Of a DNA stretch of 64,000 bases, positions 1 through 64,000 are shown one piece after another. The stretch comes from Deltaproteobacteria bacterium (lineage in GTDB: Bacteria; Myxococcota_A; Polyangia; Polyangiales; JADJMO01). The notes under the pieces are model-generated. The model was not told the origin of the DNA. It saw only the letters and a program-made list of their open reading frames with translations, and ran no database searches. The stretch's first letter is position 1, and every line of letters begins with the position of its first letter. The stretch is taken from contig JACPFM010000063.1 of assembly GCA_016182965.1 (NCBI GenBank), forward strand, positions 1-64,000, in the 5' to 3' direction. The position numbers and the translations under genes were made by a program.

Positions 1-18
1 CGACAAGGGGCAGCGCGT

Positions 19-975
19 CTACGCTACGCTTGCCGGCGCGACGCCTCGCAAACAGCAGGGAACCAAGCTCTCTCGCCGCCTGCGCGGGCGGCGGATCTCA
101 TCGAATCGTGCGAAGGAGGTGTAGTGTGAAACATCGCCCTTGAGGTTGGGGCTGCGCGGCGGCAGCCGGAGGAGCTCCACGCCCGCGTCGCGGAGGATGC
201 GCTGGAAGTGCTCGGTGTAGAGCGGATCGCGATCGACGATGAGCTTCTTGATCCCACCGAGGAAGTCTTCGGGGAAGGCGGTCAAGTCTCGCGCGACCCG
301 TGCCATGAAGGCGCCGTCGATGCTGTGGGAGATCCCGGCGACGTGTACGCGCCGGCTCTTCAGGTCGATGAGGAACAGCACCAGGTACCGCACGAGCCCG
401 CCGCGCGTGAGCACCTCGACACTGAAGAAGTCGGCCGCGGCGATCGCGCCCGCGTGCGCCTTCAAGAAGGTTCTCCATGGCATCGTCTTTCCGCGCCGCG
501 GCGCGGGCTCGAGCCCATTCTCGCGCAGGATGCGCGCGATGGTGTTGCGGGCGAGATCGTGACCGAGGTTCGCCATCGCGCCGCGCAGGCGCGTGTAGCC
601 CCACGACGGGTTTTGGCGCGCGATCGCGAGCAACCGGTGCGCGATCTCGACGGCGGTGGGTGGCCTGCCGGGCGTTGGCGGTCTTCTCCGGCGGCTGCCG
701 TCGTACTTCTTGGCCACGAGCTCGCGGTACCAGCGGAAGATCGTCTCGGGCGTGGCGAGCGAGGCCAGCGAGCGAAGCACGCGCATTCCGAGCGGGCGGC
801 CCTTCTGTGCGAGGAGCTTCCTCTCGGCATCGGAGAGCCGCAGTCGCTTGTCGCCGAGCCGCGCGCGAAGCACGCGGTTCTCGGCGAGCAGGAAGGCGAT
901 CGCATCGGCCTGCGCGCGCTGCAGCCAACCGGCGGCGAGAAGGACGAGGAACTGCAAGGGCGCATTGGCCTTCAT
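19..975 (-). pseudogene. Truncated rve-type DDE transposase/integrase
   Basis: Remnant of an insertion-sequence transposase of the integrase-core (rve) superfamily. From the ATG at 975 the product has an N-terminal hydrophobic/basic segment, a helix-turn-helix region containing NPSWGYTRLRGAM, and then the catalytic core. The first acidic residue lies in AAADFFSVEV and the second in KLIVDRDPLYTEHF. The frame is normal to PRSPNLK and then changes abruptly into an Arg-rich unrelated tail. The third catalytic Glu, expected in a NLNAYAERF-like motif in this family, and the C-terminal 60-80 residues are absent. The element is therefore almost certainly inactive. The open frame extends upstream to 1176, but that part runs through a dispersed repeat and is unlikely to be coding. 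No inverted repeats bounding the element were found. Confidence 0.75.
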
Positions 976-1033
976 CGGCGGCGGCCGTGTAGAGTCCGCA
1001 TCGGGCGCGAGGCAATCGCGCGCGATCTTCGAC

Positions 1034-1116
1034 AACCCGTGGTCCCTGCAGCGACAGCCCGCTCGCGAAGCGAGCGCGCGCGCGTGCTGCAAGGGCGTGA
1101 AGGCCGGGGTTCTACT
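1034..1116. repeat. Dispersed repeat copy related to the 13061-13341 element
   Basis: On the reverse strand about 70 bp here resembles 13116-13185. Shared blocks are AACCCCGGCCTTCACG, a GCAGC block, CGCTCGCTTCGC, and TGTCGCnGCAG. It lies just upstream of the broken transposase start. The rest of 1117-1371 shows no convincing gene; a plus-strand frame ending at 1375 looks weakly protein-like but has no start or recognisable family. Confidence 0.55.
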
Positions 1117-1371
1117 TGCCAGTCGTGCCAGAGGCCCGCCAAGTGCGTGTGGGTCGCGCCAGCGAACGTCGAGCATACGCGCGAGCTCGTCGCGCTACTC
1201 GCGCGGTGCTCATCAAGGGCATGCCTATGGAGTCGGCCGCCTCATCGTGGCCGGCCCGGGCGCCGCTGCTCATCCCGCAGATCAGAGCGGATCGATCGTA
1301 CCGCGATCCATCGGCTGCGCGCCGAGCGGGGTGTTGGGAGCGGCCGTCGGGGCGATCGGCCTCCGTCTCGG

Positions 1372-1399
1372 CTGACGACTGACGACTGACGACTGACGA
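1372..1399 (-). repeat. Heptamer array, 4 x TCGTCAG, directly after a stop codon
   Basis: Four perfect tandem copies of CTGACGA on the plus strand, which read TCGTCAG on the coding strand of the kinase gene. The array begins on the base after the kinase stop codon at 1400-1402. It belongs to the family of 3'-end heptamer arrays seen at five other places in the window. Confidence 0.9.
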
Positions 1400-3007
1400 C
1401 TACTGCACGAGCGACGTGATCACGAACGCGATCACCGCGCCGCTCACCAGCGCGCCGACCAGGATGGCCGCGATGATCGCCGGCGCCGGGCGGCGGCCGA
1501 TCTTCGCCTCGGCGAGCTCGATGGCGGCGTGCGCGTGCTTCTCGAGCTCAGCGAGCGCGAGCTCGAGCCGGTTGCGCGGCTTGATGCGCATCGTCTCCTG
1601 ATGAAACGGGCTCATCGGAGACGCGCGCGGCACCGGCGGCGTCGGCTGCGCGATGGCGACGGGCGTGGGCGGGATCACCGCCGGCGCGGCGGCGAGCGTC
1701 GGCGCGTCGCCGTTCGGATCCGGATCCCAGGTCGGCTGCGCGGTCGGGAGCGGGGCGACGTTGGACGGCTCGAGCTCGATGTCACCCGATCCGAGCGCGT
1801 CGAAGCCGCCGGACATGTCGGCGCCGGGCACGCCCGCGCCGGCGACGGCGAAGGTGCCGACGACGCTGCCGTCGACCGGCGCGTTCTCGCCGCGAAGGTC
1901 GTGCCACGACGCCGCGGCCGGTGGGGCGACGTCGGCGGTGAACTCCTCGGTGCGCGCCCGCGCCGCGACGACCGGAGGCGGCGTGATCTTTCGCGCCGAC
2001 GCGCGCGGCGCCGACTTCGGCTGCGGCGGCAGCGACACGCGCGAGACCTCCTTCGGATCGATCTCGCGGATGTCGGCGACGAACGCGGCGAGCGTCGAGC
2101 CGGAGACCTCGGGCGCGCGGCGCGCCAGCGCCTTCTCGAACGACTCGACCAGGTCCTCGGCGCTCGACGGCCTGCGGTCCGGCTTGCGCGCGAGCATCTT
2201 CATCACGATGTCGGCGTACTCGGGGTCGATCTCGGGCCGGACGTCGTTCGGCCGCTGCACCTTGAGCGCGCGGATCGCCTCGATCGTCTCCATCTCGGTC
2301 GTGCGGCGGAACAGGCGCTGCCCGGTGAACAGCTCCCACGCGACGATGCCGAGCGAGAACAGATCGGCGCGGATGTCCATCTTGGCGTGCGGATCGAGCT
2401 GCTCGGGCGCGAGGTAGCTCGCCTTGCCCTTGACGTGCCCCGCGCGCGTCATCGTCGCCTCGTCGACGCCCTTGGCGATGCCGAAGTCGAGCACCTTCAC
2501 CACGCCCGAGTCGGTCACGAACAGGTTGTGCGGCGAGACGTCGCGGTGCATGAGGCCCATCGGCACGCCGCGCTCGTCGACCGCGACGTGCGCCGCGTGC
2601 AGCCCGCGCGCGGCGCCCAGGATGATGAACGCCGCGAGGTCCTGCGGGACCCCGCCGTGCTTCTGCGCACGGAGGAAGATCTCCCGGGCGGTGAACCCCT
2701 GGAGGTACTCCATGACCAGGTACGGCTGGCCGTCGTCCTCGCCGACGCCCTCGAGCTCGACGACGTTCGGGTGGTGGATCAGCGAGGCCAGCCGGGCCTC
2801 GCGGAGGAACAACCGCGCGAACTCGGGCTGGTGCGCGAGGTGCGCTCGAGACCGCTTGACGACGACGGGCGAGCCGCCGCGCGCCTGATCGCGGGCGAGC
2901 AGGACCTCGGCCATGCCTCCTTCACCGATGCGGCGCTCGATCGCGTACCGACCGCCGACGAGCCGTCCCACTCCCGAAGAGTATCCCTCGCACCCGGGGC
3001 TGGTCAT
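1400..3007 (-). CDS. Membrane-anchored Ser/Thr protein kinase
   Basis: Hanks-type protein kinase that should phosphorylate Ser/Thr residues on partner proteins from the cytoplasmic face of the inner membrane. The kinase domain covers about residues 20-290. Visible motifs are the glycine loop GEGGMAEV (28-35), the ATP-anchoring Lys51 in VVVKR, the catalytic loop HRDVSPHN (154-161), DFG (174-176) and YLAPEQL. HRDVSPxN in place of HRDLKPEN is common in myxobacterial kinases. A Pro/Ala-rich linker of about 200 residues leads to one C-terminal membrane helix (about 508-530) with almost no periplasmic tail. It is divergent from the FHA-sigma54 activator with only 47 bp between starts, which suggests that regulator as a substrate. 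The ATG at 3007 lacks a clear ribosome site; a GTG at 2971, preceded by GAGGGA, is an alternative start. Confidence 0.93.
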   Translation of the reverse strand: MTSPGCEGYSSGVGRLVGGRYAIERRIGEGGMAEVLLARDQARGGSPVVVKRSRAHLAHQPEFARLFLREARLASLIHHPNVVELEGVGEDDGQPYLVMEYLQGFTAREIFLRAQKHGGVPQDLAAFIILGAARGLHAAHVAVDERGVPMGLMHRDVSPHNLFVTDSGVVKVLDFGIAKGVDEATMTRAGHVKGKASYLAPEQLDPHAKMDIRADLFSLGIVAWELFTGQRLFRRTTEMETIEAIRALKVQRPNDVRPEIDPEYADIVMKMLARKPDRRPSSAEDLVESFEKALARRAPEVSGSTLAAFVADIREIDPKEVSRVSLPPQPKSAPRASARKITPPPVVAARARTEEFTADVAPPAAASWHDLRGENAPVDGSVVGTFAVAGAGVPGADMSGGFDALGSGDIELEPSNVAPLPTAQPTWDPDPNGDAPTLAAAPAVIPPTPVAIAQPTPPVPRASPMSPFHQETMRIKPRNRLELALAELEKHAHAAIELAEAKIGRRPAPAIIAAILVGALVSGAVIAFVITSLVQ

Positions 3008-3054
3008 CTGTTAAGCTGGCCGAGGCGCGTACGCGGGAGCCGCGCCCCGACTCA

Positions 3055-4434
<1,380 letters not shown>

Positions 4435-4446
4435 CGCGGCGCCGTC

Positions 4447-5667
4447 ATGAGCGCGCGGGGGGAGGGGTCCGAACGCGCGGTCGTCGTGCACCGGGTGCGC
4501 GCGCGCGAGCCGTGGGCGATGGTGACCGCCGCGATCGTCGCGGCGCCGATCATCGGCGGGACCGTCCTCGCGCTGATCGACCCGCTCTACGCGATGATGA
4601 TGTTCGGGATGATGTTCGGCTGGACGGGCGCGATCGTCCTCTGGCCGCTGCTCGCCGCGCACCGCCGCGCGACCCGCATCGACGCCGACCCCAAGCCGCG
4701 CCTCTCGCGCGCCTCCTCGGCCGGGCTGTTCGTCGACGGCGGACCGGCGCTGCCGCGCGAGCGGATCGTCGCCGCGTTCGTGTCGCCGTCGTGGCCCAAC
4801 GGCGCGTACCTGCGCCTGCATCGCCGCGGCGCGTGGCCCGTGGAGCTGTGGACCGCCGACGTCGAGGGTGCGCACGCGCTCGTCGCCGCGCTCGGGCTCG
4901 ACGAGCAGCATGTGGTCGGCATCGCGCGCGGCGCGCCGCGGCTCTCGTCGGTGGCCGCGCGCCTCGTGATCGGCGTGCTGCTCGCCGCGCTCTCGCTCCT
5001 CATCGTCGCCCGCGTGCCGCTCCTCTCGCCGCTTCCCCTCCTGTTCGCGGCGGCGTTCGCGGCCTTCACCGTGCTCCCGGTGGAGCACGTGGTGGGCACC
5101 GACGGCGTGCTCACGCGCTGGCTCGGTCGGCGCGTGGCGTTCGTGCCGATCGATCAGATCGCCGAGGTGAACCCCGAGCCGGGCCGCGTTCGCCTCGTCC
5201 TCAAGAACGGCGAGACGCGCCACCTCGTCGTGGCGGGCCGCATCGGTGGAGCGGCCGCGACCATCGGCATGCAGGTCGGCCTGCTCGCCGAGCGCGTGCG
5301 GCGGGCGATGCGCTGCGCCGGCACGCTCGAGATCGACGCCTCTTCGCTCGAGCGCTCGGGCCGCGAGCTCGGCGCCTGGATCGCGTCGCTGCGCGATCTG
5401 ACCCGCGGCACCGGGTATCGCGCGGCGGTGCAGCGCGAGGACCTGGTCTACCTCGTCGAGGATCCGCGCCGCCCGCCCCAGGTGCGGGTCGCCGCGGCGA
5501 TCGCGCTCGGCGACGGCGATCCGCACGAGCGCGCGCGCCTGCGCATCGCCGCCGACTCGTCGTCGATCCCCGAGGTGCGCGAGGCGATCGAGGCGGCGTT
5601 GGAGAGCGACGAGGCGCGCATCAGCGACGCGTTGGCGAGGCTCCCGGATCAGCACCCCGCCCGCTGA
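4447..5667 (+). CDS. Membrane protein with PH-like central domain, unknown function
   Basis: No family recognised with certainty. The 406-residue product has two predicted membrane helices near residues 22-75, a soluble stretch, and a second hydrophobic pair near 165-200 (VLLAALSLLIVARVPLLSPL). A domain of about 60 residues follows with the look of a PH/YdbT-like fold (VEHVVGTDGVLTRWLGRRV, FVPIDQIAEV). The last 120 residues are predicted soluble and helical with an HEAT-like pattern (RRPPQVRVAAAIALGDG). It starts 12 bases after the FHA-sigma54 activator and is probably cotranscribed with it. The PH-like and HEAT-like readings come from pattern only. Confidence 0.8.
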   Translation: MSARGEGSERAVVVHRVRAREPWAMVTAAIVAAPIIGGTVLALIDPLYAMMMFGMMFGWTGAIVLWPLLAAHRRATRIDADPKPRLSRASSAGLFVDGGPALPRERIVAAFVSPSWPNGAYLRLHRRGAWPVELWTADVEGAHALVAALGLDEQHVVGIARGAPRLSSVAARLVIGVLLAALSLLIVARVPLLSPLPLLFAAAFAAFTVLPVEHVVGTDGVLTRWLGRRVAFVPIDQIAEVNPEPGRVRLVLKNGETRHLVVAGRIGGAAATIGMQVGLLAERVRRAMRCAGTLEIDASSLERSGRELGAWIASLRDLTRGTGYRAAVQREDLVYLVEDPRRPPQVRVAAAIALGDGDPHERARLRIAADSSSIPEVREAIEAALESDEARISDALARLPDQHPAR

Positions 5668-5690
5668 CCCCGCTACGTGCGCGTGCGGGG
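5668..5690 (+). terminator. Possible weak terminator hairpin
   Basis: The six-base arms CCCCGC and GCGGGG are separated by 11 bases and begin at the stop codon of the membrane protein gene. There is no U tract, so this is only a candidate. Confidence 0.3.
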
Positions 5691-5750
5691 CAAAGACCGC
5701 CCGCTGACCGCGGCGCCGACGGTCGACGCTCGCCCGGCATGCTTGGTGCG

Positions 5751-5765
5751 TCTCGTACGACGAGA
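5751..5765. promoter_or_regulatory. Short palindrome upstream of DUF1428 gene
   Basis: TCTCGTACGACGAGA is a perfect inverted repeat (arms TCTCGT/ACGAGA) 21 bases before the DUF1428 start and just ahead of its GAGGAGGA ribosome site. TTGG and CCAA flank it, extending the symmetry. It could be an operator or a 5'-UTR hairpin. Confidence 0.3.
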
Positions 5766-5786
5766 CCAACCCGAGGAGGACGCATC

Positions 5787-6146
5787 ATGGCGTACGTCGA
5801 TGGATTCGTGATTGCCGTGCCGGTCAAGAACAAGGACGCGTTCATCGAACATGCGAAGAAAGGTGACGCCGTTTTCCTCGAGCACGGCGCGACGCGCGTC
5901 CTCGAGTGCTGGGGCGACGACGTCCCGGAGGGCAAGATCACCGACTTCCGAAAGGCCGTGCAGGCCAAGGAGGACGAGGCCGTCCTCTTCTCGTGGGTCG
6001 AGTGGCCCGACAAGGCGACCCGCGACGCGGCGCTGCCGAAGGTGATGGAAGATCCGCGGCTGAAGCCCGAGAACAACCCCATGCCGTACGACGGCAAGCG
6101 GCTCATCTACGGCGGCTTCTCGCCCATCGTGACGCTCGGCAGCTAG
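5787..6146 (+). CDS. DUF1428 (YbaA-like) small protein
   Basis: A 119-residue protein of the DUF1428 family, small alpha/beta ferredoxin-like proteins related to E. coli YbaA whose biochemical role is not established. The whole length matches the family: MAYVDGFVIAVPVKNKDAF at the start, the GATRVLECWGDDVP motif, an ETRDA-type core (PDKATRDAALPKVMEDPR) and the typical KRLIYGGF end. The ATG is preceded by a strong ribosome site (GAGGAGGA, 5772-5779), which fixes the start. It appears to be monocistronic: about 120 bases separate it from the membrane protein upstream, and the next gene is convergent. A palindrome just upstream may be regulatory. Confidence 0.93.
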   Translation: MAYVDGFVIAVPVKNKDAFIEHAKKGDAVFLEHGATRVLECWGDDVPEGKITDFRKAVQAKEDEAVLFSWVEWPDKATRDAALPKVMEDPRLKPENNPMPYDGKRLIYGGFSPIVTLGS

Positions 6147-6212
6147 CTGACCGTGCTCGGTCGTGAGTGTTCTCGCGGCCGGGGCGATCCCCGCCGGCGG
6201 CGATCGATCTGC

Positions 6213-7751
6213 CTAGATCTCGATCTTCGACCACATCTCGCGCCGCATGCGCTCGCGCTTCCGATCGGTCTTGGTGATCAAGCGCGCCGCGCCCCACGCC
6301 GCGAGCAGCTCGCCCTCGACCCCGAGCGCCGGCAGCACCGTCGGGGCGACGGTGAGCATGCGGTCGACGGCGGTGCGGATGGGCTCGCCGCCGATCGTGG
6401 CGTAGGCGTCGGGCGCCTTTCGGTAGAGCGGCTCCGCGGGCTCGGCGTCGACCGAGCCGCCGCCGGGACGCAGCGTCGACCGCGGATACGCGCGCAGATC
6501 GCCGCGATCGAGCCGCGCGAACGGCGGCGCGCCGTCGTGCGGCGAGTCGATGAGCAGGATGTGACGGTCGACGAGCGGCATGTGATCGCGCACCGTCGCG
6601 AGCACCGCCTCGCGCGCGCGCAGATCGCCGTCGAACGCAGGCATCGCGCCCTCGTCGAGGATCGTCTCGCAGACCCACAGCTCGGCGTCGTGGGCGGCGA
6701 GCTCCACGTCGCCGGTGCCCGCGAAGGTGGCCCGTTGCAGGTGCACGTCGACGCCGCCCTCGCGAAGGGGACGAAGGAACGCGTGGCGGGAGAGGGGCGC
6801 CGGGACGAGCTGGTTGCCGACGACCAGCGAGACCACGAACCGCCTGCGCGCCACCTCGGATGCGGGGTGCGGCGTGTACCGATCGAGCGAGAAGTCGCGG
6901 ACCCTGTCGAGCATGCGGGCCGCCGGTCGATCGGTGATCACGAACCCGCAGCCGGTCTCTTCGCCGTCGGAGTCGAGGATGACGCCGCGCACGCGCCCGC
7001 GCTGGTGGAGGATCGCCTCGCACCGCTCGGTCGGGCGCACCTCGCCCCCGTGCGCGCGGATGCGATCGACGAGCTGCGCCACGAGCTCGTCCTCGTCGCC
7101 CGGCAGCTCCAGCGGGGCGCGGGTCCACGCGGCGTGCAGACGCGCGATCGACAACGGCGGCAACGGCTCGTCGCTCGAGAGGTGGCTCGCGAAGCGGGCG
7201 CCGAGCTCGATCACCCGCCGATACTCGGGATCGACCGGGAGCGCCGGCGGGACCTCCGGCAGCGCGTCACGCAGCCGCCCCGTCTCGCGCCGCTCCCAGA
7301 ACGTGCCGGGCGGCCACACCGCGTCCTGCTCGAAGACCGCGTCGATGGCCGCGTTGAGCCGGCCGAGCCATTCGTAGAGCTCCTCGATGGCCCCTCGCGT
7401 GCCGGGCAGCTCGCGATCGAGCTCGCGCGCGAGCAGGTCGGCGTCGGGGGGCACGTCGAGGCGCATGCCGCGGTCGAGCACCTGGAACATCGGATCGAGC
7501 GGCCGCAGCCTTCGCCGGAACGCCTGCGACTGCGCCAGCTCGGCGAGCACGCGCCGGTAGGAGGGCGCGGTGGCCGCGAGGTGCGCGAACGTCCGGCGAC
7601 GCAGCGGGACGGCGTGGAAGCGATACGTCGCTGGCAGGTGCGCATCGCCGACGACCAGCACCCGGAAGTCGCGGCGCGCGAGGAGCGCCGCGCTCGCGAG
7701 CGCGCCCGGGCGCATGCCGAGGACGACGACGTCGAAGTACCGGAGCGGCAT
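6213..7751 (-). CDS. FAD-dependent oxidoreductase, phytoene-desaturase-like
   Basis: Flavoprotein of the NAD(P)/FAD-binding Rossmann superfamily. The N-terminus has the dinucleotide-binding beta-alpha-beta pattern VVVLGMRPGALASAALLAR (residues about 8-26, with Pro inside the Gly motif). A second FAD-contact region looks like a GEV(R)/VRGVILD segment near 225-245. Length (512) and layout resemble amine-oxidase/phytoene-desaturase-like proteins, but no substrate signature is visible, so the reaction is not assigned. It is convergent with the DUF1428 gene (66 bp) and divergent from the GTG-started membrane protein at 7813 (61 bp). No carotenoid genes lie nearby, so the family resemblance should not be read as a pathway assignment. 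Confidence 0.8.
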   Translation of the reverse strand: MPLRYFDVVVLGMRPGALASAALLARRDFRVLVVGDAHLPATYRFHAVPLRRRTFAHLAATAPSYRRVLAELAQSQAFRRRLRPLDPMFQVLDRGMRLDVPPDADLLARELDRELPGTRGAIEELYEWLGRLNAAIDAVFEQDAVWPPGTFWERRETGRLRDALPEVPPALPVDPEYRRVIELGARFASHLSSDEPLPPLSIARLHAAWTRAPLELPGDEDELVAQLVDRIRAHGGEVRPTERCEAILHQRGRVRGVILDSDGEETGCGFVITDRPAARMLDRVRDFSLDRYTPHPASEVARRRFVVSLVVGNQLVPAPLSRHAFLRPLREGGVDVHLQRATFAGTGDVELAAHDAELWVCETILDEGAMPAFDGDLRAREAVLATVRDHMPLVDRHILLIDSPHDGAPPFARLDRGDLRAYPRSTLRPGGGSVDAEPAEPLYRKAPDAYATIGGEPIRTAVDRMLTVAPTVLPALGVEGELLAAWGAARLITKTDRKRERMRREMWSKIEI

Positions 7752-7812
7752 CGTGACGACCGAACGCTAGCACTGTCACTCGCGCGCCGGCGCGGCGCGA
7801 TACACTCCAATC

Positions 7813-8478
7813 GTGCTCCGCATCCGGTACCCGCTCGAGCGCGGCGGCCCCGCGCGCCTCGAGGTCTCGTGGACCGACGCGTACAGGACCCTGCTCGTGC
7901 ACCTCGACGACGTGCTCGTGGCGTCTGCCGACGTGCAGTCGCTGCGCAGCGGGAGGGTCTTCGAGCTCCCCGACGGGCGGAGCCTGCGCGTGATGGTCGG
8001 CCGCGGCGTTTCGCTGTGGGTCTCTGGCGTCGCGGTGCCGGGCACGTACGCCGACCCGTGGGTCCGCGTGAAGAGCGCGCCGGTGTGGGTCCTCTCCCTG
8101 GCGATGCTGGCGGCGTGGCGTGCGTGGCAGCTCGCGCCCGAGCGACCGTGGCCGGTCGGCACGTGGGCGAACCTCGCGCTGGCGATCGCGCTCTTCGCCG
8201 CCGGCCTCGCCATGCGCCGTGGCTCGCTCGTGGCGCACGTGGTGGCGGGCGTCGCGGCCATCGTCTTCTTCGCGCAGGCCTTCCCGCGCGCGAGCCTCGC
8301 GATCGACGAGGAGGCGCGCTCGTCGCTCGAGGTGCTCCCGCTGCTCGCGCGTCTGCTCGGCGTCGTTTCGTACGTGACCATCGCCGTCTGGATCGTGCGC
8401 AAGATCGCCAAGGGGACGCGCGCGGCCCGCGAGATCCGCGATCCCGATCTGCCGCCCGCGTCGCGCCCCTACCGCTGA
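7813..8478 (+). CDS. Hypothetical membrane protein
   Basis: Not recognised. The product has 221 residues from a GTG start. The first 85 or so residues are predicted soluble beta-rich sequence (VSWTDAYRTLLVHLDDVLV). Four or so hydrophobic segments follow between about 95 and 200 (VWVLSLAMLAAWRAW, LALAIALFAAGLAM, VAGVAAIVFFAQAF, LGVVSYVTIAVWIV). A basic tail ends the protein. The layout suggests a soluble N-terminal domain on a small four-helix membrane base. It is divergent from the FAD protein and lies 74 bp ahead of the next small gene, with which it may be cotranscribed. Confidence 0.75.
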   Translation: MLRIRYPLERGGPARLEVSWTDAYRTLLVHLDDVLVASADVQSLRSGRVFELPDGRSLRVMVGRGVSLWVSGVAVPGTYADPWVRVKSAPVWVLSLAMLAAWRAWQLAPERPWPVGTWANLALAIALFAAGLAMRRGSLVAHVVAGVAAIVFFAQAFPRASLAIDEEARSSLEVLPLLARLLGVVSYVTIAVWIVRKIAKGTRAAREIRDPDLPPASRPYR

Positions 8479-8552
8479 ACCTTGCGCGCGCAGGGCGCGG
8501 ACTTAACGTGCCTGCATGCCGCGCGCGTGCGCGGCCGCGGCGAGGAGCGGCC

Positions 8553-8930
8553 ATGAAATACGAGATGCGTCTGAGCAAGGTCTTCCGGCCGCTGCTGGCC
8601 CTCTTCGGCGGCACGCGCAGCCGCTCGTTCGTGTCGCTGAACGAGCAGGGGGTCCGCTTCAAGTTCGGGCTGTTCGACGAGAGCTTCTCGCTCGACGACC
8701 TCGCGTCCGCCGAGCCGACCGACGTGCCGTGGTACGCCGGCGTCGGCTGGAAGCTCGGTCCGGGAACGGTCGCCCTGCTCGGCTCGCAGGCGGGCAACGT
8801 GAGGGTCACGTTCCGCGAGCCCAAGCGGGTGCGCTTCTTCGGCGTGCCGATCCGGTGTCGCGAGCTGTACGTCTCGCTCGAGCAGCCCGAGGCGTTCGCC
8901 TCCGACCTGCGCGCGCGGCTCGCCGCGTAG
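8553..8930 (+). CDS. Hypothetical 125-residue protein
   Basis: No family identified. Small soluble protein starting MKYEMRLSKVFRPLL, with a good ribosome site (GAGGAG, 8542-8547) that fixes the ATG. The sequence alternates hydrophobic and charged residues in a way expected for a compact beta-sheet fold such as a PH-like domain (FVSLNEQGVRFKFGLFDESF, VRVTFREPKRVRFF). No signal peptide or membrane helix is seen. It ends 9 bases from the convergent NamZ gene. The same-strand membrane gene upstream is 74 bp away, so an operon is possible. Confidence 0.78.
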   Translation: MKYEMRLSKVFRPLLALFGGTRSRSFVSLNEQGVRFKFGLFDESFSLDDLASAEPTDVPWYAGVGWKLGPGTVALLGSQAGNVRVTFREPKRVRFFGVPIRCRELYVSLEQPEAFASDLRARLAA

Positions 8931-8939
8931 CACCGCGCG

Positions 8940-11282
8940 TCAGTACAGCAGGTACGCCTTGCGCCGCGCCTCGAAGGCGCGCTGGTCGGCGTCCCACGAG
9001 GCGACGATCGCGTCGAGCGCGTCCCCGCGCTCGATCGCCTTCACCGTGGCGTCGTTCCCGACGATCGTGAGCAGGTTCTTCGTCTGCCACTGCTCGGGGT
9101 GCAGCGCGCGGAGCGCGAGCGCGAGCGCGACGCCGAGCCGCACGGGGGAGACCAACTTCGCGTCGGTCACCGCGATCGACACGCCGCCGCACTCGACCCC
9201 CGCGTGCGCGCTCGACTTCGGCGTGAAGCGCGTCGCCTTGAAGGAGAGCCCCGAGAGCTTGCGACTGGTCAGGTCCTTCGCGAGCGCCTCGCCGTCGACG
9301 AAGGGCGCGCCGACGACCTCGAACGGCGTGCCGGTCCCACGCCCGACGCTGACGTTCGTCCCCTCGACGAGCGCCACGCCGGGATAGAGCACCGCCTGGA
9401 CCGCGTTGCGGAGGTTCGGCGACGGCGGGACCCAGGCGAGGCCCGTGTCGGCGAACAGCATGTCGCGACGATAGCCGCTCATCTTCACGACCTCGAGGCT
9501 CGCGCCGATCGCGCGCTCGCCGTCGAACAAGCGCGCGAGCTCGCCCATCGTCATCCCGTGGCGGATCGGCGTGCGATGGAACGCCGTGAACGATGTCTTG
9601 CCGGGGTCGAGCAGCGGGCCCTCGATCGCGCCGCCGACAGGGTTCGGGCGGTCGAGCACCACGAGCGGCAGCCCGAGCTCCTTCGCGCTCTCGAGCACCA
9701 GGCCGAGCGTCGTCTCGTAGGTGTAGAACCGCGCGCCGGCGTCCTGCAGATCGAACACGAGGGTGTCGGCGCCTTCGAGATCGGAGGCCACCGGCTTCTT
9801 GCGATCGGCGCCGTACAGGCTCTTGATCGGGAGCCCGGATCTGCCGTCGACGCCGTCGGTGACGAAGGTATCGACGTTCGAATCGAGGCCGTGCTCGGGC
9901 GCCAGCAGCGCGACGACGCGAACCCCGGCCGCTCGGAGCACGTCGATCGTCCGTCGGCCCGCGTGGTCGACGGCGCCGCGATGGGTCACGAGCGCGATCT
10001 TCTTGCCGGAGAACCGCGCGAACCCGTCGCGCTCGAGGACGTCGATCCCGGTGAGCACGGCCGGCGGCGCGATCGTCGTGCGAACGGCGTCGACGAGCTC
10101 CTTGCGGAGCTGGCTCACGTCGCCCTTCTCGTCGGGGTGAAGGCGGCTCGTGAGCAGCACCACGACCGTCTGCGACGAGGGATCGACGGTGATCGACGTG
10201 CCCGTGAAGCCGGTGTGGCCGTACCCCGCGCCGCTCGACAGCCCTCGGTGAACGTCCCAGCCGAGCGTGCGCGACGCGCCTTGGAGCTTCGCCGGCGTGG
10301 TCATCCTCGCGACGAGCCCCGCCGGCAGGACGCGGGCGCCGTCGAGCTCGCCGTCGTGCAGCAGCATGCGGCCGAGGGCGGCCAGATCGTCGGCCGTCGA
10401 GAACAACCCGGCGTGGCCCGCGACGCCCGAGAGCAGGCTCGCGCGCGGATCGTGCACGACGCCCACGAGCGTCGCGCCGTCGCGACAGGTGGGCGCAGCG
10501 CGCGCGATCAACGAGGCGGGCGGCGAGAAGCAGGTGTCCTTCAGGCCGAGGGGCGAAAAGACGCGCTGCGCGGCGAACGCGTCGAGCCGCGCGCCGCTCG
10601 CGCGCGCGACGACCGCGCCGAGGACGATGAACCCGAGATCGCTGTACCGGTATGATGCGCCCGGCGCCGCGGCGAGCCGGAGCTTGCCGATCTTGCGGAG
10701 CGCCTCGGCCTCGCCGTCGCGGAACGACGCGAGCGAGTCGGCGGCCGGCAGCCCCGACGTGTGCAGGAGCAGGTGCTCGAGGGTGATCGCGGCCTTGTCC
10801 TCGTCGAGCTCCGGCACCCAATTCCGCGCCCGATCGCCGAGGGCGAGGCGCTTGTCGGCGGCCAGGAGGTGGATGGACAGCGCCGTCGCCAGCGGCTTGG
10901 TGAGCGACGCGAGATCGAACACCGTGTCGATCGTCATCGGCACGCGCTCGGGGGCGACGCGGCGGTGCCCGTAGGCCCTTCGATGCAGCAGCCGATCGCG
11001 CGACCAGACGACCACCACCGCGCCCGGCGCGTCGCCGCGCGCGATGGCGTCGTCGATCACGCGATCGATCGCGGCGACCGACGGCTCCTTCGATCCGGCG
11101 AGCGGGACGTCCTGCGGGCCTCCGATCGAGGCGTCGCCGCCGCTGGACGCCGCGGAGGTCGCCGTCGCCACGACGGTCGGGGGCGCGGGGGCGCCGGCGT
11201 CGACCGGCGGCGGCTGCGCGCGTCGCGCGCACGACGACAGCGCGATCGCCGAGAGGAGGACGATCGCCGGGCGCGCGCTCAC
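8940..11282 (-). CDS. Lipoprotein: serine beta-lactamase-like domain fused to NamZ (DUF1343)
   Basis: A two-domain cell-wall enzyme of 780 residues. The GTG start leads into a lipoprotein signal with lipobox LSSC (Cys18). Residues about 65-400 are a class C beta-lactamase/PBP-like serine hydrolase with the nucleophile motif SLTK (126-129), YSD (213-215) in the YxN position, and HTG (356-358) in the KTG position. Residues about 411-780 match NamZ/DUF1343, whose characterised members are exo-acting beta-N-acetylmuramidases; motifs include LLAPEHGLDSN, TLVFDLQDAGARFYTYE and LDRPNPVGG. The GTG overlaps the purN stop (GTGA), so it is translationally coupled to purMN. The likely role is periplasmic trimming of peptidoglycan or muropeptides (inference from families). 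Confidence 0.92.
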   Translation of the reverse strand: MSARPAIVLLSAIALSSCARRAQPPPVDAGAPAPPTVVATATSAASSGGDASIGGPQDVPLAGSKEPSVAAIDRVIDDAIARGDAPGAVVVVWSRDRLLHRRAYGHRRVAPERVPMTIDTVFDLASLTKPLATALSIHLLAADKRLALGDRARNWVPELDEDKAAITLEHLLLHTSGLPAADSLASFRDGEAEALRKIGKLRLAAAPGASYRYSDLGFIVLGAVVARASGARLDAFAAQRVFSPLGLKDTCFSPPASLIARAAPTCRDGATLVGVVHDPRASLLSGVAGHAGLFSTADDLAALGRMLLHDGELDGARVLPAGLVARMTTPAKLQGASRTLGWDVHRGLSSGAGYGHTGFTGTSITVDPSSQTVVVLLTSRLHPDEKGDVSQLRKELVDAVRTTIAPPAVLTGIDVLERDGFARFSGKKIALVTHRGAVDHAGRRTIDVLRAAGVRVVALLAPEHGLDSNVDTFVTDGVDGRSGLPIKSLYGADRKKPVASDLEGADTLVFDLQDAGARFYTYETTLGLVLESAKELGLPLVVLDRPNPVGGAIEGPLLDPGKTSFTAFHRTPIRHGMTMGELARLFDGERAIGASLEVVKMSGYRRDMLFADTGLAWVPPSPNLRNAVQAVLYPGVALVEGTNVSVGRGTGTPFEVVGAPFVDGEALAKDLTSRKLSGLSFKATRFTPKSSAHAGVECGGVSIAVTDAKLVSPVRLGVALALALRALHPEQWQTKNLLTIVGNDATVKAIERGDALDAIVASWDADQRAFEARRKAYLLY

Positions 11283-11920
11283 GCCGGCCAGTATACGGGC
11301 ACCACGCCGTCGAACCGCGGGCGACCGCGGTCGTCGAAGCGCAGGCGGCCCTCGGCGATCCACTGGAGCACGCCCGGCAAGAGCCGGTGCTCCTGCACGA
11401 GGATGCGCGCGGCGAGCGTGTCGCGATCGTCGTCGTCGAGCACCGGCACCGCCGCCTGCCCGAGGATCGGCCCGGTGTCGGTGCCGGCGTCGACCAGGTG
11501 CACCGTGCAGCCGGTGATGCGCACGCCCTTCTCGACGGCCTGCTTCTGCGCGTCGACCCCGGGGAACGCGGGCAACAGGGAAGGGTGGATGTTGATCACC
11601 CGGCGCGGGAACGCGTCGAGGAACGTCGCCGTGAGGATGCGCATGAAGCCGGCGAGCACGACCACGCCACGATCGCCGACCGCCTCGCGCACGCGCTCGA
11701 CCAGGTGCGCGTCGAAGGCGTCGCGTGTGGGGAACTGCTTGTGCGGCACGACGAGCGTGGGCACGCCCGCCGCCTCGGCGCGCGACAGGGCCTTCACCCC
11801 CGGCACGTTCGAGATCACCAGCCGTACGCGCGCGTCGAGCTCGCCGCGCGCGATGGCGTCGAGGATGGCCTGCAGGTTCGTGCCGGAGCCGGAGACCAGG
11901 ACGGCGAGATCGAGGGTCAT
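11279..11920 (-). CDS. purN: Phosphoribosylglycinamide formyltransferase
   Basis: Cytoplasmic enzyme of de novo purine synthesis: transfers a formyl group from 10-formyl-tetrahydrofolate to GAR, giving FGAR. The 213-residue length is typical. Characteristic motifs are the N-terminal LVSGSGTNLQAILDAI (phosphate-binding region), GVVVLAGFMRIL, INIHPSLLPAFPG (containing the catalytic Asn-x-His) and VHLVDAGTDTGPILGQ with the catalytic Asp. The ATG overlaps the purM stop (ATGA) and the stop overlaps the GTG of the NamZ gene (GTGA), so the three are coupled in one operon. Confidence 0.97.
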   Translation of the reverse strand: MTLDLAVLVSGSGTNLQAILDAIARGELDARVRLVISNVPGVKALSRAEAAGVPTLVVPHKQFPTRDAFDAHLVERVREAVGDRGVVVLAGFMRILTATFLDAFPRRVINIHPSLLPAFPGVDAQKQAVEKGVRITGCTVHLVDAGTDTGPILGQAAVPVLDDDDRDTLAARILVQEHRLLPGVLQWIAEGRLRFDDRGRPRFDGVVPVYWPA

Positions 11921-12984
11921 CGCGGGGGCGCACCGACGAACTGCACGCGCGCTTCGAACTCGGTGGCCGGGTCGACCGCGATGATCTCGCCGATCACGCG
12001 CGGCTCCTCGCCGACGGACGCGAGCGCCGAGAGGGCCCGGCCTTCGTCGGACTTCGCGACGACCACCACGTAGCCGAGACCGACGTTGAAGGTGCGGCGC
12101 AGCTCGTGCTCGTCGATGGGCCCGAGCGAGGCGAGCACCTCGAACACCTTGGGGCGCGCGAAGGCGCCGAGATCGATGCGGAGGCCGAGCCCCTCGGGGA
12201 TGACGCGCGGCAGGTTGCCGGGCAGCCCGCCGCCGGTGATGTGGCTCATCGCCTTCACGTCGATCGCGGGCGACGCGTCGAGCAGCGCGCGCACCGGCTT
12301 GCCGTAGAGGCGCGTGGGCGCCATCAGCGCCTCGCCGAGCGTGCACCCGAGCTCGGCGACGTGCTCGGTGAGCTTCGCGCTCCGCGCCTCGACGACGCGA
12401 CGCGCGAGCGAGTAGCCGTTGGAGTGCAGGCCCGACGAGCCGAGGCCGATGACCACGTCGCCGGGCTGCGTGCGCTTTCCGTCGATGATCTTCGAGCGGG
12501 CCACGACGCCGACCGCGAAGCCGGCGAGATCGTACTCGCCCGGCCCGTACATGCCGGGCATCTCGGCCGTCTCGCCGCCGAGCAGCGCGCACCCCGACGC
12601 CTCGCACGCGCGCGCGATGCCCGCGACCACGCGCGTGGCCGTGTCGAGCGCGAGCTTGCCGGTGGCGAAGTAGTCGAGGAAGAACAGCGGCCGCGCGCCG
12701 CACGTGAGGATGTCGTTCACGCACATCCCCACGAGGTCCTGGCCGATGCCGTCGTGGCTGTCGAGCTCGAAGGCGAGCTTCAGCTTGGTGCCGACGCCGT
12801 CGGTGCCGCTGACGAGGATCGGCTCGTCGATGCCGCTCGGCACGCGGCACATCCCGGCGAAGCCGCCCACGTCGGCGAGGACCTCGGGGATGCGCGTGCG
12901 CGCTGCGAGCGGCTTGATGCGTTCGACGAGCGCGTCGCCCGCGTCGATGTCGACGCCGGCGTCCTTGTAGGTGATGGGCTTCAT
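11917..12984 (-). CDS. purM: Phosphoribosylformylglycinamidine cyclo-ligase
   Basis: AIR synthetase: closes the imidazole ring of FGAM with ATP in purine synthesis. The 355-residue product begins MKPITYKDAGVDIDAG, the hallmark start of PurM. It continues with SGTDGVGTKLKLAFEL, DLVGMCVNDILTCGA and LLGGETAEMPGMY, all ATP/Mg-binding signatures of the family, and HITGGGLPGNLPR near the C-terminal domain. The start at 12984 is chosen because the family begins exactly there; the frame runs open upstream into repeat DNA. It is the first gene of purM-purN-namZ. The 280-bp MITE-like element lies about 75 bp upstream, so the promoter must lie in or beside it. Confidence 0.97.
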   Translation of the reverse strand: MKPITYKDAGVDIDAGDALVERIKPLAARTRIPEVLADVGGFAGMCRVPSGIDEPILVSGTDGVGTKLKLAFELDSHDGIGQDLVGMCVNDILTCGARPLFFLDYFATGKLALDTATRVVAGIARACEASGCALLGGETAEMPGMYGPGEYDLAGFAVGVVARSKIIDGKRTQPGDVVIGLGSSGLHSNGYSLARRVVEARSAKLTEHVAELGCTLGEALMAPTRLYGKPVRALLDASPAIDVKAMSHITGGGLPGNLPRVIPEGLGLRIDLGAFARPKVFEVLASLGPIDEHELRRTFNVGLGYVVVVAKSDEGRALSALASVGEEPRVIGEIIAVDPATEFEARVQFVGAPPR

Positions 12985-13060
12985 CGCGGGGGCGGACGCT
13001 AGGGCGCTTTGCCCAGGGCCGGAAGCCTCCCGCAATCGGGGCGATCGCCCGGGCATGCAT

Positions 13061-13341
13061 GATTTCCCCCCGGCCTGAAGGCCGGGGCACCGACTGCGCC
13101 TCAAGGCCGGGGCATGAACCCCGGCCTTCACGTTCCTGCAGCGCTGGCGCTCGCTTCGCTCGCAGTTGTCGCCGCAGAACGGCAGTGCCGGGTGATCAAT
13201 CGCTCGCGGTGCTCCGGCAGAACGGCACGACACGATGCGGCGACAGCGTCAGCCAGCGCCGCGACAGCGTGAAGCCCGGGGTTGATACCCCGGGCTTAAG
13301 CAGCTTTCGGTGCCCCGGCCTTCAGGCCGGGGGGGAAATGA
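13061..13341. mobile_element. MITE-like element with 30-bp terminal inverted repeats
   Basis: A 281-bp non-coding element in the 381-bp gap between purM and the kinase-TPR gene. Its ends are near-perfect inverted repeats of about 30 bp: ATTTCCCCCCGGCCTGAAGG at the left and its complement at the right, differing by one C in the homopolymer. Inside are two further palindromes, one around 13104-13131 (AAGGCCGGGG...CCCCGGCCTT) and one around 13271-13300 (GCCCGGGGTTGATACCCCGGGC). The interior left part resembles 1034-1116. No transposase is encoded. It could be a non-autonomous transposon or a palindromic extragenic repeat. Confidence 0.65.
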
Positions 13342-13365
13342 AGCTCCGGGGGAGGTCTCGCGAAA

Positions 13366-16197
13366 TCACGAATCGATCGCGATCGCCAGCTTGTCGCGGA
13401 GGGCGAAGTAGTCCTCGCTCGTCGCGAACAGGATCAGCTCCTTGGCGCGGTCCTTCGAGCTCACGCTGATCGAGGAGTCCTCGGAGGCCTTGATCAGCGC
13501 GAGGGCCACCTCGAGATCGTGCGCCAGCAGCAAGCCCGTGCGGTCGGCGGTGAGATCGCAGCCGGCGATCCACTTCTTGAGGTCGATCGAGGCGCCGCCC
13601 TGGAGCAGGCGCGCGACCAGTGACGCGAGCTGCTCCTTGTTGGTCGGGTGCAGGCCCTTGAGCGCGGCCATCGCCTGCTGCACGGGACCCTCGAGCTCCG
13701 CGGCGACCGGGAAGTTCGGGGAGATCGACTTGATCGCGCCGAACAGCCAGGCCTTGAGCCCGGTGCCGGTCGACACGAGCTGGCGCACGTACATGCCCGG
13801 ACGGAGGAACGCGAGCTTCTGCGCCGCGACGAACGCCAGCGCCTGCGGCGGCACCTCGGCGGTGTCGAGCGCGGCGCGCCCGAGCGCGAGGGCGCGCGGG
13901 TTGGCGTGGATGAACGCGAGGCCGGCCTCGAGATCCGGGTTGTGGAAGACCAGCGGCTGCTCCATCCCGAGGACGCCGCACGCGTAGTACAGCGTCTGCG
14001 ACATCGGGTAGATGTCCTGCGCGATGTCGACCGCGTAGCCCGGATGGTAGCCCTCGCCCTCGAGCGTGACGCCGCGCGAGGCGATGATCGCCGGCTCGAT
14101 GGTGGCGAAGATCCCGGTGAGCAGCGCGTCGCGGTCCGGGTGGCGTAGGTGGTTCTGGTGGTCCTCGGCCGCCAGCACCGCCTGCGCGGGCGCCGCCGTC
14201 TCGGCCTTGTGGCGGCGGAAGAAGCGCTCCTCGTCGGCCTCGGCGAGGTTCAGGTTCACCAACGCCTGGCACATGCACCACGCCGCGTCGGCGCGCTTGC
14301 TCTGGGTGTAGAGCTTGCGGAGCAGCTTGAACGACTCGGCGCGGTACGGGTTGCGCTTGAGGATCGCCGTCTGCGCGCGCACCGCCTTCTCGAGGAAACG
14401 CGAGGGATCGGAGGCGTAGATGTTCGCGAGGATCTCGTTGCGGTCGCGCCCTTCGGGATCGAGCGCCTGCGCCTTCTCGTAGGCCTCGATGGCCTCGTCG
14501 ACCATCGACATCTGGCGGTGATAGAGATCGCCGAGCGCGTCGAGTGCGGCGATCTGCGCCGGCTTGTCGTTCGCGTTCTTGGCGCGCTCGAACCGGATCT
14601 TGAGGAGCCGCTCGACGCCCGAGTGATCGGCGAGGTCCTTGCGGACGCGGATCGCCTCATCGAGGCCCTTGTCGTTGGTCGGATCGGCCTCGACGACGCG
14701 CTCGAAGAGCTCGGCGGCGTCGTTCTTCGCGTGAAGGTGCTTCTCCGTGACGATCGCGGCCGTCATCAGGTACTTGCCCTTGGCCTTCGGATCCGGGTTG
14801 AACTCGGCGAGGCGCAGGACGACCTCGACGAGCTTCCCCCAGTTCTCGCCCTCGCTGTACAGCTGCATCAGCTTGACGAGGATGCCGCGATCGTCGGGGC
14901 GCTCGTCGAGCGCGGCGACGTACTGCTTGGCCGCGCCCGTCCGGTCCTTGAGCTTCTGCGAGAGGATGTCGCCGCACTCCACCATCAGGCGGATGCGCTC
15001 GTCGTCGGCGGTGGCGAGGTCGAGGCGACGACGCTTCACCGCGATGAGATCGCTCCACGCCTCGCGCGCCTCGTGCAGCTTCGCGAGCGCCTCGAGCGCG
15101 GGGACGTGGTTCGGATCGAGATCGGCCGCCTCTTCGAGGGCGATCTCGGCGCGGTCGTGATCGCCGAGCTTCCGCGCCGACTCGCCGAGCCGGTAGGAGA
15201 TCTCGGCGCGCTCGGCGCCCACGAACTTCTCGCCGAAGCGATCGACGAGCTGCGTGTGGATCTGCAGGGCGACCTTCGGATCGCCGTGCTCGAAGGTGAT
15301 CTGACCGACGCGGCGGAGCGCCTCGGGGTCGTCGGGCGCGAGCGCGCGCAGGCGCTCGACCGCCTTGACCGCCCGCTCGCTGTGGCCGGTCTTGGCCAGC
15401 GAGTCGACGTAGTGCTCGAGCACGCGGATCGCCTCGTCCTTCGGCAGCGTGTCGGCGCGCTGGACGACGATCTCGAGACGCCCGGCCGACTCGACGAAGC
15501 GGTCGGCCTCGAAGGCGATCTCGCCGAGGACCATCAGCGCCACCACGTTGGTCGGGTCGTGATCGAGGGCCTTGCCGGCGTTCTCGCGCGCCTTGTCGTC
15601 GTCCTCGAGCTTCTCGTGCGCGAGCTTGGCGATCTCGGCGTAGAGACGCGCCTTCTGCGTCGGAGCCTCGGTGACGGTGACCTCGCGCTCGATCATCGCG
15701 ATGGCGGCGGACACGTCGCCGCGCGCGGCGTAGGCGGCGCGCAGCGCGGCGGCCACGCCCTTGGCTTCGGGGTTCGCGTCGAGGGCCTGCTTGTAGCGCT
15801 CGATGGCGCCGTCCTTGTCGCCGCGGCTCTCGAGGAGCTTGGCCGCGCGGACGTACTGCTCGGCCTTCGCCTCCGGCGTGCTCGCCTTGGCGGCCAGCGC
15901 CTCGAACGCCGCTACGGCGCTCGACGCGTCGCCGGCGGTCTCGCGCAGGTGCGCGAGGGCCTCGAGCGCGCCGCGGTGCTCCGGATTGATCTCGAGGACC
16001 TTCTCGAGCGCGGTCATCGCGCGCTCGGGCGAGCCGATCTGCTCCTGCAGCACGCGGCTTCGCGCGAGGAGGATCTCGACGCGACGCGCCGGGTCCTCGA
16101 CGACCTTGAGGTGACGCTCGTAGAGCGAATCGACGTCTTCCCAGCGATCGAGCGCGCGGTAGTGACGACCGAGCGAGACCAGCGCGTTGTCGTGCAC
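13366..16197 (-). CDS. TPR-repeat C-terminal half of the frameshifted kinase (second frame)
   Basis: The open frame carrying the C-terminal half of the kinase-TPR gene. Coding quality is excellent: regular 34-residue helical pairs such as ALEALAHLRETAGDASSAVA, AALDALGDLYHRQMSMVDEA and ALVNLNLAEADEERFFRRHK. The last 270 residues become a less repetitive helical domain (DREALLTGIFATIEPAIIAS-like, ending AIAIDS). The first ATG in this frame is at 16197, but in-frame TPR sequence continues upstream to about 16285. It was therefore not a natural start but part of the longer gene. If translated separately it would be a soluble scaffold without the kinase. Confidence 0.7.
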   Translation of the reverse strand: MHDNALVSLGRHYRALDRWEDVDSLYERHLKVVEDPARRVEILLARSRVLQEQIGSPERAMTALEKVLEINPEHRGALEALAHLRETAGDASSAVAAFEALAAKASTPEAKAEQYVRAAKLLESRGDKDGAIERYKQALDANPEAKGVAAALRAAYAARGDVSAAIAMIEREVTVTEAPTQKARLYAEIAKLAHEKLEDDDKARENAGKALDHDPTNVVALMVLGEIAFEADRFVESAGRLEIVVQRADTLPKDEAIRVLEHYVDSLAKTGHSERAVKAVERLRALAPDDPEALRRVGQITFEHGDPKVALQIHTQLVDRFGEKFVGAERAEISYRLGESARKLGDHDRAEIALEEAADLDPNHVPALEALAKLHEAREAWSDLIAVKRRRLDLATADDERIRLMVECGDILSQKLKDRTGAAKQYVAALDERPDDRGILVKLMQLYSEGENWGKLVEVVLRLAEFNPDPKAKGKYLMTAAIVTEKHLHAKNDAAELFERVVEADPTNDKGLDEAIRVRKDLADHSGVERLLKIRFERAKNANDKPAQIAALDALGDLYHRQMSMVDEAIEAYEKAQALDPEGRDRNEILANIYASDPSRFLEKAVRAQTAILKRNPYRAESFKLLRKLYTQSKRADAAWCMCQALVNLNLAEADEERFFRRHKAETAAPAQAVLAAEDHQNHLRHPDRDALLTGIFATIEPAIIASRGVTLEGEGYHPGYAVDIAQDIYPMSQTLYYACGVLGMEQPLVFHNPDLEAGLAFIHANPRALALGRAALDTAEVPPQALAFVAAQKLAFLRPGMYVRQLVSTGTGLKAWLFGAIKSISPNFPVAAELEGPVQQAMAALKGLHPTNKEQLASLVARLLQGGASIDLKKWIAGCDLTADRTGLLLAHDLEVALALIKASEDSSISVSSKDRAKELILFATSEDYFALRDKLAIAIDS

Positions 16198-18736
16198 CGC
16201 GTCGATCTTGAGGACCGCCTCGTAGGCCTGCGCGGCCTTGGCGTGATCGAGGAACTCTTCGTCGTGGATGGCGGCGATGCTCGAGGTTTCCGAGCAGCTG
16301 CTCGTAGCGACCCTGGCGGCTCCAGATGCGGTCGAGCCCCTTGAGCGCGCCGAGGTGGCGCGGCTCGACGGCGACCGCCGCCTCGAAGCGGCGGACCGCC
16401 TCGTTCATGTCGCCGATCTGGTCCTCGTAGATCTCGCCGATGCGCGCGAGCACGTCGGCGCGAGCGAGCCCGCCGAGCGCCTTCGCCTTCGCCTCGAGCA
16501 GCCGGATGATGCCCTGGTGATCGCCGGTGCGCGTGCAGATGCGCTCGAGCCCCTCGACGGCGGCGGTGTGGCCCGGGTCCTCGTCGAGGATCGCCTGGTA
16601 GATGTCCTTCGCCTTGTTCGCCTCGGAGAGCTTGCTCTCGAGGATCTCGGCGGCCTGCGCGCGCAGGTCGCGCGCCTTGCCGGGCATCGTGGCGGAGTCG
16701 GCGCGGCGGAGCAGCACCGTGCCGAGCTCCGGCCACTGCTGCGCGCGGCGGTAGACCTCGCACATGCCCTCGAGCGCCGCCTCCTGCGACGGCTGGATCG
16801 CGATCGCCGCCTGGAACGCGGGGAGCGCGAGATCGAGCCGGTTGACCTTGGAGACGAACCACTTGCCCATCTGGACGAAGAGGGCGAGCTTGTCCTCGCC
16901 GGACACGCCCTCGACCTGCACCTTGTGCGCGCCCTGACCGAGCGCCTCGTCCCACTTCTCCTCGTTGGTGCCGGCGAGGCGCTCGACGTCGCGCGCGTAG
17001 TCGTTCTCGCGCGGCTCCTCGCACCAGGCCTGGACGTACGCGACGAACGCGTTCTCCGCGTCCTCGAGCTCGCTCGCGTAGAGGCGCGCGATGTCGGCGT
17101 AGACGGCGGCGCGCTCGCGGCCGTGGTCGACGTTCTCGACGCGCGACAGGAGCATCTCGACCAGGTCGTTCCACTGACCGGTCGCCTTCTTCAGCTCCTC
17201 GAGCGCGGCCTGGGCGATCTCGTCCTGCGGATCGAGCTCGAGCAGGCCCTTGTAGATGCCCTCGGCGCGATCCCACGCCTTGACGCTCTCGAAGATGCGC
17301 GCGGCGCGGAAGAGCATCGCGGTGCGCAGATCCTTCTTGGACGCGTCTTCGATGCCGTTGGCGACCTGCTCGAAGCCGTCGGCGATGCGCTTGGCGTCGC
17401 CGCCCTGCTCGATGGCCTTCTCGAGGTTGGCCGCGGCCTCGGTGTCTTCCGGCTTCTCGAGCAGCTCGGCGATGCGCAGATCGACGTCGTCGTCGGACAT
17501 CGTCGGCTTGTCGGCGGCCGCCTGCGCGGCGGTGCGGCCCAGGCGATCGAACGCCTCGAGCAGCGCATTGGCGTCGGCCGGACGCCCGACCGGATCCTTG
17601 CGGAGCAGATCGAGGACGAACGCGTCGACCTCCTTGCTGACCCAGCCGCGCGGCGCCGCGTGCGACGGCGGCTCGGGCGCCTGGGTGAGGTGCGCGAGCG
17701 CGCTCTCGAGCGACGAGGTGCCCTCCTTCGCGAAGAGCACCTTGCCGGTCAGCACCTCGTAGAGCAGGGCGCCGAAGGCGTAGACGTCGGTCCGCGCGTC
17801 GGCGAGGTGGCCGCGCACGAGCTCCGGCGCCATCGCCTTGGCGCTCCCGTAGACGGCGAGCATGCCGGTCTGGTTGAGGGCGGTGCGGCCGCGGGCGCGG
17901 ATGCGATCGGTGCCGAAGTCGACGAGGACGACCTTGGAGTTGTTGGGATGGCTGCCGTCGGCCTTCGCGAGCAGGACGTTCTCGGTCTTCAGGTCGCCGT
18001 GGGCGAGGCGCTTCTGATGCAGCGCGCCGAGCGCCTCGAGGATCGACCGGAGCACCGGGCGCGCCTCGTTGATGTGCATCGGGCCGGTGCGGTGCAGGCG
18101 CGCGGTGAGCGTCTGGCCGTCGACGAAATCGTAGGCGATGTAGAACCGGCCATCGGGCAGCGCGCCCGTCTCGACGCCGTGCGGCAGGCCGCCGTGCGCG
18201 ATGGTGCCGATCAGGCGGTTGACCGTGAGGAACCGCTGGAGCGCGCGCTGATCGCGCGCGGCCTCGCGCTTGATCACCTTGAGCGACAGCTGACGCGCCG
18301 ACTCGCCCTTGTGCGTCGCGAGGTAGACGACGCCGGCGCCGCCCTCACCGAGCTTGCGCACCACGGTGAAGCCGCCGATGTCGGTGTGCGCCGGGATCTC
18401 GTCGCTCGACGGCAGGCCGGTGGCCGCGATCTCGCGGACCCGCGGATCGAGCTCGGTGCGCAGGATGACGATCGCGTCGACCAGCGCCTCGATCCCGTCG
18501 CGGCGGGCGAGATCGTCGACCAGGGCGCGCGCGAACGACGCCTTGGTCGTCGTGCCGCCGACCGCCTGCGGGTCGAGGCCGAGCGTCTCGCGGGCGAGCG
18601 AGAGGAGCTCGTCGAGCGAGAAGTGCCGTTCGAGCTCGCCGCGGATGACGTCGAGGAGCGGGTGACCGACGGCGGCGGGGGTCGGCATGACCCCGGACAC
18701 GATCGACGGCGTATGCGAAAGCGGAGCGGGATCCAT
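13366..18736 (-). pseudogene. Giant Ser/Thr kinase-TPR protein, frameshifted
   Basis: One gene split between two reading frames. From the ATG at 18736 the product has an N-terminal helical region (about 25-105) resembling a small effector-associated/death-like domain. A kinase domain follows (about 122-395) with GEGGAGVVYL, Lys153 in LSLKVIK, catalytic loop HGDLKTEN (246-253; Gly replaces the usual Arg) and DFG (273-275). Then come about 400 residues of TPR-type helical repeats. Near 16270-16290, after QGRYEQLLGNLE, this frame turns into Arg/Pro-rich noise. The TPR pattern resumes at once in another frame as IAAIHDEEFLDHAKAAQ and runs to the stop at 13366. An indel or a small out-of-frame deletion would explain it; a sequencing error is equally possible. 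Intact length would be close to 1,790 residues. Confidence 0.85.
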
Positions 18737-18932
18737 GCGCGTCTCTCTCTGGCTCGATCTCGAGTTCGATCAGCGGCTCGGGGGTGCGACCGACCACCCG
18801 GCGGGCGCGGGATGGTGACATGCGGTCGGGCCTGCGGGAAGGTAGAAGCTTCAGGAATGAAGGATCGGCCGAGCTGGCGAGGCCGTGCGATCGGCCGCTC
18901 GACGCAGGGCGGCGAAAGGCTAGGGTGGCAAA

Positions 18933-19469
18933 ATGTCACGGCGTCGCAGGTCTTCGGAGCCCACGAGCCTGGGTGACCTCGTGCAGAAGACCGCGCCAGG
19001 CAAGGCCGCGGCGCAGATCGTCGTGTCGCGTCAAGTCTGGGAGGCCGTGGCCGGCGTCGGGTTCGCGCGCCGCACGCACCCGACCAGGTTCGACCGCGGG
19101 ACGCTCTGGGTCGAGGTCGCTTCCGCCGGGTGGGCGCAGGAGCTCGGGCTCGTCGAGAAGGTGATCCTCGAGCGGCTGCACGCGCGCGGCGTCGTGGTCC
19201 AGCGGCTGCGTTTCACCGTCCGCGAGGTCACCCGCGCCGAGCGCGGCGGCGTCTACGCCCCGCCGAAGGAGGCGGTCCGGGCCGCGCGCGAGATGGAGCT
19301 GCCGGGGGAGGTCGCCCGTGCCATCGCGAAGGTGCGCGACCCGGAGCTGCGCGATGTCATCACCAAAACGGCGCGCGCGGCGGAGCGCCGTAAGGCAGAG
19401 GTCGCTCTCAAGGAAGAGGCCGCGCGCGTCGAGCGGGCGATCCCGCGCGTGCCGGGGAGCAAGCGATGA
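18933..19469 (+). CDS. DUF721/DciA-like protein
   Basis: A 178-residue protein of the DUF721 family, whose characterised member DciA loads the replicative helicase DnaB in bacteria lacking DnaC. The conserved region is residues about 12-105: LGDLVQKTAPGKAA, a VWEAVAGVGFARRTHPTRF segment, and GTLWVEVASAGWAQELGLVE followed by ILERLHARG, the typical DciA core. The C-terminal 70 residues are basic and helical, as is common in longer members. A ribosome site (AGGGTGG) precedes the ATG. It is divergent from the kinase-TPR gene across about 196 bp, which must hold both promoters. The function is assigned by family only. Confidence 0.87.
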   Translation: MSRRRRSSEPTSLGDLVQKTAPGKAAAQIVVSRQVWEAVAGVGFARRTHPTRFDRGTLWVEVASAGWAQELGLVEKVILERLHARGVVVQRLRFTVREVTRAERGGVYAPPKEAVRAAREMELPGEVARAIAKVRDPELRDVITKTARAAERRKAEVALKEEAARVERAIPRVPGSKR

Positions 19470-19772
19470 GAGGCGCGCGCCCCGACCTTGCGCAACGATA
19501 GCAGAGAAAGCGGGCGGCCGAGACGCTGCGTCTGGCCGCCGATGCCACCGAGGGCGGCACGGGGCAGCACTTCGGAGGGCACTTCGAGGTCCCGCGCCAC
19601 CGGGAGCTGTTCGCGCCTCGGTTCGTCGCCTTGCTGCGTTTCCGACCGGGGGCGCAGCGAGCGCGAGTTGCGCACCTTCGCACCAGCCTGTTGCGACCGG
19701 ATGGGCCGCGAGAAGACGGCGAAGTATTGTCTGTCCCGACGCGAATGTCAGGCCGCAACGCAACTAGCGAGC
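19470..19772. other. Intergenic region without recognisable gene
   Basis: About 300 bp between the DUF721 gene and the convergent Cys-rich lipoprotein. Local composition is less GC-rich towards 19720-19790. No start with family resemblance, no RNA gene and no strong hairpin was seen. Confidence 0.5.
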
Positions 19773-20171
19773 CTACTTCTTCAGGCACTTTCCCACCGCG
19801 GTACATCCAGAGTACGCCCAGCAGCAGACCTGCTCCGATCCGCAGCCGCCGACGAGGCTGTAGCAGCGGCACTCGATTCGGCCGGACGCTGTCTTCACGC
19901 ACTGGCCCGTGCACGCGACGCCGTTACAGCATGCCTGATACTCCTCGGAGGTCCTCTCGCAATCCGTGCCGCCCTCGATGACGATGACATCATCATCGAA
20001 GACGTCCGACGCCGTATCGACGACGCCACCCATCGTGTCCGGCACCGCAGCGCCGGAGTCCGAGCCCTCGGCGCCGGCTGCCGCGTCCGCGCGTTCCGTG
20101 ACGCGACCCGAACATGCGACTGTGGCAATAACCATGGCCACGCTTGCTGATGGGCGAGCGAATCGTGACAT
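19773..20171 (-). CDS. Small Cys-rich lipoprotein
   Basis: Not a named family. The 132-residue product starts MSRFARPSASVAM, has a short hydrophobic signal ending in VAC, a lipoprotein cleavage site, and then an Asp/Ala-rich linker of about 45 residues (GAAVPDTMGGVVDTASDV). The mature C-terminal 70 residues hold about a dozen Cys, including CC pairs (YQACCNGVACTGQC, VCCWAYSGC), consistent with a disulfide-bonded surface module. The start at 20171 is preferred over an upstream ATG because the signal sequence begins there. It lies 11 bases after the next gene, which codes for a protein of the same design, so the pair is probably an operon. Confidence 0.8.
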   Translation of the reverse strand: MSRFARPSASVAMVIATVACSGRVTERADAAAGAEGSDSGAAVPDTMGGVVDTASDVFDDDVIVIEGGTDCERTSEEYQACCNGVACTGQCVKTASGRIECRCYSLVGGCGSEQVCCWAYSGCTAVGKCLKK

Positions 20172-20182
20172 CGGCGACGCTC

Positions 20183-20515
20183 CTAGCTTCCCGGGCAGTC
20201 CATCGTTGCGCGGCACGACTCCCGCCTGCAGCATACCGTGGGTGGTGGGCATCCTCCATCGATGCCGGCGCAGAGGCACAAACCGTCGAAGCACTCGCCT
20301 CGGCAGGGGCGGCCCCCGCAGCAGCTGAATGTGCCGCCGACGTCGACGCGACAGGGATCGACGGTGCCGTCGTCCGCGGCATCGGCGTCGGTCGCGGTCT
20401 CCTCCGTGGCGTCCCCATCGAACACGGACGCCTCGCGTTCGGGGGGGTCGGGCTCAACCCTGGCACAGCCGAGAAGGAGGCTGGTCGCAACGAGAGCTGA
20501 GTGCAGACGCTTCAC
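20183..20515 (-). CDS. Small Cys-rich lipoprotein, paired with the next gene
   Basis: A 110-residue product from a GTG start. The signal peptide (VKRLHSALVATSLLLGC) ends in lipobox LLGC. An acidic Asp/Ala/Thr linker (TEETATDADAADDG) follows, then a Cys-rich tail with FSCCGGRPCRGECFDG and TVCCRRESC. The architecture is the same as in the gene 11 bases downstream: signal, acidic linker, CC-containing disulfide module. The two may be diverged duplicates. No enzyme motif is seen, so a structural or binding role at the cell surface is more likely than catalysis (inference). The GTG is chosen because it places the signal peptide at the N-terminus; the frame is open further upstream. Confidence 0.75.
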   Translation of the reverse strand: MKRLHSALVATSLLLGCARVEPDPPEREASVFDGDATEETATDADAADDGTVDPCRVDVGGTFSCCGGRPCRGECFDGLCLCAGIDGGCPPPTVCCRRESCRATMDCPGS

Positions 20516-20788
20516 GGGAATACGGCGGCAGAGACGTGCTGGTGGATGGAGTACCAGTCGGTTCGCGTAATGCATCCACGCGACGAGTCGGTGAACGTTC
20601 GTAGGAACTGCGCGATCTTGCGATCGTCGTAACGCAGGAACTGCATGTCGTCGACAACGGCGCCGGGGCCGGAGCCTGTTGCAGGTGAGTTCCAGGCGGG
20701 GACGGCCCGCGCAGGCCCGCGGAGTCGCCACCCAAGATCACCGGCGAGACTTGCGCGACGATCTCAGCTCACTTGAGCGCGAGGCTGG
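20516..20788. other. Intergenic region without recognisable gene
   Basis: About 270 bp between the MATE gene end and the start of the Cys-rich pair, all on the minus strand. It should hold the promoter of the pair. Only a short palindrome, GCTCACTTGAGC (20766-20777), was noticed, just beyond the MATE stop. Open frames here are short and lack coding character. Confidence 0.5.
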
Positions 20789-22156
20789 TCAGATCCCCAC
20801 GGGCTCGGTCTCCACCATCTCGATGCTGCGCCAGCGCCCCGACGCGAATCGCCAGGCGAACGCGCCGGCGAGCAGCGCGATGTAGATGATCAGCGCGATC
20901 ATCAGGGTGACCACGCCGCCGCCGAGCACGAGGATGGCCGTCCACGCGAGGGGCGTGAACACCGCCCACGCGAGCAGGATGCGCGCGAACATGCACCAGG
21001 TGGTGTCGCCCGCGGCGCGCAGCGCCTCGCCGAGCGTCAGGCCGAGGCCGTCGAAGAGCTGCCACAACGCCGACATCATCAGCATCGTCGTGCCGGTGGC
21101 CACCAGCACCTCGGCCGGCAGGTCGCGCGGACGAAACAGCGCGATCAGGCGCGCCGGCGCCACGAGGTAGAGCGCGCCGACGGTGACCATCCACGCGCAC
21201 GCCGTCACGCCGGTGCGCCGTACGATCGGCCACACCTCGTCCTTCGCGTCCTTGCCGATCGCCTCGCCGACCAGGATCGCCCCGGCCGACGCGACGCCGA
21301 ACGCCGGCATGAAGGAGATCGAGTTCAGCTGCATCACCACGTTGAACGCGGCGAGCACCGTCGTGCCGAGGTGCGCGACCGCGACGTTGATGAAGAGGAT
21401 GAACGCCGCGAACTCGAGGAACCAGTTGACGCCGTTGGGGAGCCCGAAGCGCAGCACCCGGCGCAGCTCGCGCGCGCGCAGCTCGCCGCGCGGTCCTCGC
21501 GTCGCCTCCTCGAGGCCGATCCCCGCCGCGAAGATCGAAAGGACGACCAGGAACCCGAGCGTGCCCGCGATGGTGCTCGCCCACGCCGCGCCGGCGACGC
21601 CGTAACCGGGCAACCCGAAGCGCGGCTCGATGAGGAGCCAGTTGAGGCCGACGTTGCTCACCATCGTGACGATCCCGGTGATCATCGCGATGCGCGTGTT
21701 GCCGAGCCCTCCGTACCAGTTGCCGAGCGCCTCGGCGCCGACCGCCACGCCGACCGATAGCAGGCGGATGCGCATGTAGGTGGCCATCGCGTCGTGCACC
21801 GCCGGCTCGTAGCGGAAGCGCGCGAGCACCCACGGGACCAGCGGGATGGTCGCGATCGCGAGCAGCTCGGCGAACGCCGCGAGCAACAGGCCGTAGAACG
21901 CGTAACGACGGACCGCCGCGAGGTCTCCCCGCCCGCGCAGCTGCGCCGCGAAGCTCTGGAGGATGAAGACCGTGCCGAGCGGCAGGATGATCAGCGCGAA
22001 GGTGTTCATCGCGCCGGTGGTCACCGCGGCGAGCGGCGCCTCGCCGAGCGGCGCCACCATCAGCGCGTCGCTGAACCCCACGACCGACTGCGTGGCGCGC
22101 GCGAGGACGATCGGCCACGCGAGCGAGACGAGCTTTCGGTAGGTGGCGGGGAGCAA
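20789..22156 (-). CDS. MATE family efflux transporter
   Basis: A 455-residue inner-membrane protein with about 12 predicted helices, the size and pattern of MATE/NorM multidrug or metabolite exporters driven by Na+ or H+ gradients. Family signatures include the N-terminal PIVLARATQSVVGFSDALMV, with the DT(A/S)-like helix 1 region, ILPLGTVFILQSFAAQLRG, and the internal second-half repeat LAAFNVVMQLNSISFMPAFG then SAGAILVGEAIGKD. The start is TTG: an in-frame stop lies just upstream and the protein matches from its first residues. It is divergent from the large Cys-rich lipoprotein gene by about 100 bp. The substrate is unknown. Confidence 0.93.
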   Translation of the reverse strand: MLPATYRKLVSLAWPIVLARATQSVVGFSDALMVAPLGEAPLAAVTTGAMNTFALIILPLGTVFILQSFAAQLRGRGDLAAVRRYAFYGLLLAAFAELLAIATIPLVPWVLARFRYEPAVHDAMATYMRIRLLSVGVAVGAEALGNWYGGLGNTRIAMITGIVTMVSNVGLNWLLIEPRFGLPGYGVAGAAWASTIAGTLGFLVVLSIFAAGIGLEEATRGPRGELRARELRRVLRFGLPNGVNWFLEFAAFILFINVAVAHLGTTVLAAFNVVMQLNSISFMPAFGVASAGAILVGEAIGKDAKDEVWPIVRRTGVTACAWMVTVGALYLVAPARLIALFRPRDLPAEVLVATGTTMLMMSALWQLFDGLGLTLGEALRAAGDTTWCMFARILLAWAVFTPLAWTAILVLGGGVVTLMIALIIYIALLAGAFAWRFASGRWRSIEMVETEPVGI

Positions 22157-22255
22157 GGCGGCAGTCTAGCGACCGTATTCGTCGCTGAGGGGTGAAGGCG
22201 CGCAAATCGAGCGAAGGTGCGAGCCTTGGGATGCGTACCGATCTACGCTCGCGTG

Positions 22256-25200
22256 ATGTCCCCCCTCGCTCGCGCTGCGGGCGGCGTCCTGCTCGCCGGG
22301 CTCTCGGCGTGCTCGCCGGGCGCGAGCGAGCCGGCGCGCGAGGTGCCGGGCGGGGCGGAGCAGGTCGAGATCGGGTTCCGACGCGTCGCCGATCGCTGGG
22401 TGCACCGCTCGACCGAGGTGTCGCGCGACGGAGTTGCGGTGGTCACGCGCGGCGGCGCGCCGTGCCGATTCCGGACGGTCTCGATCGCCGGTGCGAGCGT
22501 CGCGCCGAACGGCCCGACCCGGATCGGCGCTCGGCTGGTGTTCGAGCGCGGCGGCGGCGTGCGCGAGGTGATTCGTCCCCACGCGCTCGGGGTCGAGCAG
22601 CAGTGGGAGCTCGCGGAAGGACCGACCGGCGCTTTCGAGATCGTCGTCGGCGTCGAGGGCTCGTTCCGCGGCGACGACGGCGAGCGCGCGCGCTTCGGGT
22701 GCGCCGACGGCGGCGAGGCCTTCTACGGCGCGGCCACGCTGGTCGACGCGCGTGGCCAGCGAACGAGGCTCTCGCGCGAGGTGCGCGACGGACGCATCGC
22801 CATTCGAATATCGGCGGATGTTCTCGCACGGGCGACGTTCCCTGCAGTGGTCGATCCGATCGTGGGCGCGGAGTTTCCGGTGGAGGCGCCCGTCGGGTTG
22901 GCGGTCGGCCCCTCCTACGAAGGTCGGTTCGCGGTCCGCGCGGCGCCGGACCACTGGCTCGTCGGGTGGACCTTCTCGGACGGGCTGTGGCTCGGCCGCA
23001 TCCGAGCGGATGGCTCCATTGCGTGGCCAGTAGGCGTGCGGGTCGGCCCGGCCTATCAGCGCGCGATGCCGGCGTTCTCGTTCGATGGAACGAACTGGCT
23101 GGTCGCGTGGGCCCCCGTTTCCGGCGCCGTCGCCACGCGCTTCGGGCTCGACGGGACGGCGCTCGACGGCACACCGATCGCGCTCGGCTGGCCCGGTGGC
23201 GACGCGCTGGCGGCGTGGGACGGCACCCGTCACGTCGTCGTCGACGCCTCCTCCGGCAGAGGAGCCTGCGTGGCGCCGAGTGGCACGATCTCGGCGACGT
23301 TCGAGCCGGCATCGGGCGACGTACGCTGGAGCGACCTGGCCTGCCGATCTTCGGGCAGCTGCATGATGGCCGGGAAGGACGCCGTCACCGGCGCACTCGT
23401 CGTGCGGCAGATCGTCGGCGGGGTGGCCGCGGCGTCGAACATCGTGGTGCACGGTTCGCCGAGGTGGGACCCGAGCCGGATCGCCTGGACCGGCGCGAAC
23501 TGGGCGATATCGTTCGTGGATTCGAGCGGCCAGGTCCTCGTCCGGCGCCTCGCGTCGGACGGCACGGTTCTCGGGACGACCTCCTTGGGAACGGGTTGGG
23601 TGCCTGACGTGTCGTGCAGTGCGGATGCTTGTCGCGTGACCTTCGACGATGGAGCGACCGGCGTGCTCACGACACGTCTCGACGCGTCGGGCGCGGTCTT
23701 GGACCCGATCACCAAGCTCTTCCCCATGAGCACCGTTGACACCAAGATCGGGTGCGGCGCATCGCGCTGTCTTGCGGTGCAGAAGCGGTATCCGCTCCGC
23801 GCTCTGCGCACCGAGGGCGCGGCGACGCTGGACGCCGTGCCGTTCACCGTCGGTTGGATTCCGAGCCTGCAGTGGGAGCCGACCGCAGCTGCCTCCGGCG
23901 CAGGCGGGCTGGTCGTATGGACCGACGAGCGAGGGGACCCCCCGGCCTGGGTTCCGCCGTCGCCGATCTTCGGCACGCGCGTCTCGCCGACGGGGCTCCT
24001 CGACTCCGCGGCGACCCTGCTCGTCGACGGGTCGGCCTCGCAGCTTCGCGCGGCGTGGGATGGCACCGACTGGCTCCTCGCCTACATCAACGGGGGCAAC
24101 GCCGAGTTGGCGCGGTTCGGCACGACGCTGACGAAGAAGACCACTCAGCCTCTGCTCGGGCGAACGCCACACGATCTCGTTTGCAACGCGAGCGCCTGTC
24201 TTTACGCGTGGAGGGATGGGGGGGACCTGTTCTACAGGGCGTTCGGACAGGTGCTCCCGAAGGGCGCTGCACCTTCGGCGAGGATGTCGTTGCTCGGTCC
24301 ACCGCCCGAGGAGACCGCGACCGAGCACCTCGGAGCGTTCGCGGTCGGCGCCGGTCCGGACGGGTTTCTCTGCGTCCACCGACGCGGCAGCGCGCTGGTC
24401 GCAACGCGAATCGGCAACGACGGCACCATCTTGGACAAGACCCCGACGCCGGTCGGCTCGGTCGGCACCGATGCCACCGCCGGCGTCGCGAACGTCGCGG
24501 GAACGTGGGTCATCGCGTGGAACGATCGCACGCGCGTCTCTGCGATACGGCTGTCGTCCACCGGTCTGTTGCTCGACGCAACTCCGCTCCAGGTCACCTC
24601 CACGGTGGCGCAACGAGGGATTGGCGTCGTTCCTGCCGAGGACGGGCACACCGCGCTGGTCACCTGGGATGCGCGCGCGGCCTTCGTGGCGTCGGATGGT
24701 CGCGTCCTCGATCCCGGCGGATTCGCCCTCGACGCTCAATGGGCGGGGCGCGGCGCTGCGATCGCACCAGGCAAGGTGCTCGTGCCCTACGTGCGTTATG
24801 GTGGATTCGTCGGCAGTACGAGGGCCGTCGCGCGCGTCGTCGAATCCGGAGCGATGGACGGCTCACCATGCACGACCGGTACATCGTGTGCGTCTCGCAT
24901 CTGCAGCGACGGCCATTGCTGCGATGGCGTGTGCACCGAGGCATGTTCGACCTGCGCGACAGGCAAGTGCGTGTCGGTGGTGTCTGCCGATGACGCCGAC
25001 AGCTGCACGGGCACGCTCACCTGCAGCGCGACGGGGGCGTGCAAGTCGAAGCTCGGTACGGCGTGCGCCTCGGCGGCCGAGTGCGCGAGCGGCCACTGCG
25101 CCGACAGCGTGTGCTGCGATGCCGTGTGCACCGGCGCATGTTCGACCTGCGCGACAGGCAAGTGCATGTCGGTGGTGTCTGCCGATGACGCCGACACCTG

Positions 25201-26413
25201 CACGGGCACGCTCACCTGCAGCGCGACGGGGGCGTGCAAGTCGAAGCTCGGTGCGGCGTGCGCCTCGGCGGCCGAGTGCGCGAGCGGCCACTGCGCCGAC
25301 GGCGTCTGTTGCGCCACCGCGTGCGGCCCGTGCGGCGTGTGCAACGTCACGCCCGGCGCATGCACCGCGCGCGCCGCCGGCACGCTGTCGTCGTGCGCGC
25401 CCTTCTTGTGCGATGGATCGGCCATCACCTGCGCCACGACCTGCGGCGACGACGCCGGGTGCGCGGCCGACGCCTTCTGCGCGTCCGACAAGACGTGCAA
25501 GGCGCGTAAGCCGAACGGCGCTGCGTGCAACCCTGACGATTGTGCGAGCGGCGACTGCCGCAACTGCGCGAGCGGCCACTGCGTCGCAGGCGTGTGCTGC
25601 GACTCGGCGTGCGATGGTCCCTGCGGCATCTGCAACGAGACCGGCTCGGTCGGATCGTGCATCGCTCGCCCGAAGGGCACCGCCGCCGATTGTGGAGCCT
25701 TCCTCTGCGCCGGCGCGTCGACGTCGTGTCCGACCTCTTGCACGACGAGCGCCGACTGCGTCGCCGGCCACTGGTGCGACGCCTCGAAGTGCGTGCCGCG
25801 CGCTGCGCGCGGCGGCGCGTGCAAGGTCGACGACGCGTGCCTCGCGGGCATCGACGGCGCGGGTCACTGCGTCGACGGCCTGTGCTGCGACACGCCGTGC
25901 AACGGACTTTGCGAGGCATGCGATGGCATCGGCGCGGTCGGCACTTGCACGCCGGTGGTCGGCGACCCGCACGGCAAGCGCGCGCCTTGCCCGACCGATG
26001 TGTCCGAGCCGATCTGCGGGCGACGTACGTGCGACGGTGTCTCGCGCGCCTCGTGCGAGAAGCTGCCTGGCTCGGAGACGGCGTGCGGCTCCGCGAGCGT
26101 CTGCTCGCACGGAAGGTGCCTCGAAGCCGACAGCGGCGTCTCGGACGGCGGGGCGGAGCCGTCATCCGAGACCGGAGTGGCCGATGCGGGCTCCGACACC
26201 GGCACGATCGAAGCTGATGCTTCCGATGCCGGAGTGACGGTCCCCGAAGGACCGCCCGCCGATGAAGGCACGGGCTGCGGTTGCCGCGTCGGCGCACGTC
26301 CTCGCGGTCACCTCGCGCTGATCGCGCTCCTCGCAGTCGTCGTTCGCCGCCGTCGTCCGAGGTCGCCCGGCAGGAATTTCATTTCGGCGCCGGCGTCGCC
26401 TCCACCGCGGTGA
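22256..26413 (+). CDS. Large Cys-rich lipoprotein with MYXO-CTERM-like tail
   Basis: Surface protein of 1,385 residues. The ATG at 22256 starts a lipoprotein signal with lipobox LSAC. Residues about 40-870 contain repeated short strands of the type W(x)GTxWLV(A)W and LDATPLQV spaced 40-60 residues apart, which suggests a beta-propeller-like fold. From about 880 onward come roughly nine Cys-rich EGF/disulfide modules (GHCxDGVCCxxxCxGxCxxC), two of which are near-identical. The end shows an acidic/Asp-Ala linker, then GCGCR, a hydrophobic helix (LALIALLAVVV) and Arg cluster: the MYXO-CTERM layout recognised by the myxobacterial sorting system. A 16-residue tail beyond the Arg cluster overlaps the convergent collagen-like gene by 35 bp. 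Confidence 0.88.
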   Translation: MSPLARAAGGVLLAGLSACSPGASEPAREVPGGAEQVEIGFRRVADRWVHRSTEVSRDGVAVVTRGGAPCRFRTVSIAGASVAPNGPTRIGARLVFERGGGVREVIRPHALGVEQQWELAEGPTGAFEIVVGVEGSFRGDDGERARFGCADGGEAFYGAATLVDARGQRTRLSREVRDGRIAIRISADVLARATFPAVVDPIVGAEFPVEAPVGLAVGPSYEGRFAVRAAPDHWLVGWTFSDGLWLGRIRADGSIAWPVGVRVGPAYQRAMPAFSFDGTNWLVAWAPVSGAVATRFGLDGTALDGTPIALGWPGGDALAAWDGTRHVVVDASSGRGACVAPSGTISATFEPASGDVRWSDLACRSSGSCMMAGKDAVTGALVVRQIVGGVAAASNIVVHGSPRWDPSRIAWTGANWAISFVDSSGQVLVRRLASDGTVLGTTSLGTGWVPDVSCSADACRVTFDDGATGVLTTRLDASGAVLDPITKLFPMSTVDTKIGCGASRCLAVQKRYPLRALRTEGAATLDAVPFTVGWIPSLQWEPTAAASGAGGLVVWTDERGDPPAWVPPSPIFGTRVSPTGLLDSAATLLVDGSASQLRAAWDGTDWLLAYINGGNAELARFGTTLTKKTTQPLLGRTPHDLVCNASACLYAWRDGGDLFYRAFGQVLPKGAAPSARMSLLGPPPEETATEHLGAFAVGAGPDGFLCVHRRGSALVATRIGNDGTILDKTPTPVGSVGTDATAGVANVAGTWVIAWNDRTRVSAIRLSSTGLLLDATPLQVTSTVAQRGIGVVPAEDGHTALVTWDARAAFVASDGRVLDPGGFALDAQWAGRGAAIAPGKVLVPYVRYGGFVGSTRAVARVVESGAMDGSPCTTGTSCASRICSDGHCCDGVCTEACSTCATGKCVSVVSADDADSCTGTLTCSATGACKSKLGTACASAAECASGHCADSVCCDAVCTGACSTCATGKCMSVVSADDADTCTGTLTCSATGACKSKLGAACASAAECASGHCADGVCCATACGPCGVCNVTPGACTARAAGTLSSCAPFLCDGSAITCATTCGDDAGCAADAFCASDKTCKARKPNGAACNPDDCASGDCRNCASGHCVAGVCCDSACDGPCGICNETGSVGSCIARPKGTAADCGAFLCAGASTSCPTSCTTSADCVAGHWCDASKCVPRAARGGACKVDDACLAGIDGAGHCVDGLCCDTPCNGLCEACDGIGAVGTCTPVVGDPHGKRAPCPTDVSEPICGRRTCDGVSRASCEKLPGSETACGSASVCSHGRCLEADSGVSDGGAEPSSETGVADAGSDTGTIEADASDAGVTVPEGPPADEGTGCGCRVGARPRGHLALIALLAVVVRRRRPRSPGRNFISAPASPPPR
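24941..25310 (+). repeat. 195-bp tandem duplication encoding a Cys-rich module
   Basis: The copy beginning at 24941 recurs at 25136, giving a 195-bp (65-codon) period. Over about 170 bp only around half a dozen bases differ, mostly in the last 15 bp, so the duplication is recent or kept similar by gene conversion. It preserves the frame and adds one complete disulfide module. Confidence 0.92.
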
Positions 26414-27500
26414 TCGTCGAGAGCTCCTTCGGGAACAACGACGCTCGCGGCGCGGTGTCGAACGTGGGCGGCGGGCCGGCGGAGCCCGATCGCCCGGGCG
26501 GGCCGGGCGGGCCGCTCGGGCCGCGGGCGCCGCGCTCGCCCACCTTGCCGAAGCAGCTCTTGCCGCTCGGGCCGGCGGAGCCGCCTTCGCCGCCTTCGCC
26601 GCCCATGCCGCCGCTGCCGCCGGGACCGGCGTGACCGCCCGGTGCGACGACGCGCACGCGGGCGGAGAGCGCCTCGGGCGCCGCGGCGTCGAGGTGCACG
26701 TGCACGACGCCGCCGGGCCCTCCGTCGCCGCCGGGACCGCCGAAGCCCCCGGGGCCGCCGTCGCTGCCGCGACCGCCCTGCGCGCACTCGCCGACGCCGT
26801 CGTAGCCTCGCTTGCCGGGCTGCCCGATCGCGCCGGGGAAGCCGGCCGCGCCGTCCTGTCCGCGCGCGACGATGGTCACCGGCTTGTCGGCCGAGGGGCT
26901 GATCGCGTAGCGCACCCAGCCGTGCTCGGCGGACTGGATGCGGATCAGCGCGGCGTTCGCGTAGAACGGCGTCGAGAGCGTCGTCACGAACACGTGCAGG
27001 TCGGGCCCGGGCGCGCCGTGCATGCCCCAACCGAGGCCGCCGCTCTTGCCGAACACCTGCTCGGCCTGGCACGCGTAGGTCGGCTTCAGCGTGCGATGAC
27101 CCTCCATCGACTTGCCGCCCGCGCTCTCGATCCACCCGCGGAGGTTCAACCCGGTGGCGGCCGTCGACAGCGGGTTCGGATCGGGCGTGAAGGTGTAGTC
27201 CTGCCCCTCGACCGGATCGGCGGGCCACGCCTGGACGCGCACGATCGCCGGATCGAGCACCGCGTCGCGCTTGCCCATGCAGCCGCGCGCGCGATCGGTG
27301 CTGCTGCAGATCTCGCCGCCCTTGGTCGTCGCGAGGAGCTCGATCTGGAAGGCGTCGCCGGGGCAATAGAGGCCCTGGCCGGACGCCGGCCGCACGTCGA
27401 CGCGCGTGACGTCTCGCGGGCCGATCTGCACCTTCGACGGACCACACGCGATCGATCCGCACGCGAACAGTCCGAACGCGAACACCAGCGCTGCGCGCAT
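26379..27500 (-). CDS. Collagen-like (Gly-X-Y) secreted protein
   Basis: A 373-residue protein with a signal peptide (MRAALVFAFGLFACGSIAC; Cys19 may be a lipidation site). Residues about 20-200 form a domain without a recognised family, containing several Cys. The region about 215-350 is dominated by Gly-X-Y triplets (GQDGAAGFPGAIGQPGKRG, GGPGGFGGPGGDGGPGG, GARGPSGPPGPPGRSG) broken by one short non-collagen strand. Bacterial collagen-like regions form trimeric triple helices in known cases; whether this one does is not shown. Its start shares one base with the stop of the OmpA lipoprotein gene (TGATG), so the two are coupled and probably act together at the outer membrane. Confidence 0.85.
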   Translation of the reverse strand: MRAALVFAFGLFACGSIACGPSKVQIGPRDVTRVDVRPASGQGLYCPGDAFQIELLATTKGGEICSSTDRARGCMGKRDAVLDPAIVRVQAWPADPVEGQDYTFTPDPNPLSTAATGLNLRGWIESAGGKSMEGHRTLKPTYACQAEQVFGKSGGLGWGMHGAPGPDLHVFVTTLSTPFYANAALIRIQSAEHGWVRYAISPSADKPVTIVARGQDGAAGFPGAIGQPGKRGYDGVGECAQGGRGSDGGPGGFGGPGGDGGPGGVVHVHLDAAAPEALSARVRVVAPGGHAGPGGSGGMGGEGGEGGSAGPSGKSCFGKVGERGARGPSGPPGPPGRSGSAGPPPTFDTAPRASLFPKELSTITAVEATPAPK

Positions 27501-28516
27501 CACACGCCTCCTCCGTGGGTCTCGACCATCGTCGGCGCCGCAGGCGGCACGCCGGCCGGCGCCTTGCCGGGGTCGATCCCCGCCTGCTGCGCGCGCCAAC
27601 AGCCGCGCGGCACCTCCTGCCACTTGCCCGAGACGCGGACGATCTTCAGCTCGACGCGGCGGTTTCTCGGCTCGTCGACCTCGTCGCCCTTGTCGACGCG
27701 CGGGCAGTACTCGCCGTAGCCGACCGGCACCAGGCGACGCGCGTCGACCTTGTTGGCGATGAGCGCGCGGGCGACCGCGCGCGCGCGCTCGAGCGTCAGC
27801 GAGACGTTCGCCTTGTCGTCGCCCTTCGACGACGCGTGGCCTTCGATCTCGATGCGGTCCCACTCGGGGTGCGCGTTGATCACCTTCGCCGCCTCGACCG
27901 CGGCCGCGCGGCCGGCCGGCGTGAGCTCGATCGACCCGACGGGGAACTCGAACCTCACGCCCTCGGGGAGATGGACGGTCATCTCCTTTTGATCGACGAC
28001 GACGTCCTTGGTCATCGGCGGCGCGTCGGGGCAGCCGTCGCCGTCCTCCCAGCCGTTGATCGTCTCGGGCTGATCGGGGCAGCGATCGAGCGCGTCGACG
28101 ATGCCGTCGCGATCGCGATCGGGAGAGGGGCAGCCGTCGCTCGGCTGCGGCGGGAGGTTGTCCTCGCGGACGCCCGGGCACTTGTCTTGCGCGTCGGCCA
28201 CGCCGTCGCCGTCGGCGTCGCTGTTCGGGCAGCCGTCGCCCGGATCGGGCGGCAGGCCGTCTTCCTTCGCCTCGGGGCACTTGTCGCGCAGCCGCGCGAC
28301 GCCGTCGTTGTCGGGATCTTCGGCGGGGCAGCCGTCGTTCGCGAGCGGCGGGAAGCCGTCCTCCGGCTCGTCGGCGCAGCGATCGTCGAGATCGGCGATG
28401 CCGTCGCCGTCCCGATCGGGACCGCGGGACTCCTCGGCGTACATCGGCCGCGGCGGCGGCGGCGTGCACGCCGACGCAGCGCAGAGCAGGGCGAAGAGAG
28501 CGACGGAGCGACGCAC
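27500..28516 (-). CDS. OmpA-family lipoprotein with thrombospondin type 3 repeats
   Basis: Outer-membrane lipoprotein (338 residues) predicted to tie the membrane to peptidoglycan. The signal ends in ASAC. Residues about 30-165 contain four to five calcium-binding TSP3-type repeats (DRDGDGIADLDDRCADEPED, DPDNDGVARLRDKCP, DADGDGVADAQDKCPG, DRDRDGIVDALDRCPD). Residues about 195-305 are an OmpA/Pal peptidoglycan-binding domain (IEIEGHASSKGDDKANVSLTLERAR, VGYGEYCP, NRRVELKIV). This repeat-plus-OmpA layout is common in Myxococcota. It is coupled by a one-base overlap to the collagen-like gene downstream. Confidence 0.94.
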   Translation of the reverse strand: MRRSVALFALLCAASACTPPPPRPMYAEESRGPDRDGDGIADLDDRCADEPEDGFPPLANDGCPAEDPDNDGVARLRDKCPEAKEDGLPPDPGDGCPNSDADGDGVADAQDKCPGVREDNLPPQPSDGCPSPDRDRDGIVDALDRCPDQPETINGWEDGDGCPDAPPMTKDVVVDQKEMTVHLPEGVRFEFPVGSIELTPAGRAAAVEAAKVINAHPEWDRIEIEGHASSKGDDKANVSLTLERARAVARALIANKVDARRLVPVGYGEYCPRVDKGDEVDEPRNRRVELKIVRVSGKWQEVPRGCWRAQQAGIDPGKAPAGVPPAAPTMVETHGGGV

Positions 28517-28634
28517 GGACAGACCTTACACCCGGTTCGACGGTCCATCTCGTGGAACGTTCAAGAGCCGGTCCAATCTACCGCTCGTGGTTCTCCAGCA
28601 GGCTCACCGGCTGACGTGGCGCATGGGCTCGGGG

Positions 28635-28662
28635 CTGACGACTGAAGACTGAAGACTGATGA
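28635..28662 (-). repeat. Degenerate heptamer array, 4 units, 3' of tamB
   Basis: Plus strand: CTGACGA, CTGAAGA, CTGAAGA, CTGATGA in tandem. On the tamB coding strand it reads TCATCAG, TCTTCAG, TCTTCAG, TCGTCAG, starting 57 bases after the tamB stop. The remainder of the 203-bp gap to the OmpA gene start shows nothing else. Confidence 0.85.
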
Positions 28663-28719
28663 CCGGGCCTGCGCGACCAGCGACTCCGCCGGCGCCCGAG
28701 CAACGCGATCGGCCGAGCT

Positions 28720-31700
28720 TCAGTATCTGTGGTGCCATAGCAGGTCGACCAGCGTGCTCCCCGTGTCGCCGATCGTCGTGATCAGCGACCACATCCGCGC
28801 GAAGCGCCAGTCCACGAGGAACGTCGTCTTCGGGATGCTCTGGCCGATGAACTGCGGACCCATGCGCGAGCCGGTCGCGCTGTAGGCGACCTCGAAGTAC
28901 ACGTTGTCGTGCTGGTAGCCGCCGGCGTAGCGTCCCGCGCCGAACGAGAGGTTCATCGACGTCGGCAGCATCTTCTGCAGCTGCCTGCCGACGATCGAGC
29001 CGGTCATGCCCTGGACCAGCGCGCCCGCCTGCGCGGCCGCGCCCTTCTCGGCCTGCTGCTGCTGCCGCGCGCTTCCGGCGTCGCGGCGGCCGAGGACCAG
29101 GAGGCTCATCACCTCGCCCTGCGTGAGGCCGAGCGATCCGCCGCTCTCGTCGAGGCCCTTGAAGGTGACCTTCGGCGCCGCGAGGTGGCCGGTCACCTTG
29201 ATCTGCACGATCGTGCGATCGGGCGCCTGCCAGCGCACCTCCACGTCGAGCACCGGATCGAACTGCGCCTCGCCGGTGAAGGCGACGCGCGACTGCTGCA
29301 CGTAGAAGCGCTTGCCGAGCACCTCGACCCAGCTGCGCTGCTGCAGCTGGCTGCCGGGGTTGGCCTCGACGCGGATCTCGCCCGCGAACTTCGCCGGGCC
29401 GTCGACCGTGATCTGCGGGTTGCCGCTGACCGCGACGCGCAGATCGTCGCGGCGGACCCACACCGGCTGGGGGATGTTCACCGTCACCTTGATCGGCGTG
29501 CCCTGCCCCGGCGCGGGCGGCTCCACCGGCTCCGCGATCGGCTGCGCGACGAGGATCGAGGGATCGTCGTCGAGGCTCTGCACCTCCTTGCCGGCTTCCT
29601 TGGAGAGATCGAGCGCCACCCCGTCGAGCTTCACCGCCACGTCGAAGCGATCGCGCCCGTCGCCCCCGCCGTGCGGCACCAGATTGCCGTCGATCACGAT
29701 GTCGCCGGACACGTCGCCGACCTTCGCGCCCTCCAACGCGAACGGGAAGCGCTTGGTGTCGATCGAGAGGTGGAAGCTCTTGGGCACGAACCCCTCGAGC
29801 TGCGCGCTGCCCTCGATGCGCGCCCGCCCGGCGCCGATCCCGCGGAGCTCGAGGCCGCTGAGATCGAGCCGGCCGTTCTGCACCTTCACCTCGGCGGCCA
29901 CGCGCTCCCAGCGCTCTCCCACCGCGTCGGCGACGATCACGCCGTCGCGGAGCTTCAGCGTGCCCTCCGGCGCGCCCGTCCAGCGGCCGCTCGCGTCCTT
30001 CTGCATGCGCGCGCTGAAGTGCGCGTCGAGCTTCCCGTCGAGCGCGTCGACCGCGGTGACGAACGGCTCGACGATCTTCAGCCGCAGGTCCTTCATGTCG
30101 AGCGAGGCCTCGACGGGCGCGCCGGGCGCGATCGAGGGCAGGGTGCTCGCCCACACCAGGGGCACGTTCGCCTTCGCGTCGAGGCGCCCGTCCTTGCCGT
30201 GCAGCGCGACGGTCGCCGTCGCCGCGCGGTCGTCCACCTTGACGGTGAGGAAGGTCTCGTCGAACCGGGCGTCGCCGACGGCGAACCGGTCGACGTCGAT
30301 GCGGCCCTCCAAGGAGAGAGGGGGCGTCGCCGGGGCGGCCGCCGGATCGTGCAGGTGATCGAGGTGCAGCTCGCCGCGCGCGGCGCCGGTGACGCCGTGC
30401 TCGGTGATCACGAGGTCGAGCGGCACGCCGTCGAGCTTCGCGTCGAGCTTCGCGGTCCACGGCGGCGCGGCGACGCCCTCGAACAGATCGCGCGCGCGCA
30501 GGGTGAGCTCGCCGTCGAGCGCGAGCTCGTCGGCCTCCGGTGAGGCCGCCTGTGTGGCGGAGCGATCGCGGCGCGCGCGCACGGTCGACTTCAGCGCCGC
30601 GCGCGCGCCGTCGTAGGTGAGCGTCACCTGCGCGTCGTGCTGCGAGCCGTCGTGCGCGGTCAGGGAGTCGACGCCGGCGCGCAGCTCGATCTTGGGATCG
30701 CCGAAGGTGCCCTCGCCGCGCGCGCTGAGCCCGAACGAGCCGTGCAGCGGGATCTTCGAGGCGATCGCGCGCGGCCAGGCGTCGAGCTCGCGCGCCGGCA
30801 CGAGGAGGTCGAGCGAGAGCGGCAGATCGGGGAGCGAGAGATTGGCCGGCTTCAGCCGCTCCCACGTCGCCTCGGTGCCGAGGTGCGCGATCGCCAGCGG
30901 GCCCTTTCCGTCGTGGACCTCGACCACCGCCGCCGCCTGCAGCGGCAGATCGGGGCGGGCCGGGCCGTCCTCGCCCTTGGCGTCGCCGTCGCCGTCGAGC
31001 GTCAGCTTCGCGCGGAGATCGATCCCCTCGACGCGCGTCGCGCCGGAGACGAGGCCGAGGCCCTTGGTCGCGAGCTCGATCGCGCCGGTCGGCGGCCCGT
31101 GCGGATCACGCCGCTCGAGGCGGCCGGTCACGTCGAGCAGGCCGACCAGCTGCGGCGGCGACTCGCCGGGCTTCGCGCGGCGCGCGAGGAACGCGGAGAC
31201 CTGCTGCAGATCGATCTGCGGGATGTCGAGGTCGACGTGCCCCGCCGCGTGGCTCCACGCGCGCGCGTCGTCGAGCCTTCCCGGCACCAGCGCCGCGCCG
31301 TGCAACGCCACGCGCGCGACGTCGCGCAGCGCGACGGCCACGTCGCCGGAGACGAGTCGATCCTCCACCTCGACGTCGACGTGCGCTTCGACGTCGCCGA
31401 CGTCGGGCAGGGTGGCGCCGGAGAGATCGACCTTCAGGTGGCCGGTGACGTACGGCACGGAGCCTGCCCGGGGCAGCCCGGCCAGGGCCTTCGGCGCGAT
31501 CGCCTTCTTCGGCGGTCCGTCGGGATCGACGCCGAGGATCCCGGCTTCGTTGCCGGCGACCAGCTTCGCGCGATCGACGTCGATCGTCGCGAGCTTCGCG
31601 TGGACCTCGAGGCTGCCGCGCAGACCCTTGGCGTCGATCGCGGCGCCGTGCGCGAGGGCCGCGAGATCGAGCGGCGTCGAGGCGGCGTCGACGGTCATGC

Positions 31701-33768
31701 GGTGCCGCACCGGATCGAACGCCAGATCCAGCCGCAGCCCGCCCGCGGTCGACGCGAGGCGCATCCCTTCGACCTTCAGCGTCCCGCGGTCGAGCGTCAC
31801 CTGCTGCACGTTCAGGTCGGCCGAGAAGTCGTCGCGCCGGAGCGTCGCGTGCGTGCCGGTGATCTGCGCGCCGGCCGGCGTCGGGCGCACGTGGGTCGAC
31901 ACCGTGATCCGCTGCGCTGCGTCGGTCGTGAGCTTCCCCTCCGCGGCGATCAGCGCGGAGGTCCCGGTGACGCGGACGTCGACGTCGCGGAACCGGCGGT
32001 GGCCCACGCCGATCTCGCGGGCCTCGACCGCCCCGGCGAACGCCGGCGAGGCGATCGCGCCCTCGGCGCGGAGGGCCACCGCGCCCTCGGGCACGGCGAA
32101 CGACGGGTGCTCCACCCCGATGCCGCGCGCGGCGGCGCTCCCCGAGACGGTCCCGGCGCCGAGATCGACGTCGGCGCTGGCCTGCAGATCGATCCGGCCG
32201 CTCAGCGGCTGACCGGTGACGCCCCGCAGCTCCTCGAGCGCGGGCACCTGCGCGTCGACCGCCGCGTGCGCGGTGCCGCCGCCCTCGCGGCTCGCGATCG
32301 CGAAGGTCGCGTCGGCCGTGCTGCGTCCGTGGGCCACGTGCGCGGTGCCCTCCGCGTCGATCGCGCCGCTCGGCCCGATCACCGCGCGGGCGTGGAGGTC
32401 GAGCGTCGCCGAGCGACCGGCGACCGACGCGCCGCCGCGCGTGACCGCCGCGAGCTCGACGCCTCGCATGGTCCGCGTCGCGTCGACATGGACGTCCGCC
32501 GAGACGCCGAGCGCCGGGGCCTCCGGCACCAACGCGCGCGGATCGACGCCGCGGATCGCCACGGTGGCGGCGCCCAGCCCGATCGCGGGCAGCGCGGGGC
32601 TCGCCTCGCTCCCGAGCGCGCCGAAGTCGACGCGCCCGTCGATCGCCGCCGCGCCGTCTCCCACCGCGATCGCGCCGTGCACCTCCGCGTCCTGCAGCGT
32701 CCCGGCGGCGTCGAGGCGCGCCGCGACGGGCGCGTGGACGGGCGGCCGGGCGCCGAGCAGCCGACCGAGGGCGCCCGGCTCGATCGCGGGCATTTCGATC
32801 TGCGCCGACCAGCCGCGCGCGTCGGTCCTGCCCCGCAACCCCACGCGCGCGCCGCCGCCGGTCACCTCCGCGCGCGCATCGTCGACGATCACCGGCAGAT
32901 CGGCGGGATCCGGCCAGGTCGGGACGCGCAGCCGGGCCGACACGATCGCGCGCGCCGCCGTGGGCAGCGTGTCCTCGATCGGCGCGACGTCGAGCACGAG
33001 GTGCGGCACCGCGATCCAGGTCGCCTCGGGCGAGAAGCGCAGCGCGCCGTGCGTCACCTCCGCGTGCGCGTCGATCCGCTTGCCGCCCACCGTTCCGAAC
33101 GCGGCGGCGCTCCGCACATCGATGTCGGCGATCGCGAGCCGGAAGGTTCTGGGCTTCGTCTCGGCAGGCCCCTTGGTGGGCTTCGGGTCCTTCGCGGCGA
33201 ACGCGTCGGCCAGCGTCGGCACGCCCTCGGCGTTCGGGATCAGCGCGACGTCGAGCCGGTCGACGACCACCCGATCGATCGTCGGCGTCGCTCCCGTCTT
33301 GGAGAGGAACGCCTTGCCGAGATCGAGCACGTCGAAGCGCCCGTGGACGCCGTACGCCGCGCCCACGTCGCGCCCGGCGGGATCGCGGAGCGTCAGCTTC
33401 CCGACGTCGATCCCGCCGCCGAGCAGCGAGATGCGATCGATGTCCACCACCTCGAAGCGGCCGCGCATCCCCGAGGAGATCCCGTCGCTCACGAGCCTCG
33501 CGATCTCCCGCCGCGCCGCGGGGGCGTCGACGTGGAGAAGCAGCGCGAAGGCCAGCGATCCCACGAAGACGACCGACAGCCCGAGCCCCGCGGCGAGGCC
33601 GAGCGCGAAGCGGGCGACGCCGCGTCGGCGCGGCGGACCACCTCCGCCCGAGGGTCGCGAGGGGCGCTCCGAGGGGCGCGAGGGGCGCGACGCGGAAGAC
33701 GGACGCCCCCAATCGAGCTCGGGGTGCGAGCGGCGTTCGAGGACCCCCGGGAAGCTCGACGACGCCAC
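28720..33768 (-). CDS. tamB: TamB-like translocation/assembly protein (DUF490)
   Basis: A 1,682-residue AsmA/TamB-superfamily protein that would span the periplasm from an inner-membrane anchor and work with a TamA-type barrel in outer-membrane protein or lipid transport. A Pro/Ser/Arg-rich N-terminus is followed by one membrane helix (about 52-80, FALGLAAGLGLSVVFVGSLA). Next come over 1,200 residues of beta-rich repeats of the (V/L)xGxAxAxGxIxxP type typical of the long groove. The C-terminal 300 residues match the DUF490 domain (PAKFAGEIRVEANPGSQLQQ, VLGKRFYVQQSRVAFTGEAQ, RYAGGYQHDNVYFEVAYSAT). The partner gene is 87 bp upstream on the same strand, as in many Gram-negative tamAB loci. Confidence 0.93.
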   Translation of the reverse strand: MASSSFPGVLERRSHPELDWGRPSSASRPSRPSERPSRPSGGGGPPRRRGVARFALGLAAGLGLSVVFVGSLAFALLLHVDAPAARREIARLVSDGISSGMRGRFEVVDIDRISLLGGGIDVGKLTLRDPAGRDVGAAYGVHGRFDVLDLGKAFLSKTGATPTIDRVVVDRLDVALIPNAEGVPTLADAFAAKDPKPTKGPAETKPRTFRLAIADIDVRSAAAFGTVGGKRIDAHAEVTHGALRFSPEATWIAVPHLVLDVAPIEDTLPTAARAIVSARLRVPTWPDPADLPVIVDDARAEVTGGGARVGLRGRTDARGWSAQIEMPAIEPGALGRLLGARPPVHAPVAARLDAAGTLQDAEVHGAIAVGDGAAAIDGRVDFGALGSEASPALPAIGLGAATVAIRGVDPRALVPEAPALGVSADVHVDATRTMRGVELAAVTRGGASVAGRSATLDLHARAVIGPSGAIDAEGTAHVAHGRSTADATFAIASREGGGTAHAAVDAQVPALEELRGVTGQPLSGRIDLQASADVDLGAGTVSGSAAARGIGVEHPSFAVPEGAVALRAEGAIASPAFAGAVEAREIGVGHRRFRDVDVRVTGTSALIAAEGKLTTDAAQRITVSTHVRPTPAGAQITGTHATLRRDDFSADLNVQQVTLDRGTLKVEGMRLASTAGGLRLDLAFDPVRHRMTVDAASTPLDLAALAHGAAIDAKGLRGSLEVHAKLATIDVDRAKLVAGNEAGILGVDPDGPPKKAIAPKALAGLPRAGSVPYVTGHLKVDLSGATLPDVGDVEAHVDVEVEDRLVSGDVAVALRDVARVALHGAALVPGRLDDARAWSHAAGHVDLDIPQIDLQQVSAFLARRAKPGESPPQLVGLLDVTGRLERRDPHGPPTGAIELATKGLGLVSGATRVEGIDLRAKLTLDGDGDAKGEDGPARPDLPLQAAAVVEVHDGKGPLAIAHLGTEATWERLKPANLSLPDLPLSLDLLVPARELDAWPRAIASKIPLHGSFGLSARGEGTFGDPKIELRAGVDSLTAHDGSQHDAQVTLTYDGARAALKSTVRARRDRSATQAASPEADELALDGELTLRARDLFEGVAAPPWTAKLDAKLDGVPLDLVITEHGVTGAARGELHLDHLHDPAAAPATPPLSLEGRIDVDRFAVGDARFDETFLTVKVDDRAATATVALHGKDGRLDAKANVPLVWASTLPSIAPGAPVEASLDMKDLRLKIVEPFVTAVDALDGKLDAHFSARMQKDASGRWTGAPEGTLKLRDGVIVADAVGERWERVAAEVKVQNGRLDLSGLELRGIGAGRARIEGSAQLEGFVPKSFHLSIDTKRFPFALEGAKVGDVSGDIVIDGNLVPHGGGDGRDRFDVAVKLDGVALDLSKEAGKEVQSLDDDPSILVAQPIAEPVEPPAPGQGTPIKVTVNIPQPVWVRRDDLRVAVSGNPQITVDGPAKFAGEIRVEANPGSQLQQRSWVEVLGKRFYVQQSRVAFTGEAQFDPVLDVEVRWQAPDRTIVQIKVTGHLAAPKVTFKGLDESGGSLGLTQGEVMSLLVLGRRDAGSARQQQQAEKGAAAQAGALVQGMTGSIVGRQLQKMLPTSMNLSFGAGRYAGGYQHDNVYFEVAYSATGSRMGPQFIGQSIPKTTFLVDWRFARMWSLITTIGDTGSTLVDLLWHHRY

Positions 33769-33855
33769 GCGTTCGATTGCAGCAATGCCCAGGCCACCGA
33801 CGCGCGTGCGCGGCGCACACGCAGTCGCGTTCGGGCCCGGCGATCGCAGTCGCGC

Positions 33856-35970
33856 TCAGAAGGCTTGGCCGAGGCTGAAATGCAGCGCGTACGGACCCTT
33901 GAAGCCGAGGTTGAAGTCCTTCGCGGTCTCGCGCGGATCGAGGTCGCCGCCGATCCGCTGCGCACCGGGGACGCGCACGCCGAAATCGACGCGGACGGGA
34001 CCGACCGGCGTGTTGTAGCGGAGTCCCGGTCCGACGGAGAGGTGCGGGTAGTCGAGCCGCAGGTCGAAGCGTCTTCGCGACACGTCGCTGGCGTCGACGA
34101 AGAGCACGCCGGCGAGCGGTCCGCTGATCACGAACCGGAGCTCGAGGGACGTCTCCCAGAGCGACGCGCCGCCGACGACCACCGAGCAGTCCATCCCCCG
34201 CTGCGCCTGCACGAGCCTGCCCTCGACCACGTCCTCGCGGCAGTCGCGCAGGCCGATCTGGCGGGTCGCGTACCCGCGGTTGCCGAGCGCGCCGCCCGAG
34301 TAGAACGCGCGCCACGCCGGGGTGGCGCCGGTCGCGTCGAACCGCTGATCGCGGCTGCGCGACTCGTGCGCGTAGCGCGACGGATCGTCGGCCGTCGGCG
34401 TGCGGCGCGCCGGCTCGCGCACGTCGTAGTCGTAGGGGAGCAGCCACCCGGTGGTGAAGCGGAACGCGAGGATCACGGTGCGGGCGAGCGGGCCGTACAT
34501 ACGGATCTCGGGCTGGAGGCGGACGTCGCCGAAGTCGCCGCCCCACAGGGTGTCGCCGCCGAAGGCGTACTGCAGCGAGAGCGAGCCGAACCAGCCGCGC
34601 TTGGGGTCGAGCAGATCGTCGCGCGCGTCGATCGCCTGCAGCAGCTCCACGTACCCGAGCGTCGCGTCGAAGACGTTGGGCGGGAGCACGGTGCCACCGG
34701 TGGGCGACGCGAACTGGAGGGCCTTGCGATAGAAGAGGCCCACGAAGAGGATCCCGGCGAAGCGCCGATCGACGCCGACCGTGCCCATGGCCGTCACCGT
34801 CCGGTAGTCGTTGATCGGGTCGGGGAGCACGCCGCCGGTGAGCCCGAGCACGCCGTTGGTGCGTGACTCGATGAACGCGGGCTGTCGCAGCTCGGAGGTC
34901 GCGAGGATGCCGGGGTGGGCGCCGCTCACCGAGAAGAAGCCGCCGCGCGTGATCAGCATGGGGCGGAGCTCCACCCGGAAGTTCCGCAGGCCGCCGAAGA
35001 AGTTGCGGTGCTCCCAGCTGGCGGTCACGTGCACGTCGTTGCGCAGCGGGTCGACGAGGAAGCCCGGGCCCGCCTTGATGCGCCGCAGCTTCGCCTCGGT
35101 GACCGAGATCTTCACCGGGATCACCGTCGCGTTCGGATCGCTCAGATCCGGCTCGAAGTTGATGGTGTCGAAGGTGCCGAGATCGAACAGCGCGTTCTGC
35201 GCGCCGCGCATGGCGCGGGTCGAGTACTCGTCGCCGGGCTCGATCGCGACGATGCGCCGCACGCGGTTCTCCGGCAGCTGCGACAGGCCGATGACCGAGA
35301 TCTTGCCGAACGTGCAGCGCGGACCCGCGGCGACCTCGACGTGGATCACCGCCTCGTGCTTGACCAGATCGACGTCGGCGCCGAGCGTCACCGTCGCGTG
35401 CGCGTAGCCCTCGTCGGTGAGCAGCTGCTCGGCCGCCGCGCCGCTCGCGCGGTAGTGCTCCTCGTCGAAGGGGTCGCCCGGGGCGGCCTTCCACGCGGCG
35501 CCGAACTTCTTCCGCACGTCGGCGGGCAGACCTTCGAGGCCGCTCACCTGCACGCGCGCGAGCCGCACCACCGGTCCCTCGTCGACGACGATCTGCACGC
35601 GCACCGAGCGATCGCCGGTCCTGATCACCCGGCCGGCGCGCACGCGCGCCTCGTAATGGCCGCGCGCTTGGTAGAACCGCTCGATGCGCTGCAGATCCTT
35701 CTCGAGCGTGACCGCGTCGAAGAGGGCGTAGTCGACCCACCACGCCCGGAACAGCCCGAGCACCTTGCTCGTCTCCTCGCTGGCGATCGCGCCTTCGCGA
35801 TCGTCCGTGTCGATCTCGTCGGTGCCCTTGATCTCGATCTTGTCGAGCGCGGTCGCGCCCTGCGGCAGCTTGGCGGGACAGCCGAGCGAGAGCGCGGCGC
35901 CGACGAGGGTGGACGCGAGCGCAGCGTGGCCGACGAACGTGCCGGAAGCGCGACGCGATCGTGTCGACAT
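33856..35970 (-). CDS. tamA: Omp85-family outer-membrane protein (TamA-like)
   Basis: A 704-residue Omp85 protein, expected to sit in the outer membrane and pair with TamB. From the ATG at 35970 there is a signal peptide ending near LSLGC. Residues about 40-350 hold POTRA domains (ERFYQARGHYEARV, LTDEGYAHATVTLGADVDLV, GTFDTINFEPDLSDPNATVI). The barrel covers about 360-704, starting with FLVDPLRNDVHVTASWEHRN and ending LGFKGPYALHFSLGQAF with the usual C-terminal aromatic. The signature RGYATRQIG resembles the family R-G-(Y/F) motif in loop L6. The frame stays open upstream to 36450, but the signal peptide fixes the start at 35970. It is divergent from the Rieske gene by 90 bp. Confidence 0.93.
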   Translation of the reverse strand: MSTRSRRASGTFVGHAALASTLVGAALSLGCPAKLPQGATALDKIEIKGTDEIDTDDREGAIASEETSKVLGLFRAWWVDYALFDAVTLEKDLQRIERFYQARGHYEARVRAGRVIRTGDRSVRVQIVVDEGPVVRLARVQVSGLEGLPADVRKKFGAAWKAAPGDPFDEEHYRASGAAAEQLLTDEGYAHATVTLGADVDLVKHEAVIHVEVAAGPRCTFGKISVIGLSQLPENRVRRIVAIEPGDEYSTRAMRGAQNALFDLGTFDTINFEPDLSDPNATVIPVKISVTEAKLRRIKAGPGFLVDPLRNDVHVTASWEHRNFFGGLRNFRVELRPMLITRGGFFSVSGAHPGILATSELRQPAFIESRTNGVLGLTGGVLPDPINDYRTVTAMGTVGVDRRFAGILFVGLFYRKALQFASPTGGTVLPPNVFDATLGYVELLQAIDARDDLLDPKRGWFGSLSLQYAFGGDTLWGGDFGDVRLQPEIRMYGPLARTVILAFRFTTGWLLPYDYDVREPARRTPTADDPSRYAHESRSRDQRFDATGATPAWRAFYSGGALGNRGYATRQIGLRDCREDVVEGRLVQAQRGMDCSVVVGGASLWETSLELRFVISGPLAGVLFVDASDVSRRRFDLRLDYPHLSVGPGLRYNTPVGPVRVDFGVRVPGAQRIGGDLDPRETAKDFNLGFKGPYALHFSLGQAF

Positions 35971-36060
35971 GCCGGTCCCGTGGCTTCGACGGTCGCGACA
36001 AGGCGCCGTTGCGCATCCAAGGGGGTGCTTGCGACGATGCAGCGCTTCCGGTGGGGGCCC

Positions 36061-36603
36061 ATGGATCGAGACGACCAACACGGGGGACAACGACGACGCG
36101 CGCTCCTCGCGATCGCCGCCGGCGGTTGCGCGGTCGCCGCGGCCGCGGGCGCGCCGACGATCATCGCGGTGGTCGCGCCGGCGAGGTCGGCCGGAGGCGA
36201 CGGCGCGCGCTACGTCGTCGGCAAGCTCGACGACCTGGCGATCGGCGTGCCGAGGAAGGTCGCGATCATCGGCGACGAGATCGACGGCTGGACGCGCGCG
36301 CCCAAGCGCAAGCTCGGCGCGGTGTGGCTGCACCGGCGTGGCGAGCGCGACGTGCAGGCCTTCTCGGTGACGTGCCCGCACCTCGGGTGCGCGATCGACG
36401 TGGCGATCGACGGCGCGGGCAAGGCGAGCGGCTACGAGTGCCCCTGCCATGACTCGAGCTTCGGCCTCGACGGCGCGCGCGGCAGCGGCCCCTCTCCGCG
36501 CGGCATGGATCCGCTCCCCGTCGACATCGCGCCCGACGGCGCGGTGTCGGTGATCTTCAAGCGCTTCCGCATCGGCACGCGCGAGCGGGAGGAGCTCGGA
36601 TGA
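36061..36603 (+). CDS. Rieske [2Fe-2S] protein of a cytochrome bc-type complex
   Basis: Iron-sulfur subunit that passes one electron from quinol towards cytochrome c. The 180-residue product has a Tat-like basic segment (GGQRRRALLAI) and one hydrophobic anchor (about 14-42). The Rieske fold carries both cluster motifs, CPHLGC (105-110) and CPCHDSSF (127-134), with two Cys and two His ligands plus the stabilising Cys pair. It overlaps the cytochrome b gene by ATGA and must be coexpressed with it. The ATG at 36061 is taken as start; an in-frame ATG at 36037 adds eight residues and is also possible. Confidence 0.95.
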   Translation: MDRDDQHGGQRRRALLAIAAGGCAVAAAAGAPTIIAVVAPARSAGGDGARYVVGKLDDLAIGVPRKVAIIGDEIDGWTRAPKRKLGAVWLHRRGERDVQAFSVTCPHLGCAIDVAIDGAGKASGYECPCHDSSFGLDGARGSGPSPRGMDPLPVDIAPDGAVSVIFKRFRIGTREREELG

Positions 36604-38462
36604 GCGAGCGCCGGAGCTTCGCCGACGCGCTCGACGCGCGGTTCGGCCACCGTCGTCTGATGCAGGAGCTGCTCGAGGACCACGTGGTCGGCGGCGCGCG
36701 CTGGTCGTACGCGATCGGCGCCGCGCTGACCGTGCTGCTCGTGATGCAGGGGATCACCGGCGTCGGCCTGATGATGGTCTACGCGCCCTCGAGCCAGACC
36801 GCGTGGGCCTCGGTGCATTACGTCACGCACCGGCTTCCCTGGGGCTGGCTCCTGCGCGGCGTGCACCACTACGCCTCCGACGCGCTGCTCGCGCTCTCGG
36901 GGCTCCACCTCGCGCGCACCGCGCTGGTCGGCGCCTACCGCGGCCACCGCGACGTCAACTGGTGGGTCGGTCTGGTGCTGATGGGGCTGACCTTCGCGCT
37001 GGCGATCACCGGCGGGCGCCTGGTCTGGGATCAGGCCGCGTACTGGGCGTTCAAGGTCGAGGCGAACATCACCGCCACGACGCCGATCGTGGGCGGCGCG
37101 CTGGCGCGGCTCGCGCAGGGCGGACCGCAGCTCGGTCACTTCACGCTCACGCGCATGTACGCGCTGCACGTCGCCGTCTTGCCGATGCTCGTCATCGCGA
37201 CGGTCGCGTTGCACGCGCGCCTGCGTCGCGTGCACGGCCACGCGCCGGTCGGCGATCCGGGGAAGGTCTCGCCGCGCGCCGTGCAGCTTCAGCGCGACGC
37301 CATCGTCGCGGTGGCCGTGGTCGCGCTCGTCGTGGCGCTCGCCGTCCGCGCGCACGGAGCGCCGCTCGACGCGCCCGCCGATCCGAACAGCGAGTACCCG
37401 GCGCGCCCCGAGTGGTTCCTCTTGCCGCTGTACGAGCTGCGGCGGCTGCTCTCGGGCGGGCTCGAGGCGGTCGCCACGATGGTCATCCCGTCGATCGCGA
37501 TCGCGTTCCTCGTGCTGTTGCCGGTGCTCGATCGCAAGCGCGACGCGTCGCTGCGCGCGCGCGGTCCCTTCCTCGGCGCGCTCGGCCTCGGCGCGCTCGG
37601 CGGAGCGCTCCTCGTGCTCTCGGCGAAGCGGCACGACGCGCGCGACGCGAAGTTCCAGAAGGCGCGCGCCGCCGCCGACGAGCGCGCCGCGTACGCGATC
37701 GAGCTCGCCAAGGCGGGCGTGCCGCCGGAGGGCCCGCTGGAGATGCTCGCGCGCGATCCGAAGATCCGCGGCGAGGAGATCTGGAAGAAGGAGTGCGCGA
37801 CCTGCCACACGCTCGACGGCAAGCTGACCGACGAGAAGGAGGCGGCGGCCGACGTGAAGGGGTGGGGGACCGCCGCGTGGGTCGAGTCGATGGTGCGCGA
37901 TCCCGACGACCCGCTGCGCTTCGGCCGCAGCCCGTTCAAGGGGGAGATGCCCTCGGCGACCAAGCCGCCGCCCGGCAAGGAGGCGGAGTTCAAGCCGATG
38001 TCCGAGGCCGACGTGAAGGCGGTGAGCGAATACGTCGCCGCGCAGGGGAAGGGCGGGAGCACCGACGCGCACGCCGCGCAGGTGTTCGACGACGCCTGCG
38101 GCGGCTGCCACGAGCTGAACGGCAAGGGGGGCGACGACAGCGATCTCGCGCCGAAGCTCACCGGCTGGGGCAGCTACCGCTGGCTCCGCGCGCAGATCGC
38201 CGATCCGACCGGCGGCGAGACGTACGACGTCGAGGCCGGCCACACGAAGTACAAGGGGCGCATGCCGGCGTTCTCGAAGGATCTCGGGCCGGACGTCGAC
38301 GTGATCGCGCGCTGGCTGTGGTGGCGGCTGCACGGCAGCTGGCCGACGGAGGCACAGATCGCCGCGGCGGCGGCGCCGCCTGCACCGGCCGCCTCGTCGG
38401 CTCCGCCGGCCGCGTCATCGGCGGCTGCGATCTCCTCGGCGTCGACCGCCGCGCCGAAGTAG
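36600..38462 (+). CDS. Cytochrome b fused to two c-type haem domains
   Basis: A 620-residue core subunit of a bc/b6f-type quinol oxidase complex. Residues 1-340 are full-length cytochrome b with haem ligands His89 and His103 on helix B and His190 and His205 on helix D. The 15-residue step on helix D is the b6f-type spacing (bc1 has 14). The quinol-site motif is PEWF (270-273) in place of PEWY. Residues about 345-585 face the periplasm and hold two c-haem motifs, CATCH (399-403) and CGGCH (500-504), with distal Met candidates in GEMPS and GRMPAF. A Pro/Ala/Ser tail ends it. With the Rieske gene it would form a two-gene complex with no separate cytochrome c1. Confidence 0.94.
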   Translation: MSERRSFADALDARFGHRRLMQELLEDHVVGGARWSYAIGAALTVLLVMQGITGVGLMMVYAPSSQTAWASVHYVTHRLPWGWLLRGVHHYASDALLALSGLHLARTALVGAYRGHRDVNWWVGLVLMGLTFALAITGGRLVWDQAAYWAFKVEANITATTPIVGGALARLAQGGPQLGHFTLTRMYALHVAVLPMLVIATVALHARLRRVHGHAPVGDPGKVSPRAVQLQRDAIVAVAVVALVVALAVRAHGAPLDAPADPNSEYPARPEWFLLPLYELRRLLSGGLEAVATMVIPSIAIAFLVLLPVLDRKRDASLRARGPFLGALGLGALGGALLVLSAKRHDARDAKFQKARAAADERAAYAIELAKAGVPPEGPLEMLARDPKIRGEEIWKKECATCHTLDGKLTDEKEAAADVKGWGTAAWVESMVRDPDDPLRFGRSPFKGEMPSATKPPPGKEAEFKPMSEADVKAVSEYVAAQGKGGSTDAHAAQVFDDACGGCHELNGKGGDDSDLAPKLTGWGSYRWLRAQIADPTGGETYDVEAGHTKYKGRMPAFSKDLGPDVDVIARWLWWRLHGSWPTEAQIAAAAAPPAPAASSAPPAASSAAAISSASTAAPK

Positions 38463-38513
38463 ACGTCCCGCCGCGTCCTTGACGAGGGCCGTCCTGCGCG
38501 GCATTCACGAGGC

Positions 38514-39548
38514 TTGTCCCTCTCGACCGCCTTCCGCTCCTGCACCCTCGTCTCCGTGCTCGCGCTCGCGGCCTGTCGCGGCGAGCAGGTCGACGTCGAA
38601 CACACCGGCGACGCGTCGGAGTCCGGCGTCGCCTCGGAGTCCGGTATCGACAGCGCCGGCTCGGAGTCCGCCGTCGACGGCGACGACGCCTCGACGCTCG
38701 ACTCGTCGAGCGCGGACACCGCGGCCGGACCGGCCGACGCCGCCCTCGACGCCGACGCCGGCACGGGCGACGCCGACGCGGGCACGGGCGACGGCGACGC
38801 GGGCACGGGCGACGCGGCGCCGACCGACGCGTTCGTCGGCGGTCCCAAGCATCAAGCGGACTGTCCCATCGCGCGCGGCCCCAAGATGAAGTTCATCGCG
38901 GCGCCCGAGCCGTTCTGCATCGACGAGACCGAGGTCACCGACGCACAGCTCAACGTGTTCGTCATCGCGTCGGACAAGCCCGCGGCGCCCAAGATTCCGG
39001 CGTTCTGCGCGACGGCGCTCGCCGAACGTCCGCCGAAGACGAGGCTCTCGCTGTCGGTGGCCGCCGCGAACATCGAGTGGTGCGTCGCGTACGCCTACTG
39101 CAAGTGGGCCGGCAAGCGCCTGTGCGGCAAGCACGGCGGCGGCGCGTACTCGTCGTCCGAGAGCGAGGCTTCGGGCACGAGCCAGTGGTCGTACGCGTGC
39201 CGCGGCGGCGATCCGGGCACGGTGTTCCCGTACGGCGGAGGCGCCGCCTACGTCGCCGACACGTGCATCAACGAGGACTCGGCGGTCACCTCCGTCCAGC
39301 CGGTCAACAGCTCCAAATGGCCGGACTGTCACGGCAGCGGCGAGTTCTCCACACTGATGCACATGGCCGGCAATGCGCGCGAGTGGGAGGACGCCTGCGA
39401 TGGCCCCATCGGCGCGTCGACCTCCTGCCGCACGCGCGGCGGCGCCTGGACCTCGCCCTGGAACGAGACCAACTGCGGCTCGATCCCCCGCCTGAACACG
39501 AACGCCGACGCCACCACCGGCTTCCGCTGCTGCTACGACGGTCGCTGA
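38514..39548 (+). CDS. SUMF1/formylglycine-generating-enzyme-like lipoprotein
   Basis: A 344-residue secreted protein. The TTG start gives a lipoprotein signal with lipobox LAAC. An Asp/Ala/Thr-rich linker (about 25-110) contains three GTGDADA-type repeats. Residues about 125-344 match the FGE-sulfatase (SUMF1) C-type-lectin-like fold: FCIDETEVTDAQLNVFV, AYCKWAGKRLCG, HMAGNAREWEDAC and TTGFRCCYDGR. Many myxobacterial members are extracellular and probably do not make formylglycine; the paired catalytic cysteines cannot be assigned here. No ATG is available that keeps the signal peptide. It ends in a strong heptamer hairpin facing the convergent Cys-rich gene. Confidence 0.85.
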   Translation: MSLSTAFRSCTLVSVLALAACRGEQVDVEHTGDASESGVASESGIDSAGSESAVDGDDASTLDSSSADTAAGPADAALDADAGTGDADAGTGDGDAGTGDAAPTDAFVGGPKHQADCPIARGPKMKFIAAPEPFCIDETEVTDAQLNVFVIASDKPAAPKIPAFCATALAERPPKTRLSLSVAAANIEWCVAYAYCKWAGKRLCGKHGGGAYSSSESEASGTSQWSYACRGGDPGTVFPYGGGAAYVADTCINEDSAVTSVQPVNSSKWPDCHGSGEFSTLMHMAGNAREWEDACDGPIGASTSCRTRGGAWTSPWNETNCGSIPRLNTNADATTGFRCCYDGR

Positions 39549-39600
39549 TCGGCGGTGGCAGTCGTGGGCCGGCGACGCCGCGTCGGCTCGCGCGACCTGG

Positions 39601-39668
39601 GTCGAAGGTCGAAGGTCGAAGGTCGAAGCTGTCGGGCTTCGTTTGACCTTCGACCTTCGACGTTCGAC
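39601..39668. terminator. Bidirectional heptamer hairpin between convergent genes
   Basis: The left arm is four copies of GTCGAAG (39601-39628). The right arm is three copies of CTTCGAC-type units (39648-39668, the last GTTCGAC). They are complementary over at least 20 bp with a 19-base loop. Each arm reads as tandem TCGAAGG on the coding strand of the gene it follows, so readthrough from either side yields the same stem. No U tract is present. The rest of 39549-39775 shows nothing else. Confidence 0.8.
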
Positions 39669-39775
39669 CGGGCATGCGCAGGCCGGCGAGGCCGAGTGGC
39701 CAATCATCGCAGCGAACAAAAACACTTCGCCCCCGCGATCGCTCGCGGGGGCGAAGGGGTCACGCGGCGATCAGA

Positions 39776-42700
39776 TCAACCGATCGTGCCGCACTTGTTC
39801 GGACCGGCCGCGCCGCAGGACTTCGGCGCCACGCAGGTGCCGCAGTCGAGCAGACCGCCGCAGCCGTCGGGGTACGAGCCGCACTCGGCGCCCGCGGCCT
39901 CGCAGGTCGTCTTCGTGCAGGTGCCGCCCGGACAGGCCGGGCAGGTGAGGACGCCGCCGCAGCCGTCGCCCTGGGGACCGCAGCGACCGCCGCAGGTCAG
40001 CGGGGTGCACGTCGGCACGCCGCCGTCGCACGCGCCGCAATCCTGCGTACCGCCGCAGCCGTCGCCGGACATGCCGCAGCTGACGCCCATCTCGGCGCAC
40101 GTCTTCTTGGTGCACGTGCTGTAGCCGCACTTGCCGGTGACGCCGAGACCGCCGCAGGTCGCCGGCGGCGTGCAGGTGCCGCAGTTGAGCACGGTGCCGC
40201 AGCCGTCGGCCCAGCTGCCGCACTCGTACCCGTAGTCGCTGCACTTCTTCGGAGTGCAGGTCGCGCCGCCGCACTTGCCCGGGACGCCGCCGCCGCCGCA
40301 GGTGCCGGTGGTGCAGGTGCCGCAGGTCAGGATGCCGCCGCAGCCGTTGGACCACGAGCCGCACTCGACGCCGAGCGCCGCGCAGGTGGTCGGGGTGCAC
40401 GAGGTGCCGGCGCACTTGCCGCCGGTGCCGCAGACCATGCCCGAGGGGCAGGTGCCGCAGGTGAGGGTGCCGCCGCAGCCGTCGGGCGCCGAGCCGCACT
40501 CGATGCCCTGTTCGGCGCACGTGCGCTTGGTGCACGTGGGCGGAGGCGGCGGGAGCTTCTCGTCGCAGACGCGCGAGCCGAGGTCGAAGATCATGAACTC
40601 GAGCGCCTTCTGCTGCGCCGTGAGCGTCGTACCCGTCCCGCAGCGCCCGGGGAAGGCGCTGGCGGAGCTGTCGTTCGACGGGCTCTTGGTCGAGTCGACG
40701 TGGATGTCGGTGACGACGACGCGCCCGCACTGCGAGTCCGCGGCGACGCCGACCGGCGCGTTGAAGCTGAAGTACTGGACCGCCGACGGCACGGTGACCG
40801 GCGGCTTGTTCACGTCCTTCGCGCTGTACGCGGTGATCCAGTTGGTGGTGCGCGTCGCGTCGACCGCGTCGATGCTGTGCTGCGCCTGCTGAATCGACAG
40901 GATGCCCGGCGTGGTGGACGCGCCGACGTTGACCAGCCACTTCGAGAGCGCGAGGCCCTTGGGGAAGCCGGTGAGCACGGTCCCGTTGGTCGGGCTCGCG
41001 AGGTCGGCGGCGAGGTTCCACGTCGCGAGGCTCGGCCACGGCGTCGGGCCGTCCTTCACCCACGCGAAGTGGTAGTGGCCGGCGAACACGCGACCGCCCA
41101 TGCCGGCGTAGTCGAACATGTTCTTGTAGAAGCCGGTCTTCTCGTTGCCGAACTCGCCGCCGTAGCCGCCCTCGCAGTCGAGGAGCACGGCGTCGTAGTT
41201 CGCGAGGTTGGCCACGCTGTTCCACAGCGAGGACTTCGCCGCCGGCAGCGTCGCCGAGTACCCGGTGCGGCTGATCTTGTTGGTGCCGCACACCTTCGTC
41301 TTGATGACGCACTTGCCCTTGTTCGGGCCGCTCGACTCGCAGACCGAGCCCGACGGGCAGGTCGTCGCCGGGCACGTGTAGGTGCCGGTGTAGATGCCCG
41401 TCGTGACCAGATCGCAGAAGCCCGTGTACATGTGCACGCGGCCGCTGTCGCTCGGCGCGACGAACTCGCTGTCGTCGATGCCGATCTTGCGGAGCAGGCA
41501 CTCGAGGTTGTCCTGCGAGCCGGTCGAGATCGCGAACTGCGGGATGTCGCCCTCGGAGCGCTTCTTCGGGAAGCTCGTCTTGAGCTTGTCGATCGGCGTG
41601 TCCATGCACGCGCGCGTGGTGATCGTCACCTGGCGGCGCCACTTGCCCGTCTGGATGACCAGCGGGATGTCGGTGCCGACCGGCACGTTGGTGAGCTTGA
41701 ACGAGCCCGTCTCGTCGGTGACCGTCTGCACCAGCGGATAGCCGGAGAGCGCGGACGCGCACTTGTCGCAGGTCGCGCCCGTGGACAGTGCCGTCGGCGT
41801 GCCGTTCGGGATGTAGACGAAGACGTTGTAGAGCGGGTTGACGCCGGCAGGATCGTAGACCTTGCCGCTGATCGAGCTGGTGAGCCCGCCGCTGCAGGTG
41901 ACCTGCTTGCACTCGAGGTTCACGCAGCTGGTGCCGCCGCCGCCGCCGCACTTGCTCGGCACGCCGCCGCCGCCGCAGATCGCGGGCGACGTGCAGCCGC
42001 CGCAGTCGGCGGTGAGGCCGCCGCAGCCGTCGGAGACCTGACCGCAGGTGCCCGTCGGGTAGTCGGCGCAGGTCTTCTTCACGCACGGCGGCGGACCGCC
42101 GCACACGCTCGGGACGCCGGCGCCGCCGCAGGTCTGCCCGGACGGGCAGGTGCCGCAGTTGACCGTGAGGCCGCCGCAGCCGTCGGAGACCTGGCCGCAG
42201 TTGGCACCGAGCTCGGTGCAGGTCTTCGGCGTGCAGGGCGGGGGCGCGCCGCCGCACTTGCTGGCGACGCCGCCACCGCCGCAGATGTTGCCGCCGGTGC
42301 AGGTGCCGCAGCTCGCCGTCAGGCCGCCGCAGCCGTCGGACACCTGGCCGCAGTCGGCGCCCCAGTCGGCGCAGGTCTTCTTGACGCACGGCGAGGTGCT
42401 GGTGCCGCAGACGTTCGGCTTGCCGCCGCCGCCGCAGGTGCCCGTCGTGCAGCTTCCGCAGTTGACGAGGCCGCCGCAGCCATCGGCGACCGGGCCGCAG
42501 TTGTAGGCCATCTCGGTGCACGTCTTCGGCGTGCACGGGGGCTTCGGCGGCGTGCCGCACTTGTTCGGCGTGACGGCGCCGCAGGTGTCGGTGCCGGTGC
42601 AGGTGCCGCAGTCGATCAGGTTGCCGCAGCCGTCGCCCTGCTTGCCGCAGTTCGCATCGAGCTCGATGCACGTCTTGGGCTTGCAGCCGGTGTCTGCGAC

Positions 42701-43033
42701 GCCGCACTTGCTCGGGCCACCGCCGCCGCAGATCTCGCCGGCCTTCGGGCAGGTGGTCGGTCCGCAGTCGACGAGACCGCCGCAGCCGTCGGCCACCGGG
42801 CCGCAGTCGGCGTCGAGCTCGGCGCACGTCTTCGGCTTGCAACTCGATCCATCGAGGTTGAAGCTCGAGTCTTCCTCGGGGACGACGGACGTCTCGCCGC
42901 CACCGCCGCCGGAGGTGTCGACGACGACGCTGCCGTCGGTCGTCGGAAGGACTCCGTCGACGGCGTCCTCACCACCCGCACAACCCCAGGCCCAGAGGGC
43001 CAATGCAAAAATACCAATACGACCGACACGCAT
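39776..43033 (-). CDS. Secreted Cys-rich repeat protein, 12 DGCGG modules
   Basis: A 1,085-residue exported protein starting MRVGRIGIFALALWAWGC (signal, possible lipidation). Six modules of about 45 residues with the pattern C-x-P-K-T-C-x9-C-G-x4-DGCGG-x4-CGxC-x5-CGGGG-x4-KCG precede a unique central region. Six more follow, twelve in all. The central part (about 345-760) includes a carboxypeptidase-regulatory-like strand set (SGKVYDPAGVNPLYNVFVYI, VTDETGSFKLTNVPVG) and a segment with LLDCEGGYGGE and GRVFAGHYHFAWV of unknown fold. Proteins with this central region flanked by Cys modules are typical of Polyangia; their role is unknown. It is convergent with the SUMF1-like gene across a heptamer hairpin. 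Confidence 0.88.
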   Translation of the reverse strand: MRVGRIGIFALALWAWGCAGGEDAVDGVLPTTDGSVVVDTSGGGGGETSVVPEEDSSFNLDGSSCKPKTCAELDADCGPVADGCGGLVDCGPTTCPKAGEICGGGGPSKCGVADTGCKPKTCIELDANCGKQGDGCGNLIDCGTCTGTDTCGAVTPNKCGTPPKPPCTPKTCTEMAYNCGPVADGCGGLVNCGSCTTGTCGGGGKPNVCGTSTSPCVKKTCADWGADCGQVSDGCGGLTASCGTCTGGNICGGGGVASKCGGAPPPCTPKTCTELGANCGQVSDGCGGLTVNCGTCPSGQTCGGAGVPSVCGGPPPCVKKTCADYPTGTCGQVSDGCGGLTADCGGCTSPAICGGGGVPSKCGGGGGTSCVNLECKQVTCSGGLTSSISGKVYDPAGVNPLYNVFVYIPNGTPTALSTGATCDKCASALSGYPLVQTVTDETGSFKLTNVPVGTDIPLVIQTGKWRRQVTITTRACMDTPIDKLKTSFPKKRSEGDIPQFAISTGSQDNLECLLRKIGIDDSEFVAPSDSGRVHMYTGFCDLVTTGIYTGTYTCPATTCPSGSVCESSGPNKGKCVIKTKVCGTNKISRTGYSATLPAAKSSLWNSVANLANYDAVLLDCEGGYGGEFGNEKTGFYKNMFDYAGMGGRVFAGHYHFAWVKDGPTPWPSLATWNLAADLASPTNGTVLTGFPKGLALSKWLVNVGASTTPGILSIQQAQHSIDAVDATRTTNWITAYSAKDVNKPPVTVPSAVQYFSFNAPVGVAADSQCGRVVVTDIHVDSTKSPSNDSSASAFPGRCGTGTTLTAQQKALEFMIFDLGSRVCDEKLPPPPPTCTKRTCAEQGIECGSAPDGCGGTLTCGTCPSGMVCGTGGKCAGTSCTPTTCAALGVECGSWSNGCGGILTCGTCTTGTCGGGGVPGKCGGATCTPKKCSDYGYECGSWADGCGTVLNCGTCTPPATCGGLGVTGKCGYSTCTKKTCAEMGVSCGMSGDGCGGTQDCGACDGGVPTCTPLTCGGRCGPQGDGCGGVLTCPACPGGTCTKTTCEAAGAECGSYPDGCGGLLDCGTCVAPKSCGAAGPNKCGTIG

Positions 43034-43291
43034 GAACAAGCCCTCCGTGGCGGCCCCCCGGCCGCCTGGGACAACCCCGCGGTGGGGACTCTTCGCTAGT
43101 CGTTGAGGCGGCGCAAGTGGTGTCATCCCCAGTTGCGACGGGGGATGGCGAGCGGGTGGCGGCGTTTCTCGCCATACCCTGCGCAAGCATTCAGCGGATC
43201 TTGGAATTCCACGCGTTTGTCGACAGCGCGCGGGCCGCGGTTCCGGGCAACGCGCGTTTCAGCGCGGACGGCAGGCGAAAAAAGAGTCGGT

Positions 43292-43507
43292 CTACCGCGA
43301 GGGCAGATCCGGCGGATTGCCCCGTGGCAGCCCGCGGAGCACGCCGATCGTCGCCGCGACGTAGAGCAGCACGACGATCGCGGTGCGCGCGCGGACCGGA
43401 TCGCGACGCTTGGCGGCCGCGAGCTCCCCCGGCGTGAGCGCGACGGCGGCGGCCCAGCACGCCGCGCCGACGGCGAGGAACAGCTTGCTCCGCCGGTCCC
43501 AGCTCAC
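43292..43507 (-). CDS. Small two-helix membrane protein
   Basis: A 71-residue product from a GTG whose bases overlap the stop of the upstream gene (GTGA), so it is translationally coupled. Two hydrophobic helices are visible (LFLAVGAACWAAAVAL and TAIVVLLYVAATIGVL) joined by a basic loop (AAAKRRDPVRART), followed by a short Pro-rich tail. No family is recognised. Coupling suggests it helps anchor or stabilise the lipocalin-like protein encoded upstream, or is simply expressed with it. The 250 bp between it and the Cys-rich repeat gene show no further gene. Confidence 0.7.
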   Translation of the reverse strand: MSWDRRSKLFLAVGAACWAAAVALTPGELAAAKRRDPVRARTAIVVLLYVAATIGVLRGLPRGNPPDLPSR

Positions 43508-44643
43508 ACGTACATCCGGATGCCGTGCGACGCGTCGTGGGTGCCGATCTCGAGCGCCGCGGCGTCGCTCGTCAGGTGGATCGGCGCGCGCCCGCGCGGA
43601 GCGAAGCGCACGTTCGCCCGCGCGATCTTCGAGTTCAGGCAGTAGGTCATCTCGCCGTTGGGGTTCGGGTAGTAGAGCCCCACGGTGTCGTCGTCGCGCA
43701 GCTCGATCTCGCCCTCGATCGTCGCGTCGGCCTGGCGAGCGCGGAACGTCCACCTGCGGAGGCGCTCGATCTTCCCGCGCGCGCGGAGCAGCTCGCCGGC
43801 GAGGCGCGCCTCGTAGCGGACGCCGCGGTGGCGGAGGCCGACGATCGTGATGAGCGGCGTGTGTAGCCGACCGATGCGCACGCGCCCGGAGAAGCCCTCG
43901 AGGACGACGTCGCGACCTTCGGGCTCGTTCCAGCAGTTGACGTGCGCCCAGGCGTAGAGATCGGCGTGGCCGACGCCCCAGTTGTGGCCCTGCATCGCCG
44001 GCCACTGCCGCACGTCCCAACGCCTCGTGGCGCCCGCGCGCTCGATGGTCACCTCGCCGTCGGCGCGCGCGTCGAAGATGGGCGAGACGAGCTTGCTCTT
44101 GGGGAACGCGCCCCGGTACATCGCCGGCAGCGGGAACGGCACGAACGGCGCGAGATCGCGCGGCTGCAACGCGAGGTCGAACTGGATGCGCGCGTGCCCG
44201 TGCACGACCTCGCCCTGCAGCCGCTTGCCGTCGAACTGCACGCCGGCGACCGCGAGGCGGAAGGGGCGGGCGCGCGTGATGGTCGCCGCCTCGATGGCGA
44301 CCGTCTGCTTGGCGGCGACGTGGCGGCTCGGACCGGGCGGCGCCTCGACGCCGGGCTCGCGGTAGCTCGGGGGCGGCAGCGCTTCTGCCGTGCGATCGAA
44401 GGCGATCGCCCAGGCCTCGGCGACGGTACGCCCGCGCTCGAACGGCGGGCCGCCGCTGGTCTTGGTCGTGGGCGCGAAGAGGGTCATCTTCACCCACAGC
44501 GCCCGCGGCGCATCGGGGTCGTTCAGCTTGATGAACGTGCTCTCGACGTGGCCCTTGGCCGGATTGATCGCGTCGGGATCGAACCGCGCGAGGTTCCATG
44601 CTTCGGCGTCGAGGTCTCTGGAGTCCAGCGTCGTCGCTTCCAT
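43504..44643 (-). CDS. Lipocalin-like (CrtC/tocopherol-cyclase-type) protein
   Basis: A 379-residue protein whose pattern recalls the lipocalin-related CrtC/AttH/tocopherol-cyclase group. Two halves of beta strands are each marked by a W-rich motif (WPAMQGHNWGVGHADLYAWA, followed by FSGRVRIGRLHTPLITI). No catalytic assignment is made. The chosen ATG at 44643 has a GAGGCGG ribosome site. A second in-frame ATG at 44706 would add 21 residues, but its codons are less GC-rich and it would overlap the start codon of the divergent gene at 44705, leaving no promoter space. The stop overlaps the GTG of the small membrane protein. Confidence in the family is moderate and in the gene high. Confidence 0.75.
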   Translation of the reverse strand: MEATTLDSRDLDAEAWNLARFDPDAINPAKGHVESTFIKLNDPDAPRALWVKMTLFAPTTKTSGGPPFERGRTVAEAWAIAFDRTAEALPPPSYREPGVEAPPGPSRHVAAKQTVAIEAATITRARPFRLAVAGVQFDGKRLQGEVVHGHARIQFDLALQPRDLAPFVPFPLPAMYRGAFPKSKLVSPIFDARADGEVTIERAGATRRWDVRQWPAMQGHNWGVGHADLYAWAHVNCWNEPEGRDVVLEGFSGRVRIGRLHTPLITIVGLRHRGVRYEARLAGELLRARGKIERLRRWTFRARQADATIEGEIELRDDDTVGLYYPNPNGEMTYCLNSKIARANVRFAPRGRAPIHLTSDAAALEIGTHDASHGIRMYV

Positions 44644-44704
44644 GCCGCCTCGGACGGGATGATACGCGTGCTCGATCGCCCCCGCAGTGTAGAATTCGCG
44701 ATCC

Positions 44705-46123
44705 ATGCGCCGCCTCGCCCGCCTGCACCTGCCTGCGATCGCCCTCGCGACCTTGGCCTCGCTCGCGATGGCGAGCCGCAGCGCGCGGGCCGACGCGGGC
44801 CCCGACGCCGGCTCCGACGCCATCACGCCGCCCGCGCCGACCACCGACGTCGTGAACGCGACGGCGTGCAGCAAGCTCGACAAACGCTGTCAGCGGGGCG
44901 CGTTCACCGTTTCCAAGAGCGTGACGATGGCCGGCGACTTCGACTTCGACACCGGCTGGCTGCCGAAGGACTCGGCGGTGCAGGTGCGCCTGCTCGCGTA
45001 CCTGCACGGCCGCACGCGCGTCGACATGAGCGGCAACCTCGACGCGACGTGGCCCGACGCGATCCGCCTGCGCCCCGACGGCATCAACGGCACCGGCGTG
45101 CTCGCGATCGACGACGGCCTCGTCGTCAAGGCGATGGGGAAGTTCAAGGTCACCGTCGCCGGCAAGGAGTTCGCGTGGACGGGCGATCTACCCGGCATCC
45201 CCGGGGTCGATCTCGCCTCGAAGACGACCGTCATCTTCGATCCGTGGGCCTGGAAGGGCGGCGTCGGCACGCCCGAGGCGTCGGGCAAGACCAAGCAGAT
45301 CGAGCTCGCGAAGGTCCCGCTCACCGACGCGATCATCCCCATCCCCGGCATCGAGGGCGGCTTCCAGCTCGAGGGGCAGGCGGAGTTCGCGGCGCGCTAC
45401 GCGTCGCTCCGCATCGCGTTCGACGAGCTCCTCTCGAAGGGATCGATCGTCGACGTCGACTCGACCCGCCCGTTCACCAGCGCCCTGTTCTCGTCGTCGC
45501 CCTCGCTCGAGACGACGCTCTTCGTGCACGGCGAGATGACGCGGCAGACGACCCTCCACTTCATTCCAGGGTTCTACTTCGAGATCCTCGGCAAGAAGTT
45601 CGATCTCGAGCTCGTCGACGTGCCGGTGCCGATCCCGGCGTCGACGAAGGACTGGGACTTCGCCCCGGTGACGGTGCACTTCCCGCTGCCGCGCATCGAG
45701 GCCAAGCCGAACCCCATCGATCTCGGCGACATTCCGGTCGGCAAGGCCACGTCGGTGCTCGTCACCGTCTTCGATACCGGCGAGGCCGAGCTCGCCGTCG
45801 ACGCGTCCGATCCGAACGGCACGCTCGACATCGCGACGACCCACCTCGACATCGGCGGCGGGAGCTCCGACTCGGTGCGCGCCACGCTCACGCCGAAGGA
45901 CCTCGGTCCCATCGAGACGACGCTCGTCCTCTCGTCCAACGATCCGGCGGCGCCCAAGCTGTCGATCAAGGTGCGCGCGAACGGCAGCGCCGACGCGCCG
46001 GCCGGCGACGACGCCGCGACCGAGGCCGCCGGCGGCTGCGGCTGCCGCACCGGCGCTTCGGCCGGATCGCCTGCATGGCTCGCGGTCGCCGCGCTCGCTC
46101 TGCTGGCGCGACGGCGCAGGTGA
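44705..46123 (+). CDS. MYXO-CTERM exported protein with ASPM-like/choice-of-anchor domain
   Basis: A 472-residue exported protein. The signal peptide (LPAIALATLASLAMA) is cut before an Asp/Ala-rich stretch. The middle is a beta-rich region without known family (about 60-330). Residues about 335-440 resemble an abnormal-spindle/DUF1573-type immunoglobulin fold (PNPIDLGDIPVGKATSVLVT, TLVLSSNDPAAPKLSIKVRA). The end is a clear MYXO-CTERM signal: GGCGCR, then a hydrophobic helix (AWLAVAALALLA) and a terminal RRRR. It should be sorted to the cell surface by the myxobacterial system. The stop codon is followed directly by TCGTCAG heptamers and then TCTAGAG heptamers. Confidence 0.9.
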   Translation: MRRLARLHLPAIALATLASLAMASRSARADAGPDAGSDAITPPAPTTDVVNATACSKLDKRCQRGAFTVSKSVTMAGDFDFDTGWLPKDSAVQVRLLAYLHGRTRVDMSGNLDATWPDAIRLRPDGINGTGVLAIDDGLVVKAMGKFKVTVAGKEFAWTGDLPGIPGVDLASKTTVIFDPWAWKGGVGTPEASGKTKQIELAKVPLTDAIIPIPGIEGGFQLEGQAEFAARYASLRIAFDELLSKGSIVDVDSTRPFTSALFSSSPSLETTLFVHGEMTRQTTLHFIPGFYFEILGKKFDLELVDVPVPIPASTKDWDFAPVTVHFPLPRIEAKPNPIDLGDIPVGKATSVLVTVFDTGEAELAVDASDPNGTLDIATTHLDIGGGSSDSVRATLTPKDLGPIETTLVLSSNDPAAPKLSIKVRANGSADAPAGDDAATEAAGGCGCRTGASAGSPAWLAVAALALLARRRR

Positions 46124-46330
46124 GTCGTCAGTCGTCAGGCCGGTCTTGGGTCCAGAGTCTAGAGTCTAGAGTCTAGAGTCCGAGACGAGGCTCGCTCTCG
46201 CTCTCGGACGCGCAGACGAGACGCGATCAAGGTACGCATCGCTGCTGCCGACCCGAACGGGTTGAACTCGGACTCTGCCTTGGACTCAAGACTCTAGACT
46301 CTAGACTCTAGACTCTAGACTCTAGACCCA
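46124..46330. repeat. Inverted heptamer arrays between convergent genes
   Basis: After the MYXO-CTERM stop come two TCGTCAG-type units (46124-46138), then three AGAGTCT units plus AGAGTCC (46154-46181). The opposite arm has five AGACTCT units and one degenerate unit (46289-46330). The arms are complementary over about 28 bp with a loop near 107 bp. On the coding strand of each flanking gene the units read TCTAGAG. The loop contains no gene. Confidence 0.9.
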
Positions 46331-46348
46331 CGTCCTCGAGCGTGACTG

Positions 46349-47626
46349 TCAGGGCTCGCGATAGAAGCGCGGAACCCGGCGCGAGATCGAGGTCATCACG
46401 TCCCACGGGATGAGGCCGGCCGTCCGGGCCAGCTCCTCGATCGTGATCGTCGACTCGCCGAGCGGGCCGCGTTGGTGGCCGAGCGCGACGACCTCGTCGC
46501 GCAGGCGGGCGCCGGCGATGTCGGTGACGTCGATGGTCGCGAGATCCATGGAGAGGACGCCGACGATCGGCGCGCGCTTGCCGCGGACGATCACCTCGCC
46601 GCGGCCGCGAGCCGGGTCGGCGGAGCGCTCGGAGATCGAGCGCGGCAGCCCGTCGGCGTAGCCGAACGGCACGGTGGCGATGACCGAGCGACGCGGCGCG
46701 CGCCACGTCGAGCCGTAGCCGATGCCCGCGCCCTCTTCGACGGTGCGCAGGGCGACGATCTCGCTCCGCAGCTTGAGCGTCTGGTGCAGGTCGATCGGCG
46801 CGCGGTGCTCGGAGGCGAGGGGCGCCACGCCGAACAGCGCGATGCCCGGGCGCACGGCGGCGAGCCGCGCGTCGAACCCCGCGCGGAGGAGCGCGGCGCT
46901 GTTGGCGGCGTGCACGTACCGCGGGGCGAGGCCGTAGGCGCGGACGATCGCCTGCGCGCGCTCGAACACGGCCATCTGCTCGGCGAGCGACGCGTCGCCG
47001 TCGTCGCCGGCGACGTCGGCGCAGGCGAAGTGGGTCATCAGGCCGTCGACCGTGATCTGCGGGAAGCCGGCGGCGTAGTCGAGCAGGCGGGGCAGCTCGT
47101 CGATCGAGACGCCGAGGCGGCCCATGCCGGTGTCGACCTTGATGTGCACCGAGACGCGCTCGGAGAGCCCGCGCGTGCGGGTGGCGCGGGCGAGGCCGTC
47201 GAAGTGGCCTTCGTGGTAGACGACCGGCACGAGATCGCTGGCGAGGAGCTCCTCGTAGGCGTCGCCGTAGTAGCCGCCCATCACGAGGATCGGCGCGCGG
47301 ATGCCGGCGCTGCGCAGCTCGACGCCCTCTTCGAGGAGCGCGACCGCGACGCCGTCGACGCCGGCGCGCTCGAGGGTGCGCGCGACCGCCGGTGCACCGT
47401 GGCCGTACGCGTCGGCCTTGAGCACCGACCACACCCGCGCCTGCCCGGCGGCGCGACGGATCGCGCGCAGGTTGTGGCGCAGCGCGGAGAGGTCGATCTC
47501 GGCGCGCGTGGGCCGGACCGCGGCTTCCGGCGCGGCGCGGCGGGGCCGCAGCACGCGGAGGGAACGCCCTTCGGAGATGACCGTCGGCTCGACGGACGAC
47601 GCGCGGTGAGCGACCGGTGGCGACAT
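46349..47626 (-). CDS. alr: Alanine racemase
   Basis: PLP-dependent enzyme converting L- to D-alanine for peptidoglycan. The 425-residue product has an N-terminal extension of about 40 residues, then the fold type III barrel. Motifs are RAEIDLSALRHNLRAIR, VLKADAYGHG with the PLP Lys70, VSVHIKVDTGMGRLG, VRPGIALFGVAP, and GIGYGSTW with the catalytic Tyr of the C-terminal domain. ATG 47626 is the longest start; a later start near the family-conserved region would remove the extension. A hairpin with a short T-rich tail lies 42 bases upstream, separating it from the cheA-like gene. The 3' end faces the heptamer arrays. Confidence 0.95.
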   Translation of the reverse strand: MSPPVAHRASSVEPTVISEGRSLRVLRPRRAAPEAAVRPTRAEIDLSALRHNLRAIRRAAGQARVWSVLKADAYGHGAPAVARTLERAGVDGVAVALLEEGVELRSAGIRAPILVMGGYYGDAYEELLASDLVPVVYHEGHFDGLARATRTRGLSERVSVHIKVDTGMGRLGVSIDELPRLLDYAAGFPQITVDGLMTHFACADVAGDDGDASLAEQMAVFERAQAIVRAYGLAPRYVHAANSAALLRAGFDARLAAVRPGIALFGVAPLASEHRAPIDLHQTLKLRSEIVALRTVEEGAGIGYGSTWRAPRRSVIATVPFGYADGLPRSISERSADPARGRGEVIVRGKRAPIVGVLSMDLATIDVTDIAGARLRDEVVALGHQRGPLGESTITIEELARTAGLIPWDVMTSISRRVPRFYREP

Positions 47627-47667
47627 CGTTCGTCGGCTAGCGGGAGGGCGGGGCATGGGCCAACAAT

Positions 47668-47684
47668 CCCGTGCGAAGCACGGG
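47668..47684 (-). terminator. Candidate intrinsic terminator after the cheA-like gene
   Basis: CCCGTGCGAAGCACGGG is a perfect 7-bp stem with a 3-base loop, followed on the minus strand by ATTGTTGG. It lies about 80 bases beyond the cheA-like stop and before the alr start, so it could end the chemosensory transcript. The U tract is short. Confidence 0.45.
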
Positions 47685-47766
47685 CCGACGCTCCTAACCC
47701 GAAAAGGCGCGAGAAGGAACCGCCGGGGATGACCGAAGGTGTGGCCGCCTGGACACGTGTGGTCGC

Positions 47767-50430
47767 TCAGGAGCCGCGGGCGAGGAGCTCTTCGATGGTC
47801 CGCAAGAGGGCGTGGACGTCGGCAGGCTTGGTGACGTAGGCGTCGACGCCGGCGTCGTAGCCCCGCAGGACGTCGACCCGCTGGTCCTTGGAGCTGACCA
47901 TGACGATCGGGGTGCGCGCGTACTCGGGCATCGCGCGCAGCGCGCGGGTGAGGGCGTAGCCGTCGAGGCGCGGCATCATCACGTCGGTGGAGATCAGGTC
48001 GAACCGCGCCGATCGCGCGTGATCGAGCGCCTCGGCGCCGTCGCGCGCGGCGACCACCTCGAGCCCGGCCCCCTCGAGCGCGTGTCGCAGCGCCTCGCGC
48101 ACCACGTCGGCGTCCTCGGCGACGAGCACGCGCTTGCGCGGTCCCTGGGGTCCTTGCTGTGAGAGGGCCGCGCGCGGCGGGGGGGCGGCCTCGAGGCCTC
48201 GACGCGCGACCGCCGCGACGTCGAGCAGCACCACCACGCGGTCGCCGAGCAGCGACGCGCCGGCGACGCAGGGCGCGTGCGTGAGCAGCGCGCCGAGCGG
48301 CTTGACCACCACGTCGTGACGGCCGCGCAGCGCGTCGACCTCGAGCGCGACCGCGGCGATGCCGGGCAGCGGAGCCTCGACGATGACCAGGTGCCCCCCC
48401 GGCCGCGCGCTGCCGCCGACCGCGCGCGCCGCACCGTCGGCCGCGCGCTCCTCGAGGCCGAGCGTGGCGCCGAGATCGACGATGGGCACGCGCCTCGTTT
48501 CGTCCTCGAGGACCTCGACCAGGCACGGGCGCCCGCCGACGTCCTCGATGAGGGATTGGGCCGTGGAGTCGGCGCGCGAGAGGCTGCGCGAGACGGCGTC
48601 GATCGGCAGCGCGACCTCCTCGCCCCCGACGCGCACCAGCAGCACCTGCGCGACGGCGAGCGTCAGCGGCAGCCGCAGCTCGAAGGACGTGCCGACGCCG
48701 ACCGTGCTGCGGATCTCGATGGTGCCCTTGAGGCGGCCGATCGCCTCGCGCACCACGTCCATGCCGACGCCGCGTCCGGAGACGTCGGTCACCGCGGCGG
48801 CCGTGGAGAACCCGGCGCGGAACACCAGCTCGAGCGAGGCGCGATCGTCGAGGCTCGCGGCCTCCTCGGCGGTGATGACGCCCTTCTCGACCGCCTTGCT
48901 GCGGATGCGCGCCGGGTCGATGCCGGCGCCGTCGTCGGACACCTCGACGACGATGGCGCCGCCCTGCTGCCTCGCGACGAGCGACAGCGTGCCGACCTCC
49001 GGTTTGCCCCTGGCCACGCGATCGGCGGGCGCCTCGAGGCCGTGGTCGAGCGCGTTGCGCACGAGGTGCACGAGCGGATCCTCGAGCTGCTCGACGAGCA
49101 CCTTGTCGAGCTCGGTCTCCTGCCCGCGCAGCTCGAGGCGCACCCTCTTGCCGAGCGCCTGACCGAGCTCGCGCACCGTGCGCTGGTGCTTGGTGAAGAG
49201 CCGCGCGATCGGCACCATGCGCAGGCGCATCACCCGATCGCGCAGCTGGCCGAGCGCAGCGCCGAGCGCGCCGAGCGAGCCCTCGATCTCGAGCCCGCCC
49301 TCGTCGACCACCCGCTCGGCGCGCCCGAGCTCGTCGACGATGGCGGCCAGCGCGCGCACGGCCGGATCGTCGCGGCGATCGGGCGGGACCAGCTCGTTCA
49401 TCTGCCGGCGCAGGCGCGCGAGCTCGCGGCCGAGGCCGAGCTGGCTGGTCGCGGCGCGCGAGAGCCGCCCGCGCGCGAGCACCAGCTCGTTGACGAAGTT
49501 CTGCAGCTGATCGACGCGCTCGAACTCGACGCGCAGCGTGGCGGTGGCCTGCGGCTTGTGCGCGGCCTCCTTCTGCCCGGCCTGCGCGGCCTGCCCGGCC
49601 TGCGCGACCTGCCCGGCCTGCGCGGCGGCGGCGTTTCGGGGATCGCGCAGCCGGGCGACCAGATCGTCGACCTCGACGTCGATGGGCGCCCGCGCGGCGG
49701 CGCGCTCGACGATCGCGCGGAAGCGATCGACGGTGGCGAGCAGCACGTCGATCGTCGGTCGATCGCAGGCCGCGGTGCCGTCGCGCACCTTCGCCACCAG
49801 ATCCTCCGACGCGTGGGCGAGCCTGTTGAGCCGCGCGAGCCCGGCGAACCCGGACGAGCCCTTCAGCGTGTGCAGATCGCGGAAGAGCGCGCGGATGCCC
49901 TCGCCGCCGGCGGCGCCCACCCCCTCCTGCTCGATCTCGAGCAGCTTCGACGACAGCCCCTCGATGCGCTCCTGACACTCGTCGAGGAACGCGCCGACGA
50001 GCTCCTCGGGGAGCGAGGGGATCCAGAGCGTGTCGTCGGCGCCGGGCGCGGCGGCCGCGGGCTTCGGCGATGGCTGCGCCGGGACCTCGATCGCGCGGTG
50101 GCCGATCGCCACCGCGAGCTCCACCAGCCTCGCCTCCTCGGTGCGCGCGCCGGACGCGTCGCCGTGTCCGAGCGAGGCGACCGCGTGCGCGAGGGCGTCG
50201 AGCGCCCGCGAGAGATCGTCGGCGCTCGCGTCGGTCGGCGGAGCCGCGAGCGCGCGCGCGAGGGCGGCGACGCCGTCGGCGCCGAGCAGCGCCGCGTCGA
50301 CCGCGAGCGGCACCAGCGCGCCGAACAGGCGCGGCTCGTCCTTCGCCGATAGCGCCGCGCGCGCCTCGTCGACGCGCGCCTGCCCGAGCGCGAGGAACAG
50401 CCCGAACAGATCGAGGTCGTCGTCGTGCAT
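47767..50430 (-). CDS. Hybrid CheA-type histidine kinase with C-terminal receiver
   Basis: An 887-residue chemosensory kinase. Domains in order: an N-terminal helical region (1-120, no recognised His motif); Hpt with phospho-acceptor His187 in RDLHTLKGSSGF; a linker with five AQAGQ-type repeats (about 275-295); dimerisation (about 300-390); HATPase (about 395-560, NALDHGLE, VSDDGAGID, GRGVGMDVVREAI); a CheW-like domain (about 565-745); and a receiver domain (about 760-885) with DVMMPRLDGY and the conserved Lys in VTKPAD. It begins 4 bases after the Ser/Thr kinase stop, in a cluster with an MCP. Having the receiver fused may replace a separate response regulator. No cheW, cheR or cheB gene is nearby. 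Confidence 0.95.
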   Translation of the reverse strand: MHDDDLDLFGLFLALGQARVDEARAALSAKDEPRLFGALVPLAVDAALLGADGVAALARALAAPPTDASADDLSRALDALAHAVASLGHGDASGARTEEARLVELAVAIGHRAIEVPAQPSPKPAAAAPGADDTLWIPSLPEELVGAFLDECQERIEGLSSKLLEIEQEGVGAAGGEGIRALFRDLHTLKGSSGFAGLARLNRLAHASEDLVAKVRDGTAACDRPTIDVLLATVDRFRAIVERAAARAPIDVEVDDLVARLRDPRNAAAAQAGQVAQAGQAAQAGQKEAAHKPQATATLRVEFERVDQLQNFVNELVLARGRLSRAATSQLGLGRELARLRRQMNELVPPDRRDDPAVRALAAIVDELGRAERVVDEGGLEIEGSLGALGAALGQLRDRVMRLRMVPIARLFTKHQRTVRELGQALGKRVRLELRGQETELDKVLVEQLEDPLVHLVRNALDHGLEAPADRVARGKPEVGTLSLVARQQGGAIVVEVSDDGAGIDPARIRSKAVEKGVITAEEAASLDDRASLELVFRAGFSTAAAVTDVSGRGVGMDVVREAIGRLKGTIEIRSTVGVGTSFELRLPLTLAVAQVLLVRVGGEEVALPIDAVSRSLSRADSTAQSLIEDVGGRPCLVEVLEDETRRVPIVDLGATLGLEERAADGAARAVGGSARPGGHLVIVEAPLPGIAAVALEVDALRGRHDVVVKPLGALLTHAPCVAGASLLGDRVVVLLDVAAVARRGLEAAPPPRAALSQQGPQGPRKRVLVAEDADVVREALRHALEGAGLEVVAARDGAEALDHARSARFDLISTDVMMPRLDGYALTRALRAMPEYARTPIVMVSSKDQRVDVLRGYDAGVDAYVTKPADVHALLRTIEELLARGS

Positions 50431-50434
50431 CCGC

Positions 50435-51634
<1,200 letters not shown>

Positions 51635-51736
51635 AAAGGAACCCGGCAGCAGGGCGGGACCGAAGCGACCCCCCGGCCGCCCGCTTCGACGGAATGGGTC
51701 GGCGAGGCATTCAACCCTCGCCGCGCGGCGCGGCTC

Positions 51737-53653
51737 CTACGGGCGCAACAGCTTCGTCGAGGACCGCGCCGGGCGCCCGGAAGGCTCGTCGACCTTGAAC
51801 CCGCCGACCGCTTCCTCGAGCGCCTCGGCGATCGAGGTGAGACGATCACCCTGCGCGACCGCCTGCTTGCTGGAGACGAGGACCTCGTGCGCGATGCGCC
51901 CCACGGCCTCCATGTTGCGCGCGATCTCGTCGGAGGCGATGGCCTGCTCCTTCACGGCGGCGGTGGTGTCGGCGAAGACGCCGAGCACCTTGCGGATGCC
52001 GTCGATCGATTCGCCGATCAGCTGCGATCCGAGCTCCACCTCGCGCTTGCCGGCGGCCATGGCCTCGAGGGCCTCCTCGGTCTGCGCGCGGCTCTGGCCG
52101 ATCAGCTCGTCGATCTCCTTGGCGCTGCGATCGACGCGCGTGGCGAGCTGCCCGACGGCGTCGGCGACGACGGTGAAGCCGCGCCCGTGCTCGCCGGCGT
52201 GCGCCGCCTCGATCGCCGCGTTGAGCGCGAGGAGCGAGGTCTGATCGGCGATTTGATGGATGGTGTCGACGATGGTGCCGATGCGCTTGCCGGTCTCGCC
52301 GAGCAGCGCCATGCGATGCGCCGCGCGCTCGACCGCCTGGCGGATCTGGCTCATGCGACGCACCGCGTCTTCGATCTGCTCGCCGGCGCGCTTGGCGATG
52401 ACGTTCGCGTCGGCGGCGGAGGTGGCCACCTGCTGGATGGACGCCGACATCTCGGTGGTCGCCGCGCCGGTCGACTGCAGGCGCGAGGCCTGCTCGGCCG
52501 CGCCGTCGAGCACCGCGTGCGAGGCGCCGCGGATCTCCTCGCTCGACTGGGCGACCTCGTGCGCGTGGCCCTTCACATCGGCCGCGAGGCGCGCGATCTG
52601 CGCGAACACCTCGTTGAGGTTCTTCGCGAGGCGCCCGAGCTCGTCGTCGGTCGACGCGTCGAGCCGCTGCGTGAGATCGCCGCCGCCGCGCGCCAGGGCC
52701 TCGGTGGCGCCGACGTAGCCCTCGATCGGGCGAGTGATCCAGCGGGCGAGCAGCCAGCCGCCGCCGAGCGCCGCGAGCGCCATCAGCGCGAAGTAGACGC
52801 CGGCCTCGACGAGGCGCTTGCGCTTCTCGGCCTCGAGGCTCGTGCGCGCACGGAAGACGGCCACCTGCGCGACGCGCGGGCACTGACCTTCGCAGGCGTC
52901 GATGTCACGGAGGATGACGTCGTTGGCGACCCCGCCGAGCGTGGTCGTGCCGGACGTGCGCCCTTGCAGCGCGCCCTCGATCGCGCCCCAGTTCGCCCCG
53001 GGCGACTCGCTCGCGAACACGCGCCCGTCGCGCATGAGCGAGAGCGTCAGATCGTCGCTGTGGGTCTTGGACAGGTGCTTCTTCAGGAGCGACGAGAGCT
53101 TGCGGCCGACGAGCATCACGCCGGTGGTCGCCTTCGCGTTGCGCTCGGCGCCGGGCGCGTAGAACGGCTCGGCCGCGATCTGGTACGGCTCGCCGCCGAT
53201 CGGCTCGACGCCGTCGCGCGTCGACACGCCCGCCATGCCGTCGCGATAGGCGCGGAGGGTGCGCAGCCCCTCGAGCGCCGCGGAGCTGATCTCACGGTAG
53301 GCCATCGCCTTGCCGGAGCCGTCGAGCACCACGAGGACGTCGAGCTCGAGGGCCTTGTCGGCGTCCTCGGCGCGCCGCTCGAACGCCTTGGCGAACGCGG
53401 CCTGATCGCCCTTCTGCAGCAAGGTCTCGAGATCCAGATCGTCGGTGCCGACCGTCACCGCCGCGTACATCGCCTCGCCGGCGTTGCGGCGGAACTGATC
53501 GAACTGCTGGGCCGCGTCGCGCAGCACCCGGTTGGAGTCGGCGCCCTCCTTGGAGAGGGCCGCCCCGGTCGCCACGAACGACGCGCCGAGCAACGAGAGG
53601 ACCAGGGCGAGGACGCCGAGCTGGATCTTGCGACGGACGGTGAGATCGTTCAC
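51737..53653 (-). CDS. Methyl-accepting chemotaxis protein
   Basis: A 638-residue transmembrane chemoreceptor from a GTG start with a good GGAG ribosome site. The order is: membrane helix (about 9-32), periplasmic sensor (about 33-270, Cache-like, with a CEGQC pair near its end), second helix (about 283-303), HAMP (about 305-360), and a long cytoplasmic coiled coil. The signalling tip is typical: [36 protein letters not shown]. The C-terminus lacks an obvious CheR-binding pentapeptide. It is the first gene of the cluster MCP, Ser/Thr kinase, hybrid CheA, all on the minus strand. The ligand is unknown. The tRNA-Gln gene lies about 170 bp upstream on the same strand. Confidence 0.95.
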
Positions 53654-53820
53654 GCGCGGGCTCCGTTCGCGTCCACGCCCACGGCTTCGAGCGCGGAGAT
53701 CATGGGCCGGGGATATATCTCAGTGCCCCACGCGAACCAACGCAGGCGTCCGCCTGCGCCCGTGCGCGCGCCCGTCTGCCGCGTGGCCTTGCGGGCGCGT
53801 GGCCGCGCGGGCGCGTGCGG

Positions 53821-53891
53821 TTCCGGCGCAGGGATTCGAACCCCGATAAGCGGAACCAAAATCCGCTGTCCTGCCGTTAGACGACGCCGGA
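53821..53891 (-). tRNA. tRNA-Gln (anticodon TTG)
   Basis: Read on the minus strand, the 7-bp acceptor stem TCCGGCG pairs with CGCCGGA. The anticodon arm is GCGGA, loop TTTTGGT, TCCGC, giving anticodon TTG (Gln). The T arm is CGGGG, loop TTCGAAT, CCCTG. The discriminator base is A, and the 3' CCA is not encoded in full. About 71 nt. No integrated element was seen beside it. Confidence 0.95.
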
Positions 53892-54059
53892 GAGGGGACG
53901 GGTCCTTAGCACGAAACCGCGCGCCGGCCCAAACCGCGCGTCCTCGTCCGTGGCGGCCTCCCGGACCTTGCGGCGCCCTTGTCCCGCGGCACCGGGCGGC
54001 GGCAGACTTCGATTCGTGGAAGCGCTGCGCGCGGTGCGCGCGTTGTTCCGCACGTCGCC

Positions 54060-55712
54060 ATGCCGTCCCGCCTCCGCGTCCTCGCTGCCCTCGGGTTGAT
54101 CCCCCTCGCGACCGGTGTCGCGTTCGCCGCGAAAGCGACGGTGCTCCCCGGCGATCGCGTGCTGCCCGGGGTTCGCGTCGAGGGTCTGCCCGTGCCGGAC
54201 GACATCGCCCGCGGGGGCGAGGGCGCGCTGACCACCTGGATCGGGCGGCGCGTCGAGGCGACCCTGGCGCGCTCCGTCGAGGTGCGCGTCGGCAAGGCGA
54301 GCAGGTCGCTGCCGCTGCGCGAGCTGCTCGCGCCCGTCGACGCGGCGATCGTCGCCCGTTCGGTGGCCTCGCTCGGTCGGACCGGGACGCTCGCGGCACG
54401 CGTCGACCTCGCGTGGCGCGCGCGCGCCGGCGCGGTCGACGCGACGATCGCGCTCGCCGTCCGCGCCGACGTGCTCGAGAAGCTCGCCGCGGACCTGAAG
54501 AAGGAGGTCGACGACCCGCCGACCGACGCCAGGCTCGATCTGACGGCGCACACCGTCGTGCCCGATCACGAAGGGCGCTTCCTCGACGTCGACGGGGCCG
54601 TCGCCACCATCGAGACGGCCGCGGTCGCGCGCGCGACCTTCGCGCTGCGCGGCGTCGTCGCCGCCGACGCGCCCTTCGAACCGATCGCCGTCGCGCCTTC
54701 GCCGGCGCCCGCGCGGGTGACCGCGGCGTCCCTCGCGAAGCTCGAGATCGGCGCGGTGGTCGGCTCGTTCGAGACGCACTTCGGCCGCGGCGGCGATCAG
54801 GCGCCACGCGCGGTGAACATCGAGAACGCGGCGAAGAAGCTCGATGGCCTCGTGCTGCAACCCGGCGAGCTCGTCTCGTTCAACGGGGTGGTCGGCGAGC
54901 GCTCCGAGGCCAACGGCTTCAAGACGGCCTGGGAGATCTTCAAAGGCGAGATGCGCCCGGGCGTCGGCGGCGGCACCTGCCAGGTGGCCTCCACGCTGCA
55001 CGCGGCGGCGTTCTTCGCCGGGCTCGAGATCCTCGAGCGCCTGCCGCACTCGCGTCCGAGCGCGTACATCCCGATGGGCCTCGACTCGACGGTCGTGTTC
55101 CCGGTCGTCGATCTGAAGGTGAAGAACCCGCACCCGTTCCCCGTCGTCGTGCACACGAAGGTGGGCGCCAACACGCTGACCGTGGAGCTGCTCGGCAAGG
55201 AGAAGCCGATGACCGTCGTCTTCGGGCGCGAGGTCGTCGACATCTACCCGTTCGTGCGGAAGATCCAGGAGGAGCCCTGGGTGGAGCCGGGCAAGGCGAT
55301 CAAGAAGCAGGGCGGCATCCGCGGCTACCGCGTGCGCCGCACGCGCACCTTCAAGTACGCCTCGGGCGCCGCCTCGAAGACCGAGAGCTCCTACGATTTC
55401 TACCCGCCGACCACCGAGATCTACGTGGTCGCTCCCGGCACCGATCCGAACGCGCTGCCGCCGCTCCCCGAGGACGTGAAGGCGATGCTCGCCAAGAAGA
55501 ACGGCGAGCCGATCCCGTCGCCCGACGCGACGGACGCCGTGGCGTGCGCCGGGGAGTGCGGCGAGGCCAAGCCTGCGCCCAACGGCACGACGCCCGGCAC
55601 GCCCAACTCGCCCAATTCGCCCAGCTCGATAGAGGTGAAGAACGCCGCCGGCGTGCACGATCCGGTCGGCGATCAGGCCTCGCCCACCAAGTCGGTGTCG
55701 ATCGCACATTGA
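54060..55712 (+). CDS. VanW family protein
   Basis: A 550-residue exported or membrane-anchored protein of the VanW/YoaR type, named after a gene of VanB vancomycin-resistance clusters but widespread with unknown activity. A signal or anchor (VLAALGLIPLATGVAFA) is followed by a peptidoglycan-binding-like region (about 30-200). The VanW core covers about 225-440, with NIENAAKKLDGLVLQPGELVS, SFNGVVGERSEANGF, GGGTCQVASTLHAAAFFAGL and HPFPVVVHTKV. The tail is a G5-like/low-complexity region rich in Asn-Ser-Pro. ATG 54060 fits the signal peptide. It is followed 54 bp later by the aminotransferase on the same strand. A link to cell-wall biology is inferred from the family. Confidence 0.92.
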   Translation: MPSRLRVLAALGLIPLATGVAFAAKATVLPGDRVLPGVRVEGLPVPDDIARGGEGALTTWIGRRVEATLARSVEVRVGKASRSLPLRELLAPVDAAIVARSVASLGRTGTLAARVDLAWRARAGAVDATIALAVRADVLEKLAADLKKEVDDPPTDARLDLTAHTVVPDHEGRFLDVDGAVATIETAAVARATFALRGVVAADAPFEPIAVAPSPAPARVTAASLAKLEIGAVVGSFETHFGRGGDQAPRAVNIENAAKKLDGLVLQPGELVSFNGVVGERSEANGFKTAWEIFKGEMRPGVGGGTCQVASTLHAAAFFAGLEILERLPHSRPSAYIPMGLDSTVVFPVVDLKVKNPHPFPVVVHTKVGANTLTVELLGKEKPMTVVFGREVVDIYPFVRKIQEEPWVEPGKAIKKQGGIRGYRVRRTRTFKYASGAASKTESSYDFYPPTTEIYVVAPGTDPNALPPLPEDVKAMLAKKNGEPIPSPDATDAVACAGECGEAKPAPNGTTPGTPNSPNSPSSIEVKNAAGVHDPVGDQASPTKSVSIAH

Positions 55713-55766
55713 GTACGACAGGAGCGTTGATTGACGCTCCCGCGCGCTCCATTTACGCATCGCGCC

Positions 55767-56981
55767 ATGTCGACCCGCCTCGCCAAGCGCCTCGATGTGG
55801 TCCAGCCCAGCGCGACGCTCGCCGTCTCGGCGCGCGCCGCCGCGCTCAAGGCGCAAGGCCGGACCATCTACCCGTTCGGCGTCGGCGAGCCTGACTTCGA
55901 CACGCCGGTGCACATCCGCGACGCCGCGAAGGCCGCCCTCGACAAGGGCGCCACGCGCTACACCGCGGTCAGCGGCACGCCGGAGCTCAAGAAGGCGGTC
56001 GCCGAGCACTCGGCGCGCACCCGCGGCGTGCCCTGCGAGCCGAGCCAGGTGGTCGTCGGCGTCGGCGCCAAGCACGTGCTCTTCAACCTCGCGCTCGCGC
56101 TCTACGAGCCGGGCGACGAGGTGATCATCCCGGCGCCGTACTGGGTCAGCTACCCGGAGCAGGTCCGCCTCTGCGGCGCCGAGGCCGTCATCCTCGAGAC
56201 GAGCGAGGCCGACGGGTTCCGCGTGCGCCCCGACGCGCTCGAGAAGGCGCTCAACGCGAAGACCAAGGCGGTCATCCTGTGCACGCCGTCCAACCCCACC
56301 GGCAGCGCCTACCCCGAGAGCGAGCTGCGCGCGATCTGCGAGGTGATGGCGAAGCACGACGCGTGGCTCATCGTCGACGAGATCTACTCCTCGCTCGTCT
56401 ACGACGGGTTCAGGTCGGTCTCGGCGCTCACGCTGTCGAGCGCGAAGGAGCGCGTCATCGTCGTCGACGGCGTGTCGAAGACCTACGCGATGACCGGCTG
56501 GCGCATCGGCTGGTCGATCACGCCGCCGCACGTGGCCAAGGTGCTCGACATGGTGCAGAGCCAGTCGACCACCAACGCCGCGGCCGTCGCGCAGGCCGCC
56601 GCCGTCGCCGCGATCACCGGCACCCAGGAGCCGGTCGAGCAGATGCGCGCGCGCTTCGAGGCGCGCCGCGATCTCATCGTGAAGCGCCTCAACGAGATCC
56701 CCGGCGTGAAGTGCCGCACGCCCGAGGGCGCGTTCTACGCCTTCGCCGATCTCCGCGGTCTGCTCGGGCTGCCGAGCCAGCACGCGCAGAGCGGCAAGCT
56801 CGCCGACGACCTCGAGATCGCGAAGTTCCTCCTCGAGGAGGCCGGCTGCGCCGCCGTGCCCGGCTCCGCGTTCGGCGCCCCCGGGTACATGCGCTTCTCC
56901 TACGCCACCAGCGAGGAGAACATCGAGAAGGGCCTCGCCGCCGCGAAGGCGGCCGTCGAGGCGGCGCGCGCGAAGGCCTGA
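55767..56981 (+). CDS. Class I aminotransferase (aspartate aminotransferase family)
   Basis: PLP enzyme of fold type I (404 residues), most like prokaryotic aspartate/aromatic aminotransferases of the Ib type. Motifs are PFGVGEPDFDTPVHI at the N-terminus, VGVGAKHVLFNLALALYEPG, PSNPTGSAYPESELR, IVDEIYSSLVYDG, and SKTYAMTGWRIGW with the Schiff-base Lys. The C-terminal substrate-domain Arg lies in YMRFSYATSEE. The ATG at 55767 matches the family start; an upstream in-frame ATG-like start (55731) adds 12 unlikely residues. The amino donor is not decided from sequence alone. It lies 54 bp after the VanW gene and 66 bp before the reductase, possibly one transcript. Confidence 0.94.
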   Translation: MSTRLAKRLDVVQPSATLAVSARAAALKAQGRTIYPFGVGEPDFDTPVHIRDAAKAALDKGATRYTAVSGTPELKKAVAEHSARTRGVPCEPSQVVVGVGAKHVLFNLALALYEPGDEVIIPAPYWVSYPEQVRLCGAEAVILETSEADGFRVRPDALEKALNAKTKAVILCTPSNPTGSAYPESELRAICEVMAKHDAWLIVDEIYSSLVYDGFRSVSALTLSSAKERVIVVDGVSKTYAMTGWRIGWSITPPHVAKVLDMVQSQSTTNAAAVAQAAAVAAITGTQEPVEQMRARFEARRDLIVKRLNEIPGVKCRTPEGAFYAFADLRGLLGLPSQHAQSGKLADDLEIAKFLLEEAGCAAVPGSAFGAPGYMRFSYATSEENIEKGLAAAKAAVEAARAKA

Positions 56982-57047
56982 CAGACCGGGCCTGCGGAGC
57001 CGATCAAGCGCGGTCGCCGACGTGCGGCCGGCGTACACTGCCGCACG

Positions 57048-58148
57048 ATGTCCAACGTCCTGATCACCGGTGCGACCGGGTTCCTCGGCCGCGAGATCGT
57101 GCGGCACGTGCTCGAGCGCGAGCCCGAGACGCCGCTCACGTTGCTCATCCGCGGCAAGGACGACGCCGACGCGCAGCGCCGCGGCAAGACGCTCGTCGAC
57201 GAGCTGATCGGTGCCGATCGGTCGTCGCGCGCGAGGGTCGCCATCGCGCGCGGCGACATCGAGAAGGATCGCCTCGGCATGGACGCCGCCGCGTGGGATC
57301 GGGTCGTCGCGACCACGTCGGCGGTCATCCACGGCGCCGCGTCGGTCAGCTTCACGCTGCCGATCGACGAGGCGCGCAACGTCAACCTCGAGGGCACCCG
57401 CCGCATCCTCGATCTGGCGAAGGCCGCGAAGGCGCGCGTGGACTACGTGGGCACCGCGTACGTCGCCGGCGATCGCCGCGGCGTGGCCTACGAGCACGAG
57501 CTCGACCTCGGGCAGCCGTTCCGCAACACCTACGAGCAGACGAAGATGGAGGCCGAGGCGCTGGTGCGCTCGCGGTTCGGCGAGCAGCCGATCGCCATCT
57601 TCCGCCCGAGCATCATCGTCGGCGACTCGCGCACCGGTCGCACCGCGAGCTTCAAGGTCCTCTACTGGCCGCTGAAGATCTACGCGCAAGGCTTCGCCAG
57701 GTTCGTGCCCGGGCGCCGCTCGACGCCCGTCGACGTGGTGCCGAGCGACTACGTGGTCGACGCGATCATGGCCATCCGCAAGCGCGAAGACAGCCTCGGT
57801 CGCGCGTACCACCTCGCGGCCGGCCTGGAACGCGACAGCACCATCGGCGAGCTCACCGATCTCGCGAGCGAGTTCTTCGGCGTGCGCAAGCCGCTCTTCG
57901 TCAACCCCGACCTGGTGCTCGGCTGGTTCCGGCCGCTCGTCGATCGGTTCGCCTGGGGCAAGTTCAAGCACCGCATGATCACCGCGCGCGTGTACACGCC
58001 TTACCTCAACCTGGCGCTGCGCTACGACACCTCGCAAGCGCGCGCGGCGCTCGCGGGCACGGGCATCGAGGTGCCGCCGGTGCGCGACTACTTCACCACG
58101 CTATTTCGCTATTGCCTCGACACCGACTGGGGCAAGCGCCCGGCTTGA
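57048..58148 (+). CDS. NAD(P)-dependent extended SDR, thioester-reductase-like
   Basis: A 366-residue Rossmann enzyme of the extended short-chain dehydrogenase/male-sterility NAD-binding type. The cofactor loop is GATGFLG (8-14) and the active site Tyr162-xxx-Lys166 lies in NTYEQTKMEAE. The region FRPSIIVGDSRTGRT is typical of the fatty-acyl-CoA/thioester reductase branch. The C-terminal 120 residues are the lid domain and carry aromatic residues (WFRPLVDRFAWGKFKH). The substrate is unknown; a lipid or thioester substrate is only suggested by the family. Three TCGTCAG-type heptamers start on the base after its stop codon. Confidence 0.88.
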   Translation: MSNVLITGATGFLGREIVRHVLEREPETPLTLLIRGKDDADAQRRGKTLVDELIGADRSSRARVAIARGDIEKDRLGMDAAAWDRVVATTSAVIHGAASVSFTLPIDEARNVNLEGTRRILDLAKAAKARVDYVGTAYVAGDRRGVAYEHELDLGQPFRNTYEQTKMEAEALVRSRFGEQPIAIFRPSIIVGDSRTGRTASFKVLYWPLKIYAQGFARFVPGRRSTPVDVVPSDYVVDAIMAIRKREDSLGRAYHLAAGLERDSTIGELTDLASEFFGVRKPLFVNPDLVLGWFRPLVDRFAWGKFKHRMITARVYTPYLNLALRYDTSQARAALAGTGIEVPPVRDYFTTLFRYCLDTDWGKRPA

Positions 58149-58390
58149 AGTCGTTAGTCGTCAGTCGTCAGCACGGCCGCGGACGTCTATGGGTCTAGAG
58201 TCTAGAGTCTAGAGTCTAGAGTGGGTTTGCACCTGAACTCCGTCCGACGCGAGGTGCGGTCTCGAGAGAGCACTCCGGTTTCAGGAGCCCGCGTCAGGTT
58301 CCCGCTAGCCGTGTTCCACGGCGAGAGGGCACCTCGCGAGTGTCTCGGGTGCTCTAGACTCTAGACCGGCTGACGCTCGACGACCGACGG
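58149..58390. repeat. Paired heptamer arrays between convergent genes
   Basis: The left side has TCGTTAG/TCGTCAG units (58149-58171), then four GTCTAGA units (58193-58220). The right side has two TCTAGAC units (58353-58366), then three degenerate units CTGACGC, TCGACGA, CCGACGG (58370-58390) abutting the stop of the membrane gene. Both flanks therefore show the order stop, TCGTCAG-type, TCTAGAG-type on their own coding strands. The TCTAGAG arms are complementary with a loop of about 130 bp. No gene lies inside. Confidence 0.9.
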
Positions 58391-59479
58391 CTACTGCCGG
58401 CCCCGCGCCGAGGGTGCCTCGGCCTCGCGCGCCGCCCGCGACAGCGTGAGCGCAGCGAGCGCCGCGATGACCAGCTCGAGACCGCGCAGCGGCGTGTCGA
58501 CCTGTCCGCGCGACAGCACCGCGAGGCCCATCGCGCAGAGCAGCGGGAAGGCGCCGCGCGTCGCGCTCGCGATGGCGGCCAGGGGCAGGGTGACCGACGC
58601 CACCTCGGTGAACACCAACGGCAACAGCGACACGCGCACGTGCCGCTCCACCAGGGCGATCTCGTTCGTCGCCGCGTCGGCCGACACCCAGCTCGGCAGC
58701 GGACCGCTCCCCTGCACCCGCAGTGACAACGCGCGCTGCAGGGCGTCGCGCGCGGTGCCGGCCGACGAGAGGCTCGCTCCGAGCGTCCACGTCGTCAGCC
58801 CGAAGGCGATCGCGAGCGCGACGAACGCGGCCACCGCGCCGCGCGCGCCGGGGCGGTGCACCAGGTAGATGACCAGGAACACCTGCGCGAGGACCTCGAA
58901 CGCCAGCGCCGCCGACGCGGCGACCTGCCCCCACGCGTACGCGTTGGGCGTGCCGCGTTTCAGCGCGTTCCATGCGACGCCCCACGCGATGACGCGCAGG
59001 AGCGCGGCGAACGCGAGCAGCCCGAGCTGGATGCCGAGCGCGCGCGTCTCGGTCGGCGCGACCGCCTCGACGGTCGCCGCGACCAGCACCGCGAAGGCGC
59101 CCGCGAAGAGCACCACCAGCTGCGCCGGCTCGAGGACGCGCCCGATGGCGACGGCGACGAAGGTGAACACGAGGCCGGCGCCGAAGGTGGACACCAGCCG
59201 CGTCGACAGCGAGGTGCGCGGGTTGCCGACGACCGCGAGCACCAGGACCATCAGCGCGAGCATCCCGAGCATCGCGGCCGAGACCGAGGTCAGGTTCGCC
59301 CACTTGCGCCAGCGCGCGACCTGCGCCTCGGCGCCGACGCCGACCCAGCCGGGCGCGAGCAGGCCGCCGACGACGTTGGCGGCGATCGCCAGCAGCGCGA
59401 ACGGCAGCAGCACGCCGATGGCGAACGACTCGCGCGGAGCCGAGACCGGGATCTCTCCCCGGTCGCTTCCGGGGCTCAC
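58391..59479 (-). CDS. Polytopic membrane protein of unknown function
   Basis: A 362-residue protein from a GTG start 10 bases after the YbjN-like gene stop. Eight to nine hydrophobic helices are visible: FAIGVLLPFALLAIAANVVG, MLGMLALMVLVLAVVG, FGAGLVFTFVAVAIG, LVVLFAGAFAVLVAA, LGLLAFAALLRVIA, VLAQVFLVIYLV and VAAFVALAIAFGLTTW, among others. The sequence is Ala/Leu/Val-rich without charged residues conserved in a transporter-like way. No family is recognised. It shares strand and near-zero spacing with the YbjN-like gene, so the two are likely coexpressed. Exact start is uncertain: another GTG lies 11 codons downstream. Confidence 0.78.
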   Translation of the reverse strand: MSPGSDRGEIPVSAPRESFAIGVLLPFALLAIAANVVGGLLAPGWVGVGAEAQVARWRKWANLTSVSAAMLGMLALMVLVLAVVGNPRTSLSTRLVSTFGAGLVFTFVAVAIGRVLEPAQLVVLFAGAFAVLVAATVEAVAPTETRALGIQLGLLAFAALLRVIAWGVAWNALKRGTPNAYAWGQVAASAALAFEVLAQVFLVIYLVHRPGARGAVAAFVALAIAFGLTTWTLGASLSSAGTARDALQRALSLRVQGSGPLPSWVSADAATNEIALVERHVRVSLLPLVFTEVASVTLPLAAIASATRGAFPLLCAMGLAVLSRGQVDTPLRGLELVIAALAALTLSRAAREAEAPSARGRQ

Positions 59480-59489
59480 GTCGTGCCCC

Positions 59490-59978
59490 TCAGGCCTCGC
59501 CCCAGCCGCGGTGCTCGAGCTCGCCCTTGAGCGACGCCAACGCGGACTCCTCGAGGAGCTGTTGCATGGTCTGACCACCGGCCTCGGCGACGATCTGATC
59601 GTCGTACTCGTCGGACACCAGCGCTACGTCGCGCAGCGTGGCGAGGACCTCGGGCTCGTCGAGCGTGTCGCCGCCGAGCAGCGTGTGGGAGAAGGTTACG
59701 CACGACGAGTCGCGCACGAACCCGAAGGCGCCGAAGCGCAGCCGCGCGTTGAGGCGCAGGAGCTTGAGGGCGAGATCGGGGTTCATCTCGACGCCTCGCG
59801 CGAGCTGCGCGACGAAGCGCACCAGGGAGCGATCGGCGCCCCAGTCGCTCACCAGCAGGTACACGTACGCGCTGCCCTGCCTGACGACGTAGAAGTTCTT
59901 GTCGATCTTCTGGAAGGCGGGGCTCTGCCCCAGGACCTGCTCGATCTTCGCGCAGGAGCGGCGGGAGGCGTCGTTCAT
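59490..59978 (-). CDS. YbjN-domain (chaperone-like) protein
   Basis: A 162-residue soluble protein matching the YbjN/type III secretion chaperone-like (CesT/SycE) fold. The pattern is KIEQVLGQSPAFQKIDKNF near the N-terminus, YVYLLVSDWGADRSLVRFVA, a helix LARGVEMNPDLALKLLRLNA, FGAFGFVRDSSCVTFSHTLL, and a final helix with LATLRDVALVSDEYDDQIV. YbjN proteins are linked to stress tolerance in some bacteria without a defined reaction. The gene is followed 10 bases later by the polytopic membrane protein. Its 5' region contains a TCGARGG heptamer array, shared with the divergent fbp gene. Confidence 0.85.
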   Translation of the reverse strand: MNDASRRSCAKIEQVLGQSPAFQKIDKNFYVVRQGSAYVYLLVSDWGADRSLVRFVAQLARGVEMNPDLALKLLRLNARLRFGAFGFVRDSSCVTFSHTLLGGDTLDEPEVLATLRDVALVSDEYDDQIVAEAGGQTMQQLLEESALASLKGELEHRGWGEA

Positions 59979-59988
59979 GGGGATTCGA

Positions 59989-60016
59989 AGGTCGAGGGTC
60001 GAGGGTCGAAGGTCAA
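59989..60016. repeat. Heptamer array in a divergent promoter region, 4 units
   Basis: AGGTCGA, GGGTCGA, GGGTCGA, AGGTCAA in tandem on the plus strand, 11 bases upstream of the YbjN-like start and 136 bases before fbp. This is the only array of the family that lies 5' of both neighbours. Confidence 0.85.
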
Positions 60017-60151
60017 GCGCCGACTGCGCCGGGCGAGAGTACCCGCCGGTCGCGCGGTGGTCGAGCGAGATCCCGACGCCGCTGCGGCGTCAGAGCCGTG
60101 GACCGGCCCGGCCTGGACTCTGCGCGGGCGCCGGGTCACAAAGGGCCCAGC

Positions 60152-61203
<1,052 letters not shown>

Positions 61204-61207
<4 letters not shown>

Positions 61208-62010
61208 TCCCGGCGATCTCCGTCGATCAGGCGATCGCCCGCCTCGAGGCGACGATCGCGGAGGTCGGCGTCGACCGCGCCGCGCTCGCCACCGACGGCG
61301 ACGGCACGCTGTGGACCCACGACGTCGGCGAGGCGCTGTTCGACGAGATCCTCGAGGCGGGCCTGGTGGGCGAGCCCGCGCGCGCCGCGCGCCTGGCCGA
61401 GGCAGACGCCCACGGGGTGAACGTCGCCGACCGCTCCGACCCGACGGCGATCGCCCGCACGCTGTTCGACGCGTACGTGGCGCTGCGCTTCCCGGAGGAC
61501 CGGATGTGCGCGGCGATGGCCTGGTGCATGGCCGGCATGCGGGCCGAGGTGCTCGCCGCCTTCTGCGACGACGTGCTCCTGCGCTCGTTCCGCCTGCGTG
61601 AGCGGTGGATCGCCGAGTCGCACGAGCTGCTCCGCTGGGCCGCCGCGCGCTCGCTGCCGATCTGGCTCGTCTCCGCGTCGCCCTTCGCCGTGGTCGATCG
61701 CGCCGCCGCGCTGGTCGCCGACGCCGCCTGCATCGCGCCGCCGCGGGTGATCGCGATGACCCCGCGGCTGGTCGAAGGCGTGATCGCCCCGGCGATCGAG
61801 GGCATCTGGCCGTACGGCGAGGGCAAGCGCACCGCGCTCCTCTCCGCGCTCGAGCACGAGCGTCGCGTGGTGGTGGCCGCGATGGGCGACAACGTCTTCG
61901 ACGCGCCGATGCTCCGCCTCTCGCACCTGCCGCTGGCGATCCGCCCCAAGCCCGCGCTGGCGCGGGTGGCGGCCGAGATCCCCGGGCTGCTCCGCCTCGC
62001 CGGGCAATAA
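61204..62010 (+). CDS. HAD-superfamily hydrolase
   Basis: A 268-residue phosphatase-type HAD protein. Motif I is DGDGTLWTHD (31-40; the nucleophile is Asp31), motif II is near WLVSASPFAVVD, and motif III is MGDNVFDAPML. A helical cap sits between motifs I and II, as in phosphoserine-phosphatase-like (HAD-IB) members. The substrate is not predictable from sequence. It begins at a TTG overlapping the fbp stop (TTGA), an unusual start justified by the coupling and by family similarity beginning a few residues later. The partnership with fbp hints at a sugar or small phosphorylated metabolite as substrate (inference). Confidence 0.9.
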
Positions 62011-62370
62011 GCGTACTAGTACCGCCGGCCGGAAGTGTCCGCATACTTCGAGCGATGGGCCGCGGTACGCGGCAGCGGCAGCGGTAGCGGGCGCGGGAGC
62101 GGAAGCGTGAGCGGCGGCGGCAGCGGTCAGCGGGATGGGCTCGCGATCCGTGTACGCCGCGCCGGAACTTCGTTCCGGGTTCGGCTGCCGCCGAACGCTC
62201 GGCTGCGCCGAGCCGCGGGTACCTGGACACTCACAAGGGGGCGCCGCGCGCCCCCTCGCTCCTCGCTCCGCTCGTCGCTTCACCCCCTGCGAGAAGTCGC
62301 TCCGCGACTTCGCTAGTACGGCGCCCCAACGTTCGGGAAGGATCCAGGTACGAACTCCCAGTGCGCCGTA
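62011..62370. repeat. Non-coding hairpin-rich region between convergent genes
   Basis: The region begins with about nine imperfect GGnAGC hexamers (62071-62124). Palindromes follow at 62163-62177, 62179-62196, 62197-62213, about 62236-62256 and 62293-62311. Finally the inverted pair CTAGTACGGCGC (62313-62324) and GCGCCGTACTAG (62363-62374) overlaps the RluD stop. No gene was seen. The last pair may act as a bidirectional terminator. Confidence 0.75.
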
Positions 62371-63366
62371 CTAGAGCGCGCGCAGCGCCGCGACCGCGCG
62401 CGCGAAGTCCTCGGGCCACGGGGCCTCGAAGCGCATCGGCGCGCCGGTGCGCGGGTGCGCGAAGCCGAGCACGCGCGCGTGGAGCGCCTGTCGTCCGAGC
62501 GCATCGGCCACCGCGCGCACCGCCGGGTCGCGCGGCGCCCGGCCGTAGACCGCGTCGGCGAGCAGCGGCGCGCCGTGCTCGGCGAGGTGCACCCGGATCT
62601 GATGCGTGCGACCGGTCTCTAGCCGGCACTCGACGCGGGCGACGGTCCTGGCGAAGCGCTCGACGACGCGGACGTGGGTGACGGCGCGCCTGGCCTCGGC
62701 CCCACGCGCGTTGCGGCCCGTGAAGCGCTTGCGATCGGTCGGATGGCGGCCGTGCAGCGTGTCGAACGTCGCCTCGTCGGGCAGCGCGCCGACGGCGATG
62801 GCGTCGTAGACGCGCTCGATGTCGTGGCGGGCGAACGCCTGCTTGAGCGCCTCGCGTGCGGCCGCGGTGCGGGCCACGACCAGCACGCCGCTCGTGTCCT
62901 TGTCGATTCGGTGGACGATCCCGGGGCGGGGCGGTCCGGCGTTCCGCTCGGGCGACGGCTCGTCCTCTTCGTCGGCCAGCGGCCCCCGCGCGAGCAGGCC
63001 GTGCACCAGGGTGCCCTCCCAGTGTCCTTTGGCGGGGTGCACCACGACGCCGGCGGGTTTGTCGACGACCACGAGGTCGTCGTCCTCGTAGAGCACCGTG
63101 AAGGGGACGCTCGCATCGGGCTTGGCCTCGCTGGGAGGCGGGGGCAGGGGCCGAGCCACGATGTGCGCGCCAGCCCGCACCTTCTCGGCCGCGCGCCTGG
63201 CGACGCGGCCGTCGACCACGACGCGACCGGCGTCGATCCAGCGGGCCACCTCGGCCCGCGAGGGGCTCGCCGTCGAGCCGGCCAAGAGCGTCGCGAGCGC
63301 GCGATCGAGCCGCTCGCCGTCCTGAGCGGCGGCGACGACCACGACGAGCGGCGCAGGCTCGCTCAC
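62371..63366 (-). CDS. rluD: RluA/RluD-family 23S rRNA pseudouridine synthase
   Basis: A 331-residue enzyme converting uridine to pseudouridine in rRNA. An N-terminal S4 RNA-binding domain (about 16-75, RLDRALATLL...DAGRVVVDGR) precedes the catalytic domain with HRIDKDTSG (152-160; catalytic Asp155), ARHDIERVYDAIAVG, LETGRTHQIRVHL and HARVLGFAHPRTG. This is the RluA family; the S4 domain favours an RluC/RluD-like role, and the exact target uridines are not decidable here. The GTG start overlaps the stop of the 87-residue gene (GTGA). Confidence 0.93.
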   Translation of the reverse strand: MSEPAPLVVVVAAAQDGERLDRALATLLAGSTASPSRAEVARWIDAGRVVVDGRVARRAAEKVRAGAHIVARPLPPPPSEAKPDASVPFTVLYEDDDLVVVDKPAGVVVHPAKGHWEGTLVHGLLARGPLADEEDEPSPERNAGPPRPGIVHRIDKDTSGVLVVARTAAAREALKQAFARHDIERVYDAIAVGALPDEATFDTLHGRHPTDRKRFTGRNARGAEARRAVTHVRVVERFARTVARVECRLETGRTHQIRVHLAEHGAPLLADAVYGRAPRDPAVRAVADALGRQALHARVLGFAHPRTGAPMRFEAPWPEDFARAVAALRAL

Positions 63367-63626
63367 CACATCTTCGAGCGGATGTGCCCCTTGCCGCGGA
63401 TGAGCAGGTCGACGATCGCCCGATCGTAGAAGTTCTTCGCGTACAGCTCGGGCGAGACGCGCGAGTTGTAGAGCGCGCGGCCCTCCTCGATGTCGGCCGA
63501 CAGCTCCTCGAAGAGGTTGTCGTTGGCGATGCCGCGCTCGATCTTCTCGGCGTTGTAGAGCGAGAGGTCGCTGGCGATCGCGCGCGCGAGGCGCCGCGCG
63601 GCCTCCTCGATCTCGATGAGGGCCAT
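63363..63626 (-). CDS. Conserved 87-residue hypothetical protein
   Basis: Small soluble protein, no named family that I can assign. Helical throughout: MALIEIEEAARRLARAIASD, then SLYNAEKIERGIANDNLFEE and a third helix ending near NFYDRAIVDLLIRGKG. The density of charged residues and absence of Cys suggest a cytoplasmic helical bundle. The ATG at 63626 is the first gene of a pair: its stop overlaps the rluD GTG (GTGA). It is divergent from mglB across 310 bp of hairpin-repeat DNA. Confidence 0.85.
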   Translation of the reverse strand: MALIEIEEAARRLARAIASDLSLYNAEKIERGIANDNLFEELSADIEEGRALYNSRVSPELYAKNFYDRAIVDLLIRGKGHIRSKMW

Positions 63627-63795
63627 GTCTCGGGCAGCCTACAGCGGCGAGCGCGAAAAAGCGACCGTGCACGAGGGCCTGCCGAGCGTCCGAGCCGCCG
63701 CCGCGGCCGGCTTCGATCGGGGCAGCGAGGCGCGCTCCCGGTACACCAGGGGTTGAAGAACCGCGCCGCCTCGGGTACCTCTCTGGGTCCTGTCG

Positions 63796-63904
63796 CCCGA
63801 ATCATCGGGCGCAGGCGCGACGCCCGAATCCTTCGGGCGCTGTCGCGACGCCCGAATCTTCGGGCGCTGTCGTGACGCCTGAATCTTCGGGCGCTGCCAC
63901 GCGG
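63796..63904. repeat. Four tandem 27-28-bp hairpin units before mglB
   Basis: Units begin at 63796, 63823, 63851 and 63878. Each has the palindrome CCCGAATC(n)TTCGGGCG followed by a CTGTCGCGACG spacer; the first and last are degenerate. The array sits in the 310-bp divergent region, 33 bases before the mglB start. Nothing else was recognised in 63627-63936. Confidence 0.85.
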
Positions 63905-63936
63905 TCCGTTGAGGCTCCGAAGACGACGAGGGTTGG

Positions 63937-64000
63937 ATGGCGAAAGACCAGATGGTCATGTACGAGGAGGAGTTCAACCAGATCCAGCTTGTCGTCGACA
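63937..64000 (+). CDS. mglB: MglB, Roadblock/LC7 polarity GAP (5' fragment, cut by window end)
   Basis: Only 21 codons are present: MAKDQMVMYEEEFNQIQLVV followed by D. The segment closely resembles the N-terminus of Myxococcus MglB (…QLVMYEEEFTKINAVCD from memory of the family). MglB activates the GTPase of the small Ras-like protein MglA and marks the lagging pole in gliding-motility polarity. A GAGG ribosome site (63928-63931) precedes the ATG at 63937. mglA would be expected immediately downstream, outside the window. The region upstream carries the hairpin array. Confidence 0.8.
   Translation, partial: MAKDQMVMYEEEFNQIQLVVD

Follow-up and report, generated by a model that had tools for sequence, protein, structure and literature searches.

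An SDR-like gene and a membrane-protein gene converge on a short gap filled with heptamer arrays at 58149-58390 of the window, by which we mean the whole 64,000-nucleotide stretch analyzed (G000:C124:1-64000, where G000 is the source genome, a 9.59-Mb draft in 226 contigs, 91% complete). The arrays belong to two families, A and B, and are arranged as arms around a central interior, as follows:

58149-58171, plus strand: 3-unit arm of family A (AGTCGTC, the same unit as TCGTCAG), directly adjoining the SDR-like gene's TGA
58191-58222, plus strand: family B arm (AGTCTAG, the same unit as TCTAGAG), 4 units plus GTC
58222-58341, plus strand: interior, made of positions 1-49 and 158-230 of a 245-bp MITE-like repeat (a shortened copy)
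58352-58367, minus strand: partner family B arm, about 2 units (2.1 TCTAGAG copies)
58368-58390, minus strand: decayed family A partner arm with 3 in-phase GTC, abutting the stop of the membrane-protein gene and fold-paired with the left A arm

The SDR-like gene ends at 58148 (TGA at 58146-58148), and directly 3' of it, at 58149-58171, lies AGTCGTTAGTCGTCAGTCGTCAG, which amounts to two to three TCGTCAG units and is followed by (GTCTAGA)4 at 58193-58222. On the minus strand, past the stop at 58391, CCGTCGGTCGTCGAGCGTCAGCC consists of decayed TCGTCAG-type units with GTC in phase at 7-base steps; TCTAGAG lies beyond it in only 2.1 copies (58352-58366). The initial annotation had seen here a mirror-symmetric layout of two heptamer types, a description that suits the left side well (TCGTCAG x2-3, then TCTAGAG x4) and the right side weakly, with TCTAGAG present twice and TCGTCAG decayed. 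Folding 58149-58390 as RNA (-119.6 kcal/mol, z -4.0) brings the two outer arms together and likewise the two inner ones. An Rfam search of the locus returned no match, and a terminator scan of it gave 0 matches.

Elsewhere in the window there are further arrays, including those of a third family, C:

46123-46138, plus strand: 2-unit arm of family A that shares bases with the TGA of a MYXO-CTERM gene
46154-46180, plus strand: family B arm, with one variant unit just upstream
46289-46327, minus strand: partner family B arm; an alanine racemase gene stops 21 bp away
1372-1401, minus strand: family A array that shares bases with the TAG of a minus-strand gene (1400-2971)
39600-39628, plus strand: family C array (GGTCGAA), plus arm of an inverted pair
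39645-39661, minus strand: family C array, minus arm of the pair begun at 39600
28640-28659, minus strand: variant heptad array of AGTCTTC type
59990-60009, plus strand: variant heptad array of GGTCGAG type, in a divergent gap

At the 46124 locus, the two-part order reported after the MYXO-CTERM gene is present on that side, as TCGTCAG x2 and then TCTAGAG x4, and fails on the mirror side, which has TCTAGAG x6 alone. Longer repeats are also found in the window. The predicted gene 39776-43003 (minus strand) contains long tandem repeats of about 141 and 153 bp at 40124-40507 and 41943-42500, and a 195-bp unit occurs twice (95% match) at 24917-25313, within the predicted gene 22253-26413 (plus strand).

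Most counts below come from an unbiased sample of 850,022 bp (850 kb), made of stretches of eight contigs (C29, C200, C36, C96, C12, C117, C183, and the window) that were picked by contig, independent of arrays. A second, enriched set of 898,825 bp was fetched around TCTAGAG arrays and overlaps part of the first. Calling an array required a seed of 14 perfect bases, which leaves out very short or decayed ones; genes were placed with a simple ORF caller based on codon usage, so that distances to stops are firmer than those to starts, which are approximate. The 850 kb hold 169 heptamer arrays of the three families (A, AGTCGTC; B, AGTCTAG; C, GGTCGAA), 164 of them intergenic with respect to the caller's genes. 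They lie at 74 array-bearing loci, or 87 per Mb, which extrapolates to about 830 loci per genome. Across all 9.59 Mb, with overlapping matches counted, a 20-base TCTAGAG pattern matches 223 times (112+111) and a 20-base TCGTCAG pattern 867 times (440+427), compared with 0 genome-wide matches for the reversed-pattern control of either; the abundance of both arrays is far above chance. Of perfect arrays of at least 3 copies, a 400-kb sample had 41 with period 7 and 13 with period 6; each remaining period between 4 and 14 gave 0-5.

Once the units are written in RGTCNNN phase, as above, each family shows GTC every 7 bases. Among internal units, GTC was changed at 6 of 1236 sites versus 61 of 1648 for the other four positions, a 7.6-fold lower rate (p 9e-10); units nearer another family were dropped from this count, and the picture is unaltered when all units are counted. 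A motif-free scan of the 850 kb, covering 64 trinucleotides at periods 5-9, ranked GTC/GAC at period 7 first: runs of at least 4 numbered 177 in intergenic and 13 in genic sequence, and no other period exceeded an intergenic count of 15. The three families obey one orientation rule in this phase, which supports GTC as the relevant core. The number of units is also restricted. Arrays of four units make up 37 of 76 in family A and 20 of 46 in family C, and 38 of 47 in family B have either four (18) or five (20). Arrays of two and three units are scarcer than those of four, within an overall range of 2-23.

These properties bear on two ways in which the arrays might arise or be kept. Ordinary replication slippage would make them seven-base microsatellites, and the variation in unit number (2-23) and the existence of long arrays, also in other Myxococcota, are what one might expect of it. 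We consider this origin quite improbable, given that unit number peaks at four or five rather than falling from two, that a single GTC code spans three families, that insertions bring new interior sequence, and that the arms described below are matched and fixed in their inward orientation. One can also picture the arrays being kept as binding sites for a protein that reads GTC every 7 bases, in chromosome organization or RNA binding. Both the lower rate of change in GTC and the preference for four units speak for such sites, which we nonetheless think quite unlikely: there is no candidate protein, the arrays are absent in close relatives, and single sites leave the inversion and the matched arms unexplained.

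Among gaps with several arrays, that inversion is nearly without exception. Of 74 array-bearing gaps, 50 hold at least two arrays, and the GTC strands face strictly inward in 49 of the 50 (shuffle mean 11.9, maximum 23; 2000 shuffles). At 42 of the 50, the two outermost arms belong to one family (shuffle mean 18.8, maximum 32; 5000 shuffles). The other 24 of the 74 regions have arrays of a single orientation. Orientation also follows the neighboring genes. For stops with an array within 60 bp, the closest one reads GTC-sense 81 times out of 86 and antisense 5 times; for starts with an array within 100 bp, the closest one is antisense 25 times out of 29 and sense 4 times. Of 111 convergent gaps 32 contain arrays, as do 38 of the 321 tandem gaps and 4 of the 125 divergent ones. 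Where arms are paired in a tandem gap (25 cases), they lie closer to the stop than to the start, at median distances of 14 and 32 bp, respectively (Wilcoxon p 0.008). Fourteen of the 110 sense arrays share bases with the stop codon, and another 26 start 0-10 bp past it; the stop is TAG in 20 of 68 array-adjoining genes versus 90 of 572 others.

Whole elements fold with a median z of -7.0 versus shuffles (63 elements). For their inner parts the median z is -1.1 (63), near the -0.7 of 18 array-free convergent gaps, and thus the structure of an element comes mainly from its arms. Beyond family identity, no match between the two arms of a locus was seen. Their lengths are uncorrelated (rho 0.21, n=16; rho -0.13, n=60), variants are shared in 14 of 48 cases versus 13.7 when permuted, with no compensatory variation between arms, and the arm flanks pair no better than swapped flanks. 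Locus-by-locus pairing of arms therefore found no support, and chance-level variant sharing together with unpaired flanks gives no direct support for joint insertion of both arms.

It is tempting to see in these elements selected 3'-end hairpins that end or insulate transcription between convergent genes or protect mRNA 3' ends. Such a role is possible and fits position, orientation, and folding: the array nearest the stop is nearly always sense, frequency declines from convergent through tandem to divergent gaps, whole elements fold well above shuffles, and the families of the arms match. However, a T-tract beyond the 3' arm was found at 0 of 100 sides, and this, together with the 0 scan matches at 58149-58390, led us to reject an intrinsic terminator. 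The arrays are also absent from the portions sampled of genomes from the same genus and family, in which orthologues of the convergent pair flanking 58149-58390 are 16-36 bp apart, they occur in divergent gaps and inside a gene as well, and arms show no compensatory variation. Overall, we regard selection for a 3'-end function as a doubtful explanation.

Where families are mixed, their order is not random. Reading away from the stop, the 850 kb give AC 8 times, AB 4 times, and ACC, AAAC, and BC once each, with 0 reversed, so that all mixed cases run A, then B, then C; the recurring, mirror-symmetric, stop-adjacent layout first proposed was in this respect borne out. The annotation had gone further, suggesting that TCGTCAG(n)-gap-TCTAGAG(n) is a composite functional signal and that the ordered pair should be sought elsewhere in the genome. 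The pair does recur after stops (4 cases in the unbiased 850 kb, never reversed), whereas in the TCTAGAG-enriched set the 19 A/B adjacencies include 14 with family A outside and 5 with the reverse arrangement. In addition, only 4 of the 32 stops with a sense family B array in the 850 kb have a family A array preceding it, and at 28 it is absent. These counts mostly refute a single two-part signal, which we now find scarcely credible. Nesting of one element in another is a simpler account of the A-B order than a required two-part signal, and a better description is of a single palindromic element type with inward-facing arms, built from three interchangeable heptamer families and sometimes nested.

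Gaps were also compared with those of relatives. The gap at 58149-58390 is 242 bp long, versus 36 and 16 bp for the orthologous gaps of relatives; for other array-bearing gaps the lengths are 426 versus 85, 226 versus 59, 356 versus 111, 258 versus 121, 184 versus -1, and 47 versus -10 bp, so that 7 of 7 are longer in the array-bearing genome. Array-free orthologous gaps are mostly similar in length, with few exceptions in both directions. The short gaps of the relatives contain no arrays, and 20-mers of families A and B are found 0 times in the same-genus genome G001. The source genome is the only one of 377 in a phylum sample with exact family A 20-mers, and the only one of 56 in a search of relatives with exact family B 20-mers. 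Genomes of the same genus and family showed no such arrays in the stretches sampled, and GTC period-7 runs of at least 4 number 1 in 358 kb of G001 and 0 in 283 kb of G003, from another genus of the family.

One coding sequence bears the same elements:

L049:3000-6791 (G000:C36:43000-46791), minus strand: dnaE2-like gene with three in-frame heptad insertions absent from the G001 orthologue
Residues ~335-360 and 994-1021 of its product: family B hairpins
Residues ~528-547: family A arrays

This error-prone polymerase gene (NF004225, 1170 bits) is 76% identical to the G001 orthologue, and both arms are clear in two of its three insertions, all in this single gene. It holds 8 of the 13 genic GTC-heptad runs of the 850 kb. 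The frame stays open because the free positions vary (for example, TCCAGAG for TCTAGAG) with GTC kept. By these comparisons, the element loci are insertions relative to related species; mobility of the elements would rest on comparison with divergent relatives, among which no empty site was resolved to the base.

That leaves the question of what kind of element this is. The inverted heptad arms would serve as the terminal inverted repeats of a MITE. However, a target-site duplication of at least 4 directly flanking bases was found at 0 of 42 elements and no consensus emerged for a conserved core beside the arrays, and a classical MITE was rejected on both counts. The interior is highly variable (13-456 bp), and 17 of 50 interiors match elsewhere in the genome, nearly always in intergenic sequence. 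Five of the six Y1 transposase hit loci were inspected and had no arrays nearby, and relatives without arrays also carry Y1 genes (1-4 hits); a RAYT/REPIN link thus received no support, and no candidate spreading enzyme was identified among the Y1 loci inspected.

The 245-bp repeat, which has 13-base ends TGGCTTTGCACCA, is distinct from the heptad arms:

58222-58341: window copy of the 245-bp MITE-like repeat
L180:9306-9550: full copy

The source genome has 75 matches to it; G001 has 4, all weak, and three other genomes have none. The window copy lacks an internal palindrome of ~108 bp found in other copies and resembles a copy that had yet to receive a nested insertion. At L097:3640-4070, L069:3560-4060, and G000:C12:2540-3010, the repeat lies between B arms, abutting or cut by the minus-strand B arm, which suggests that heptad arms and the MITE-like repeat share insertion sites. 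Other repeats in the interiors also fit a neutral view, with gene ends collecting several kinds of repeat.

Taken as a whole, our reading is that these are short palindromic elements, tolerated at gene ends and spread by a machinery that reads GTC heptads, and we give it an even chance of being right. In this reading, each element is an inverted pair of arms, each arm consisting of about four tandem RGTCNNN heptamers with the GTC strand always inward, an arrangement that lets either strand fold as a long hairpin. The elements would have spread in this lineage through trans-acting machinery recognizing GTC heptads; there would be three families with one signature because it is GTC heptads that this machinery would recognize. 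They may insert or survive mainly where they are least harmful, after stop codons and away from promoters, and they may nest inside one another. Most would be near-neutral or selfish, yet unavoidably add a hairpin to mRNA 3' ends. With moderate confidence, we weigh spread and tolerance above function.

Heptamers of similar habit have been described elsewhere. According to Rehm et al. (2015, PMC4692102), GGGAATC and GGGGA(C/T)T heptamers of Xanthomonas and Nostoc are dispersed, intergenic, and mostly of four units, form convergent inverted pairs (70 and 75 cases), and lie on the coding strand up to 50 bp past stops and on the noncoding strand before starts; their units are G-rich and form G-quadruplexes in vitro, to which the four-unit preference is linked, and 83% of the Xcc heptamer repeats are also in Xac. 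The present arrays are alike in noncoding dispersal, four units, convergent pairs, and sense placement after stops and antisense before starts. They differ in having no G-tracts, a GTC core, and three nestable families, in being commonest between convergent genes, and in being absent from a same-genus genome. Read circularly on either strand, units A, B, and C contain no run of three G; since AGTCGTC, AGTCTAG, and GGTCGAA have no G-tracts, G-quadruplexes cannot be the general cause of the four-unit architecture. In the study by MacGregor (2015, PMC4679880), TAACTGA direct repeats are intergenic and patchy in Beggiatoaceae, Cyanobacteria, and Bacteroidetes; in the main genome examined there, most are placed immediately 5' of start codons, and a single indirect repeat is reported. 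They resemble the present arrays as patchy intergenic heptamers with a unit in RGTYNNN phase (AGTTATC) and differ in lying near starts, not as inverted pairs at stops. Rehm et al. (2015, PMC4692102) also mention Calothrix heptanucleotides.

The element described here can also be set beside other repeat systems. In heterocystous cyanobacteria, the STRR heptanucleotides are tandem heptamers with several families per genome and are like the present arrays in placing multiple families of tandem heptamers in one genome. Rickettsia palindromic elements are palindromic insertions tolerated in frame within genes and are not known to have heptad arms; the present elements share the in-frame palindromic insertions, here in one dnaE2-like gene, and unlike them are mainly intergenic. 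REPINs and BIMEs, with RAYT, are inverted pairs of short repeats, intergenic and present in many copies. The present elements are similar in all three respects, but no linked Y1 transposase and no REP-type single palindrome were found for them.

A broader possibility, speculative and rather unlikely in our estimation, is that one machinery, patchy across phyla, builds or moves convergent heptad elements by recognizing GTY at 7-base steps about four times, with the other positions free, so that the heptamers of Xanthomonas, Nostoc, Beggiatoa, and the myxobacterium would be dialects. If so, G-quadruplex formation would be an accident of one dialect. Intergenic heptamers have been noted in several bacteria without explanation, and the most detailed proposal in the literature consulted here links the preference for four units to G-quadruplexes (PMC4692102). 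With G-quadruplexes removed as the general cause, a measurable feature, the GTC heptad code, takes their place. Two questions can then be put to the test: what it is that reads GTC at seven-base intervals, and whether the elements move at all.

Among the matches listed in searches of open-licence literature, we found no report of heptamer arrays in Myxococcota. A pattern of five RGTYNNN units matches 72 of 377 Myxococcota genomes, and the reversed control also matches in many. In four of the genomes with the pattern, RGTY is present in 26 of 35 arrays; with the 9 non-RGTY arrays left out, orientation is 4 sense to 2 anti near stops and 8 anti to 2 sense near starts, and adjacent pairs are '+-' twice and '++' twice. 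In view of the high reversed control and the weaker orientation in these four genomes, we do not claim the RGTY rule for other Myxococcota. Further afield, TCTAGAG arrays occur in a few genomes of Dehalococcoidia, other Chloroflexi, and Bacteroidota (12 stretches, L051-L062). Other heptamers beside those arrays contain RGTY in 9 of 10 cases (6 of 7 distinct) versus 22% expected over all heptamer classes, and several differ from TCTAGAG by one base. Multifamily heptamer systems thus recur in these unrelated phyla.
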